A DNA stretch of 41,484 nucleotides from Pirellulales bacterium (GTDB lineage Bacteria > Planctomycetota > Planctomycetia > Pirellulales > JADZDJ01), in assembly GCA_035656635.1 (NCBI GenBank), contig DASRSD010000135.1, positions 1 through 41,484 on the forward strand. The letters run 5' to 3'. The notes beneath the pieces are model-generated. The model was not told where the DNA came from and did no database searches. It saw only the letters and a list, made by a program, of their open reading frames with translations. The translations under genes were made by a program, and so were the position numbers. Of the stretch, positions 1-41,484 are shown piece by piece (positions within the stretch are counted from its first letter, which is position 1; every line of letters starts with the position of its first letter).

Positions 1-81
1 CAACTGATGCGATCCAGCAGACTTTTCCATGCTCTCGCCACGATCAATCTTCCTAACGATGTCTTTATGTTCATCGGCCAT
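1..81 (-). CDS. Hypothetical protein, N-terminal fragment
   Basis: This is the first 27 codons of a minus-strand gene that continues beyond the left edge. It starts MADEHKDIVRKIDRGESMEK. A GGAG Shine-Dalgarno motif lies about 8 bases before the ATG on the minus strand, which supports the start. The visible part is charged and predicted helical, with no recognisable domain. It is divergent from the tail-fibre-like gene that starts at 243, so the 160 bases between them probably hold divergent promoters. Confidence 0.5.
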   Translation of the reverse strand, partial: MADEHKDIVRKIDRGESMEKSAGSHQL

Positions 82-242
82 GATTCTGACTCCAGTCGTC
101 TTTTAATTCTAATACCGCCACATATGTAATTGTAAGAACACGCGTATCAGCGTCAATGTGGCAGCCTGCCATTATACATCAACAAAACAAACGGCAAAAT
201 TGCTGTTTTCTCGGCCATTCTGGCCACAACACAAGGGATTTT

Positions 243-892
243 ATGTCTGCTCCGAATCGCGAACAATTCGCCAACAACGCATCGACAACGTTGGCATCTT
301 CCGCCAACACGTCCACTACATCGCTATCGCTGAGCGATGGCTCCAGCTTTCCGTCTACCGGCAATTTCCGCCTACTCGTCGGCACTGAAATCATGCTCGC
401 CACAGTCCGATCATCGAATACCGTAACGGTAATGCGCGGTCAGGAATCGACTACCGCCGCTTCGCACACCGGCGGCGATGACGTAACGCACGTATTGACC
501 AGCGGCGCTTTGCAACAAACTGGCGCGGATAACGTGCCGCTGTGGGGAGCCATGCCAGCGCTGAACACACTGAACGGTTTGAGCGCCAGCGATTTTACCG
601 TTGTCGATAGCTCTGTGGCTTCGTCGCTTTCAGATAGTGCTGGCGGCTTAGTGTTTACAAAGCCAGCGACGAGTGGCCTGGATCACTCAGTCGCTGTAAT
701 TATATCGCCCAGTGCGCCGTATTCGTACATCGCTGCCATTCAACTACTCATTCCATCGACCAGCGGCATTTCATCCGGCGGCATGACGCTGTACAAAGCA
801 TCTAGCGGCGAGCACTATGGGCTGGAAGTCGGGATGAACAATAATGTAAACGGCTACCAGTTCTGGAAGGTAGTCAAGTATAGCGAGATGCC
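243..892 (+). pseudogene. Phage tail-fibre-like protein, 5' part, split by a transposon
   Basis: The frame begins MSAPNREQFANNASTTLAS and soon reaches segments such as SFPSTGNFRLLVGTEIML and VMRGQESTTAASH. That pattern is common in phage tail-fibre or tail-tip proteins: a short beta strand, a 'value at this position' motif and an R-G-Q-E-x-T-T-A turn. An in-frame start 29 codons upstream exists, but the ATG at 243 is where family-like sequence begins. The frame is broken at 892 by the transposon. Its continuation is at 4185-4440 in the same register once one 8-bp target copy is removed. Reading on into the transposon only gives a short nonsense tail to 923. The exact tail role is inferred from composition and motif, so the family call is moderate. 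Confidence 0.7.
885..892. repeat. Left target-site duplication GAGATGCC
   Basis: The 8-bp sequence GAGATGCC directly precedes the left terminal inverted repeat. It recurs directly after the right one at 4177-4184. Eight to nine bases is the usual duplication length for IS1-family elements. Confidence 0.9.
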
Positions 893-913
893 GGTAGTGG
901 GTCAGTTTGAAAT
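893..913 (+). repeat. Left terminal inverted repeat
   Basis: This 21-bp repeat begins GGTAGTGGGTCAG. It matches the reverse complement of 4156-4176 at 20 of 21 positions, with T or C at position 3. It also encodes the last residues (I-S-N) and the stop codon of the transposase. Confidence 0.9.
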
Positions 914-1786
914 CTGTTTTTGACGCGGACGGTATTTGCCGCGTTTTTTCGCGACAATCAAAGGCAGCAAATCGACCATTTCCTCAATTGACCACTTATG
1001 GTCTGAAACGCCCGCTTTCATCGCTGGCGTGCTGCGGAGCGTTTGGTGAATCCGCACGAAGTTATGGTACATGAACATGATGGCGATGCTGTAGGCCAGC
1101 ATGTCGGCCTTTTTGGAAAAAGCGTTTACTAATCGCGTGAATCTCCGATTGTTCATTCTGATATTCAGATTCTGACGTTCCGCGTAACTCGTCGAAACGA
1201 AGTCCGGATCAGGATTGCCCATAACGGCATGTTTCTTCGCGCCTAAGCACTTCGCTGGCGAATACCTAGTGTCCGGTTTCTCGTCTGGCTTGCCGTAGAC
1301 TTTAATGAGCATGGCATAGTCAATCTTGCTGCCGAAATAGTTTTCGACCGCATCCAAGTAGACGCGATTGCCGTCCGTGGTCAACTGCACGCGGTTTGCC
1401 AACCGTTCCACAACGGTGGACATAAACATGTAAGCATTGGCCGAATCGCGGGAGCCAAGCTGCCACGCGAAAAGCAATTTCGTGTCGGCACAAAGTGCCG
1501 TCCAAGTCCACATACTGCCGACGCCCGGCTCGCCCTTCATTTCATCCGGCACGTTCTTGTCTTTGCAGTAACAGAAGTTCCAGATTTCGTCGCACTCAAC
1601 TCGTTTGCAATGCAGGTTGCGAAACGCTTGGTGTTGGAATTCCAAGCAGGCTTCACCCAGTTCGCGGGTTAGCTTTTGGATCGTGTTCTTGGAAATGCCG
1701 GTAATCCGCACAGTTGCCCGAATCGAGCAACCATCGACTAGGCAGCGAATCACGGCACAACGCTGTTCTTTGGTGAGTTGTTTCAT
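902..1786 (-). CDS. IS1-family transposase (single ORF)
   Basis: The 294-residue DDE transposase cuts and joins the ends of the surrounding element. The N-terminal ~50 residues form a helix-turn-helix-like segment (SIRATVRITGISKNTIQKL) suited to binding the terminal repeats. Candidate catalytic acidic residues lie in CDEIWNF, TTDGNRVY and SYAERQNL, in the order D-D-E. The C-terminal RRFTRLVNAFSKK and YHNFVRIHQTL motifs are typical of the long single-frame IS1 subgroup, which needs no ribosomal frameshift. The frame is intact from the ATG at 1786, and its stop lies in the left terminal repeat. It is divergent from the passenger genes. Family assignment is confident; activity is not proven. Confidence 0.9.
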   Translation of the reverse strand: MKQLTKEQRCAVIRCLVDGCSIRATVRITGISKNTIQKLTRELGEACLEFQHQAFRNLHCKRVECDEIWNFCYCKDKNVPDEMKGEPGVGSMWTWTALCADTKLLFAWQLGSRDSANAYMFMSTVVERLANRVQLTTDGNRVYLDAVENYFGSKIDYAMLIKVYGKPDEKPDTRYSPAKCLGAKKHAVMGNPDPDFVSTSYAERQNLNIRMNNRRFTRLVNAFSKKADMLAYSIAIMFMYHNFVRIHQTLRSTPAMKAGVSDHKWSIEEMVDLLPLIVAKKRGKYRPRQKQISN

Positions 1787-1927
1787 GCCATCATTATGCT
1801 TGAGCGGTCAAGGTTTGTCAAGAACATTTTATGACTTTATCATATAGTCCTATTGCATCAAAAACCGATAGATGGTATGCTGGTTATTGTGGCAAGGAAA
1901 GCCCCTTTCGGATTTTCGGAGCATGCA

Positions 1928-3055
1928 ATGGCGAAATCCCCCGGCGACTTTATTAGTGAAGAATTGGCGGCGCGTGATTGGACTCAAACCGATCTGGCCA
2001 TCATCCTCAAAAAGCCGCTTCCAACGGTTAATCGGATATTGCTCGGCAAGCATGCGATCCTGCCGGAAATGGCGATCGCGCTTGGGGAGGCATTCGGTAA
2101 TGGGGCGGATATTTGGACGCAACGTGAAGCAACATATCGTCTTTCTCTTGCCGAACCGGCGGCGGATGATGAGGTAAGGCGGCGTGCGCGATTGTTTAAT
2201 CTCGCACCGATAAAAGAAATGATGCGCAGGGGGTGGATTAGCTCGACTGACGAGACGGAAAAACTAGAAAAAGAGCTATGCAGTTTTTTTGGAGTGACTT
2301 CCTTAGATAATGATCCATCGATTGGTGCTGTTACCCGAAGATCAACCGGCGACGAACCACTTACCCCAAGTCAGCGAGCGTGGTGCTACCGCGTCCGTCA
2401 GCTTGCATCTGCGCAGGCTGTGCCGCAATACAACTCCGAACGGATTGAGGAATGCAAGCGCGCGCTTCGCAAAGTAGCAGCCTTTCCACAGGAAACTCAC
2501 AAAGTGCCAGCCATCTTGGCATCATTTGGAATTCGCTTTGTCATCGTCGAACCTTTAACTGGGACAAAAGTTGATGGAGTAGCTCTCTGGATTGACGATT
2601 CGCCAGCGATCGGTCTCTCCTGTAGGCTGGATCGGTTTGATTCTTTTTGGTTTACACTTGGCCATGAACTTACGCACGTCGAAAATCATGACGAAGCACC
2701 TTTGGATAGCGAACTGTCGGCAGAGACAGCAGCGGACGACATTGAATCGCTACAGTCAGTTAAACCTGCAATGGAGCGCAAAGCTGATGCCGGCGCTGCG
2801 GCAATGCTTATTCCGCCAGCAGAAATCAACTCGTTCATCAAGCGAGTGGGTCCGCTATATTCCAAAATAAAGATTGTTCAGTTTGCAAACAGGATTAAGA
2901 TTCATCCGGCGATTGTCGTCGGTCAATTACAGCATCGTGGCGAGATTGGCTATCATGCCAACCGTGAAATGCTCGCCAAGGTGAAAAACTACATTCTCCC
3001 TACTGCAATCACGGACGGCTGGGGAAACACAATTGATCCACGGAGTCTTGCATGA
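1928..3055 (+). CDS. HTH (HigA-like) plus ImmA/IrrE metallopeptidase protein
   Basis: The 375-residue protein begins with a HigA-type helix-turn-helix (about residues 5-65: SPGDFISEELAARDWTQ, then PLPTVNRILLGK). It ends in a COG2856 ImmA/IrrE-like zinc peptidase domain with the motif LGHELTH near residue 246. In this family the peptidase usually cleaves a repressor or the protein itself acts as an antitoxin-like regulator. The ATG at 1928 is chosen because the HTH begins there and a GGAG lies 7 bases upstream; longer frames back to 1853 use TTG. No separate HigB-like toxin precedes it. Its TGA overlaps the ATG of the next gene, so the two are translationally coupled. This is the main passenger of the transposon. 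Confidence 0.85.
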   Translation: MAKSPGDFISEELAARDWTQTDLAIILKKPLPTVNRILLGKHAILPEMAIALGEAFGNGADIWTQREATYRLSLAEPAADDEVRRRARLFNLAPIKEMMRRGWISSTDETEKLEKELCSFFGVTSLDNDPSIGAVTRRSTGDEPLTPSQRAWCYRVRQLASAQAVPQYNSERIEECKRALRKVAAFPQETHKVPAILASFGIRFVIVEPLTGTKVDGVALWIDDSPAIGLSCRLDRFDSFWFTLGHELTHVENHDEAPLDSELSAETAADDIESLQSVKPAMERKADAGAAAMLIPPAEINSFIKRVGPLYSKIKIVQFANRIKIHPAIVVGQLQHRGEIGYHANREMLAKVKNYILPTAITDGWGNTIDPRSLA

Positions 3056-3585
3056 TTTCCCATCCGAAGAAGCCGCGTGGCATGTCGAAGCGCACGCGGG
3101 ATTTACTGGCAATCGTTGATGACTATTCCAAATCGACCGGAGATTTAGAGCCAAATCTCTACAAGGTTGCAAAATTGGCCATTGAATCTGGCCAGATGGG
3201 ACAGCCGAAGGTCGATCCTGTCCGCGTTGCGGCCAGAATTTTAGCGACTGCTTGCCGGCAGGATTATGTAGAGGATGAAAATGGCGAACCTGTTCGGCGT
3301 CGGCACGCCATTAAAATCGAAGCCGGAGCCGAACAATTGACGCTCTGGCCGAAGATGGAAAACATGACGCCTGGAAAGTTCAGGGTGTCGCTCACTTCGA
3401 GAAGAAACGGCACAGTCCAAGATTCTTTGCAGACCGAGCGGGACCGCAGATATTTTAACAAGCACTACAATCCGGGCGATCCAATTGAGATCGAGTGGAA
3501 TTTGACGGCTGACATTGAGGAACACTTCATGCCGACCGATTATCCAGACACACCGCCAGAACAAGATGGTCAGCCGGAAGAATGA
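3052..3585 (+). CDS. Partner protein of the HTH-ImmA/IrrE gene, unknown function
   Basis: The 177-residue protein starts at an ATG overlapping the previous stop (ATGA), a strong sign that the two work together. The N-terminal ~75 residues look helical (TRDLLAIVDDYSKSTGD, VAARILATACRQDYVEDENG). The middle reads as beta-rich (HAIKIEAGAEQLTLWPKM). The C-terminal part, with YNPGDPIEIEWNLTADIEE, resembles mobile-element proteins of unknown function that I have a vague memory of but cannot name. There are no catalytic motifs, signal peptide or membrane segments. It could be a substrate or target of the peptidase, or a toxin held by the HTH protein; neither is shown by the sequence. Its end overlaps the convergent H1-like gene by 16 bases. 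Confidence 0.75.
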   Translation: MISHPKKPRGMSKRTRDLLAIVDDYSKSTGDLEPNLYKVAKLAIESGQMGQPKVDPVRVAARILATACRQDYVEDENGEPVRRRHAIKIEAGAEQLTLWPKMENMTPGKFRVSLTSRRNGTVQDSLQTERDRRYFNKHYNPGDPIEIEWNLTADIEEHFMPTDYPDTPPEQDGQPEE

Positions 3586-3824
3586 CCCCATCGTTTTGCA
3601 GCGGCTTTTTTAGCAATCGCCTTCCGCCTCGTGGCGGATAGGCTTGCCGCCCTTGCTTTTCCGCCTTTTAATCCGCCAAGCTTCCCTAGCGCCACTGCCG
3701 CCGGGTTTTTTTCTGGCTCTGGTTTGCGTTTAGTCGCCGGCTCAGCATCCGGCACGATCTTGTCCAGAACGGACCGCGCTAGCTGCTGGGTGTCTTTCTG
3801 CGGCTTGCTTGAGCGTTTAGGCAT
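3570..3824 (-). CDS. Small basic histone H1-like protein
   Basis: The 84-residue protein is very rich in lysine and alanine. It has an N-terminal charged, proline-containing stretch and a C-terminal block with NPAAVALGKLGGLKGGKARA followed by SATRRKAIAKKAAAKRWG. Glycine-lysine blocks of this kind occur in small DNA-associated proteins often carried by mobile elements. The M at 3824 is preferred over the frame start at 3869 because composition changes there, although no clear Shine-Dalgarno is seen. It converges on and slightly overlaps the preceding gene. A role in DNA binding or compaction is inferred from charge only. Confidence 0.65.
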   Translation of the reverse strand: MPKRSSKPQKDTQQLARSVLDKIVPDAEPATKRKPEPEKNPAAVALGKLGGLKGGKARAASLSATRRKAIAKKAAAKRWGHSSG

Positions 3825-3876
3825 ACCGGAAGTATACGCCCGCTCTACAGTCTTGCAAGGCTGATCCATCGCTCTC

Positions 3877-3885
3877 TGCTATAAT
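3877..3885 (+). promoter_or_regulatory. Extended -10 promoter, probably leaderless transcript
   Basis: TGC-TATAAT forms a perfect extended -10 element ending 6 bases before the ATG at 3892. A transcription start at or next to the ATG would give a leaderless mRNA. No Shine-Dalgarno fits in the gap. This is a sequence match only. Confidence 0.5.
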
Positions 3886-3891
3886 GCCGCC

Positions 3892-4167
3892 ATGTTTTTT
3901 GAATCCTTGTTTTATCTGCTGTCCAAGGTTGGGATCACGCGCCCTAGCAGACTTCCCTATCTGTTCTATGTCCTAATGGGCCTATGTGTCGCTTGTGTTG
4001 GATTTAGCAATGGGCGTTGGGGGCTATACATCTTTGCCGGAATTAGTGCAGCGGCCATTCTGTCGCTTCAGTGGAGCATCTTTCTGACATTCATTTGGCC
4101 TCGCATCCGCTATGGGCGAGCGGGAAAACCACCAAATGAACCAAGCAGCGAGCCAATTTCAAACTGA
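3892..4167 (+). CDS. Small two-helix membrane protein of the transposon
   Basis: The 91-residue protein has two hydrophobic segments, about residues 22-40 (LPYLFYVLMGLCVACVGF) and 45-70 (LYIFAGISAAAILSLQW and following). It ends in a polar basic, proline-containing tail. No family is recognised. The last codons and stop (I-S-N-TGA) lie inside the right terminal inverted repeat, so the gene is a built-in part of the element. It could anchor or export something, or act as a small toxin-like membrane protein, but nothing shows this directly. Confidence 0.65.
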   Translation: MFFESLFYLLSKVGITRPSRLPYLFYVLMGLCVACVGFSNGRWGLYIFAGISAAAILSLQWSIFLTFIWPRIRYGRAGKPPNEPSSEPISN

Positions 4168-4176
4168 CCCACTGCC
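4156..4176 (-). repeat. Right terminal inverted repeat
   Basis: This is the inverted copy of 893-913, with core ATTTCAAACTGACCCAC. It contains the stop codon of the membrane-protein gene. The target duplication follows it directly. Confidence 0.9.
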
Positions 4177-4184
4177 GAGATGCC
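4177..4184. repeat. Right target-site duplication GAGATGCC
   Basis: This exact copy of 885-892 directly follows the right terminal repeat. Removing the element plus one copy rejoins the tail-fibre-like frame. Confidence 0.9.
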
Positions 4185-4440
4185 ATCGCCATTGATTACC
4201 GGTGTTGCGTCCGGTGAGTTAGGCTACTTCGCGTCAGTTTTGTGGATGAAAGTTTAGGACGACAATACGAATGTCAATTTCTACCTGGGTGTTGATGGCA
4301 GCAACTGGATTCTAGTTGCCAGTGAAGGGCGGACTGCCGGATTCGGTCACGCGCTGGATAGCGTTGGGCTGTACCTGAACAACAACGGCAATGACAATGC
4401 GGCGCTTTTAAGAGCGGTGCATTTCAGTCGGGCGAGCTAG
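4185..4440 (+). pseudogene. Tail-fibre-like protein, 3' part, with an internal amber codon
   Basis: Joined to the frame ending at 892, this segment continues E-M-P-S-P-L-I-T-G-V-A and so on in the same register. It then meets TAG at 4255-4257. Past that stop, still in frame, it encodes NVNFYLGVDGSNWILVASEG, then GFGHALDSVGLYLNNNG, ending at TAG 4438-4440. The downstream text is clearly protein-like and matches the style of the 5' part. The amber is therefore probably a point mutation acquired after the gene stopped being needed, though suppression cannot be excluded. Confidence 0.7.
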
Positions 4441-4562
4441 GCTTTGACCGAAATCACCCTGGAAAAAGCAACGGAACCGTTACAGCTTGATCCCCCTATT
4501 GCAATGCCGAATTCCCGATGAAAAAATAGTAGGTCGGGAGCATTAACAACAAAGGGTGACAC

Positions 4563-4811
4563 ATGATCGAACGGGGTAGCTTCGTTGCCATTATGCCAAG
4601 TGAGTCGTCGCCAGCGGCGGACGTTTTGGAAATCGCTTCCGTTCTGCTTGCCGGAAACGTTTACGTGCAACTGATTGACGGTCGCATGTTCGCTTCGACT
4701 GGCGGCAAGGCGCTGAACACTAGCAAGGTGTCGTACATCGTGCCAGCCACGGAAGAACACCGGACGGCATTGCGAGAGAAGAATATCGTTGTAGCAGAGG
4801 CGACACTTTGA
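4563..4811 (+). CDS. Small protein, first of a tandem paralogous pair
   Basis: The 82-residue protein starts MIERGSFVAIMPSESSPAAD. It is closely related to the next gene, sharing GxFVAIMPxESxPAxDVLEI, a NVYxQLxDGR strand and a YIxPATxEHRxAL end. The alternating hydrophobic pattern suggests a small beta-barrel or SH3-like fold, but no named family is recognised. A weak AAAGGG lies 6 bases before the ATG. Its stop overlaps the TTG start of the next gene, so the two are probably co-translated. Position just after the tail-fibre-like gene suggests a phage-element accessory gene. Confidence 0.75.
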   Translation: MIERGSFVAIMPSESSPAADVLEIASVLLAGNVYVQLIDGRMFASTGGKALNTSKVSYIVPATEEHRTALREKNIVVAEATL

Positions 4812-5074
4812 CTACTTTCGGCGACCGCATGTTTTCTCATCTTAAACCCGGCGATTTTGTGGCCATCATGCCGCACGAATCCGCGCCGGCGAGTGACGTA
4901 CTAGAGATTATGCCCGTGTCGAATGCTGGCAACGTCTACATTCAGCTAGTTGACGGGCGCTACTATTCAACCCTCGGCGGCAAATCGCTGTTGGCGAAGC
5001 AAATCACTTACATCATGCCAGCCACCGACGAGCATCGAGCGGCGCTAAAAGCCAATCAGCCAAGATCGGCATAG
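4808..5074 (+). CDS. Small protein, second of a tandem paralogous pair
   Basis: The 88-residue protein can start at TTG 4808, overlapping the previous stop, or at ATG 4829 (MFSHLKPGDFVAIMP). It is about half identical to its upstream neighbour across the whole core, so the pair arose by tandem duplication. It has the same predicted beta-rich fold with no catalytic motifs. It ends at a strong stem-loop at 5083-5107. Function is unknown. Confidence 0.7.
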   Translation: MTTFGDRMFSHLKPGDFVAIMPHESAPASDVLEIMPVSNAGNVYIQLVDGRYYSTLGGKSLLAKQITYIMPATDEHRAALKANQPRSA

Positions 5075-5082
5075 AAACGAAA

Positions 5083-5107
5083 ACGGCCCCGCTCGCTACG
5101 GGGCCGT
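5083..5107. terminator. Stem-loop terminator
   Basis: A 9-bp perfect stem (ACGGCCCCG / CGGGGCCGT) closes a 7-base loop just after the stop of the second small gene. On the plus strand the tail after the stem is weak in T. On the minus strand the stem is followed by a T-rich run. It may therefore also end transcription of the small minus-strand frame to its right. Confidence 0.6.
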
Positions 5108-5137
5108 TGTGGCATCGGGACCAATGCTAGCACGCTT

Positions 5138-5236
5138 TCATCGTGATGGCATGGATGGCTTAATAGGCCGTTGTGGCGGAGCCGGTTTTGGTTGTGGCTT
5201 CGGTTGTGGTTGTGTTGGCATTTCCATTTTCTCCAT
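5138..5236 (-). CDS. Possible 32-residue proline-rich peptide
   Basis: The minus strand encodes MEKMEMPTQPQPKPQPKPAP and then ends RPIKPSMPSR before TGA. The Q-P-K-P repeat is regular. The plus-strand frame across the same bases is glycine-cysteine rich and looks like its shadow. The terminator-like hairpin just downstream (5083-5107) has its T-run on this strand. There is no clear Shine-Dalgarno. Proline-rich short peptides occur in phage-like islands, but this one may also be chance. Confidence 0.3.
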   Translation of the reverse strand: MEKMEMPTQPQPKPQPKPAPPQRPIKPSMPSR

Positions 5237-5302
5237 TTTTAAGTTGCCCGACTCTGATGTTACTGATTTTTTGCCACTCCGCCAATATGGTAGAATTAAA
5301 GT

Positions 5303-5449
5303 ATGGACGATGATGAGCTAGTGACACTGATTTCTGCGAACGTGACCAGTGAGCCGGATGGCGCGTACGATGGTATTGGCAAATGGATCGCGGTTGTCAT
5401 TCTTGCTGTGTGCGTGTTCGCCGCTGTTGCGAGCTTCTTTGCACGCTAG
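5303..5449 (+). CDS. Small single-helix membrane protein
   Basis: This short frame encodes 48 residues starting MDDDELVTLISANVTSEPDG. One hydrophobic helix follows (WIAVVILAVCVFAAVASFFA), ending in an arginine. An acidic N-terminus plus one membrane helix is a layout seen in small holin-like or membrane-anchored phage proteins. The start has only a weak purine-rich leader. No homology is claimed. Confidence 0.45.
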   Translation: MDDDELVTLISANVTSEPDGAYDGIGKWIAVVILAVCVFAAVASFFAR

Positions 5450-5581
5450 AAACGTCTGCGGAGTGATTGAACGCGTTCCGGTATCCGATCAGAAATTCGT
5501 ATCGCGTGGAAAGGGCAGCGCTTTCCGTGCCAATCAGGGGTCTCGTTTCGGCGAGCGAATTTGACCCAGCACCCATTACTC

Positions 5582-6178
5582 TCACCACGCGCCACGTAGC
5601 ACAGCATAGACTGTTGGCCGACTCACTTGGCACGTTCGCGAAATGCTGCTGATTGATTCGCCCGCTCTGTGCAGTTTGCGAATCGCTGTGCTCTTGTCGG
5701 CAACGGCTTTCGTTTGCGTGCCGACTTCACGGCCGCCCCAAGTCTTGCCGTTCGCGCGTGCTGCCGCTTGACCAGCAAGTACACGTTCCGCACGGCATTC
5801 GGTCTCAAACTGCGCTACACTTGCAAGCATATTGGCCAACATTCTGCCAGCCGGCGTACTGAGGTCGATTCCTTCACGCAACGAAACCAAGTTGATTGAA
5901 CGGTGTTGTAAATCGTGGAATAATGCTGTTAGTCCGCGTGCGGTACGTCCGAGCCGATCCAAACGCCATACAACAATCGCGGCCACTTCGCCAAGTTCAA
6001 TAGCCGATTGCAAGCGTTGCCATCCTGGCCTATCCATCGTTTTACCAGTGAACTTGTCACGATACCAAACGACTGGCAGCGTTTGGGCAGTGGCCCAACG
6101 CTCTAAATCGGGTAGCTGCGAGCGATGGTCCTGGCGTCTACTGCTAACACGTACATAAATTGCAACGTGACGTTTCAT
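5582..6178 (-). CDS. Serine recombinase (resolvase/invertase family)
   Basis: The ~198-residue protein catalyses site-specific DNA strand exchange through a serine. The catalytic serine sits in the N-terminal YVRVSSRRQ motif. The conserved VWRLDRLGRTARGL block, the ISLREGIDLSTPAGRM-type block and the E-rich helix (FETECRAERVLAGQAAARANG) follow in the usual order. A C-terminal helix-turn-helix (SISSISRTCQVSRPTVYAVL) ends the protein. The ATG at 6178 is chosen over the longer frame because MKRHVAIYVRVS is the family start and AGGAG lies 8 bases upstream. It is divergent from the gene at 6328. It may resolve dimers of the element or invert or excise DNA; its sites are not evident. Confidence 0.9.
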   Translation of the reverse strand: MKRHVAIYVRVSSRRQDHRSQLPDLERWATAQTLPVVWYRDKFTGKTMDRPGWQRLQSAIELGEVAAIVVWRLDRLGRTARGLTALFHDLQHRSINLVSLREGIDLSTPAGRMLANMLASVAQFETECRAERVLAGQAAARANGKTWGGREVGTQTKAVADKSTAIRKLHRAGESISSISRTCQVSRPTVYAVLRGAW

Positions 6179-6327
6179 GGTGATTGCTCCTACTTCAAGC
6201 ATGGTCCACAATCCGCCGATTGTCAAACTTGATTTATAGACGGAAGTAGACAATTCGGCGTTGTCGTAAGTCGCTTATTTGCGTGGCCAACAGCCACGAT
6301 TCACAGTGAGGGTTCAAGTTTTACAAT

Positions 6328-6762
6328 ATGGGCGTGGAAAGTTGGCAAGTGTGCGAAATCGTCAACGCGGACGGCTTGCCCGTGCGCGTGATACCGCTGC
6401 GCATCGGCGATGAGTTGCCTGCGCTGGAGCCGGGCGAGTCTCTAAGCTGGTTAGCCGCTGCGTGTCTGATAAGCGGCAATGCGGCCCGCCGGCTAGCGAG
6501 TGAGCGTTTGAAGATGATCGGCCGTTGGAATGATGGCCAGCCGGAATGGCTGCGTCAGCGCGTGCCGAGTGGTACGGGCAAACAGCCGCCCCGACCAGTC
6601 TATCGGCAGTGCGCCGGCGGCGTGCAGCGGTTCCCGTCGATCCGTTTGGCGGCAAAATCAGCCTGCAAATCTAGGCGATGGTTGCACTTGCGACTGATTG
6701 ACGGTTTTGCCGATTGTGACGGTTGTACTTGGCATGACGATTTTGACGGCGAAACCGCATAA
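6328..6762 (+). CDS. Hypothetical protein of the element
   Basis: The 144-residue frame starts MGVESWQVCEIVNADGLPV. The first ~85 residues are ordinary globular sequence with a possible helix-turn-helix-like stretch (SLSWLAAACLISGNAARRLA). The last third is arginine- and cysteine-containing (FADCDGCTWHDD). No family is recognised. A TACAAT -10-like sequence directly abuts the ATG. It is the last gene before the repeat array at 6863-7282, so a link with replication control is possible but not shown. Confidence 0.5.
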   Translation: MGVESWQVCEIVNADGLPVRVIPLRIGDELPALEPGESLSWLAAACLISGNAARRLASERLKMIGRWNDGQPEWLRQRVPSGTGKQPPRPVYRQCAGGVQRFPSIRLAAKSACKSRRWLHLRLIDGFADCDGCTWHDDFDGETA

Positions 6763-6862
6763 CCGGTGTTAGTGAACGGGCGTTCAACCGCGCGAGGCAC
6801 AGTGCGCGCAGAAGTGAGATTTGCGAATTCTGACAGATTCCCTACGCGTTGATCGCTGTCAC

Positions 6863-7282
6863 AACGCGTTTACAAGTCAATTTCTCTCATTTCACCAATT
6901 AGTAAAGATATGCAGATCAGAGAGCGCGCGACGCGGAGAGCAAACGCAATGACAGTGAAACCAATGCAATGACAGCCGGAGCCGATTGCCACCGTTAATG
7001 GATAATTTTGCCGCTTTTCGCCAATTAGTAATGGTAGGAGCCGAAGAGCAGAGGCTGAATTAGGGACTGTCAGTCCACTCCGATTCGCACGCTAGATCAC
7101 GCAAAAGAGTAGTTTCCGCCTATTAGTATTAGTAAGCGTGGAAAGAAATCTTTGAAATTTGAACGCGTTTTTGGATCAATTTGCCGTTTTTCGCCCATTA
7201 GTAATAGCAAGGAGAAAGATTAGAGAATTCTCAACGCGTTCTAAAGTCAAAACGGTAGTTTTCGCCCATTAGTAATAGTGAC
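6863..7282. repeat. Composite iteron-like array, candidate replication origin
   Basis: The gene-free stretch 6763-7332 carries three exact composite units AACGCGTT-N27-ATTAGTAA at 6863-6905, 7162-7204 and 7233-7275. Two degenerate units have ATTAGTAA-like cores at 7024-7031 and 7122-7135. The last two exact units share the longer core TTTTCGCCCATTAGTAATAG. The fixed 27-base spacing puts the two half-motifs at a constant helical offset, as for a protein that contacts both. The array sits just upstream of a small replication-type gene and the primase-helicase, where P4- and plasmid-like elements keep their origins. Function is inferred from position and regularity. Confidence 0.7.
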
Positions 7283-7332
7283 TAGCCAATCTGCGGCGAA
7301 GTTCCGCAGCCAAGTTATAGGAGTTTGAAGTA

Positions 7333-7599
7333 ATGCACGTCGATCTAAGTAGATTCATCCTTGAGCGCTGCCAGCGCACAGTGCCTACAGTTTCAACCAG
7401 CGTAAAAACAGTGCTGGACGCTTTCCGCGCTCAACTGGACGCAGCCCAACAGCGGCAATGGGGCCGCACGAAGTTCATTAACGAACTAAGCCGCGAGTTC
7501 AAAGTTGAGTTCGACCGCAGTCAGCGATGGGCAATTTGCGGACTGGCACTGTTGCCGGAATCGCAGCCGCGTTTCGCCGGCAGCCATCTTATCCAATAG
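7333..7599 (+). CDS. Small winged-helix-like protein upstream of the primase
   Basis: The 88-residue protein starts MHVDLSRFILERCQRTVPTV with a good AGGAG 9 bases upstream. The pattern 'ERC ... V-S-x-S-V-K-T-V-L-D-A-F-R-A ... W-G-R-T-K-F-I-N-E-L-S-R-E-F' resembles the C-terminal winged-helix domain found at the end of many P4/D5-type primase-helicases. The primase here ends with a similar block. A stand-alone copy between the iteron-like array and the primase suggests an origin-binding or loading role, but this is inference. It is followed by the GGTACC cluster. Confidence 0.6.
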   Translation: MHVDLSRFILERCQRTVPTVSTSVKTVLDAFRAQLDAAQQRQWGRTKFINELSREFKVEFDRSQRWAICGLALLPESQPRFAGSHLIQ

Positions 7600-7604
7600 C
7601 CAGC

Positions 7605-7710
7605 GGTACCAAGGTACCAAGCGGTACCAAGGATTCCTGGTCTCTCCGTGTAGAAGAAATCAATAGAGTACAAACCCATAATCGCTGGTACCGGCTGGTA
7701 CCTTGGTACT
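7605..7710. promoter_or_regulatory. Cluster of GGTACC palindromes before the primase gene
   Basis: GGTACC occurs at 7605, 7613, 7623, 7687 and 7697, and a sixth near-copy GGTACT at 7705, all within 106 bases. The left trio (spaced 8 and 10) and the right trio (spaced 10 and 8) form an inverted arrangement around a 58-base centre. The primase ATG at 7715 follows at once. This is likely an operator for autoregulation or part of the origin. The basis is sequence pattern only. Confidence 0.6.
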
Positions 7711-7714
7711 TTCA

Positions 7715-9928
7715 ATGCTCAATCACGCACTCGATTACGCTTCCAGTGGCTTGTATGTCATTCCACTCAACGAACCGGTCAACGGCGGTTGCTCTTGCGG
7801 CAATCCCGATTGCAAATCCATTGGCAAGCATCCACGCACGCCGAACGGTTTAAAGGATGCCAGCAACGATCCCGCCATAATCCGCAAATGGTGGACCCGA
7901 TGGCCAAACGCCAATATCGGTATTGTGACGGGCGCTGAATCCGGCATCGTGGTTGTCGATGAGGACGAGCGCCATGCCGGCAACGAATCACTGGCGGCGC
8001 TGGAGCAAGAACACGGCCCGTTGCCGCCGACAGCTAAACAGCAGACCGGGGCCGGCTTTCATTTCGTGTTCAAACACCCCGGCGGCAAGATTGGCAATCG
8101 CTCCGGCGTCCGACCTGGAATCGATATTCGCGCCGATAACGGCTACATCGTCGCCGCGCCATCGCGGCATGCCAATGGCAATACTTATCAGTGGATCGTT
8201 CCGCCGGACAATCTGGCGGAGATGCCGAATTGGCTGTTGACCCTCATCAATCCGCCTAAGCCAGCGGCAATGCCAACGGCAACGCAGCCGCCGGGCAATC
8301 TATACGACGCGCTGGCAGCCATGCGGAAAATCAAAATGGTGGACGCCAACGATGGCAGCCGCCGATTGCTGACCTATTGTTGCCGAGCAGTAGAGCACAA
8401 TTTAAGCGACGATGATGCAATCCACGCGATTCGCATCATGCACTCAGAACAGCCATTCCCAAAAGCGTGGTCCGACGACGAAATTCGTCGCCGATTACGC
8501 GACGCAGAAAAAACAGAAGATCGCGGGTCAGTCTTTAATGGCCCTGACCTCTGGCAAGCGGAAGGCCGAACCGATGCCGCCAACGCGCAGCGATTTGTGC
8601 GGCGCTACGGCGCTAATTCTCGGTGGTGCAATCCAACCAGAACATGGTACCGCTGGACCGGTAAGAATTGGGGAGAAGATCAATCCTGTGGCATCGAAGC
8701 AGACGCCAAACAATTTTCACGAGAGTTGTGGCGAGAAGCCGGAAAGATCACGGCAGACCCGGACGCCAGCGACCAGTTGAAAAAGCAAGTTATTGCGTTC
8801 GTTAAGGCAAGCAACAGTGCCAATGGAATTCGGAACATGATCGCGCTTGCCAAGAGTGAACCCGGCATGACGATCCTACCGTGCCAATTCGACACAGATG
8901 CCTACATGTTGAATTGCAACAATGGAACGCTCAATCTCAAAACCGGCAAGCTACAGCGGCATCGGCGCGAAGATTTACTAACGAAGATTGTGGCCGTGGA
9001 TTACAACGCCAGCGAGCAGTGTCCGCTGTTCGTCGCCTTTCTTGAAGGGGTATTTGGCGGCAGCAAGAATCTCATCAAATTCATACAACGGTTGTTAGGT
9101 TACATTCTTACCGGCGACGTTTCGGAACAAGCGCTGATGATTTTTCATGGGGCGGGCAGTAACGGCAAATCTACATTGCTAACGCTACTACTCGCGTTGC
9201 TGGCGGAATATGGCTGCAAGGCACCGGAAAAATTGCTGACGGCAAAGAAACACGATTCGCATCCGACCGAACTAGCAAAGCTTTTTGGCAAGCGCCTGGT
9301 TGTCGCCAACGAAGTCGATGATGGCGCGGAGCTGTCCGAAGCTCGACTCAAAGATTTAACTGGCGGCGACCGTCTAACAGCACGGCGGATGAATGAGGAC
9401 TTTTGGGATTTCGACCCCAGCCACAAAATAATCTTGGCGAGCAACTACAAGCCGACCGTACGCGGCGGCCATGCAATTTGGCGACGGTTGCGATTAGTTC
9501 CCTTTAATCAAAAGTATTGGTCTCGCAGTAAAGGCGAGACCGGCCCGGCAGAGTTGGAAGCCGATTCGCAACTCGCGGAAAAACTCAAAATAGAATATCC
9601 GGGCATTTTAGCGTGGCTTGTCGCTGGCTGCTTGGCATGGCAGCGCGATGGTCTCGGCGTGCCGCCGGAAGTGAACGAAGCCACAGAAAATTATCGAAAG
9701 AGCGAAGATTCGCTGACTGCATTCATTGACGCTTGCTGCGAAATGATGCCCAACGCGACAGCCAACGTATCGGCCGTGGCGGAATCATACCGGGAATTCA
9801 GCGGCGACAACATTACTAGCAGCAAGCTCACGAAATTGCTGACCGGTCGCGGATTCATCAAAGAGAAATCGAGCGACAAAGAAACCAAAGGCCAATGGTT
9901 TTGGCGCGGTTTCTCGCTCTCCGCATAG
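7715..9928 (+). CDS. PrimPol plus D5/P4-type primase-helicase
   Basis: The ~737-residue replication protein combines an N-terminal bifunctional primase-polymerase domain (about residues 5-180) with a C-terminal SF3/AAA helicase. The N-domain holds a CSCGNPDCKSIGKHP zinc-binding-like motif, a GIVVVDEDE acidic motif and RPGIDIRADNGYIVA. The helicase carries the D5_N block (ILPCQFDTDAYMLNCNNGTL), Walker A GAGSNGKSTLL near residue 490, LVVANEVDDG and the ASNYKPTVRGGHAIWRR sensor block. The end is a winged-helix-like segment. TTG at 7703 is possible, but ATG 7715 is the better start. It would initiate and drive replication of the element from the nearby repeats. The frame is intact. Confidence 0.9.
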   Translation: MLNHALDYASSGLYVIPLNEPVNGGCSCGNPDCKSIGKHPRTPNGLKDASNDPAIIRKWWTRWPNANIGIVTGAESGIVVVDEDERHAGNESLAALEQEHGPLPPTAKQQTGAGFHFVFKHPGGKIGNRSGVRPGIDIRADNGYIVAAPSRHANGNTYQWIVPPDNLAEMPNWLLTLINPPKPAAMPTATQPPGNLYDALAAMRKIKMVDANDGSRRLLTYCCRAVEHNLSDDDAIHAIRIMHSEQPFPKAWSDDEIRRRLRDAEKTEDRGSVFNGPDLWQAEGRTDAANAQRFVRRYGANSRWCNPTRTWYRWTGKNWGEDQSCGIEADAKQFSRELWREAGKITADPDASDQLKKQVIAFVKASNSANGIRNMIALAKSEPGMTILPCQFDTDAYMLNCNNGTLNLKTGKLQRHRREDLLTKIVAVDYNASEQCPLFVAFLEGVFGGSKNLIKFIQRLLGYILTGDVSEQALMIFHGAGSNGKSTLLTLLLALLAEYGCKAPEKLLTAKKHDSHPTELAKLFGKRLVVANEVDDGAELSEARLKDLTGGDRLTARRMNEDFWDFDPSHKIILASNYKPTVRGGHAIWRRLRLVPFNQKYWSRSKGETGPAELEADSQLAEKLKIEYPGILAWLVAGCLAWQRDGLGVPPEVNEATENYRKSEDSLTAFIDACCEMMPNATANVSAVAESYREFSGDNITSSKLTKLLTGRGFIKEKSSDKETKGQWFWRGFSLSA

Positions 9929-9959
9929 ACCACCCAGCGCAATGTTGCGATTGCGTCTT

Positions 9960-9995
9960 TGCGACGGCGGTCCTGCCCTCGGCTCCGCCGTCGCA
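9960..9995 (+). terminator. GC-rich stem-loop after the primase gene
   Basis: A perfect 11-bp stem (TGCGACGGCGG / CCGCCGTCGCA) closes a 14-base loop 31 bases after the primase stop. Only a weak T tail follows, so it may be a terminator or an mRNA-stabilising hairpin. A second smaller stem-loop follows at 10019-10041. Confidence 0.5.
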
Positions 9996-10018
9996 TTCTA
10001 AACCTCTTGCTTGCAGCG

Positions 10019-10041
10019 GGTCGCTGGTTATTTTAGCGACC
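10019..10041 (+). other. Small stem-loop upstream of the next gene
   Basis: GGTCGCT and AGCGACC pair around a TTTT-containing 9-base loop, 45 bases before the ATG at 10087. It may be a leader structure of the downstream gene cluster. No known riboswitch pattern is visible. Confidence 0.3.
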
Positions 10042-10086
10042 AACGACTCCCGGCGACTCGCTGCATTTTTAGTACAAGGAATCAAA

Positions 10087-10320
10087 ATGTCCGACGATGT
10101 TTGGGCAAGTGACGATGAGGCGATTGCAGTGTGTGTGCAGGCGCTGCGACTCTTACACGCCAATCCGGCCGCTCGCAGAGCCGCCATCGCGAAATTAAGA
10201 GAGTCAATCGCCGCGCTTCGTTTGCCGCCACCCCGCACGCGCTTGCCAGAGCCGAAGCCAATCGCACCGCGATTCCAACAATTCTACGCGGCGATGGCCA
10301 CGTTTTGGGAGCACGCATGA
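10087..10320 (+). CDS. Small alpha-helical protein, unknown
   Basis: The 77-residue protein starts MSDDVWASDDEAIAVCVQAL with AAGGAA 6 bases upstream, a good start. It is predicted helical (NPAARRAAIAKLRESIAALR), then proline-basic, ending FQQFYAAMATFWEHA. No family is known. The in-frame extension back to 9895 overlaps the primase and is rejected. Its TGA overlaps the ATG of the next frame, and it opens a tightly packed cluster reaching 12963. Confidence 0.65.
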   Translation: MSDDVWASDDEAIAVCVQALRLLHANPAARRAAIAKLRESIAALRLPPPRTRLPEPKPIAPRFQQFYAAMATFWEHA

Positions 10321-10568
10321 TTCCGAATGACGAAATCGAAATCGTTTGGCTACGCAAATTCGCGCTACACCTTCCATTTGTTCGCGAAGCAACCATTCGC
10401 AAGCCACTGCGATTCAACCCGCACAAGCTGGGGCCGGTCGGTTCAATCGTGCTGGCATACAGCGCCGGCGAATCGACGATCATACGAATTTGGTATCTGT
10501 TAAGGTCCGACGATTTTACCATTTCTCCGTTTGACCGAATCGTTGATCCCTACTCTATCGCGGCGGGA
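10317..10568 (+). pseudogene. 5' part of a probably frameshifted gene
   Basis: The frame starts MIPNDEIEIVWLRKFALHL at an ATG overlapping the previous stop. It reads naturally for about 83 codons up to DRIVDPYSIAAG. It then turns into an arginine-cysteine-rich run to 10808 that looks like out-of-frame sequence. In the other frame, the bases from 10562 on read GKIVALSHKSLSEEGSNQ and flow into the frame at 10682-11176. One missing G in the GGCGGG run near 10562-10567 would explain both. Together the parts would make a ~286-residue protein. A sequencing error or programmed frameshift are alternatives. Confidence 0.55.
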
Positions 10569-10681
10569 AGATTGTCGCGCTGTCGCACAAGTCGCTGTCC
10601 GAAGAGGGCAGCAATCAATGCCTGGGCGCGAATCTGTGGCCGACGAAAGCCGCGATATTTCCGCAAATTAAAGAGGCGAAT

Positions 10682-11176
10682 ATGCTTATTTATCCTCAGA
10701 GCATATACGAAAACGAAACGAGCATTGTGCAGATTTTTGCCGATGCGCACTTGTTGCCGTTTTGGCGCATGGGCATTGTTTCGACGCGCGACGGTAAACC
10801 CGGCGTAAACTCTGCCGGTTTGTATCGGATCGCCGTGGCGTTCGCCGCAGTCCGAAAACCCGGCGCTTGCGATTTTATTCATCGCATCGCATACGTAAAT
10901 GTTGCCGGCACGCCCGACTACGTGGATGGCATCGACGCCGACTACGAATCAGACAATCTATTGACGCCCGCATCATTCGTCGCTGGCCGTGCTGAAACGG
11001 AGGAGCCGACAAAATTTGGTTTATCTCTTGGCGGACCGGCCACGGCGCTGAACGAATGGCGGCAGCGCATCATCAGCCGGAAAGATGGCTGCGACGCCTA
11101 CTGCCGTAGACTCGGCATTGCCCCGCTTGAAACGAGCGTTGAGCGTTGGGGCAAAACATATTCGGAGCACGCATGA
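10682..11176 (+). CDS. Unknown protein, probably the 3' part of the frameshifted gene
   Basis: The 164-residue frame starts MLIYPQSIYENETSIVQIFA at 10682, with GAGG 6 bases before the ATG, so it could be translated on its own. Protein-like sequence continues upstream in the same frame to about 10547 without a start, which argues it once was the C-terminal part of the gene starting at 10317. It contains TPDYVDGIDADYESDNLL and ends with a helical, cysteine-containing part (DGCDAYCRRLGIAP). The family is not recognised. Its stop overlaps the ATG at 11173. Confidence 0.6.
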   Translation: MLIYPQSIYENETSIVQIFADAHLLPFWRMGIVSTRDGKPGVNSAGLYRIAVAFAAVRKPGACDFIHRIAYVNVAGTPDYVDGIDADYESDNLLTPASFVAGRAETEEPTKFGLSLGGPATALNEWRQRIISRKDGCDAYCRRLGIAPLETSVERWGKTYSEHA

Positions 11177-11352
11177 CACCTGAAATTCAAATCAGCACAC
11201 GGGAAATCGTTGAAATCTGCCGAGAGTTCGGCGCACGCGACGCGGAAATTTGCTACCACTCCGTCCAGCACGCGCTGCGCGCCGGCCGTGACGTGGACGA
11301 ATTGTTCGCGAATCTAAAACGAAATCGCCCGGATTTGTTCTACCGAAACTAA
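11173..11352 (+). CDS. Small helical protein, unknown
   Basis: The 59-residue protein starts MTPEIQISTREIVEICREFG at an ATG overlapping the previous TGA. It is predicted as three helices (REIVEICREFGARDAEICYH, VQHALRAGRDVDELFANLKR). The small helical fold could be a DNA- or protein-binding module. No family is known. The longer frame from 11146 is not needed because ATGA coupling fixes the start. Confidence 0.6.
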   Translation: MTPEIQISTREIVEICREFGARDAEICYHSVQHALRAGRDVDELFANLKRNRPDLFYRN

Positions 11353-11400
11353 CGCTCTGCGATTGTCGCCGGGCATTTCTCACCTTAGGAGCCAATAACA

Positions 11401-11664
11401 ATGGCACAAAATGATTGCTACAACCGCCTACTACAAGCGATCGGCTTAAACGGTAGCTCGACAGGCGGCGAGGGTTTTAAGGAGTCCGCCGCGTTCTGCA
11501 TCTTGACGGCCTTGTCGTCAGCAGACAGCCGCTCAGACACGTATACCAACGCTGTGCGTGAAATCTTGGAAGTGCGGCTAGCGGGCGTAAAAGACACGCC
11601 CTATGTCCGCGAATTTCTGAAACCGTTCTTGCACCAATTCGCTGATCGTTTTGGGGCTTACTAA
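11401..11664 (+). CDS. Small protein, unknown
   Basis: The 87-residue protein starts MAQNDCYNRLLQAIGLNGSS with AGGAG 10 bases upstream, a convincing start. The middle is a cysteine-containing hydrophobic helix (FKESAAFCILTALSSADS), followed by a helical C-terminus ending LHQFADRFGAY. No domain is recognised. Its TAA overlaps the next ATG (TAATG). Confidence 0.65.
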   Translation: MAQNDCYNRLLQAIGLNGSSTGGEGFKESAAFCILTALSSADSRSDTYTNAVREILEVRLAGVKDTPYVREFLKPFLHQFADRFGAY

Positions 11665-12194
11665 TGTGCGGTGTCTCGGCTTCCGCCGCACCGGGTGGCG
11701 GCGCGCAGTCGCGCGCCGCTACCCATTTATGCAAGTCGTGGTGGACAATGAAGTCCGGCCCCGAACGGCAAGCCGCCAAAACCGCCGCGACCGAGAACGA
11801 GCCACAGCCGATCAAACGCATTGCCGCGATAGGCAACGGCGTCTGCGAATATCAGCTAGGCGACCGGCGCTTTACTCGCGGCGGCAGCGGATGGAGCCAT
11901 TTTTACCGTCCTGACGACGAAGCTTCGCGGCGTTGTGCGATCTTGCTCGCCCGCTCGCGTTGGAAGCGTTTGCCACGCGGCGTGTGGCCCACTCTCGTTG
12001 ACGGTCACCTGGCGCTGAAAGCAATGGACAAAACGTTTCCGGTTTCACTGGAGATTGTCGCGCTCTTTGATAGCGCGCGCGCCCAAGCGGTCGCATATCT
12101 CGATTCTCTCCGTCCCGCACCTGCCGGGATTGAGCACATTTCTTTGCAGGGCGAAAGTGTAATCAATGAAAACACCATATCACACAAAGTTTGA
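11664..12194 (+). CDS. Unknown protein of the element
   Basis: The 176-residue protein starts at the ATG overlapping the previous stop. The first ~55 residues are low in structure and basic. A globular part follows (IAAIGNGVCEYQLGDRRFTRG, then GWSHFYRPDDEASRRCAILL, and FPVSLEIVALFDSARAQA). No catalytic motif or family is recognised. Its end overlaps the next gene by 29 bases, so it belongs to the same compact transcription unit. Confidence 0.6.
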   Translation: MCGVSASAAPGGGAQSRAATHLCKSWWTMKSGPERQAAKTAATENEPQPIKRIAAIGNGVCEYQLGDRRFTRGGSGWSHFYRPDDEASRRCAILLARSRWKRLPRGVWPTLVDGHLALKAMDKTFPVSLEIVALFDSARAQAVAYLDSLRPAPAGIEHISLQGESVINENTISHKV

Positions 12195-12963
12195 TCGCTA
12201 CGTCAGTTTTGACCGGGCAGAATTCCCATTCATCCCGACCAATGCGGAAAGCAAGAAAGTCGCTTTCGACAAGATGATGGATTACAGCCAAAAGGCTGTG
12301 GCCGCGATAGAGCAACACGCAGGGCGGGCGCTTTCGCCGCAAGAGTTGATCCACGGCATAGATCATCCTGAAAATCGGACATTATCCGAAGTCGTGGCGC
12401 AGTCGCAACCGGACCCGCAGCCGCGTTTTGATTCCAGCACTGAAAATCCGTATCGCCGCGCTTTGGATATGGGGCTTGGAAATCCCAATCGCAGAGAAAC
12501 CAAAGAAGAGATGTATCGGCGAAAGGCAGCCGAATGGGAAGCCAAGAAACAAACGGACGCCGACAAAGCCGCGTTCAATGCCGATCCTCAGCGCCAACGT
12601 GCCATCGCGCATGCGGCGCACGAACTTCAATCGTTGAAATACGATCCCATTGCGACTGTCGAAGAAATCGAACTGGCCGAAACTCGATTACACGTCGCCC
12701 GTCACGAATCGCTGGACGATTACCGAGAGATGGATAAGCAATGGCGACAGGTGAAGCAACAGAAGATTGACGCCGCTACAGCCGAAGTCACGGCAAGTAT
12801 AGAAGCGCTTAAAGCCAAACGGCGCGACATCGAATCGCGCCATTTCGATCCTCCTGCGCCGCCGGCACCGGAACAGCCGCAATCGCCGAAGTATGAAAAA
12901 ATTCTCTTGAGCGATCCACGCCATCCGCAATATCGCGCACCGGAAACACCCATCGTCGGTTAG
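12166..12963 (+). CDS. Long coiled-coil-type unknown protein
   Basis: The 265-residue protein starts MKTPYHTKFDRYVSFDRAEF. After a short globular N-terminus it becomes charged and helical (about residues 105-235), with heptad-like runs such as EEMYRRKAAEWEAKKQTDAD and EVTASIEALKAKRRDIESRH. It ends in a proline-rich tail (PPAPPAPEQPQSPKYEK). Phage scaffold or packaging proteins can look like this, but no family is identified. It is the last gene of the cluster and is followed by a strong terminator. Confidence 0.65.
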   Translation: MKTPYHTKFDRYVSFDRAEFPFIPTNAESKKVAFDKMMDYSQKAVAAIEQHAGRALSPQELIHGIDHPENRTLSEVVAQSQPDPQPRFDSSTENPYRRALDMGLGNPNRRETKEEMYRRKAAEWEAKKQTDADKAAFNADPQRQRAIAHAAHELQSLKYDPIATVEEIELAETRLHVARHESLDDYREMDKQWRQVKQQKIDAATAEVTASIEALKAKRRDIESRHFDPPAPPAPEQPQSPKYEKILLSDPRHPQYRAPETPIVG

Positions 12964-12978
12964 TTCCTTTTCCGACGC

Positions 12979-13020
12979 GCCGGCGGCCGTTTCCTCAATC
13001 GTTTCGGCCGCCGGCTTTCT
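12979..13020 (+). terminator. Rho-independent terminator
   Basis: An 11-bp perfect inverted repeat (GCCGGCGGCCG at 12979-12989 and CGGCCGCCGGC at 13005-13015) is followed by TTTCTTAAT. It ends the gene cluster that started at 10087. Confidence 0.85.
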
Positions 13021-13039
13021 TAATAGACAGGAATTCAAT

Positions 13040-13468
13040 ATGAACACCCCTGCGGAATCATTCCGCTATAAACAAGAAGCATTTGACGCCGATGTGCGCG
13101 CACTTGCGCAAAGCGATTCCATCGGAGACCTAGACACCGAGCTAGCAACCGCCAAGTTATTACTTCGCGATGTAGTTGACAGTGCGCAGACGCCGGCTGA
13201 GCGCCAAAGGGCAGCCCCACTATGCCGCGATTTATTGAAGTGCATAGCCACTATCTCGGCCGCTCATCTCGACCACCAACTCAAAAATCGTGAGTTGATA
13301 CATCGTCGGCAGTTGGAAAAGTTCACGAACAATTTAACAGAACTTATTTGCCGGACGTTACAGGACGCGGGCATCAAAGATTATGAGTCGCTTATTGTTG
13401 ATCCAATCGTGGCGGGCTTGGATTCCTGCTTGCCACAGCACGAGCCGGAACGAAAGAGGCGAGCATGA
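13040..13468 (+). CDS. Helical protein of the integrase operon, unknown
   Basis: The 142-residue protein starts MNTPAESFRYKQEAFDADVR with CAGGA about 8 bases upstream. It is almost fully helical and charged (TELATAKLLLRDVVDSAQTP, KNRELIHRRQLEKFTNNLTE). It resembles small terminase-like or packaging accessory proteins in general style only. The next ATG overlaps its stop. It is the first gene after the terminator at 12979 and so probably starts the operon that leads to the integrase. Confidence 0.6.
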   Translation: MNTPAESFRYKQEAFDADVRALAQSDSIGDLDTELATAKLLLRDVVDSAQTPAERQRAAPLCRDLLKCIATISAAHLDHQLKNRELIHRRQLEKFTNNLTELICRTLQDAGIKDYESLIVDPIVAGLDSCLPQHEPERKRRA

Positions 13469-13731
13469 TAAATCCTTTTGGCCAATGCCTTGACGAAATC
13501 GCCGATGCTGGCGACGAGTGGGCCACCTTACACGTTTGGTTATCGCAGCAAGCCGCCCGATTCGACGCGAAGCCGCGTCATTCGCAATTCACAAATCCCG
13601 CCCGCGCGGCGATGGCTCTTTCCGGGCCGTCGCTGATCGGGCGTGGTGAGCTTCGCCAGAAATTAACGATTTTACTTTCACACTTTCAGGAACAAGAAAA
13701 TGACAGCCGATGCCTCGCCGCTAACAGTTAA
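13465..13731 (+). CDS. Small unknown protein of the integrase operon
   Basis: The 88-residue protein starts MINPFGQCLDEIADAGDEWA and is coupled to the previous stop by ATGA. It contains LHVWLSQQAARFDAK and GRGELRQKLTILLSHFQEQE, both likely helices. No family is recognised. Its last 32 bases overlap the start of the excisionase-like gene. Confidence 0.6.
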   Translation: MINPFGQCLDEIADAGDEWATLHVWLSQQAARFDAKPRHSQFTNPARAAMALSGPSLIGRGELRQKLTILLSHFQEQENDSRCLAANS

Positions 13732-13882
13732 AGAGGTCGCCGAACGATTAAATTGCCATTCCCGCACGGTCTGGCGCTTTGAGGGTAAGGGCGAAATTCC
13801 CGAAGCGCGGCGCATCGGGCGCAAAGTATTTTGGGATCGCGATGAGTTTGAAGAGTGGTATCGCAGCGCCGGCCGCAATTAG
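13700..13882 (+). CDS. Excisionase-like / MerR-type HTH DNA-binding protein
   Basis: The 60-residue protein has a single MerR-like or HTH_17 winged helix: LTVKEVAERLNCHSRTVWRF, then GEIPEARRIGRKVFWDRDEF, ending W-Y. These features match small excisionases (Xis) that bend attachment-site DNA and direct the integrase towards excision. An AGGAACAAGAAA leader precedes the ATG. It lies 21 bases upstream of the integrase gene, as is usual for xis-int pairs. Confidence 0.8.
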   Translation: MTADASPLTVKEVAERLNCHSRTVWRFEGKGEIPEARRIGRKVFWDRDEFEEWYRSAGRN

Positions 13883-13903
13883 AATGGAGCTAGGAGAAAT
13901 CTA

Positions 13904-15445
13904 ATGTCTACCATCTTTAAGCGGTCCTACTGGGCAACTGATAACGGCGAGCGCGTTAAGAAGAAAACCAAAGTCTACTACATCAAGTACACTGACGGCG
14001 ACGGCAATCGCCAACGCGTTAAAGGCTTCCGCAGCGCAGAGAAAACGCGCGCACTAGCCGCCAAACTGGAAGCTAAAGCCGCCGAAGGGCCAGACCTTTT
14101 TGCGCGACATCGTGACACGCCGTTGCTTGAACACATAGCCGAATTCAAAAAGAGTTTGGCTGCAAAGAACCGTCCCCAGAAATATATCGACCATAAAGCC
14201 AATCGCATCACAGTGCTGTTCGCGGGATGCGCCTTCAAGGTATTCGGCGACGTAAATGTAGCAGCGATTGAGAATTGGCTTGCCGAACAGCGTAAAACGA
14301 AAAAGCGATTCGGGATCAAAACGTCAAACTACTATTCAAAAGCAGTTAAGCAATTCTGTCGCTGGGCGGTGAAAAACGACCGGGCTGCAAAGAATCCGGT
14401 TTTGCATTTAGAGGAGTTGAACGCGAATACTGATATTCGTGTTCAACGCCGCGCACTAGCGACGGACGAATTCGACAGACTGATTGACGCCGCACGGGCT
14501 GGTAAGCCATTCCGGTATCTTTCAGGCCCGGACCGGGCGATTCTCTATCTTGTGGCCGCAAACACTGGTTTACGTGCTGAGGAACTACACAGCTTAACCC
14601 GTGACGGTAACTTTCAGCTTGACGCCGAGCCGCCTACTCTGACCGTCCATGCCACCAAATCGAAACACAGAGAGGAAGATATTGTTCCGCTACGCACGGA
14701 GCTAGTGACTCTGTTACGCGAGTGGATGCCGGCGACGGGGCCGCTGTGGCCCGGCAAGTGGTATACGCGGGCTGCTGATATGCTCTACGCCGATCTAGCC
14801 TGTGCCCGTGCAAAATGGATCAAAGAATCGCCAAGCGACGCTGAAAGAGCTAAACGTGAAGCCTCAACGTATCTGTGCGCGAAAGATAAGTCCGGGCGTA
14901 GGTTTGACTTTCACGCACAACGGGGCCAGTTCATTACATCGTTAGCACGCGCAGGTGTTCATCCTAAGACTGCCCAAAAACTGGCCCGCCATAAAACGAT
15001 TGCGGTGACGATGAAGAACTACACTCACTCGGAAATTACCGATATGGCGGCGGCTTTGGGCACTGTAAAAAACTGGCCCCAAAACTGGCCCCACGATGTT
15101 GGCAATCAGGGTCAATTCGTGTCTCCGGCTGCCATTTCGACATACGGCAACGAGCATGACGAAACCGACATTCAAACAACACAACACGATGCGCAACTCT
15201 CAGGCGCTAAACACTTTCGTCATCACTCGTCATCGCCCGTCATCAAAAATCATAGTGGCCGAGGCGGGGATCGAACCCGCACGAGGGTAACCCCTCGAAG
15301 GATTTTAAGTCCTTTGCGTCTGCCATTCCGCCACTCGGCCAAAACGCTGGTTTTTCAGCGTTTTTGTACTACTCTTGAAGTAGGGGAAGTAGCCTACTAC
15401 ACCAGCGACTACACTCCGACCGCCTTCAAGAGAGCTAGATTTTAA
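13904..15445 (+). CDS. Tyrosine integrase, reading frame runs antisense through a tRNA gene
   Basis: The 513-residue frame encodes a tyrosine recombinase that inserts and excises the element. The N-terminal core-binding region is at about residues 65-165. The catalytic domain shows Arg in ANTGLRAEEL, then H-A-Q-R in FHAQRGQFITSLARAG, a second His in KLARHKTIAV, and the nucleophile Tyr in MKNYTHSEI. The family normally ends soon after the tyrosine, near residue 380. The remaining ~130 residues include GDRTRTRVTPRRILSP, which is the antisense of tRNA-Leu at 15256-15340, so the frame reads through the attachment site. AGGAG lies about 8 bases before the ATG. The int-tRNA arrangement fits integration at that tRNA. 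Confidence 0.9.
   Translation: MSTIFKRSYWATDNGERVKKKTKVYYIKYTDGDGNRQRVKGFRSAEKTRALAAKLEAKAAEGPDLFARHRDTPLLEHIAEFKKSLAAKNRPQKYIDHKANRITVLFAGCAFKVFGDVNVAAIENWLAEQRKTKKRFGIKTSNYYSKAVKQFCRWAVKNDRAAKNPVLHLEELNANTDIRVQRRALATDEFDRLIDAARAGKPFRYLSGPDRAILYLVAANTGLRAEELHSLTRDGNFQLDAEPPTLTVHATKSKHREEDIVPLRTELVTLLREWMPATGPLWPGKWYTRAADMLYADLACARAKWIKESPSDAERAKREASTYLCAKDKSGRRFDFHAQRGQFITSLARAGVHPKTAQKLARHKTIAVTMKNYTHSEITDMAAALGTVKNWPQNWPHDVGNQGQFVSPAAISTYGNEHDETDIQTTQHDAQLSGAKHFRHHSSSPVIKNHSGRGGDRTRTRVTPRRILSPLRLPFRHSAKTLVFQRFCTTLEVGEVAYYTSDYTPTAFKRARF
15256..15340 (-). tRNA. tRNA-Leu (UAA)
   Basis: The minus strand folds into a full cloverleaf with a long variable arm, as in leucine tRNAs. The acceptor stem is GGCCGAG / CTCGGCC with discriminator A. 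The D-arm is GCGGAATGGCAGACGC. The anticodon stem AAGGA / TCCTT closes the loop CTTAAAA (anticodon TAA). The variable arm is CGAGGGG-TTA-CCCTCG-like, and the T-arm is GCGGGTTCGATCCCCGC. CCA is not encoded. This is the likely attachment site of the flanking elements. Confidence 0.95.
15301..15341 (-). repeat. att-like repeat: 5' half of tRNA-Leu, intact copy
   Basis: These 41 bases (tRNA 5' end through the anticodon loop) recur at 18722-18762 in the same orientation with two mismatches. Direct repeats of part of a tRNA are the classic mark of integrase-mediated insertion. The break point at the anticodon loop is a known crossover position. Confidence 0.75.
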
Positions 15446-15446
15446 C

Positions 15447-15638
15447 ATGCCGACGCAGATTAAAAAGCCGCGCCCTGATTTTCCGCTAACCATCCACAAA
15501 GGCAGTGGCCAATGGTGCAAAAAGGTTCGAGGCAAAACGCACTACTTTAGGCCGCTCGACAAGCCTCAGGAAGCATTGAATCGCTGGCTAGACGTCAAGG
15601 ATGTCCTACAGACGTTATGTCTATTTGACATTGGCTAA
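15447..15638 (+). pseudogene. Truncated planctomycete-type tyrosine integrase (N-terminus only)
   Basis: The 63-residue frame MPTQIKKPRPDFPLTIHKGS ... WCKKVRGKTHYFRPLDKPQE matches the start of the integrases common in planctomycetes: K-P-R-P-D-F-P-L, then K-x-R-G-K-x-x-Y-F-G-x-W-D-x-P-x-x-A-L. The match lasts about 50 residues, then switches to an unrelated short tail and a stop. Core-binding and catalytic parts are absent. It begins 1 base after the stop of the neighbouring integrase. It probably marks a second, now defective, element at this tRNA. A very small regulatory protein is less likely. Confidence 0.65.
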
Positions 15639-15659
15639 CCGTGCTGCATAATTGCAGCA
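15625..15659 (+). promoter_or_regulatory. Promoter with overlapping palindromic operator for the XRE gene
   Basis: TTGACA (15625-15630), a 16-base spacer and CATAAT (15647-15652) form a near-consensus promoter. The interrupted palindrome TGCTGCA-TAAT-TGCAGCA (15642-15659) covers the -10 box and reaches the first base of the ATG. The transcript would start at or next to the ATG and be leaderless. This is a classic layout for autorepression by the encoded XRE protein. Confidence 0.7.
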
Positions 15660-15868
15660 TGAAGCAGCCGAAGCCACTGATTGCCGCCTTGAAAGAAGCC
15701 ATCGAAAAGAGCGGCCTAAGCCAGAATTCGATTGCAGTGGCGTGCGAGATCAATCAGGCGAATCTAAACGCCTTTATGCATGACCGAAGGTCAATCAGTA
15801 TTGAGACCGCTGAGAAGATTGCCAGCCATCTAGAATTGGAGTTACGGAAGGCATCTAAGGCACACTAG
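15659..15868 (+). CDS. XRE-family (Cro/C1-type) regulator
   Basis: The 69-residue protein starts MKQPKPLIAALKEAIEKSGL. It is a single five-helix XRE domain, with the HTH at about residues 20-42 (SQNSIAVACEINQANLNAFM) and a C-terminal helix (ETAEKIASHLELELRK). The start at 15659 is preferred over 15641 because of the promoter geometry and the domain boundary. It probably represses its own promoter through the overlapping palindrome. It converges with the minus-strand HEPN-like gene, their ends overlapping by 14 bases, and may control the island. Confidence 0.8.
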   Translation: MKQPKPLIAALKEAIEKSGLSQNSIAVACEINQANLNAFMHDRRSISIETAEKIASHLELELRKASKAH

Positions 15869-16661
15869 CGACAACTTGAACTGATATACTTTTTGTCACG
15901 CCCCAAAGTATTAAGCCGTCATCGTGAGTTAGATTTATCTTGTGGGCATGTTCTTTATGCGGATGGATGTAATTGCGAAAATCTCGCAATACTTCTCCAA
16001 CATCTTTCGCGGATTTTGTGATCCATTTCAATTCGTGCGCCACGTCTATATAGTCTTTGAGCGCCCAGTCTTTTAGCTTTAGTGGATCACCGGTAGTTTT
16101 ATCTTTCGGCGCTGCTTTAGCAGTGAAGATCGGTGATTTATTGGATTCTAAATTCACTCGTGCAAGTAAGAGCGCTTCAAGCAAGCCACCCATCATCACT
16201 GCCGCTGCAAAATTTGCTCCGCCCTTCGTACACAATCTGGTTTCGTTCCATCGACGCACAAGAATCTGCTGCAATTCCTGGTCGGGTGCTAACTTTGAAA
16301 ACTGAGGCGGCTGGTCATCCAGCTTGGTAGTATTCGGATCGAACAGCACTAACTTTGATCGTAATGAGACAAGTGTTTTCTTCGCGGCTTTGATTTCTTT
16401 TCGAGTGTTCGCACGAGATGGACGGCCTTCGTTTGCTTCGAGCAAGGCTTGATATACTTCGTCGATAGGAAGTATATCGCCACTTTCACAGCACGGCGCA
16501 ATTGCAGCCCGATGCGTAACTAGCCAGGATAAGTAAAACGCCTTGAGATAGGCATGTTCTTCTGTAGTGCCTATCTGCGGGGTCGATTTCTTTCCAAGTT
16601 GTGTGAGTGCCTTGGTAGCTTCCTCAATAGCTGCATCAATGGCTGTTAGCATGTCAGGCAT
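15855..16661 (-). CDS. HEPN-like domain protein, candidate RNase
   Basis: The ~268-residue protein starts MPDMLTAIDAAIEEATKALT at ATG 16661, with GGAG 9 bases upstream; GTG 16676 is an alternative. The N-terminal half is helical. The C-terminal half carries a HEPN-type pattern: the hydrophobic helix AVMMGGLLEALLLARVNLES, then IDVAHELKWITKSA and the final RDFRNYIHPHKE. The latter fits R-x4-6-H, the active-site motif of HEPN ribonucleases. Such domains act in toxin-antitoxin, abortive infection and RNA-cleaving systems. It follows the winged-helix-like gene by a few bases and is probably co-translated. Catalysis is inferred from the motif only. Confidence 0.65.
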   Translation of the reverse strand: MPDMLTAIDAAIEEATKALTQLGKKSTPQIGTTEEHAYLKAFYLSWLVTHRAAIAPCCESGDILPIDEVYQALLEANEGRPSRANTRKEIKAAKKTLVSLRSKLVLFDPNTTKLDDQPPQFSKLAPDQELQQILVRRWNETRLCTKGGANFAAAVMMGGLLEALLLARVNLESNKSPIFTAKAAPKDKTTGDPLKLKDWALKDYIDVAHELKWITKSAKDVGEVLRDFRNYIHPHKEHAHKINLTHDDGLILWGVTKSISVQVVASVP

Positions 16662-16679
16662 TGCCGGGAACTCCACCAG

Positions 16680-17270
16680 CTATTTGCCTGATCGTTTTGC
16701 TTTCTTGGCCGCCTTTTTCTTTTTAGCCGGCCGCCTTGTTCGTTCTGTTCCGTTACTTTCTTTACTGGGCAAAACCATCGCAACTAAATTTTCGCCAACC
16801 GAGTTTAACCGATACTGACCTCTTTCCCCTTTGTCGAGTATCCCTTGATGATGTGCGTTAATCAAAACTTGCAATGGTCTACTGGGACGTTTGCGAGCCA
16901 CGAGACGACAAGCGGTAAGTAAATCCTCTGCCGTGATTGCTTCTTTTCTTTGATCAACGGGTGCCTCAAACTTGTAATAGTAAGCAATGGCTGCTGCAAA
17001 TTGATTATCACTCTTGGGAATCTTCGCCGCGATGAACGATCTAATATCAACTTGATGATGATCGTGATGCTGCGTGGCGGGGTGAGCTAATGTAGCGGGC
17101 GGCGTTCCTCTAAATGAATCATGCTGTGGAATCCCAGTAGTCTCCAGCCCTAACTTTTCTTGAACCCAACGTATCAATCGTTGCTGATCTTCTTTTTTAA
17201 AAGCCTTGAGCGCATCAAAAACAATGCGCACGGCATCGAATTCGTCGGGTGTTTTTGATCCAGTGGTCAT
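16680..17270 (-). CDS. Winged-helix-like protein with lysine-rich tail, partner of the HEPN gene
   Basis: The 196-residue protein has an N-terminal helical region (DAVRIVFDALKAFKKEDQQR, a likely dimer helix) and a histidine-rich linker. A conserved-looking core follows (DIRSFIAAKIPKSDNQFAAA, then YYYKFEAPVDQRKEAITAED). A winged-helix-like end comes next (LINAHHQGILDKGERGQYRL, then VGENLVAMVLP), and the tail is very basic (RRPAKKKKAAKKAKRSGK). I recall proteins with the IPKSDNQFAAA-type core in mobile regions of several phyla, but cannot name a family. Nucleic-acid binding is inferred. It directly precedes the HEPN-like gene. Confidence 0.6.
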   Translation of the reverse strand: MTTGSKTPDEFDAVRIVFDALKAFKKEDQQRLIRWVQEKLGLETTGIPQHDSFRGTPPATLAHPATQHHDHHQVDIRSFIAAKIPKSDNQFAAAIAYYYKFEAPVDQRKEAITAEDLLTACRLVARKRPSRPLQVLINAHHQGILDKGERGQYRLNSVGENLVAMVLPSKESNGTERTRRPAKKKKAAKKAKRSGK

Positions 17271-17453
17271 GTTGGTTGCCTAGTCTAGCTGGGTAAGATT
17301 GAATTGCTGGCTGGCTAACCAATGAAGATACCCGCCCAACGGTAGTAAAGATAGGAGGTCTGCGCACCCTGTAGGGCCAGATTTATCCGAAGATAATAGC
17401 TTGGTGGAGCGTATCGCCACAAATCAGCGATGGCCGCAACGCGGGCAAATGCG

Positions 17454-18527
17454 TCACGGGTTTTTCTTGAGCACGCCGGGAACATTCTCAGCCGTGGGTG
17501 ATGTCGGCTTCACTGGCAATCCGGTCAATTGGCAAAGCCACTGAATAACCTCACATGCAGCCTCGTAGGCTTTTTGCGCCTCTTGCTTTGTGGGTTTATA
17601 ACCTTCGTGGACAACACGGTGGCGAATTTTTTCGGACGCTCTGAATCGAGTGTAAAGATCATCTGCTTCTTCTTTCAAACTGTATCCCCAAGTCTCCTTG
17701 AGTCTACACCGCAACATAAACGATAGCTCGCCTTCATCTTCTTCTGGCTCAGCTTTCGTTTTTCCTTTCTTTCTTTGCTTGTATAACGTTTTAGCAAGAT
17801 TCTCGACAGCAATATAAGACGAGATCAAAACAAATCTATAATTACTGCGGAAAAGAGCTACGCATGCTTCAGCAAGCACTTCATTAGCAATATCTTCCAG
17901 CGATGGGCTTCCTACCTTTGGTAAATCTGAATACGCCTGGGGAATCAAAGAGTGCTGGCTTATGTTAAGAATCGGAGAGGATGACACTGTCTCCCAACGT
18001 TTATTCTGCTCATTCCAAAACAATACGTTGTGATAAACCTGATCGACCTCCCATAGTGAAACCGGCCGTGCTATCCAGCCGATTTCGTAAGGCGCATTTT
18101 TCTGCCAACGAAGTATCAGGTCACTCAGTGCTTCGAAGCATCCTTTAGTTTTTTCGTAGGCGTCTGCGGTTGCATCACCCTGCTTAGAAAATTCTTTTTG
18201 CTGTGTAAAAACGGCCTCGCCTTTCTGTGGCCGATTGGAACCTTTAGGAGGAGCCGAAGTTTGGGTCTTACCAACTAAGCCCGCAAGCACTGGGTGAAGG
18301 CCACCCGTCCATTCGTTTAACATATGCAATTGGTCAAAGTGATTATGGATTTCTAGTTCGAACTGCTCAGCCCCAATCATTGGCATTTCGTGAAGGGGTT
18401 CCTTTTGCGGCCAAAAAAATGGCAATGGGATGTGTACTGACCAACGGAAACGCCCGCCCTCTAACGCGGGATCACTATTTTCAGTCGATAAAATCGCTTG
18501 CGCTTCGAAGCCGGGGATTGCGTTCAT
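17454..18527 (-). CDS. Second HEPN-like protein of the island
   Basis: The 357-residue protein starts MNAIPGFEAQAILSTENSDP. The N-terminal two-thirds is of unknown type, with tryptophan-rich segments (WSVHIPLPFFWPQKEP, EIGWIARPVSLWEVDQVYHN). The C-terminal ~130 residues look HEPN-like: YRFVLISSYIAVENLAKTLY, then FRASEKIRHRVVHEGYKPTK, then AYEAACEVIQWLCQL. R-H-R-V-V-H fits R-x4-H. It lies 183 bases upstream of the 17270 gene on the same strand and may share its unit. Together they form a two-HEPN, one-winged-helix set. Alternatives: an unrelated helical protein with a chance motif. Confidence 0.6.
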   Translation of the reverse strand: MNAIPGFEAQAILSTENSDPALEGGRFRWSVHIPLPFFWPQKEPLHEMPMIGAEQFELEIHNHFDQLHMLNEWTGGLHPVLAGLVGKTQTSAPPKGSNRPQKGEAVFTQQKEFSKQGDATADAYEKTKGCFEALSDLILRWQKNAPYEIGWIARPVSLWEVDQVYHNVLFWNEQNKRWETVSSSPILNISQHSLIPQAYSDLPKVGSPSLEDIANEVLAEACVALFRSNYRFVLISSYIAVENLAKTLYKQRKKGKTKAEPEEDEGELSFMLRCRLKETWGYSLKEEADDLYTRFRASEKIRHRVVHEGYKPTKQEAQKAYEAACEVIQWLCQLTGLPVKPTSPTAENVPGVLKKNP

Positions 18528-19449
18528 ATCGTGGAGACAACTTCTTTCACAGAGTGTCCAGCGTAACCAAAAAGATACAAAATCCGAAAAATGAGCCGGG
18601 TGTACTACACCAATCAGCTTGTATTTACTTGTATTTGGTCACATTCTTGACTGTGACGTAAAGCCAGCGGCGCTAAGAATTTGCCCGAGAAAACCCGTAT
18701 CAAACGCAAGTCGCGTTTTTCGATTTTAAGTCCTTTGCGTCTGCCATTTCGCCACTCGACCATTTACGATGATTATTGCATCTTTAGTTTGTCGATCACA
18801 GATGCCCTGGACAGCATTTGGGCAATCGCGTCCATAGCGGTTGGGGAATTTGATCTGACATGCATTGATCTTAGGCGCGCCGAATTCCAAGGAGAAGCTC
18901 GAAATGCCTCGGCAATCAGCGCCAAAATCTCACCTGTGAATCAGACCGGGCAGCCTGCACACGTTTGCTTTCGCCGGCTGCCGGCCGCCTGCTGCTGCCT
19001 GCTAGAGTGGCCCAATTCGGTTGTTGCATTCTGAACGCATGTACATTATATTGCCGGCTCGGAGTGCATGGGCTCCGCGATTGGTCTTTGGCAATTTGAA
19101 AAACTTTCATGACGCTGCAGCGGCGGCCGAGATTGCTGCGCGCAGCGGTGTCTGGCCAAAGAGTGTCTCTGGTCAAAAACTGGGCCAGGGCAAAGTCGGT
19201 TGGCGAGAATAGCGGCCCAGGAATATCAGACCCTTAGGCTATCGCCGCTCAATGCCAGCCGTCACATCATGTTGGCATTAATTCGCCGACAATTCGCCCC
19301 GGCGGACGTAAAGGGAGCGAATTCTGCCAATCAGCCAGTGTGAATCGCTCGGAGAATTGCAAGCAAAACGCCGCAGCCCGACGCGCACAATTGGAGAGTT
19401 TTGTCCAGGAATAAAAATCCTAGTTAAAATTGCCAAAACCAACCCGCGC
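18528..19449. other. Gene-free stretch holding the island border
   Basis: About 920 bases have no convincing gene. It includes the promoter region of the minus-strand 357-residue gene, the degenerate tRNA repeat at 18722-18762 and then ordinary intergenic DNA. Frames at 18681-19034 and 19021-19212 lack start signals and protein-like content. Confidence 0.6.
18722..18762 (-). repeat. att-like repeat: degenerate 5' half of tRNA-Leu
   Basis: This second copy of 15301-15341 has 39 of 41 positions identical and the same orientation. It covers the tRNA 5' end to the anticodon loop only; the 3' half is missing. The acceptor end GGTCGAG would still pair with CTCGGCC through one G-U. It may thus be the original host 5' half, displaced when an element supplied the present one. 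This defines a likely right border of the 15.3-18.7 kb island. Confidence 0.75.
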
Positions 19450-20442
19450 TCAGTTCACCACATTCCGCAGGCGCTGGCCGGTGAGCGCCCGGCGGATGGC
19501 GGCGGCCCCTTTGGTGCGCATGTCGCGGAAGCCTTGTTCGGTATAGAAGGCCGCATGCGGATTGACGATCAGCCGGTGATGGGCCGGATGGTTCGGGTCA
19601 CGCCAAGCCCGAATCAGCGGATCATTTTCCGCCGGCGGTTCTTGGGGCAATACATCGAGGGCCGCCCCGGCCAGTTGTCCGCTGGCGATGGCCGCGGAAA
19701 TGGCCGAGGTATCGACCACCGCTCCGCGTGATGTGTTCACCAAATACGAACCTTTTGGCAGCCAAGCCAGCGATTGGGCATTGATAAAATGCCGGGATTC
19801 CTCGGTGAGCGGACAATGCAAGCTCACGATGTATGCTTGCCGCAAGAGTTCTTCCGGCGTTTCCGCTCGCCGCACGCCGATGGATTTATCGTTGCCATCG
19901 GGCAAGAGTGGATCGTAGAACACGACATCCATGCCCATCGCTTTGGCTCGCAAAGCCACGGCCGTGCCAATCCGGCCGAAGCCGACAATGGCGAACACTT
20001 TTCCGCGCAGGCGTTGCAAAGGCGCGGCCTGCGTATACAACCACTCGCCCAGGCCGGCCCGCAACTGAGAATTTTGCCGATGAATGCCGCGCGTGAGAGC
20101 CAGGGCCATGCCGATGGCGCTATCGGCCACGTCTTCGGTGCCGTAATCGGGCACGTTGCACATGGGAATGCCCCGGGTGCGGGCGAATTTGTAATCGACA
20201 TTGTCGATTCCCACGCCGCACCGAACGATCAGTTTGCAACATTTCAGCCGTTCGAGAGTAGGCCGAGTAATCGACAAGTTGTGGTACACCATCATGGCGT
20301 GTGCATTTTCCAGGCGGTCGACAATTTCGTTTTCATGGAAACCATTCAATGCCACGACATCGGCAATATCGCCCAGGATTTTTTCTTCGGGCTCCAACGA
20401 ACCGGTGACGAAATCGGTAATGGCGACGAGGAAACGCGACAT
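19450..20442 (-). CDS. D-2-hydroxyacid dehydrogenase family protein (CtBP-like)
   Basis: The ~330-residue NAD-dependent oxidoreductase interconverts a 2-hydroxyacid and a 2-oxoacid; the substrate cannot be read from sequence. The catalytic domain is split around a Rossmann fold with GKVFAIVGFGRIGTAVALRA (GxGxxG near residue 150). The conserved block YLVNTSRGAVVDTSA follows, and the active-site set is Arg in that region, Glu in DVLPQEPP and His in IVNPHAAFYTE. C-V-R-C-G-V-G-I-D-N-V-D precedes it. ATG 20442 (MSRFLVAITDF) fits the family start; the longer frame is rejected. It is downstream of the YYAP-repeat gene and behind its terminator, so it is separately transcribed. Confidence 0.9.
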   Translation of the reverse strand: MSRFLVAITDFVTGSLEPEEKILGDIADVVALNGFHENEIVDRLENAHAMMVYHNLSITRPTLERLKCCKLIVRCGVGIDNVDYKFARTRGIPMCNVPDYGTEDVADSAIGMALALTRGIHRQNSQLRAGLGEWLYTQAAPLQRLRGKVFAIVGFGRIGTAVALRAKAMGMDVVFYDPLLPDGNDKSIGVRRAETPEELLRQAYIVSLHCPLTEESRHFINAQSLAWLPKGSYLVNTSRGAVVDTSAISAAIASGQLAGAALDVLPQEPPAENDPLIRAWRDPNHPAHHRLIVNPHAAFYTEQGFRDMRTKGAAAIRRALTGQRLRNVVN

Positions 20443-20506
20443 CGATGGCTCGGTATTTGAACGATGGGAAATGGAATGGCCAGGACGGCAACAATCAAAA
20501 TTCAGA

Positions 20507-20549
20507 CTCACCAAAATAAAACGAGGCCCTGGATTTCGCCAGGGCCTCG
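20507..20549 (-). terminator. Rho-independent terminator of the YYAP-repeat gene
   Basis: A 10-11-bp stem (GAGGCCCTGG / CCAGGGCCTC) with a 6-base loop lies 41 bases past the stop of the 20590 gene. On the minus strand it is followed by GTTTTATTTT, a clear T-run. Confidence 0.85.
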
Positions 20550-20589
20550 CTTGAATTTGCTACGTTTGCGGACGATCCGCCACAATCAA

Positions 20590-21042
20590 CTAGTAAGCCA
20601 CCCGCACACGTCCAAACAACCCGCGATAATACACTGGGGCCGCATAAGCCGGAGCATAATACGTGGGCGCGTAGTACGAAGTTACCGGCGCCGGAGCGTA
20701 GTAGGTGGTGACCGGCGTGGGAGCATAATACGTGGTGACTGGCGTAGGAGCGTAATAGGTGGTAACCGGAGCGGGCGCGTAGTACGCAGTGGTCGTCACC
20801 GGTTCGGCAACCGTCGTCGGGGCATAATACGCCGTGGTGGTTGTCGGATAATACGAAGTTACCGTGGTGGGCATGGGCGAGCCGGTTACCACGGAAGCCG
20901 TGGTGCTGGGCACCACGCTGGGCGCGTAATAAGTGGTCACGGGCGCGGCCACTGCCGGACCGGCGCAGCCACAATCCGCCTGTGCGACCCCTACAACACC
21001 CAAAACCGTTACCGCAAGCAAGGCAGATAAAACTCGATTCAT
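20590..21042 (-). CDS. Secreted repeat protein rich in T-Y-Y-A-P
   Basis: The 150-residue protein starts MNRVLSALLAVTVLGVVGVA, a clear signal peptide ending before DCGCAGPA. A strong GGAGG lies 7 bases before ATG 21042, so the start is sure. The mature part is built from repeats of about 8-10 residues, [P-A/T]-P-V-T-T-Y-Y-A-P (at least five good copies). It ends with a short basic tail, YYRGLFGRVRVAY. There are two cysteines near the mature N-terminus. Tyrosine-proline repeats suggest an extended cell-surface or matrix protein. I know of no function. A terminator lies just downstream. Confidence 0.85.
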   Translation of the reverse strand: MNRVLSALLAVTVLGVVGVAQADCGCAGPAVAAPVTTYYAPSVVPSTTASVVTGSPMPTTVTSYYPTTTTAYYAPTTVAEPVTTTAYYAPAPVTTYYAPTPVTTYYAPTPVTTYYAPAPVTSYYAPTYYAPAYAAPVYYRGLFGRVRVAY

Positions 21043-21911
21043 CGGACACCTCCTAAACATGATTTGTCGATTGAGATGTGTTTTGCAGCGGTTGACAGTG
21101 CCAACTGCAAACGAAATGGATTACGAAAAGAGGAGCGATATTGCACTGCATAGTGCTTACGCAAGTATGTCACTTGAACCTCCGAAAGGCAAGCAACGCA
21201 CATCGAATGCCGCGCCCAATCTTGAAGAAATTTTTTTGTCCGTGTCAGCGGTAGTGCAAGCAAGTTGGGGATTTAGGTTAATCGAATCGATTATGTCGAA
21301 AATGACGGCTGGCACTGGCCGCTAGCAAGTCACAAGCGCGCGATCGAAATGAAGTCGCTGCGGTGCGGTTTTGGCCGAGACCACCCTGTGGCATTGCTTT
21401 ACGCTGTGCTCGCCGGAATTGTTTTGCAATTTGCCGGCGGTGCTGTCTGCCTGCTGCTTTCTGCAGTCTGCATGTCTGGCGACTGCCGCCGTGATGATTG
21501 CTGCTTTAAGTTGGATCTGGCCGTCAACATTGGGCAGAAAATTTTGCCGCGCACCGTTACTGAGTTGCGGCGGCGTCGGCCAAGCCAAACCGGCGAGAGA
21601 ACCGGACGGAGCGATGCTTGGCATACCATTGTTGCTTGGCGGGGTTCGTTGAAAATCGGCGATGTCGAGTACCGTCTGGCATGGTCCACGCTCCTTTCTA
21701 CCCTTACAGCGTGGAACGGACAGCTTTGTTACAGACCGCTGGGATCGCTCCCAATTCCTCACCCAAACGCCAGGAATTGGCCCGGTTTCGCGGCTGAAAT
21801 CCCAGTAACTTGAGTTCACCGCTCGGGGAGGTTCAAATGGGGTCCGTTCTATTCCAGCACACGTTTCGCGGAAATCTACCCTCACCGATCTTCAGGAGCC
21901 TTTGACACCTC
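21043..21911. other. Intergenic stretch, perhaps one small minus-strand gene
   Basis: About 870 bases separate the divergent YYAP-repeat and lactonase genes. The longest frames (21322-21885 minus, 21349-21813 plus) show no protein-like character. One small minus-strand frame with a good Shine-Dalgarno is listed separately at 21557-21682. Nothing else is recognised. Confidence 0.5.
21557..21682 (-). CDS. Possible 41-residue basic protein
   Basis: The frame starts MPDGTRHRRFSTNPAKQQWY and ends FGLADAAATQ. AGGAG lies 8 bases before the ATG, which is the main support. It is strongly basic at the N-terminus. No homology is recognised, and it could be chance. Confidence 0.25.
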   Translation of the reverse strand: MPDGTRHRRFSTNPAKQQWYAKHRSVRFSRRFGLADAAATQ

Positions 21912-23111
21912 ATGCGCCATCCACAAAACTGCTTCACGGTTTTTTTCACCCTGCCGGCCGTTGTCTTCTTCACTATCATTAGCATGACCCTGCAAACCCA
22001 TCCGCTGGCCGCCGCCGCTGCTACACCGACCGGCACCGCACGAGTGTATGTGGGCACCTACACCGGCCACGGTAGCCAGGGGATTTATCAGTTCGATCTC
22101 GATTTGGCGACCGGCAAACCGACCAAGCCGGAACTGGCCGGGGAAGCGGTGAATCCTTCGTTTGTGGCACTCCACCCCTCGGGCAAGTTTTTATACTCGG
22201 TGAGCGAGATTTCCGGCAGCGATGGCAAAAAAGGAGGCGCGGTCAATGCGTTCGCCCTTGATCCGGCGACGGGAAAGCTAACGCTACTGAATCAAGAATC
22301 GTCCGGCGGCCAGGGGCCCTGCCACGTGTCGGTCGATCACGCCGGCAAGTTTGCACTCACCACCAACTACAACAGCGGCAGCGTGGCCGTGCTGCCGATT
22401 AACGCCGACGGCACATTAAGCCCGGCCAATGCGTTCGATCAACACGCAGGTTCCGGACCAAACAAGTCGCGGCAAGAAGGACCGCACGCGCATTCAGCGA
22501 ACATGGATCCAACAAATCAATTCGCCATCGTGTGCGATTTGGGGCTAGATAAAATTTTCATTTATCGCTTGCATTCCGATGGCACACTCACGCCGAACGA
22601 TCCGCCAACGGTGTCTGTTGCGCCGGGCAGCGGACCGCGGCATTTTACGTTTCATCCCAACGGCAAATTCGCCTACGTGATAAACGAAATGGGCTCCACC
22701 ATCACGGCCTTCAACTGGGACGCCGCCCAAGGCACGCTCACGGAAACGCAAACCATTACCACGCTGCCCGAGGGCATGACCCTGCCCAATAACACCACAG
22801 CCGAGGTGCAGGTACATCCCAACGGCAAATTCCTGTACGGCTCCAACCGCGGGCACGACAGCATTGCCATGTATTCCATCGGCCCGGCCACGGGGAAACT
22901 GACGTCCCTGGGGGAAGTGCCCAGCGGCGGCAAAACGCCCCGCAATTTTGCCATTGATCCGACCGGCACCTGGCTGTTGGCGGCGCATCAAAACAGCAAG
23001 AACATTTGCGTGTTCCATATCGACCCGACCACCGGTAAGCTGGAAGCGACGGGCGACTCGGTGGAAGTGGCCAATCCGGTGTGCGTAAAGTTTTATTCGC
23101 CGCCAAAGTGA
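21912..23111 (+). CDS. Lactonase family protein (6-phosphogluconolactonase-like beta-propeller)
   Basis: The 399-residue protein has an N-terminal hydrophobic leader (about residues 8-38, ending LAAAAATPTG), so it is probably exported. A seven-bladed propeller follows, marked by repeated phrases: VYVGTYTGHGSQGIYQFDLD, PSFVALHPSGKFLYSVSE, PCHVSVDHAGKFALTTNYNS, RHFTFHPNGKFAYVINEMGS, AEVQVHPNGKFLYGSNRGHD and PRNFAIDPTGTWLLAAHQNS. These are hallmarks of the PF10282 lactonase family, whose cytosolic members act on 6-phosphogluconolactone. The export leader argues for a different extracellular or periplasmic lactone substrate. AGGAG lies about 13 bases before the ATG. Confidence 0.9.
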   Translation: MRHPQNCFTVFFTLPAVVFFTIISMTLQTHPLAAAAATPTGTARVYVGTYTGHGSQGIYQFDLDLATGKPTKPELAGEAVNPSFVALHPSGKFLYSVSEISGSDGKKGGAVNAFALDPATGKLTLLNQESSGGQGPCHVSVDHAGKFALTTNYNSGSVAVLPINADGTLSPANAFDQHAGSGPNKSRQEGPHAHSANMDPTNQFAIVCDLGLDKIFIYRLHSDGTLTPNDPPTVSVAPGSGPRHFTFHPNGKFAYVINEMGSTITAFNWDAAQGTLTETQTITTLPEGMTLPNNTTAEVQVHPNGKFLYGSNRGHDSIAMYSIGPATGKLTSLGEVPSGGKTPRNFAIDPTGTWLLAAHQNSKNICVFHIDPTTGKLEATGDSVEVANPVCVKFYSPPK

Positions 23112-23286
23112 ACTCCGATAAAAGCCGGAAGATATGGCCGCGAATGAACGCAAATCAACGCGAATTCGGAAATGCCCTGCACCAAAATTCATGTTTGGGA
23201 CGCTAATGTCTTGTTAGATTACCCTTCGTTTATATTTGCGTTCAATTGCGGCACAAATTTTCGACCATCCATTACGCAAAGGGCTC

Positions 23287-23763
23287 ATGATTATGCCGCT
23301 TGTCAACAAGCTCGAATCGTTCGAACCGGCCAAAAAAGTTGGCGGACTGCTGGAAGAATTCAAAGCTTTTGCCTTTAAAGGCAGCATGATCGATCTGGCG
23401 ATCGGCGTGATCATTGGCGCCGCCTTTGGAACCATCGTTAAATCGCTGGTCGACAACATCGTCATGCCGCTGGTGTCGTTGGCGATTCCCAACGCCACCA
23501 GCTACGAAAATCTGAAATGGATTTTGTCGACGCAGACGGTCGATGGAAAACAGGTCGAAAAGGCGGTCTACTACGGCAAGTTTTTGGCAGATCTGCTCAA
23601 TTTCGTGATCGTGGCCTTCGTGGTATTCATATTCCTCAAAAAGCTGATGGGCTGGCTGATGCACGCCAAGCAGCAAGAAGCCGCGACCGCCTCGCCGCCG
23701 CTATCGAAAGATCAACAACTGCTCACCGAAATTCGCGATTTGCTGAAGCAGCGCAGCACCTGA
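23287..23763 (+). CDS. mscL: Large-conductance mechanosensitive channel MscL
   Basis: The ~158-residue inner-membrane channel opens under membrane tension to release solutes during osmotic downshock. The family pattern is clear: LLEEFKAFAFKGSMIDLAIG, VIIGAAFGTIVKSLVDNIVM (TM1), a periplasmic loop with WILSTQTVDGKQVEKAVYYG, FLADLLNFVIVAFVVFIFLK (TM2), then the C-terminal bundle LSKDQQLLTEIRDLLKQ. ATG 23287 is chosen because the longer frame starts at TTG and adds nothing family-like; ATG 23293 is an alternative. It stands alone, with a repeat element downstream. Confidence 0.93.
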   Translation: MIMPLVNKLESFEPAKKVGGLLEEFKAFAFKGSMIDLAIGVIIGAAFGTIVKSLVDNIVMPLVSLAIPNATSYENLKWILSTQTVDGKQVEKAVYYGKFLADLLNFVIVAFVVFIFLKKLMGWLMHAKQQEAATASPPLSKDQQLLTEIRDLLKQRST

Positions 23764-23777
23764 AGCACAATTCCAAT

Positions 23778-23941
23778 TGAACCGCAGAGACGCGGGGACG
23801 CAGAGAGACAGCAGATTTATTAGGAAGACAGGAAGTTAGGAATTCAGGAAAAGAGCGGCAGCTGCTTATTGAACGCACTTCCTGGTTTCCTGGCTTCCTT
23901 ATCAATTTGCTTGCTCTGCATCTCCGCGTCTCTGCGGTGAA
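23778..23941. repeat. Palindromic intergenic repeat element
   Basis: About 160 bases between mscL and the DUF1501 gene form a nested inverted repeat. The outer arms are ACCGCAGAGACGCGG and CGCGTCTCTGCGGT. The inner arms carry AGGAAGACAGGAAG and CTTCCTGGTTTCCTGGCTTC. Repeats containing CCGCAGAGACGC are scattered in many bacterial genomes. The minus-strand frame across it (FFTAETRRCR..., ending in VSAVQ) is the familiar false translation of this repeat. Confidence 0.75.
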
Positions 23942-23948
23942 AAATTGC

Positions 23949-25427
23949 CTAAGCTGGCGTGCTGCCAAACAGCTCTTTCACGGCTTTGCCATTGCCGTCT
24001 TTGGTGACGTAGAAGGGGCGTTTTTCGATTTCAAACGCCGTTCGGGGAGAAATGCCCAGCGCCGTGAGCATCGTGGCGTGCAGGTCGCTGACGGAAATCT
24101 CTTTCGATTTATCGGTGACAAAACAGGGGCGGTCTTCGGCGGTATCGCCGTACAAAAAGCCACGCTTCATGCCACCCCCCCACAATACCACGCTGGAAGA
24201 ACCGGTGAAGTGCCGGTGCAGGCCGTAATGAATCGGCAGTTTCAGCACGTCGGTTTTGGCCCGCGATTGATCGCGCGCCGTGCTGCCGGGCACACCTTCA
24301 ATCATCATGTCGCGGCTGAACTCGCTGGCCAGGACCACCAGCGTACGATCCAGCAGGCCGCGCTGTTCCAAATCTAAAATCAATTGGGCAATCGGTTGAT
24401 CGACTTCCTTCTTCATGCGCACGGTGGTAGCGTGGCCATTTTCGTGAGTATCCCAATTCACAAACGGGACATATTCGCTGGTCACTTCAATGAACCGCGC
24501 TCCGGCTTCGGTCAGCCGCCGCGCCAACAGGCAGCCCAGCCCAAAGCGGCCGGTGTTGTATTTATCATAGCTCTCCTTCGGCTCCAGCGTTAAATCAAAC
24601 GCTTTGGCATCGGGCGAGCTGAGCAGCCGATGGGCATTTTCCATCGACCGCAACATCGATTCCTGCTGATACGCGCTGCCGAATTCGCCCAGCGGGCTTT
24701 GCTTGGCCAATTCCTGGTACTTGGCATACCGGGCTTGAAATCGCTCCGGCGTCATTCCTTTGGGCGGTCGCACGGAGTCGGCTGCTTGATCGGGGAACGG
24801 CAGCGCAAAGGGACCAAACTCGGTCCCCAAAAAACCCGCCGTGTGAAAGGCCTTCAGTTCTTCCTTTTCGCCAATGCCTTCCAGCCGCTGGCCCACGTCG
24901 ATGAAGGCCGGCACGGCCGGATTTTTCGGACCCAGCACTTTGGCAATCCACGCGCCAATGTGCGGTGCGGCCACGGTTTGCGGCGGCACGTAACCGGTGT
25001 GCCAATGAAACTGATGCCGCGAATGCAAAATGTGGCCCAAATCGGGGAGCACAGCCGAACGGATGAGCGTGGCCCGATCTATCACTTGGGCGATGTTTTC
25101 CAGCCCTTCGCAAATTTTGATGTTGTCGACCGCGGTATCGATGGCCGGAAACGTGCTCATGATTTTTTCGACTGGCAAGCCGACTTCAAACGGCGCGTAG
25201 CGCTTGGGATCGAAGGTTTCCGGCGCTGCCATGCCGCCGGCCATCCACAACAAAATGAGTGTATCGGCGGTGGACTTGGGGTTCTCCGCCGCCTCGGCAT
25301 CGCCGCCGTGCGGATTCGTACTTTCACTGGCCCGCAACCACCGCCGCGGCTCGCCGGCCGCTAAAGCGGAAAGCGTGGCCACGGAGGCCATTTTCAAAAA
25401 ATTGCGCCGATTGAAATGAGAACTCAT
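23949..25427 (-). CDS. DUF1501 family protein (Tat-exported, sulfatase-like fold)
   Basis: The 492-residue protein starts MSSHFNRRNFLKMASVATLS, a twin-arginine leader that implies folded export. It then shows the DUF1501 pattern: TLILLWMAGGMAAPETFDPK, HSRHQFHWHTGYVPPQTVAA, ARRLTEAGARFIEVTSEYVP, NWDTHENGHATTV, LVVLASEFSRDM and ISVSDLHATMLTALGISPRT. These proteins are numerous in planctomycetes and adopt an alkaline-phosphatase-like fold; substrates are unknown. It is the last gene of an operon with the beta-propeller and DUF1549/1553 genes, as DUF1501 usually travels with a DUF1549/1553 partner. Confidence 0.93.
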   Translation of the reverse strand: MSSHFNRRNFLKMASVATLSALAAGEPRRWLRASESTNPHGGDAEAAENPKSTADTLILLWMAGGMAAPETFDPKRYAPFEVGLPVEKIMSTFPAIDTAVDNIKICEGLENIAQVIDRATLIRSAVLPDLGHILHSRHQFHWHTGYVPPQTVAAPHIGAWIAKVLGPKNPAVPAFIDVGQRLEGIGEKEELKAFHTAGFLGTEFGPFALPFPDQAADSVRPPKGMTPERFQARYAKYQELAKQSPLGEFGSAYQQESMLRSMENAHRLLSSPDAKAFDLTLEPKESYDKYNTGRFGLGCLLARRLTEAGARFIEVTSEYVPFVNWDTHENGHATTVRMKKEVDQPIAQLILDLEQRGLLDRTLVVLASEFSRDMMIEGVPGSTARDQSRAKTDVLKLPIHYGLHRHFTGSSSVVLWGGGMKRGFLYGDTAEDRPCFVTDKSKEISVSDLHATMLTALGISPRTAFEIEKRPFYVTKDGNGKAVKELFGSTPA

Positions 25428-25480
25428 AGGATTTTACCGATTCGATTTTAGTGCCTGGTTTTGCAACTCGGGCGATCGCT

Positions 25481-26413
25481 TCATTTCCACTTTACAAACA
25501 GCACGCCTTTCCCGTCGGACAACCAGGTGGGATCTTTCACCTGGTACGACAGCTTGCCTTCAAAGGGGCGCACGGGTTTGGACACCTCAGAATTTTCCAC
25601 CGCGTAAATGTCGTAAACCTTGTCGGGACTAGCAAACAGCATAATGGAATTGCTCGGGGCCCAGTTCGGGGAGCGGCTCATTCCATGGCCTTCCCACAGC
25701 GCTCGGGGCGTTTGTCGCTCTTGATCCGCTGCCAGAATTCCCAACGTGTGATCGGAATTGCTGAAGTACACAATGGCAATTTGTTTCCCATCGGGCGACC
25801 AGGCCGGCGTGCCGGTAATGTTTCGCGCTTCCGTGGTCAGGCAAATGGAGTTGCCGGCCAGAATGTCATACACGTGGACTTGGCCGTCGGCCAAGTAGGC
25901 AATGCGACCACCATCGGGCGACCACCGCCCCGAATCCGCACCGAACATCCGCTGCCGGCCGCCGCCGTCGGAATTCATCACGTACAAGCCGGGCTTTAAA
26001 TCGTCGCCGGTTCCTGGGGCCACGGTAAAGCAAATTTGCGTGTTGTCGGACGACCAGCTCGGCAATAATCCCGGGCCCAAATCTTTGGGCGTGCCACCTT
26101 CGTTAGGCACCACATAAATATGGTCCAGCGCCGGAGAGGGCTGACCGGCCTCGTTAAAACCTGTCGAGCTGTCGTAGGCAATCCACTTACCGTCGGGCGA
26201 TTGTTGCGGGGAGGTGAAAGTTTCGGTGTCCGACATGGCGATGACCAATTCGGGCTTCGCCCCTGTGGCGCTTAAGCGATAGAGCCCTTTGCTTCCGGGT
26301 TCCGCTTCCGCTCCACGGCCAATCCCAGGGCCCACGACCAGCGGCAACAACACGACCGACATCGCCACCACGGCGGTTTCCAAAAAATTGCGCCGGTTGA
26401 ATGCTGAACTCAC
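25481..26413 (-). CDS. TolB-like WD40-type beta-propeller protein
   Basis: The 310-residue protein starts MSSAFNRRNFLETAVVAMSV, a Tat-like leader closely resembling that of the DUF1501 neighbour. TolB/PD40-type blades follow: TFTSPQQSPDGKWIAYDSST, PSWSSDNTQICFTVAPGTGD, GRWSPDGGRIAYLADGQVHV, PAWSPDGKQIAIVYFSNSDH and SPNWAPSNSIMLFASPDKVY. It is a periplasmic interaction or sensing module with no enzyme motif. It begins 11 bases after the DUF1549/1553 stop and 54 bases before the DUF1501 gene, so the three are co-transcribed. Confidence 0.88.
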   Translation of the reverse strand: MSSAFNRRNFLETAVVAMSVVLLPLVVGPGIGRGAEAEPGSKGLYRLSATGAKPELVIAMSDTETFTSPQQSPDGKWIAYDSSTGFNEAGQPSPALDHIYVVPNEGGTPKDLGPGLLPSWSSDNTQICFTVAPGTGDDLKPGLYVMNSDGGGRQRMFGADSGRWSPDGGRIAYLADGQVHVYDILAGNSICLTTEARNITGTPAWSPDGKQIAIVYFSNSDHTLGILAADQERQTPRALWEGHGMSRSPNWAPSNSIMLFASPDKVYDIYAVENSEVSKPVRPFEGKLSYQVKDPTWLSDGKGVLFVKWK

Positions 26414-26424
26414 CCTAGAAACCT

Positions 26425-28062
26425 CTATTTAATCAATTGAAACTCCGGCAGCATGAACAAGCACCACATGAAATCGCTCAGGCTGTCGTTGGTGATTGTG
26501 TCGCCCAATATCTGTTGGGCAGCAGCCGCTTCCTTCTCAGTCGGTTTGCGACAAAGTGCCGTCTGATATAACGATTGGATAGTATCGTCGATGGTTTGAT
26601 CGGGATGATCTTTCCGCCATTGCTGAGCCCCTTTCGCCATAAGCTTGGTCATGTCGGGTCCGTTGGTCAGGTCCAGCGCTTGCAGCGTGCTGAGATCGTC
26701 GGGGCGGGTGGTCACCACCTGATCGCGATTGGGCCGACCCAACGAACGCATCAGCAAATCGCACGTTAACAATGACGCCCGGGCGGGCTCTTCGCCACGA
26801 TCGGGGAATTTTAACGTCGGCTTTTTTTCCACTTCGGCGGTCGGGTCTTTGTCATCTTTGGCCGTCGGCTTTTTCTTCTCGGGAACGTTCACCGGGGCCG
26901 GCGGTATAGTGTTGGTGATGCGCCAGACGGCATCCATAAACTGCTCGGCCGTCAGCCGCCGGGCCAGCGGGCCACGGAAAGCGGGCGCATCTGCCGGGGC
27001 ATTCGCCAGGGGTTCCAGGCAGCGAGCTTGATAAATTTTAGACGTCGTGATGAGCCGTAAAATTTTCTTCATATCATAACCGTTGTCGGTCAGTTGAAAC
27101 GCCAAGTAATCGAGCAAATCGGCGCTCCAGGGAGTGCCATCCATGGCGTCGACCGGGTGCACGATGCCGCGCCCCAGCAATCGCTGCCACAAGCGGTTGA
27201 CCAGCGTGCGAGGCAAACGGCCATTGCGCGAATCGGTAATCAGCGCGGCCAATTGCTCCAGCCGCTCCTTGCGCGGCACACTGGCATCAATGCTGCCCAA
27301 CTCGGGAAAGATGAATGCCGGCGACGCCGTTTTTCCGGTGGGTACATCGCAGCGGTACATTTCCAAGGGGGCGTCGGCAATGACGGACGCCATGCCCCAG
27401 GAATCGGTCAGCTTCCAATCGTCGATGAAACTATCATGGCAGGAGGCGCATTTCAAATTCACGCCCAAAAACACTTGCCCCACGTTTTGTGAAAATTGCA
27501 GCTCCGGCGATTGCGCAGCGTTCACGTTGCCACGCCACTTAATGCCGTTGATAAAACCTTGCGCTGCGGGGGATGGGGCAATCAGCTCGCGCACAAATTC
27601 ATCGTACGGTTTGTTTTGCAAAAGCGACGCATACAACCATTCCGTAATTTGTTTCCGGCCGCCATCGATGTAGCCGGTGCCGCTATAATCGTTGCGCAAT
27701 AAATCGTTCCAAAACGTGAGCCAATGATCGGCATAGGCCACATTGTTGGAAAGCAACGCGTCGATCAACTTTTCGCGCTTGTCGAGCGAGTGATCGGCAA
27801 CAAACTCGTCCAACTGTTGAGAAGTGGGGAGCAGCCCGACCAAGTCGAGATACACCCGGCGAGCAAACGTGGCATCGTCCACCGCTGGTGGAAAAGCGAG
27901 CTGGTGTTTGGCAAAATAGGCGTCGACGAACCGATCGATGGGATGTTGCCGCCCGTCCACTGCCGGCGGCAATTCCGGCGATTTCAAATCCAATAACTCG
28001 CTGGCCCCAACGGTCGACAGCGTTAGAAAGCAAAACGGTAGGGTCCGCAGCAGAAATCGCAT
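26425..28062 (-). CDS. DUF1549/DUF1553 family protein (planctomycete cytochrome-like)
   Basis: The 545-residue protein starts MRFLLRTLPFCFLTLSTVGA, a signal peptide. The DUF1549 part follows: HPIDRFVDAYFAKHQLAFPP, TFARRVYLDLVGLLPTSQQL, YADHWLTFWNDLLRNDYSGT. It contains a single haem-like CASCHD motif, which could bind haem c or is a relic. The DUF1553 part has SRNGRLPRTLVNRLWQRLLG, RLTAEQFMDAVWRITNT and SDFMWCLFMLPEFQLIK. Family members are usually 700-1000 residues, so this is a short version. It is the first gene of the operon. Confidence 0.9.
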   Translation of the reverse strand: MRFLLRTLPFCFLTLSTVGASELLDLKSPELPPAVDGRQHPIDRFVDAYFAKHQLAFPPAVDDATFARRVYLDLVGLLPTSQQLDEFVADHSLDKREKLIDALLSNNVAYADHWLTFWNDLLRNDYSGTGYIDGGRKQITEWLYASLLQNKPYDEFVRELIAPSPAAQGFINGIKWRGNVNAAQSPELQFSQNVGQVFLGVNLKCASCHDSFIDDWKLTDSWGMASVIADAPLEMYRCDVPTGKTASPAFIFPELGSIDASVPRKERLEQLAALITDSRNGRLPRTLVNRLWQRLLGRGIVHPVDAMDGTPWSADLLDYLAFQLTDNGYDMKKILRLITTSKIYQARCLEPLANAPADAPAFRGPLARRLTAEQFMDAVWRITNTIPPAPVNVPEKKKPTAKDDKDPTAEVEKKPTLKFPDRGEEPARASLLTCDLLMRSLGRPNRDQVVTTRPDDLSTLQALDLTNGPDMTKLMAKGAQQWRKDHPDQTIDDTIQSLYQTALCRKPTEKEAAAAQQILGDTITNDSLSDFMWCLFMLPEFQLIK

Positions 28063-28239
28063 GGTGGCGAAAGCAAGACGGCCGGGTTTGCAGGCGCGCT
28101 TAAAGTGCTATTATGGCATTCTTTGTCGGCAGTTTGCAACCCGCGAGTTCCAATCTACGCTTGTTATGCGGTCACATGAAACAATCACCGGCTGAGAACG
28201 GCCCGCTCTTCCCACAGACCACCAACCCATGACCAACCC

Positions 28240-29136
28240 ATGAAACTTCCCGACCTGTTGGAACACTGCCACATTAAGGCTGGTAAAAAATTTCGGTTGA
28301 AAGATCACGATCCTTCCTGGGCGGGCGATCCTAAAATCGAGAAGGACGAGCGCAAAGAATTTGCCAACAAGGTGTTGTCAGAAGACGTGACTTCCATGGC
28401 CGAAGCCCAGGGCGTGTTATACGCTTCCAACACCTGGTCGATTTTGGTGGTGTTGCAAGCGATGGATGCCGCCGGCAAGGACGGCATCATCAAGCACGTG
28501 ATGTCGGGAGTGAATCCGCAGGGTTGCCAAATTTTCAGCTTTAAGCAACCTTCGGCGGAAGAGCTGGACCATAACTTTTTGTGGCGCTGCACGGTGCGGT
28601 TGCCAGAGCGCGGCAAAATTGGCATCTTCAATCGCTCTTATTACGAAGAAGTGCTGGTCGTGAAAGTACATCCACAATTTTTAGCCGCCCAGCGCATTCC
28701 AGACGCGAAAATTGACAAAGACTTTTGGCATGCCCGGTATGAGGATATTAACAACTTCGAAAAGCACTTGTCGCGCAACGGCACTAAAATTGTCAAGTTC
28801 TTCCTCAATATTTCCAACGGAGAACAACGAAAACGGTTTTTGGACCGCATCGACGAAGCCGACAAGCATTGGAAAATTTCCCCTTCCGACATTTCGGAGC
28901 GCCAGCATTGGGACGAATACATGGACGCCTTTGAACAGTGCATTGAAGCCACCAGCACCGATTGGGCGCCGTGGTACGTTATTCCGTCGAATCACAAATG
29001 GGTCAGCCGAGCCCTCGTGGCAAATATTTTAGTGAAAACCATCGAGTCGCTGGGCCTGAAATACCCGGAAGTGACCGCCGATAAAATGAAGGCCATCGAG
29101 GCGGCAAAAAAACAACTGGAGAAGGAGAAAGAATAA
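28240..29136 (+). CDS. Polyphosphate kinase 2 family protein (PPK2)
   Basis: The 298-residue cytosolic enzyme uses polyphosphate to phosphorylate nucleotides, or the reverse. Family motifs are ILVVLQAMDAAGKDGIIKHV (Walker A near residue 75), VNPQGCQIFSFKQPSAEELD, the RLPERGKIGIFNRSYYEEVL block (Walker B with lid residues) and KFFLNISNGEQRKRFLDRID. Length and order fit single-domain PPK2; class and nucleotide preference cannot be told. No Shine-Dalgarno is seen. An M-T-N-P tetrapeptide frame (ATGACCAACCCATGA) overlaps the start codon and could couple translation. PiT lies 1.8 kb downstream. Confidence 0.93.
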   Translation: MKLPDLLEHCHIKAGKKFRLKDHDPSWAGDPKIEKDERKEFANKVLSEDVTSMAEAQGVLYASNTWSILVVLQAMDAAGKDGIIKHVMSGVNPQGCQIFSFKQPSAEELDHNFLWRCTVRLPERGKIGIFNRSYYEEVLVVKVHPQFLAAQRIPDAKIDKDFWHARYEDINNFEKHLSRNGTKIVKFFLNISNGEQRKRFLDRIDEADKHWKISPSDISERQHWDEYMDAFEQCIEATSTDWAPWYVIPSNHKWVSRALVANILVKTIESLGLKYPEVTADKMKAIEAAKKQLEKEKE

Positions 29137-29172
29137 CGCCGCGATAGCACGGACTGCGATAATACCGCCCGT

Positions 29173-30540
29173 TTAACTATGGAAGCTGGCAAACTGCTTG
29201 CGATACAGCAGCCATGCCAACGCTGGCAGCGCCAGCGCAAATAGCAAAATCGATGTGGGCTCTGGAACCACCGATTCCGTCCCCTGTCCCGCCAACAAAA
29301 AATTGATCAGTGCCTGAACATCCGCGTTGTTGAATTTGCCGTCGCCGTTCACGTCGCCGATAAGCGTCAATTGACTGGCGGTTAGGTTTTTAGCAACTTC
29401 AAACGTGGGCATGTTTACCAATGCCGACAACATGGCCGGAAGATCAGCGGCATTCACCTGTTGATCGCGATTCAAATCGCCCGGCGGCACAATGGTGTAA
29501 TCTGCCATGACCGGCAGGTGGTCGGTGTCGGTGGTCAAATCGCCTAAAATGGTTGTCCGGTTAGGCAGGTCGGATAAGGCGGTGTTGGAGCCCGAAGACA
29601 CATTGCCGCCGTAGTTGACCGAGCCGTTGTTTCCAAACGGCGTTAAAGTGTTGGAAATTAATTGCGTTCCCGGTAGGGTGATTGTGGGGTTCGTTACCAA
29701 CTGCAAATCGTCACGGAATTTGATACTTGTTGCGGATTCGGAATGTAGGGGCCAAAACTGAGGTGCGCTGGAACTATCTGTCCAATCATTGGTCGGATTG
29801 GCGGTATCGATTGCCTGCCCGGGCGAAGGGCTGCTAGCTACTAGCGTTTGGTACGTCTGCTCAGTGCTATCGTTAATGTTCCAATCGCCGGTATAAATAA
29901 TGTGTGCGTTCGTCCCCAAAGTCGCGGCGTTGGCACGCACATCCTGCGCTTCGACTTTCCGACGCGTGGCGTCACTCGCAGTGGTACCCGATTTGGCGTG
30001 GCTCACATAAATGTAGAACTGGGTATATGCCGCGCCGCCGATAGGCTTTAACTGATAGCGTATGGGCGCCCGCGCTTCGCCGTTGCCGCCGAGATTAGTG
30101 GTGATAGTTTGGGCGCCCAGATCGGCAATGGTTTTTGTGTTGTAAATCAAACCGCTTGGGCCGCCGCCGGTACCTCCTGTGGTTGGGTCGACAACTAAAG
30201 GATCTGCAACTGCGTAAGTGCCGGCGCCGTAGAAAGCGTTTAATTGGTTGACAATAAATGTCTCTGTAAGCGGAACCTGGGAACCGTTGACATCAAGTTC
30301 TTCCAGGGCCAGGACATCGATTGGCTGAGCGTTGCCGTTGCTTAAATGTTCATTGCCGATGGCCTCCAACACGGGGATCAAACCGGGTCCGGCATCGGTT
30401 CCTCCCATATGTCCTGTCGCCCCGCCTGTATCCGCATCCAGGTTATATGTCACGATGCGCAGCGTCTGGGCGTGGCCAGTTGCCGCCATACCAACAGCCA
30501 GAAATGCCGCCAGGGCAATTGCCAAGTGCTGAGATTTCAT
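29173..30540 (-). CDS. Secreted endonuclease/exonuclease/phosphatase-fold protein with dockerin-like repeat and PEP-CTERM
   Basis: The 455-residue protein has a signal peptide (MKSQHLAIALAAFLAVGMAA). An EEP-fold catalytic domain follows, with LRIVTYNLDADTGG, VLALEELDVNG, YVSHAKSGTTASDATRR, HIIYTGDWNIND and TDTDHLPVMADYTI; the active-site E, D, N and H lie in these. Residues ~355-430 carry two calcium-loop repeats, GDLNRDQQVNAADLPAMLSA and GDVNGDGKFNNADVQALINF, in dockerin style. The end is a PEP-CTERM sorting signal, VVPEPTSILLFALALPALAW, followed by LYRKQF. It probably acts on extracellular DNA or phosphoesters. Confidence 0.9.
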   Translation of the reverse strand: MKSQHLAIALAAFLAVGMAATGHAQTLRIVTYNLDADTGGATGHMGGTDAGPGLIPVLEAIGNEHLSNGNAQPIDVLALEELDVNGSQVPLTETFIVNQLNAFYGAGTYAVADPLVVDPTTGGTGGGPSGLIYNTKTIADLGAQTITTNLGGNGEARAPIRYQLKPIGGAAYTQFYIYVSHAKSGTTASDATRRKVEAQDVRANAATLGTNAHIIYTGDWNINDSTEQTYQTLVASSPSPGQAIDTANPTNDWTDSSSAPQFWPLHSESATSIKFRDDLQLVTNPTITLPGTQLISNTLTPFGNNGSVNYGGNVSSGSNTALSDLPNRTTILGDLTTDTDHLPVMADYTIVPPGDLNRDQQVNAADLPAMLSALVNMPTFEVAKNLTASQLTLIGDVNGDGKFNNADVQALINFLLAGQGTESVVPEPTSILLFALALPALAWLLYRKQFASFHS

Positions 30541-30929
30541 ACAACGGGAGAAAGATGGTCAGGGCCTAAAAAACGATCCACAGCCCTGCCAACCGCGACT
30601 CTTTTGAAGTGCTGCAACCATGGTGCGTGGAGTGCTTTAACGGATGTACTTCACAACCACTCAGCATACCACGCCAGCGACGTGCTGTCGCTGTTTACTT
30701 TAGGGGGTTTGCTCAGCTTTGTTGTGGGTGTAATGGGCTTCGGATTGCACAAAGCTGGGAGGATTTTCCGGCGCGCAACCCTTGGCGAGCGAGGGATTTA
30801 ATAATCTGTCATCGCTTCGAGAGAGTGCATACTGGTCGAAATCATTTTTTGCCGTTATGATCGAGCGGCTAACCGTCCTGATTTGAACACTGCCGTGTCG
30901 TTGTGCGCGCCATGCATGGAGTTTGAGCT
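30541..30929. other. Intergenic region between divergent genes
   Basis: This 389-base gap separates the EEP-fold gene and the phosphate transporter and must hold both promoters. I see no clear gene. A CTGTCAT half-site near 30807 is suggestive of a Pho box, but the second half is absent. Short plus-strand frames here lack start signals. Confidence 0.4.
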
Positions 30930-32372
30930 GTGGGCTCTTCGTTCTGGGAAGTCTTCACGCAGCTTTCGCTGCAACAGCAAATATACTTCGCGGTTGCGCT
31001 GTTGATTGCATTTGGATTCGAGTTCATCAATGGTTTCCATGATACCGCCAACGCCGTCACCACGGTCATCTACACCCGCACTTTACGGCCAACGCCGGCG
31101 GTGATTTTTTCAGGCGTGTGTAATTTCCTCGGCGTGCTTTTAGGTGGAACGGCGGTTGCATTTGCCATTGTCAATTTGCTCCCTGTCGATTTGTTGATTC
31201 AAAGCTCGTCGGTGCGTTCAATCGTGATGGTGCTTTCGTTATTGTTGGCGGGCATGATCTGGAATTTGGGAACCTGGTGGTATGGCTTGCCGGTATCAAG
31301 CTCGCACACGCTGATTGGATCGATCTTAGGCGTTGGTCTGGCAAACAGTTTGATTACCCGCCACAACCTTTCTGGCGTGAACTGGAGTAAGGCGACCGAA
31401 GTGGGAATGTCATTACTCATTTCTCCGATTATCGGATTTGTTGCCGCAGCCGGCTTGCTTCTTCTCATGAAGCGGCTGTTCAGGGATCCGAGCCTCTACC
31501 GTTCGCCCGACGAAGGCGACCATCCGCCGCGTTGGATTCGGTATGTGCTACTAGGAACCTGCGGCGGCGTGAGCTTTGCGCATGGTTCGAATGATGGGCA
31601 AAAGGGCATTGGATTGATTTTGCTAGCACTGATTGGTTTTTTGCCCGCCTATTGTTCACTGAACATGCACAGCGCGGAGCAAGCTGCCGATTTACGAACT
31701 GCCGCGATGTCGATGGAACATATTTTCGAAAAGGAACCGGGTAGCGCGGCCGCCTCATTGATGCCGGATTTACAAATGATTTGCGCAGCACTGGACGGTA
31801 AAGTTGCTCTCGCGGACGTGCCGCCGGCGGATCGATGGATGGTGCGCCAGGCGATTCTTCGCATTCAACAAAGGCTTGGCAAATCGACCCTTTCGCCCGA
31901 GGCAAATAAGGCTGTACGGGTCCCTTTCAAGCAACTTGTGCAGACTGTTGAATATGTGCCTTTTTGGGTAATTCTTGGGGTAGCGTTGGCACTAGGTGTT
32001 GGCACAACCATTGGCTACCGACGGATTGTCGTTACCATCGCCGAAAAAATTGGCAAAGCGCCTCTGACCTATGCTCAGGGAGCAACTGCAGAAATTGTCG
32101 CCGCAGCCACCATTGGCTTGGCCGACATCTTTCATATGCCAGTTAGCACGACGCACGTACTTTCTTCTGGTGTAGCTGGAACTATGTGCGCCAATCGTTC
32201 CGGCGTGCAAATGACCACCGTGAAACGAATTGGCCTTGCCTGGGTGCTTACTCTGCCAGCCGCAATTCTGTTGTCGGCCAGCCTATTTACGCTAGGTGGA
32301 TATCTAATTCCCGGCGCCAGTCCGGCACTGGCCGTTGCATTATCGGCCATCGTTCCAGGTCCACATGGTTGA
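30930..32372 (+). CDS. PiT-family inorganic phosphate transporter
   Basis: The 480-residue membrane protein imports phosphate with a cation. The PiT signatures are plain: FEFINGFHDTANAVTTVIYT at the N-terminus, WYGLPVSSSHTLIGSILGVG, FAHGSNDGQKGIGLILLALI, and in the second half LADIFHMPVSTTHVLSSGVA with a closing G-V-Q-M-T-T-V-K-R-I-G. About ten membrane helices surround a central cytosolic loop at residues ~245-340. The start is GTG 30930 with GGAG 8 bases upstream, since no in-frame ATG precedes it without a stop. PPK2 nearby supports a phosphate-storage context. Confidence 0.92.
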   Translation: MGSSFWEVFTQLSLQQQIYFAVALLIAFGFEFINGFHDTANAVTTVIYTRTLRPTPAVIFSGVCNFLGVLLGGTAVAFAIVNLLPVDLLIQSSSVRSIVMVLSLLLAGMIWNLGTWWYGLPVSSSHTLIGSILGVGLANSLITRHNLSGVNWSKATEVGMSLLISPIIGFVAAAGLLLLMKRLFRDPSLYRSPDEGDHPPRWIRYVLLGTCGGVSFAHGSNDGQKGIGLILLALIGFLPAYCSLNMHSAEQAADLRTAAMSMEHIFEKEPGSAAASLMPDLQMICAALDGKVALADVPPADRWMVRQAILRIQQRLGKSTLSPEANKAVRVPFKQLVQTVEYVPFWVILGVALALGVGTTIGYRRIVVTIAEKIGKAPLTYAQGATAEIVAAATIGLADIFHMPVSTTHVLSSGVAGTMCANRSGVQMTTVKRIGLAWVLTLPAAILLSASLFTLGGYLIPGASPALAVALSAIVPGPHG

Positions 32373-32380
32373 AACACGCG

Positions 32381-32503
32381 TTCAATGTGATTGGCTTTCT
32401 GGAAAACACCAGCAGCGGCGGTGCGGCAACGTACAGCAATGTCGGTGTAACTTATATCCCTGTGCCCGAACCAGCGTCGCTTGCATTGTTAGGATTGGGC
32501 GGC
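32381..32503 (+). pseudogene. Orphan PEP-CTERM tail
   Basis: Right after the transporter stop, one frame reads FLENTSSGGAATYSNVGVTY and then IPVPEPASLALLGLGG. This is the C-terminal end of a PEP-CTERM protein, including the sorting motif but lacking the closing basic residues. No upstream coding part remains. It fuses directly to the GH2 remnant, so a deletion or recombination joined the two. Confidence 0.65.
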
Positions 32504-32504
32504 A

Positions 32505-33367
32505 TTGAACTCGGCCAATCAGGACCAAGCCGCTTTCGAACTGAACGGTCAGCGTTACTCGCTCGTGGGAGTGAATCTGCATCAAGACAGTGGCTTGCCC
32601 GGTCAACTAAGTGCGCCGGAAGGTTGGGCGCAAACCGCCGCGGATATTCAGCAGCAAGTGGACCTAGTAATGGAACTTTGGGCGACGTTTGTACGCACGG
32701 TCCACTACGAATACAGCCAAGAGTTTTACAACGATGCTGACAAGGCGGGTTTGATTTTGCAGGTCGATGGCGACCTGCAAGGGACGATTACCTCCACCTC
32801 TTTAACTTCCGCGTTTGTGGAAAACTACGAAGATCAACTGACGGAAAACGTTAAGCAGAATTTCAACCATCCGTCGATTATTGCCTACAGCATGTTCAAC
32901 GAAATTGGAAATTCCAGCGCCAAGGGCACTTTGATTTCCAATCTGAGCAGCTTTGTTCATAGTTTGGACCCCACCCGATATACGACCGTGGATAGCAATG
33001 ATGGATCGAGCACTAACGCCATCGACAAAGCGGCCGATTTGTTGGGTACCCACCTTTACAATGGCTGGTACGGTGGTGTCCCACATCAGATGGGTCGCAG
33101 TTGGATAGCATGCACAATGCCAATCCGACGCTGCCCTTGGCAATTACGGAATACGGCGCCGGCGCCAGTCCCTTCCAGTACACGAACAACGTTGTCTTTC
33201 CTATACCGAACGCCAGCGGCACGCACCTGTATCCGGAAGATCTGCAAAACGAATTCGAGGAACTATCCTATGCGCAGTTTGCATCGCGCAATTATTTGTG
33301 GGCAATTGCCCTGTGGAACGCAAGGTTAGAATCCGTTACGGATCAGCAAAATCAAGTCGATCTGTTT
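32505..33367 (+). pseudogene. Glycoside hydrolase family 2 remnant, frameshifted
   Basis: The frame from 32505 encodes LNGQRYSLVGVNLHQDSGLP, FVRTVHYEYSQEFYNDADKA and KQNFNHPSIIAYSMFNEIGN. These match the LacZ-like GH2 TIM barrel, including the acid/base N-E. Near 33090 the frame shifts. In the other frame it continues ANPTLPLAITEYGAGASPFQ (the nucleophile-type E-Y-G block) and FASRNYLWAIALWNA, then is cut off at 33355-33376. The N-terminal jelly-roll domains and the C-terminal end are missing. A family member is usually 600-1000 residues. It is a decayed fragment. Confidence 0.8.
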
Positions 33368-34157
33368 TCTCGGTGACTTTTTTCGTGACTGTAGCTTGCT
33401 TATCGCCTAACTTGATACGACAGTAATACGTGCCCAGCATCGAGGCGGTATCATCTGGTTGATAGCTGGTCCAGGGAAAGTCGTTTTCCGGCTTGCCCGC
33501 CTCTTTCAGCAATTTGGCGGTGGTAAGACGTACCATCTCGATGGTGGCACCCTGCGAGGCATGCAGCTTCACATCGCGTGGCGCGGCTGCCCCTTCGGAA
33601 ATGAACTCAAAGTCTTTTAGTCCCAGCGATTTGGCAACTGCTCGCAGTCCATCTTCATAAATGTGTTGCATTTGCCCATCGAGCTTATCGAGTTGATCTG
33701 CGCGGGCACTGTCAGATAGTTTTTGATTTTCAATGACAGCCAGCTTTTGCGCAACCACGTCTTCCATCTTCGATAAATAGGGTTCCAAAGTTTGCCGCGA
33801 TGACTGCCGACTAAAAAGCTTTTGGCGGCGCAGCTCGATCGCGACTTCATCGTAAAAAGCATGGACGTAGAGATCTTGTGTATCGGAATCCATCATGTCT
33901 AATGCGCCCGCGTCCAATACTTCTAGCACGTCGCGCTGGATCTGATTTTTTCCGCCCACAGGAATAACCCAGCCCGACTTTAGGCTTTTAGCTGCAAGCT
34001 GTTTCAGTTGGTCGAACGTGAAGGGGGCCGAACCGGCAGCCTGCAAGGGAGTGATGCTGAGCAACACAAAATGCGCGGTCAAGCCGCCCAGTACGAGGAC
34101 CATTTGTGCGCCGACATGATTGCGTGGCAAGTTTCTAGGCCGGCAAAGATGAGTCAT
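33336..34157 (-). CDS. Exported or membrane-anchored protein of unknown function
   Basis: The ~273-residue protein starts MTHLCRPRNLPRNHVGAQMV at ATG 34157 with AGGAG about 7 bases upstream. The frame extension beyond that is rejected. A hydrophobic leader (VLVLGGLTAHFVLLSITPLQ) is followed by a soluble domain with FTFDQLKQLAAKSLKSGWVI, a helical middle with many charged residues, and a closing beta-like part (DTASMLGTYYCRIKLGDKQA). No family is recognised. It overlaps the HEPN-membrane gene by 23 bases, so the two are translationally coupled. Its 3' end overlaps the GH2 remnant. Confidence 0.7.
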   Translation of the reverse strand: MTHLCRPRNLPRNHVGAQMVLVLGGLTAHFVLLSITPLQAAGSAPFTFDQLKQLAAKSLKSGWVIPVGGKNQIQRDVLEVLDAGALDMMDSDTQDLYVHAFYDEVAIELRRQKLFSRQSSRQTLEPYLSKMEDVVAQKLAVIENQKLSDSARADQLDKLDGQMQHIYEDGLRAVAKSLGLKDFEFISEGAAAPRDVKLHASQGATIEMVRLTTAKLLKEAGKPENDFPWTSYQPDDTASMLGTYYCRIKLGDKQATVTKKVTEKTDRLDFADP

Positions 34158-35220
34158 ATCGATTCTCCTGAAACTGCCACCAAAAACAATCGACCAGTGC
34201 CGCGAAGCCTGTCGCCAACAAGAGCCATAACAATAACAGAATGCCACGGACCAACCCAACCGTCCATGGGACCCAAATCGCATTGGGGTTATATTCAGCC
34301 CCAGCGAGAAGATCCTCGATCGTAACTCCCGGCGAATTGTCTAAGTGCTTGGCGATCGGCTCTTGAAGCCACAATCCACGCGATTCCAAATTTGGCCAAC
34401 TTGGTGCGGGAATCGTGAATAGAGCCATCATGATGGCATACATAATCAAACTAGCCGTCAGGCAAATGATTAGCCATCGCGGGATTCGCCGCGGAACTAA
34501 ATCGGACTGCACGCCTCGATCAATAGCAAACCAACCGCCTAGCATGGTTAATAACGAAAGAATAAAAGCTTGTAGCGCCGGGGGCCAAGGTGGACCGATA
34601 CCGGCCCAGGCATCCAGCGCAAATAGCACAATGGCCAGCACCGTGACGCTTATTATTCCGCCCACATGGCGCCGGCGCCTGGTTTTGTCTCTAACTTGTC
34701 GTGCATGGTATACCTGAGTGCGATACTGCATAATCGACGACTCGCTCGCGCTAACCTCACTGTCGAGGTGAGCCAAATCGCCGATTTGCTCCTTCTTGAA
34801 GTACCAATCTAAAACTGCCAACAATGCATCAAGCGCTCGGATCACGTCGGCCTCGGAAAACTCCCGCGAAGTTTCGCCATGAACGGCGGCATTTCCCAAT
34901 CCGCGAACCTGATCCATGTAGGCTTTGATGTGCAGATCAATCACGCCATCTTTCATCAATCGATCGATCACATTTTCCAATGGCCGGGTACCGCGTGGCT
35001 CTGGAATATGGCGGCGGAACAAATCGCTGGCCACATATTCCAGGATCTTTCGAGCGCGAACCAGCGCCATCGCTGGATCCGGCCGCGAGATCTGCTTCAA
35101 TTGCGCCAAGGACTTTTTGATGTCATCAAACTCTTTCGATAAACGCTTCAAGCGCGCTTCGGCATCAGTAGTTGGCTCGGTAGCGGCTTTCACTAATGGT
35201 TTGGATTCAGACGCTGACAT
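34135..35220 (-). CDS. HEPN/DUF4145-like domain with membrane helices
   Basis: The ~361-residue protein starts MSASESKPLVKAATEPTTDA at 35220; M at 35280 is an alternative. Neither has a clear Shine-Dalgarno. Residues ~30-150 form an all-helical domain: PDPAMALVRARKILEYVASD, RPLENVIDRLMKDGVID, YMDQVRGLGNAAVHGETSRE, EADVIRALDALLAVLDWYF. This is the DUF4145-type HEPN pattern. The catalytic R-x4-6-H spacing is not met here (R-x7-H), so it may be non-catalytic. Four or so membrane helices follow (VTVLAIVLFALDAW, LQAFILSLLTMLGGWFA, LIICLTASLIMYAIMMALFT, GILLLLWLLLATGFAALVD). It is coupled to the exported protein downstream. Confidence 0.75.
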   Translation of the reverse strand: MSASESKPLVKAATEPTTDAEARLKRLSKEFDDIKKSLAQLKQISRPDPAMALVRARKILEYVASDLFRRHIPEPRGTRPLENVIDRLMKDGVIDLHIKAYMDQVRGLGNAAVHGETSREFSEADVIRALDALLAVLDWYFKKEQIGDLAHLDSEVSASESSIMQYRTQVYHARQVRDKTRRRRHVGGIISVTVLAIVLFALDAWAGIGPPWPPALQAFILSLLTMLGGWFAIDRGVQSDLVPRRIPRWLIICLTASLIMYAIMMALFTIPAPSWPNLESRGLWLQEPIAKHLDNSPGVTIEDLLAGAEYNPNAIWVPWTVGLVRGILLLLWLLLATGFAALVDCFWWQFQENRYDSSLPA

Positions 35221-35410
35221 TGCAAATGAAGTGCGATGAAGGAAGGATGCGAAGCTACCCGTCCTGGAATTAACTGACATTTGCGGTCAATCACGTGACA
35301 GCACAGTTGTACTCTCACCCGACCGGCTCAGGAAGAAAAACTCGACTACTTCTTTCCGCGTTTTGGCAGCTGAATGGAGTGTTCATTTCCGGAAAACTAC
35401 CGTTTTACGT

Positions 35411-35602
35411 TTAACAAGACCGTGGATGACCAAGAGAAACGGCCATTATATTCGAAGTCTTGTGAAGACAAAATATGCGACTCTGTAGCCAACCAGCAAA
35501 CACAGCAAAAGCCGTGCGCCGACTCTTCGCCAACGTCCGCAGATCATCGTCGAGTGCTTTGATCTCGGTTCTGATGTCCACGGATAGACTGGTGATCGCC
35601 AT
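35411..35602 (-). CDS. Possible 63-residue small protein
   Basis: The frame starts MAITSLSVDIRTEIKALDDD with AGGAG 8 bases before the ATG. It has a helical charged first half and a short hydrophobic stretch (TAFAVFAGWLQSRIF). The C-terminal ~20 residues look random, so it may be truncated. No homology is recognised. Confidence 0.4.
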   Translation of the reverse strand: MAITSLSVDIRTEIKALDDDLRTLAKSRRTAFAVFAGWLQSRIFCLHKTSNIMAVSLGHPRSC

Positions 35603-35684
35603 AGTTGGAACTCCTAGAGAGCGAGATTCTTAAATACGCTTTCCGCTGATCTTCGACGCCAGCGTGCTGTTGGGTCCTGCGCTA

Positions 35685-35765
35685 ATCTATCCCCTATTTC
35701 CATCCAAACTGGCGCAGCCGTAAGCCAAATTAGCGCAATTCCGAAGCCAATCTAGCGCAATGGTC
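35685..35765. repeat. Short repeats with inverted and direct copies of TAGCGCAA
   Basis: Motifs TGCGCTAATCTA, CCAAATTAGCGCAATTCC and CCAATCTAGCGCAATGG lie within 80 bases, the first inverted relative to the others. Multiple terminal repeats of this kind can mark the end of an IS21-like element, but no transposase is present here. The nature of this remnant is uncertain. Confidence 0.35.
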
Positions 35766-36028
35766 AGGTCAGCACCCCCCCAAGCCGCCGCCAGCCAATT
35801 CCAGCAAAGCCAGCGCCAATAGGGCACCGAGGCGCAAACTCTATTGAACCACTCGATGATAATCGCTGTTAAACGATTTTATCTGGATCATCCGGCAATG
35901 GCATTAGCGTTTTACTAAGCTCCAGCAATTCAAATCAAATGGCTCTTACATCGTCAATTATTTTAGGCTGATCCTCTTCGCTGATGAAATAAGAGGGTTT
36001 CGCCTGTTTCGTTTCACCGCGGCGTCAA

Positions 36029-36794
36029 TTGCTAAATGAGGGAACGCTCGCCGCAGTCAATCGTGCCATCTTACAGATCGCCAATCTTGCCGTGCCGAAT
36101 GCGGGAATCGTTTCCGCCGCGGCCGGAAGTTCAGTGCAATTCATCGACGCGTTTTCCCAAAGCTCCGCCGGCACGACTCATGTTGATATTGGGGGCACTG
36201 TGATAAGCCAATTTGGCCTTGTCGCGATCGCCGCTACCGCCTCGTTGGCCGGCACATTGGACGTGCAGTTTGCACCCGGTTATACGCCGCCCCAGGTGAC
36301 AGCTTCCCGGTGATGACCTATGCATCGCGTACCGACAATTTGATACGATTCATGCCACCGGCCTCGCCAGTGGTTTGGCCGTCACGCCCTAGTACAATGG
36401 GACGGATTTGACGCTCGTCGTGAGCACTGCCGCTGCCGGAATGGCGGTTGTATTGAATCAAACCACTTCAAATTCGACCAAAAATTCAACCCCGTCTATC
36501 GCGCGAGGCCTCGACGAATTGTTTGCAGACTCTTCAAAGGCAGCAGCACTTTCCCCCACAATAACATCAGGTGCTCGTACCGCGCAATGGATTGAACTTG
36601 TCCCCAATGCCGAAGTGGGAAGCATAAGTCGCACGATCGCGGCGGATTCGTTTGTCGACCCTTCGCCAATAACTGACCTGTTGGCGGACAACGATATCTC
36701 GGCCGTAAGCGATGAAGTATTTGCTGGCTTCGACGGCGATACTGCAATTCCAATTTACCCGCACGTCGGCGCACTAAAGGTAATCCGCAAGTGA
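36029..36794 (+). pseudogene. Decayed autotransporter-repeat or extracellular protein
   Basis: Segments AFSQSSAGTTHVDIGGTVIS, LVAIAATASLAGTLDVQFAP and, after one frameshift near 36338, FDTIHATGLASGLAVTP form the usual 'G-x-L ... G-Y-x-P ... G-D-S-F' pattern of extracellular beta-repeat proteins. This is followed by TAG at about 36390 and then YNGTDLTLVVSTAAAG in the same frame. The last 100 codons continue intact to 36794. There is no start and no signal peptide. At least one frameshift and one nonsense change show decay. Confidence 0.7.
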
Positions 36795-36876
36795 ATGAGG
36801 GCCGTCCATGCCCCGCAAATGTTCCGATGACAACTATTAACGCCGAGAAAACAGTTAGGAGTGGTAAAGTTTTCAT
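36772..36876 (-). pseudogene. Leader of a small secreted protein, truncated
   Basis: Strong AAAGGAG (7-8 bases upstream) precedes MKTLPLLTVFSALIVVIGTF, a good signal peptide followed by AGHGRPSF. Beyond ~35 codons the frame turns arginine-rich and is antisense to the autotransporter remnant. In planctomycetes a small secreted or lipoprotein gene commonly follows a DUF1559 gene, and a DUF1559 remnant lies directly upstream. The body appears lost. Confidence 0.55.
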
Positions 36877-36993
36877 GACAAACTCCTTTACTTTTTGCGA
36901 GATTGATTTCCTAAGATCACCTCTATGCTCGAAGTCGCAAAAAGTGCGTTTGGACGCTGAGAAACGCTCGTATCCAATGCTGACAGCTAGAGG

Positions 36994-37270
36994 CTAGTCG
37001 CTTCCCCATCGTCACGAGTCGCCAAGCATCGTAAAGTCAAGAAGTCGATGGTCTCGGAAATAAAATGCACCGATCCATCTAACATTAGCCCGAATACTCC
37101 ACCAGGATGTAATGAAGTCAATGGATTCTTGGGCCTCGGGGATTATCCTCGACCCCATTCAATTCAAAAGTACGGCTGTTGGGTAGATATCTGATCGTAG
37201 TCATATTCCAAGACGACGGAGAAGATCCTGGTTTGCACTCTTCCGGCGATCCACCTAAACTGAAGGGGAG
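36994..37270 (-). pseudogene. DUF1559 family remnant (C-terminal part)
   Basis: The minus strand reads LPFSLGGSPEECKPGSSPSS, WNMTTIRYLPNSRTFELNGV and EDNPRGPRI. After one missing base near 37125 it continues [40 protein letters not shown] and ends TSL-TAG at 36994. H-P-G-G-V ... D-G-S-V-x-F-I and T-L-R-x-L-A-T-R-D-x-G are signatures of DUF1559 proteins (prepilin-like, planctomycete-specific). Stops break it upstream, and the N-terminal pilin-like part is missing. Confidence 0.75.
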
Positions 37271-37350
37271 TTACATCGGCGGAATGATTCCAAGTATTCC
37301 TATCCGTTCGGTCGATACCAACTGATTCCTGCAACGCGTAGGGATTTCTG

Positions 37351-40300
37351 ATGCAACTGGTTCTTCGACATATATCTGCACCGGAAATCGGCCGGTCGAA
37401 CCTGGGTGAATTACTGATTTGCTCACAGCCCGATGCGGCAAACGCGCGTCGTGCTTTCGCCGAACTTGCCTTCCGCGAAGGCCCGTCGGCGTTTCCTCAA
37501 GGAACCGAACCAATCGTAGCGATCGTCGTCTCTGCCGATCCCACACTAGATGACGTCTTGGCCGCTGAGTTCGTACAGCGACAACTCGCCGGTGAGAAAC
37601 TACCTGCCGGCTGCGCCGGTTTCGCAAGCTACGCAGCGCTTAATCGTGAAGCACTTAGGCCTGGCAACGTGTCGTTGGAAACTTCGCTTAAAGGTATCTT
37701 CATGGCCCTGCGTCAATCGGCCGGGCCAGACCTTTCGGTTGCGTCCGCTGGCGCCGCGTTTTTAGCTCGTTGGCGCATGCTTGCCGATCGCATCATCGCC
37801 GCCGCGCAGGCCGGTGTCGATCCATTCAACAGCCCATTTCCCGCAACTGATATTGAATTCGCTCGCGAACGTGCTTTTCTTAAGCACGATCGCGAAGTGT
37901 TTGCCGAAGATGTCAGGCGTGGCCAAGTGTGGCCAGTTCAGCTTCCCGGAGCGCCGCGGAAATCGCTCGGCCTGTACCTTCGCAACCCGAAAAGTTTGCT
38001 GTTCTGCGATTGGTGCCGCGAGCCACAGCCGGCGTTGCAAGGCAAGCCGTATTTGTTTTTGGCGGTCTACGACGAAACCACGCCGTGGAAATGGATCTTC
38101 TCCACCGACCCTGTCCACAAACTACCGCTTCTGGGCTTGTATGAGCAATTGCAAGCGGCCGAAACGGCGCACGCTTCCGCTGCCAGGCGTGATCGTCGCT
38201 GGTTCGACGGCGCGGCGTTTGGAAACACCCTCATTGCCGCGCCGAAAAACGGCACCGCGCTCAGCGATTCCCAGGTGATACAAATTGTCCGCAGTTGGGT
38301 GCATGCCACGCCGGATAGTGGGAAAAGCTTCCTGAGAAGGATCGAGCCGCCGCGAATAAGACTTCGCACAATCGGTGCGGTAATCACAATCGGACTGGTC
38401 ATCGCGCTCATTTACGGACTATTTCACAACTCAATGGACAGTCGCCGCCCGCCCACGCAGGATGCACGACAGGGCGCCGATTCGCGACTAGCATTCGCCT
38501 TCGACGAACCCGTCCCCACTGGTGGCACGCGCCAAATCACCCTTGTCGAGGATCCGAAGCAATTCGACGAAGGACAAAAATGGGCCGTCGTCATCGGCTG
38601 CAACGCATACGATGACCGAACGGTTCCCCGACTCAATTACAGCGTGGCCGACGCCAGGCTCCTCAAGGACGATTTGACCAAGTACTGCGGTTATCCGGAG
38701 CAGCATATTCTGCTTATGACCGACGACGTGGATCGGCCACTACAGCCAGAGCGGAACCACCTCACTGACCAAATGAAGGATTGGTTTGCCAATTGCAAGG
38801 TCGGCGACACGGCTTTGTTGTTCTTCGCCGGCCACGGAATGATCGGTGAAGATGGTTCCGGGTATGTCATGCCGCTGGATTGGTCGCACGATAATCCCAA
38901 GCTCACTGCGGTGCGCATTAACGAACTGCGCGACGCATTGCGCGATTGCCACGCCACCCAAAAACTTTTAATTCTCGATTGCTGCCATGCCGGATCGGGC
39001 GAACGTAGCAACAACAATCAGGCCTTTGCCCCATCCATTGAAGGCGCGGGACCGGCCTTGCACGGCGAAGGACTCATAACGCTCGCCAGTTGCATGTATA
39101 ACGAAACTTCGAAGGAATTCCCCGCGCAAAAACACGGGCTTTTCACTTATTACTTGACTAAGGGTTTAGAGGGGGCCGCCGATCTGAACGGCGATCATAT
39201 TATCCTCAGCAGCGAATTGTACGACTACTTGTGCGACACAGTTTCACTGGCTGCTCAGCGCGATTTACACACGACCTCACAAAGACCGGTCGAGATTAAG
39301 GGCCAAGATGTCGCCGGCATGTTTGTCTTAGCCCGGACCCGCCCCCTACCTGCATCGCCCTCGAACAATGCACTGGCGCCATCTTCGAAGCCAGCAGCAA
39401 CTACCACTTCGCAAATCGCATTGTCGCGCTCCGCAACATCGCCGGAAAGCAATTCGCCGCCAGCCACTCCCATCCAACCTGGCCCAACAATCACCAATAG
39501 TATCGGCTTGAAGCTCACGCTGATTCCCGCCGGCGAATTCATGATGGGGACCGGTGAGACGACGGAGCAACTTCGTCAGGCGTTCCCGTATGCGCAACCA
39601 GAATGGATGCTCGACGATCGGCCACAACATCGCGTGCGAATTACCAAGCCGTTTTACTTAGGTACGTATGCAGTCACTCTCGGCCAATTCCTTGATTTCT
39701 ACCACAGCATGAAACATTCCGATTCCGCCTACAAATGCGAATGCGAAAAAGACGACAAAGGGGGCTGGGGGTACGATCCCAAAGATAAAGCCGGACCGCT
39801 GCTGCGCGCCACGCGCTTTGTTCCCTGGAACACAGGTTTTGAACAAACCAACAATCATCCCGTCGTAAATGTTAGCTGGAACGACGCGCACGCTTTTTGC
39901 CAGTGGCTAAGCAAAAAAGAGGGCCGAAAATATCGCCTCCCGACCGAGGCCGAATGGGAGTATGCTGCGCGCGCCGGCACCACCACCCACTATTACTTCG
40001 GCGATGACCCGGAAACGCTGTCAAAATATGAAAACGTCGCCGACAGCTCGTCCAAAGAGAAGTTTCCCGGCTTTTCTGCCATCGCCAGCCGCGATGGATT
40101 TGTTTTCACGGCTCCGGTCGGCAGCTTTCGCCCCAACGCCTTCGGCCTGTACGACATGCTTGGCAATGTCGAACAATGGTGTTCCGATTGGTATTCGGAA
40201 GATTATTCCAGTTCCAAAGCCGACGACCCCCAGGGTTGGCCGCAAGGTTCCGAACGCGTCCTCCGGGGTGGCACTTGGAATAACGACGCGTTTCACTGCC

Positions 40301-40377
40301 GCTGTGCGTTCCGCGACAACCATGATCCGTCGCGCTGCACCTACGACATCGGCTTCCGCGTCGTTTGCGAGCAATAA
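37351..40377 (+). CDS. Caspase-like peptidase fused to an FGE-sulfatase domain, with TM and novel N-domain
   Basis: The 1008-residue protein has four parts. Residues ~1-330 form an unrecognised domain beginning MQLVLRHISAPEIGRSNLGE, with an acidic motif SADPTLDDVLAAEF and an aromatic-cysteine motif LLFCDWCREPQ. One TM helix (~336-358, IGAVITIGLVIALIYGLF) follows. A caspase (C14) domain (~410-665) has KWAVVIGCNAYDD, His495 in FFAGHGMI and Cys545 in LDCCHAGS. A proline-serine linker leads to an FGE-sulfatase domain (~715-1008: LTLIPAGEFMMGTGET, YRLPTEAEWEYAARAG, GLYDMLGNVEQW, RVLRGGTWN). The catalytic dyad is intact. It probably cleaves a target when triggered; the N-domain would be the sensor. 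It stands alone. Confidence 0.9.
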   Translation: MQLVLRHISAPEIGRSNLGELLICSQPDAANARRAFAELAFREGPSAFPQGTEPIVAIVVSADPTLDDVLAAEFVQRQLAGEKLPAGCAGFASYAALNREALRPGNVSLETSLKGIFMALRQSAGPDLSVASAGAAFLARWRMLADRIIAAAQAGVDPFNSPFPATDIEFARERAFLKHDREVFAEDVRRGQVWPVQLPGAPRKSLGLYLRNPKSLLFCDWCREPQPALQGKPYLFLAVYDETTPWKWIFSTDPVHKLPLLGLYEQLQAAETAHASAARRDRRWFDGAAFGNTLIAAPKNGTALSDSQVIQIVRSWVHATPDSGKSFLRRIEPPRIRLRTIGAVITIGLVIALIYGLFHNSMDSRRPPTQDARQGADSRLAFAFDEPVPTGGTRQITLVEDPKQFDEGQKWAVVIGCNAYDDRTVPRLNYSVADARLLKDDLTKYCGYPEQHILLMTDDVDRPLQPERNHLTDQMKDWFANCKVGDTALLFFAGHGMIGEDGSGYVMPLDWSHDNPKLTAVRINELRDALRDCHATQKLLILDCCHAGSGERSNNNQAFAPSIEGAGPALHGEGLITLASCMYNETSKEFPAQKHGLFTYYLTKGLEGAADLNGDHIILSSELYDYLCDTVSLAAQRDLHTTSQRPVEIKGQDVAGMFVLARTRPLPASPSNNALAPSSKPAATTTSQIALSRSATSPESNSPPATPIQPGPTITNSIGLKLTLIPAGEFMMGTGETTEQLRQAFPYAQPEWMLDDRPQHRVRITKPFYLGTYAVTLGQFLDFYHSMKHSDSAYKCECEKDDKGGWGYDPKDKAGPLLRATRFVPWNTGFEQTNNHPVVNVSWNDAHAFCQWLSKKEGRKYRLPTEAEWEYAARAGTTTHYYFGDDPETLSKYENVADSSSKEKFPGFSAIASRDGFVFTAPVGSFRPNAFGLYDMLGNVEQWCSDWYSEDYSSSKADDPQGWPQGSERVLRGGTWNNDAFHCRCAFRDNHDPSRCTYDIGFRVVCEQ

Positions 40378-40545
40378 GCGCTTCAAAGTGTGCAATGCAG
40401 GGACGGGTGGTGCGCTCCGCTAGGGCGGTGGCGGCTAAACGGCGACATTCGGCATTCCCGGATTCCGGACGGCGTGGCCGTCCTTGTGCCCACGGGCAAA
40501 GCCCGGGGCTAAATCTCGGTCAGGAAAAAATCTTCGACAAACTTC

Positions 40546-40584
40546 TTGACGACAATTGTAGACTTTGCTACATTGTGTCTACAA
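40546..40584 (+). promoter_or_regulatory. Promoter with BlaI-type operator dyad
   Basis: TTGACG (40546-40551), a 17-base spacer and TACATT (40569-40574) form a good promoter. The dyad TTGTAGAC-N13-GTCTACAA (40556-40584) overlaps its spacer, -10 and start region. BlaI/MecI-family repressors bind dyads with TACA/TGTA cores, and the blaI-like gene lies 136 bases downstream. Autorepression is the likely function. Confidence 0.75.
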
Positions 40585-40601
40585 AGGTAGTCAGTGAGGC
40601 A

Positions 40602-40708
40602 AAGGGATTAGGGATTAGAGGGTAGAGCAGAGGCGAGTGATTAGGAGCTAGCAGTTAAAAGCGAGAAATTAGCGATTAGCGATAATTAGTAATTTGCAAT
40701 TAGCGTGT
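40602..40708 (+). repeat. ATTAG-rich leader repeat
   Basis: GGGATTAG, GATTAGAG, GTGATTAGG, AAATTAGCGATTAGCG and AATTAG occur irregularly over ~107 bases between the BlaI promoter and the blaI-like ATG. This is typical of degenerate short repeats seen between planctomycete genes. Function is unknown. Confidence 0.4.
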
Positions 40709-40720
40709 AGGAGAGAAATT

Positions 40721-41134
40721 ATGTCACGGATGCCGGGCAAGTTGGGTCAGGCGGAATTGGAAATTCTGCAAATCGTGCAAGAGCATCAGCCGGTTACGGT
40801 GGGCGATGTCGCCCGCCAAGTCGCCGCCGATACGGGCAAAGCCCGCACCACCGTGGCCACGATGGTCGGCCGGCTCTTGCGCAAAGGCTTTCTCACGCGA
40901 AAAAAGGTGGAGGGAAAATTTCATTACTCGGCCCGCTTGAGCAAGCCCGAGCTCGATCGCGGCCTGGTGCAGCGGTTCGTGGAGCGGACGCTGGGGGGCT
41001 CGCTGTCGCCGTTTGTGGCGTACTTGGTGGAAAAGCCCGACGAGCTTACGCCGAGCGAAGTTCAACGCCTGAAGCAATTGCTGCGCGAAGTGCAGTGGAC
41101 CGCAACCAACGGCAATCAGGAGAAATCGACATGA
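40721..41134 (+). CDS. BlaI/MecI/CopY-family transcriptional repressor
   Basis: The 137-residue protein is a winged-helix repressor: LGQAELEILQIVQEHQPVTV, VAADTGKARTTVATMVGRLL, then RKGFLTRKKVEGKFHYSARL and a C-terminal dimer helix. In the classic system a membrane M56 peptidase causes cleavage of the repressor and opens the operon. ATG 40721 with AGGAG 7 bases upstream is chosen; the longer frame from 40694 uses a poor start. Its stop overlaps the ATG of the M56 gene. The promoter dyad lies upstream. Confidence 0.93.
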   Translation: MSRMPGKLGQAELEILQIVQEHQPVTVGDVARQVAADTGKARTTVATMVGRLLRKGFLTRKKVEGKFHYSARLSKPELDRGLVQRFVERTLGGSLSPFVAYLVEKPDELTPSEVQRLKQLLREVQWTATNGNQEKST

Positions 41135-41484
41135 GCGCGTGGCTAGCATCGCTATACGCAGCCGGCCCTGGCTGGGGCGCGTGGATGTGGCGAATTTGTT
41201 GGCAAGCGGCACTGGTGATTGCCATTGCCTGGCTGCTGACGCTGCTGTTGCGACAGCGATCTTCGCGCTTGCGCTCCTGGATTTGGCGGCTGGCTTACGT
41301 GAAGCTGCTGCTGCTGTTCGTTTGGACCAGCCCCATCCGTTTGCCGCTGCTGCCGGCGGGGCAAGAGAGTGGTCAGGGGTCGATCGTAGAAAGTGGTCAG
41401 GGGTCAGGGGTCAATGGTCAGCAGCATCAAGCCGCGACCGGTGGTGATCTTTCCTCTTATAAAGCCGCGACCGTTGGTCGCGCT
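41131..41484 (+). CDS. M56 (BlaR1-type) membrane peptidase, N-terminal part
   Basis: The visible 118 codons start MSAWLASLYAAGPGWGAWMW at an ATG overlapping the blaI-like stop. The membrane helices are about residues 20-42 (MWRICWQAALVIAIAWLLTL) and ~50-75 (WIWRLAYVKLLLLFVWTSPI). After residue ~78 the frame passes through the repeat tract of 41368-41484. The zinc-peptidase H-E-x-x-H part lies beyond the window. It would sense a signal and activate cleavage of the BlaI-like repressor. Confidence 0.85.
   Translation, partial: MSAWLASLYAAGPGWGAWMWRICWQAALVIAIAWLLTLLLRQRSSRLRSWIWRLAYVKLLLLFVWTSPIRLPLLPAGQESGQGSIVESGQGSGVNGQQHQAATGGDLSSYKAATVGRA
41368..41484 (+). repeat. Intergenic-type repeats inside the M56 reading frame
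   Basis: AGTGGTCAGGGGTC occurs at 41368 and 41392, followed by TCAGGGGTCAATGGTC. AAGCCGCGACC occurs at 41429 and 41462, the second forming a palindrome GCGACC-GTT-GGTCGC. These units look like planctomycete intergenic repeats but stay in frame here, coding a loop rich in S-G-Q-G. The run reaches the window end. Confidence 0.65.

What the first reader, a model, noticed from the sequence alone, without database searches (positions are those of the whole stretch)
6863..7275. Composite iteron array AACGCGTT-N27-ATTAGTAA
Three units share exactly the same 27-base spacing between two conserved 8-mers, with two more degenerate copies, in a 570-bp gene-free stretch before a PrimPol-helicase. Fixed spacing points to one protein contacting both half-motifs. 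This looks like an undescribed origin type for a P4- or plasmid-like planctomycete element.
Basis: partly seen in the sequence, partly recalled or inferred. Interest (0 to 1): 0.8.

Follow-up and report, generated by a model that had tools for sequence, protein, structure and literature searches.

The report
Repeat array beside a likelier origin
A bacterial mobile DNA element carries five copies of an unusual DNA motif in front of its DNA-copying genes, but copying more likely starts at a neighbouring hairpin-like repeat of a kind seen beside most of the related copying genes examined, so the motif array is probably a control site and not a new type of start site.

Summary
The array is real. 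Five ~47-bp units lie at 6863-7279. Three carry AACGCGTT-N27-ATTAGTAA exactly; the other two keep only the right half, TTTYCGCC-N-ATTAGTA. The motif was found only in this element: 0 of 365 other genomes of its order, no hits in viral or species-genome contigs.

A better origin candidate lies about 330 bp further on: a 104-bp inverted repeat (7606-7709) with three GGTACC-type iterons per arm, between the 88-aa gene and the primase. A repeat of that layout follows the primase gene in 34 of 49 relatives, against 9 of 283 control ORFs. This is the published PICI/pRN1 origin plan. The 88-aa protein weakly but distinctly matches the primase-helicase C-terminal domain, and the inverted repeat starts just after its stop.

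Best reading: the tRNA-Leu-integrated element replicates from the stem-loop; the composite array is a binding-site cluster in the control region of its replication operon. No binding or replication was tested.

The parts
6863..6909 (+). array unit 1 (exact AACGCGTT-N27-ATTAGTAA)
6989..7035 (+). array unit 2 (left 8-mer 4/8, right 8-mer 8/8)
7087..7133 (+). array unit 3 (left 8-mer absent, right 8-mer 7/8)
7162..7208 (+). array unit 4 (exact)
7233..7279 (+). array unit 5 (exact)
7333..7599 (+). 88-aa protein; stand-alone relative of the C-terminal (origin-binding type) domain of D5/P4 primase-helicases
   Evidence: profile match 13.7 bits and 17.5 bits, E 8.5e-4, best of 3862 ORFs of 60-200 aa; low-confidence all-helical model
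7605..7628 (+). left iteron set, GGTACC at 7605, 7613 and 7623
7687..7709 (-). right, inverted iteron set, GGTACC at 7687 and 7697, GGTAC at 7705
7606..7709 (.). 104-bp inverted repeat (30-nt arms, 44-nt loop): best candidate for the replication origin
   Evidence: score 20.0 against a maximum of 10.5 in 6 shuffles; begins directly after the stop of the 88-aa ORF, 6 bases between; DNA fold z -6.1
7715..9928 (+). PrimPol + D5_N/P4-type primase-helicase (ATG at 7715 is my choice of start; the frame is open from TTG at 7703)
   Evidence: PF09250, PF08706; TIGR01613
13904..15445 (+). tyrosine integrase; its frame runs across the tRNA-Leu gene
   Evidence: PF00589; PHROG 1
15256..15312 (.). 57-bp attachment repeat within the tRNA-Leu gene; exact second copy on contig C139

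Best explanation
The array is a five-copy binding-site cluster in the control region of the replication operon (88-aa gene, stem-loop, primase-helicase) of an integrative element; it is not itself the origin. Replication most likely starts at the 104-bp inverted repeat 7606-7709. There an initiator of the D5/P4 type (the primase-helicase C-terminus and/or the 88-aa stand-alone version of that domain) binds two opposed sets of GGTACC-type iterons and the helicase opens the A+T-richer loop. The 88-aa protein, or another regulator of the element, binds the composite units (right half in all five, left half in three) to set expression of the operon, and perhaps to titrate initiator or hold copies together. 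Shown here by sequence: the array, the stem-loop, its counterpart in most relatives examined, the domain kinship of the 88-aa protein, the integrase and the att repeat. [quoted passage not shown]
For: Position directly upstream of the operon, all units in one orientation. 21 relatives tested lack the array, but 34 of 49 have an inverted repeat scoring at least 11.5 in the zone from 20 bases before to 200 after the primase stop, against 9 of 283 control ORFs of the same loci. The window has none there (10.5, shuffles up to 11.0) but has one of score 20.0 directly after the 88-aa stop. Relatives' iterons are of like size and in one case of like sequence (L040 arm GGAACCTTGG; GGTACCTTGG here). 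The Thermaerobacter plasmid (primase 40% identical over 96%) has a 3+3 inverted layout 5' of its primase (score 24.0; fold z -8.8). The 88-aa protein is the best of 3862 ORFs for the C-terminal domain profile. Published, passages only: the E. coli PICI origins compared always show two iteron sets flanking an A+T-rich region (PMC6092414); the pRN1 origin is a 100-bp stem-loop and its authors suggest that this type of replication protein assembles at such structures (PMC4234260); the C-terminal domain of a D5-type helicase binds its putative origin (PMC7581432).
Against: No promoter-like or terminator-like site was found in 6760-7720. The array is A+T-richer (43% G+C) than the element (53%), which would also suit an origin. 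15 of 49 relatives score below 11.5 in the 3' zone. The stem-loop lies inside the operon and could be an RNA control element. No binding, expression or replication was measured. Structure models are low in confidence and show no wing; the fold search gave no useful match.
Confidence: 0.55

Rival explanations
1. The composite array is itself the origin (or an essential half of it): five iterons bound by one initiator that contacts both half-motifs.
For: Direct repeats in an A+T-rich gene-free stretch before the replication genes; spacing kept at 27 in three units although spacers differ.
Against: No counterpart upstream of the 21 relatives' primases tested; an alternative origin structure exists in most relatives examined and in this window; two of five units lack the left half-motif.
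Confidence: 0.13
2. The array is an auxiliary maintenance site: a partition, incompatibility or copy-control locus, comparable with the second cis-acting region of P4 (recalled) or the orf80 region of pRN1.
For: pRN1 orf80 and its upstream region are dispensable for replication but needed for stable maintenance (PMC4234260, passages); here too a gene for a small protein related to a DNA-binding domain follows the repeats.
Against: No partition protein was recognised among the 20 ORFs scanned with Pfam (not every ORF of the element); an integrated element needs partition only while excised; no such array is seen in relatives.
Confidence: 0.25
3. The stem-loop 7606-7709 is not an origin but an RNA attenuator or translation switch before the primase gene, and the origin is elsewhere.
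For: It lies inside the operon and folds very stably as RNA (-49.5 kcal/mol, z -6.1).
Against: In most relatives examined the like structure lies 3' of the primase, where it cannot control the start of that gene; iteron triplets in opposed orientation are not needed for an attenuator.
Confidence: 0.15
4. The array is a relic of duplication with no present function.
For: No copy in relatives tested or in 365 other genomes of the order.
Against: In units 1, 4 and 5, blocks at 83-100% identity are separated by a spacer at 41%, which even decay would not give (inference).
Confidence: 0.07

Closest known systems
PICI replication module (pri-rep-ori; PMC6092414)
   Same: Own primase-helicase; two opposed sets of short iterons flanking an A+T-richer stretch next to the gene; integrase and specific attachment site
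   Different: In the window the stem-loop lies 5' of the primase, after an 88-aa gene; an extra composite array is present; no helper phage or packaging gene shown
pRN1 plasmid replicon (PMC4234260)
   Same: AEP primase plus helicase plus C-terminal DNA-binding domain; ~100-bp stem-loop beside the gene; small regulator gene before the replication gene
   Different: Archaeal plasmid; stem-loop lies 3' of the gene; no composite array reported for pRN1 in the passages read
SCCmec Cch2 replication operon (PMC7581432)
   Same: D5-type helicase whose C-terminal domain binds a putative origin with short direct repeats beside its gene
   Different: Polymerase and helicase are separate proteins; three 5-nt iterons; no composite array in the passages read
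Thermaerobacter sp. FW80 plasmid NZ_CP037897.1
   Same: Primase 40% identical over 96% of length; integrase; small HTH gene before the primase; 3+3 inverted iterons (GTGAAC/GTTCAC) 5' of the primase
   Different: No composite array; the stem-loop follows a MerR-family gene
Satellite phage P4 (cnr-alpha, ori and crr; recalled)
   Same: Small gene before the primase-helicase; two cis-acting replication regions
   Different: P4 regions share one short iteron (recalled); here array and stem-loop show no shared motif; membership not tested

Membership tests
PICI/pRN1-type stem-loop iteron origin | two opposed sets of short iterons flanking an A+T-richer stretch | tested here: met
   GGTACC-type x3 and x3 inverted; loop 40% G+C against 53% for the element part in the window
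PICI/pRN1-type stem-loop iteron origin | adjacent to a primase-helicase gene of AEP + D5/SF3 type | tested here: met
   ends 5 bases before the ATG at 7715; domains
PICI/pRN1-type stem-loop iteron origin | lies 3' of the replication gene | tested here: not met
   3' side scores 10.5, below its shuffle maximum of 11.0; the structure is 5' of the primase and 3' of the 88-aa gene
PICI/pRN1-type stem-loop iteron origin | supports replication with its initiator | not testable with these tools
   needs a replication assay
Classical iteron origin (the array itself) | multiple direct repeats in one orientation in an A+T-rich region | tested here: met
   five units, 43% G+C
Classical iteron origin (the array itself) | conserved with the initiator gene in relatives | tested here: not met
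   absent upstream of 21 relatives' primases and, as an exact core motif, from 365 other genomes of the order; relatives are no closer than about 40-50% in the primase
P4-like or PICI satellite | integrase with tRNA or other specific attachment site | tested here: met
P4-like or PICI satellite | helper-phage dependence, packaging or capsid-modifying genes | tested here: inconclusive
   20 window ORFs scanned with PHROGs: no terminase match; one protein (156-923) with matches to tail-fibre families and, at 6e-4, a virion structural family; not every ORF scanned

The most novel reading that the evidence does not exclude
A split replication initiator: the origin-binding domain of a primase-helicase has become a separate 88-aa protein that keeps the origin stem-loop directly behind its own gene and also binds a private five-unit composite array before it, so that one small protein couples operon control to origin firing.
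Probability: 0.25. Interest if true: 0.65.

Novelty: new variant of a known kind. Interest (0 to 1): 0.45.

Why it matters
If right, elements with a PrimPol-D5 primase-helicase, found in 36 of 396 genomes of this order at E <= 1e-60 with the own genome included, mostly share a recognisable stem-loop origin. That would make their origins predictable from sequence and could give replication vectors for bacteria that have few. The window would be a natural case in which an origin-recognition type of domain stands apart from the helicase, with a private operator-like array added.

Tried and rejected
Array as origin: not favoured, because relatives tested lack it and most examined have another structure. 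Array elsewhere: in the own genome only these five and one single 1-mismatch site on C146; not in 365 other genomes of the order; no exact hits in viral or species-genome contigs (records very near the window's genome may be left out there). Array units as folded elements: no stable fold in units 1, 4 and 5. Array core inside relatives' origin zones: best 9.5 bits, within shuffles. 88-aa protein by sequence in solved structures (one chance hit), by fold (nothing at E <= 0.001), by NCBIfam (chance), by PHROGs (none) and by Pfam (ENT domain, 21.1 bits, below its cut-off of 28.5, judged spurious). 88-aa homologues in 396 genomes of the order: six marginal hits at E 0.002-0.01 besides itself, three of them without a stop in frames of 89-121 aa; their loci, with short flanks, hold no primase match and they were not followed further. 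Remnant of an older primase upstream of the 88-aa ORF: nothing below E 0.1 in the part of the output shown (output cut at 3000 characters). Exact opposed k-mer scan: besides the window, L042 (k 6, 7), L047 (k 6), L048 (k 7) and L034 (k 8) exceeded their 40 shuffles. Scan with one mismatch: L034, L039, L049 and the window exceeded their 12 shuffles. These scans alone were too weak to carry the case. The search for related loci with the primase found nothing in two collections. Three paper searches on planctomycete elements or satellites (no paper; 90: 10 of 19 listed; 92: 2) showed, by their listings, no paper on such an origin; none of the planctomycete ones was opened.

Full report
OBSERVATION. 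The composite motif is present as described. AACGCGTT-N27-ATTAGTAA occurs three times (6863, 7162, 7233), all here and nowhere else in the held 4.9-Mb genome. A matrix made from the five units scores them 39.8-56.3 bits; the next best place in the window scores 9.0, and each unit scores 11.7-43.4 with a matrix of the other four. Block identities: left 8-mer 100% in units 1, 4 and 5, but only 4/8 and 1/8 matches in units 2 and 3; 18-base inner spacer 38% over all pairs; TTTTCGCC block 85%; ATTAGTAA 95%. So the core is the right half, TTTYCRCC-N-ATTAGTA, exact in four units and with one mismatch in unit 1, and the left palindrome is present in three. Self-comparison of the 1.5 kb upstream of the primase gives scores of 28, 25, 22, 19 and 17, against at most 14 in 15 shuffles.

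SURROUNDINGS. The order is: a 144-aa ORF ending at 6762; the array; an 88-aa ORF 7333-7599; a 115-bp gap; a PrimPol + D5_N primase-helicase, for which I take ATG 7715 as start. A tyrosine integrase frame (13904-15445) runs across a tRNA-Leu gene (15255-15340). A 57-bp piece of that tRNA gene (15256-15312) recurs exactly on contig C139. This is the expected mark of integration into a tRNA gene. If C139 abuts the window's left end, the element is about 18 kb; no overlap of 15 bases or more between the contig ends was found, so the join is inferred. Chromosomal-type genes are seen from about 19.4 kb on.

THE STEM-LOOP. The 115-bp gap holds three GTACCA and three inverted copies (score 9 against at most 7 in 40 shuffles), forming a 104-bp inverted repeat 7606-7709 with 30-nt arms and a 44-nt loop (score 20.0 against at most 10.5 in 6 shuffles). 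It folds strongly as RNA (z -6.1) and as DNA (z -6.1).

RELATIVES. Primase matches, own genome included, were found in 25 of 57 related genomes (E <= 0.001), 36 of 396 of the order (E <= 1e-60) and 2 of 392 of the phylum (E <= 1e-110), besides phage and plasmid records. Not all matches were fetched or examined. Upstream of the primase, 21 relatives were tested for direct repeats; one more (L045) was too short. Two exceeded their shuffles: L051 (22 against 14, a repeat of period 22 about 1.25 kb upstream) and L052 (16 against 15). Neither has the array's units, and no relative has AACGCGTT or ATTAGTAA in the scanned stretch. By contrast, in the first set 21 of 30 relatives have an inverted repeat (loop 25-100) scoring at least 11.5 in the zone from 20 bases before to 200 after the primase stop, against 9 of 283 other ORFs of at least 150 aa in the same loci; the medians are 13.0 and 7.0. 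In the enlarged set it is 34 of 49, with L054 too short.

LIMITS OF THAT COUNT. The cut-off 11.5 was chosen after a first look. The rows are not independent: several come from one genome, and L052/L053 and L062/L063 are near-copies. When the second set was added (18 loci), nine loci whose match did not reach the C-terminal half were left out; four of them were long enough to score and gave 7.0-10.5 (L017, L019, L023, L026), so counting them would make it 34 of 53. The controls were drawn from the first set and the window only. Fifteen of the 49 fall below the cut-off: L018, L034, L038, L041, L043, L061, L062, L063, L070, L071, L094, L098, L100, L101 and L102. Among them, L034 has its repeat upstream, L043 and L101 have one that lies or ends beyond this zone (20.5 and 18.5 in the 500-base zone), and L041 is the broken own-genome copy, whose frame end is not the true gene end. 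L038, one of the better matches (46%), has none. Upstream, besides the window and L034, L040 (13.0), L050 (16.0, ending at the frame start) and L053 (11.5) also exceeded their 6 shuffles by more than 1.

The arms of the higher-scoring repeats hold evident iterons, for example GTGTGAACAGTGTGAACAGTGTGAAC (L067), AACGGAACAAACGGAACAAACGGAACC (L095) and GGAACCTTGG (L040). In 30 of the 34, the 5' arm starts within 30 bases of the stop; the range is -19 to +101.

LINK TO THE WINDOW. The window has no such repeat after its primase (10.5 against 11.0 in shuffles), but has one directly after the stop of the 88-aa ORF (6 bases between, score 20.0). A profile of the primase C-terminal domain (24 sequences, the window primase included) gives the 88-aa protein 13.7 bits; the best of 2000 shuffled versions gives 7.9. 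I made this test after noticing the likeness by eye. A profile from 41 sequences gives 17.5 bits, E 8.5e-4, the best of 3862 ORFs of 60-200 aa from the loci held and the window; the next scores 8.3. A plain pairwise comparison with the window primase shows nothing in that domain (best E 0.032 elsewhere). Single-sequence models of the 88-aa protein and of the primase C-terminus are low in confidence (mean pLDDT 63 and 67) and show helices only. So the window looks like 'initiator-type domain, then origin, then primase-helicase', whereas most relatives examined have 'primase-helicase with C-terminal domain, then origin'. The Thermaerobacter plasmid also has its inverted repeat (about 2798-2903 of L034, score 24.0) before its primase, just after a MerR-family gene.

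COMPARISON WITH PRINT. From passages only: the E. [quoted passage not shown] The pRN1 origin is a 100-bp stem-loop (21-nt stem and 58-nt loop predicted at 75 C); its authors suggest that AEP-helicase-winged-helix replication proteins assemble at such stem-loops, and they judge iteron-like repeats of a phage, one kind 47 bp long, not to be its origin (PMC4234260). The C-terminal domain of the D5-type SCCmec helicase Cch2 binds its putative origin, and Cch2 binding needs the direct repeats (PMC7581432). The original SaPI origin papers were not held. P4 details are recalled.

MECHANISM. Most likely the stem-loop is the origin and the array is a binding-site cluster controlling the 88-aa/primase operon, bound by the 88-aa protein or another element protein. 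The fixed 27-base spacer in the three full units, with diverged spacer sequence, suggests that both half-motifs are contacted by one complex there; the two right-half-only units suggest that the left contact is not essential. No sigma-70-like promoter was found in the region, so operon control is inferred from position. Auxiliary roles (copy control, partition) remain open.

VERDICT. Observation confirmed; the origin claim for the array is not favoured; the element type is supported. New variant of a known kind.

Noticed in passing
window 1853-3055 (+): 400-aa HTH + IrrE-type protease protein matching the PD-Lambda-2 defence component B model (E 2.6e-41), so the element seems to carry a defence gene.
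   Followed up: partly
window 18722-18762: 41-bp copy (39 of 41 identical) of the 5' half of the tRNA-Leu gene, 3.4 kb beyond the intact gene; may mark a second, tandem insertion, which holds a protein with a weak HEPN match (17454-18527, 18.5 bits, below cut-off).
   Followed up: partly
L041 (G000:C142), about 16112-17886: A second, broken PrimPol gene in the same genome, about 50% identical, without array and with no inverted repeat above cut-off in the zones scanned.
   Followed up: partly
the 49 relatives: 34 of 49 PrimPol-D5 genes examined are followed by an inverted repeat that often holds opposed short iterons, which would make their origins predictable.
   Followed up: yes
window 5582-6253 (-): Small serine recombinase of the invertase/resolvase kind (PHROG 125, E 3e-49) close to the replication region; no crossover site was sought.
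   Followed up: no
window 156-923 (+): 255-aa protein with a tail-fibre-like match (PHROG 8469, E 1.3e-11).
   Followed up: no
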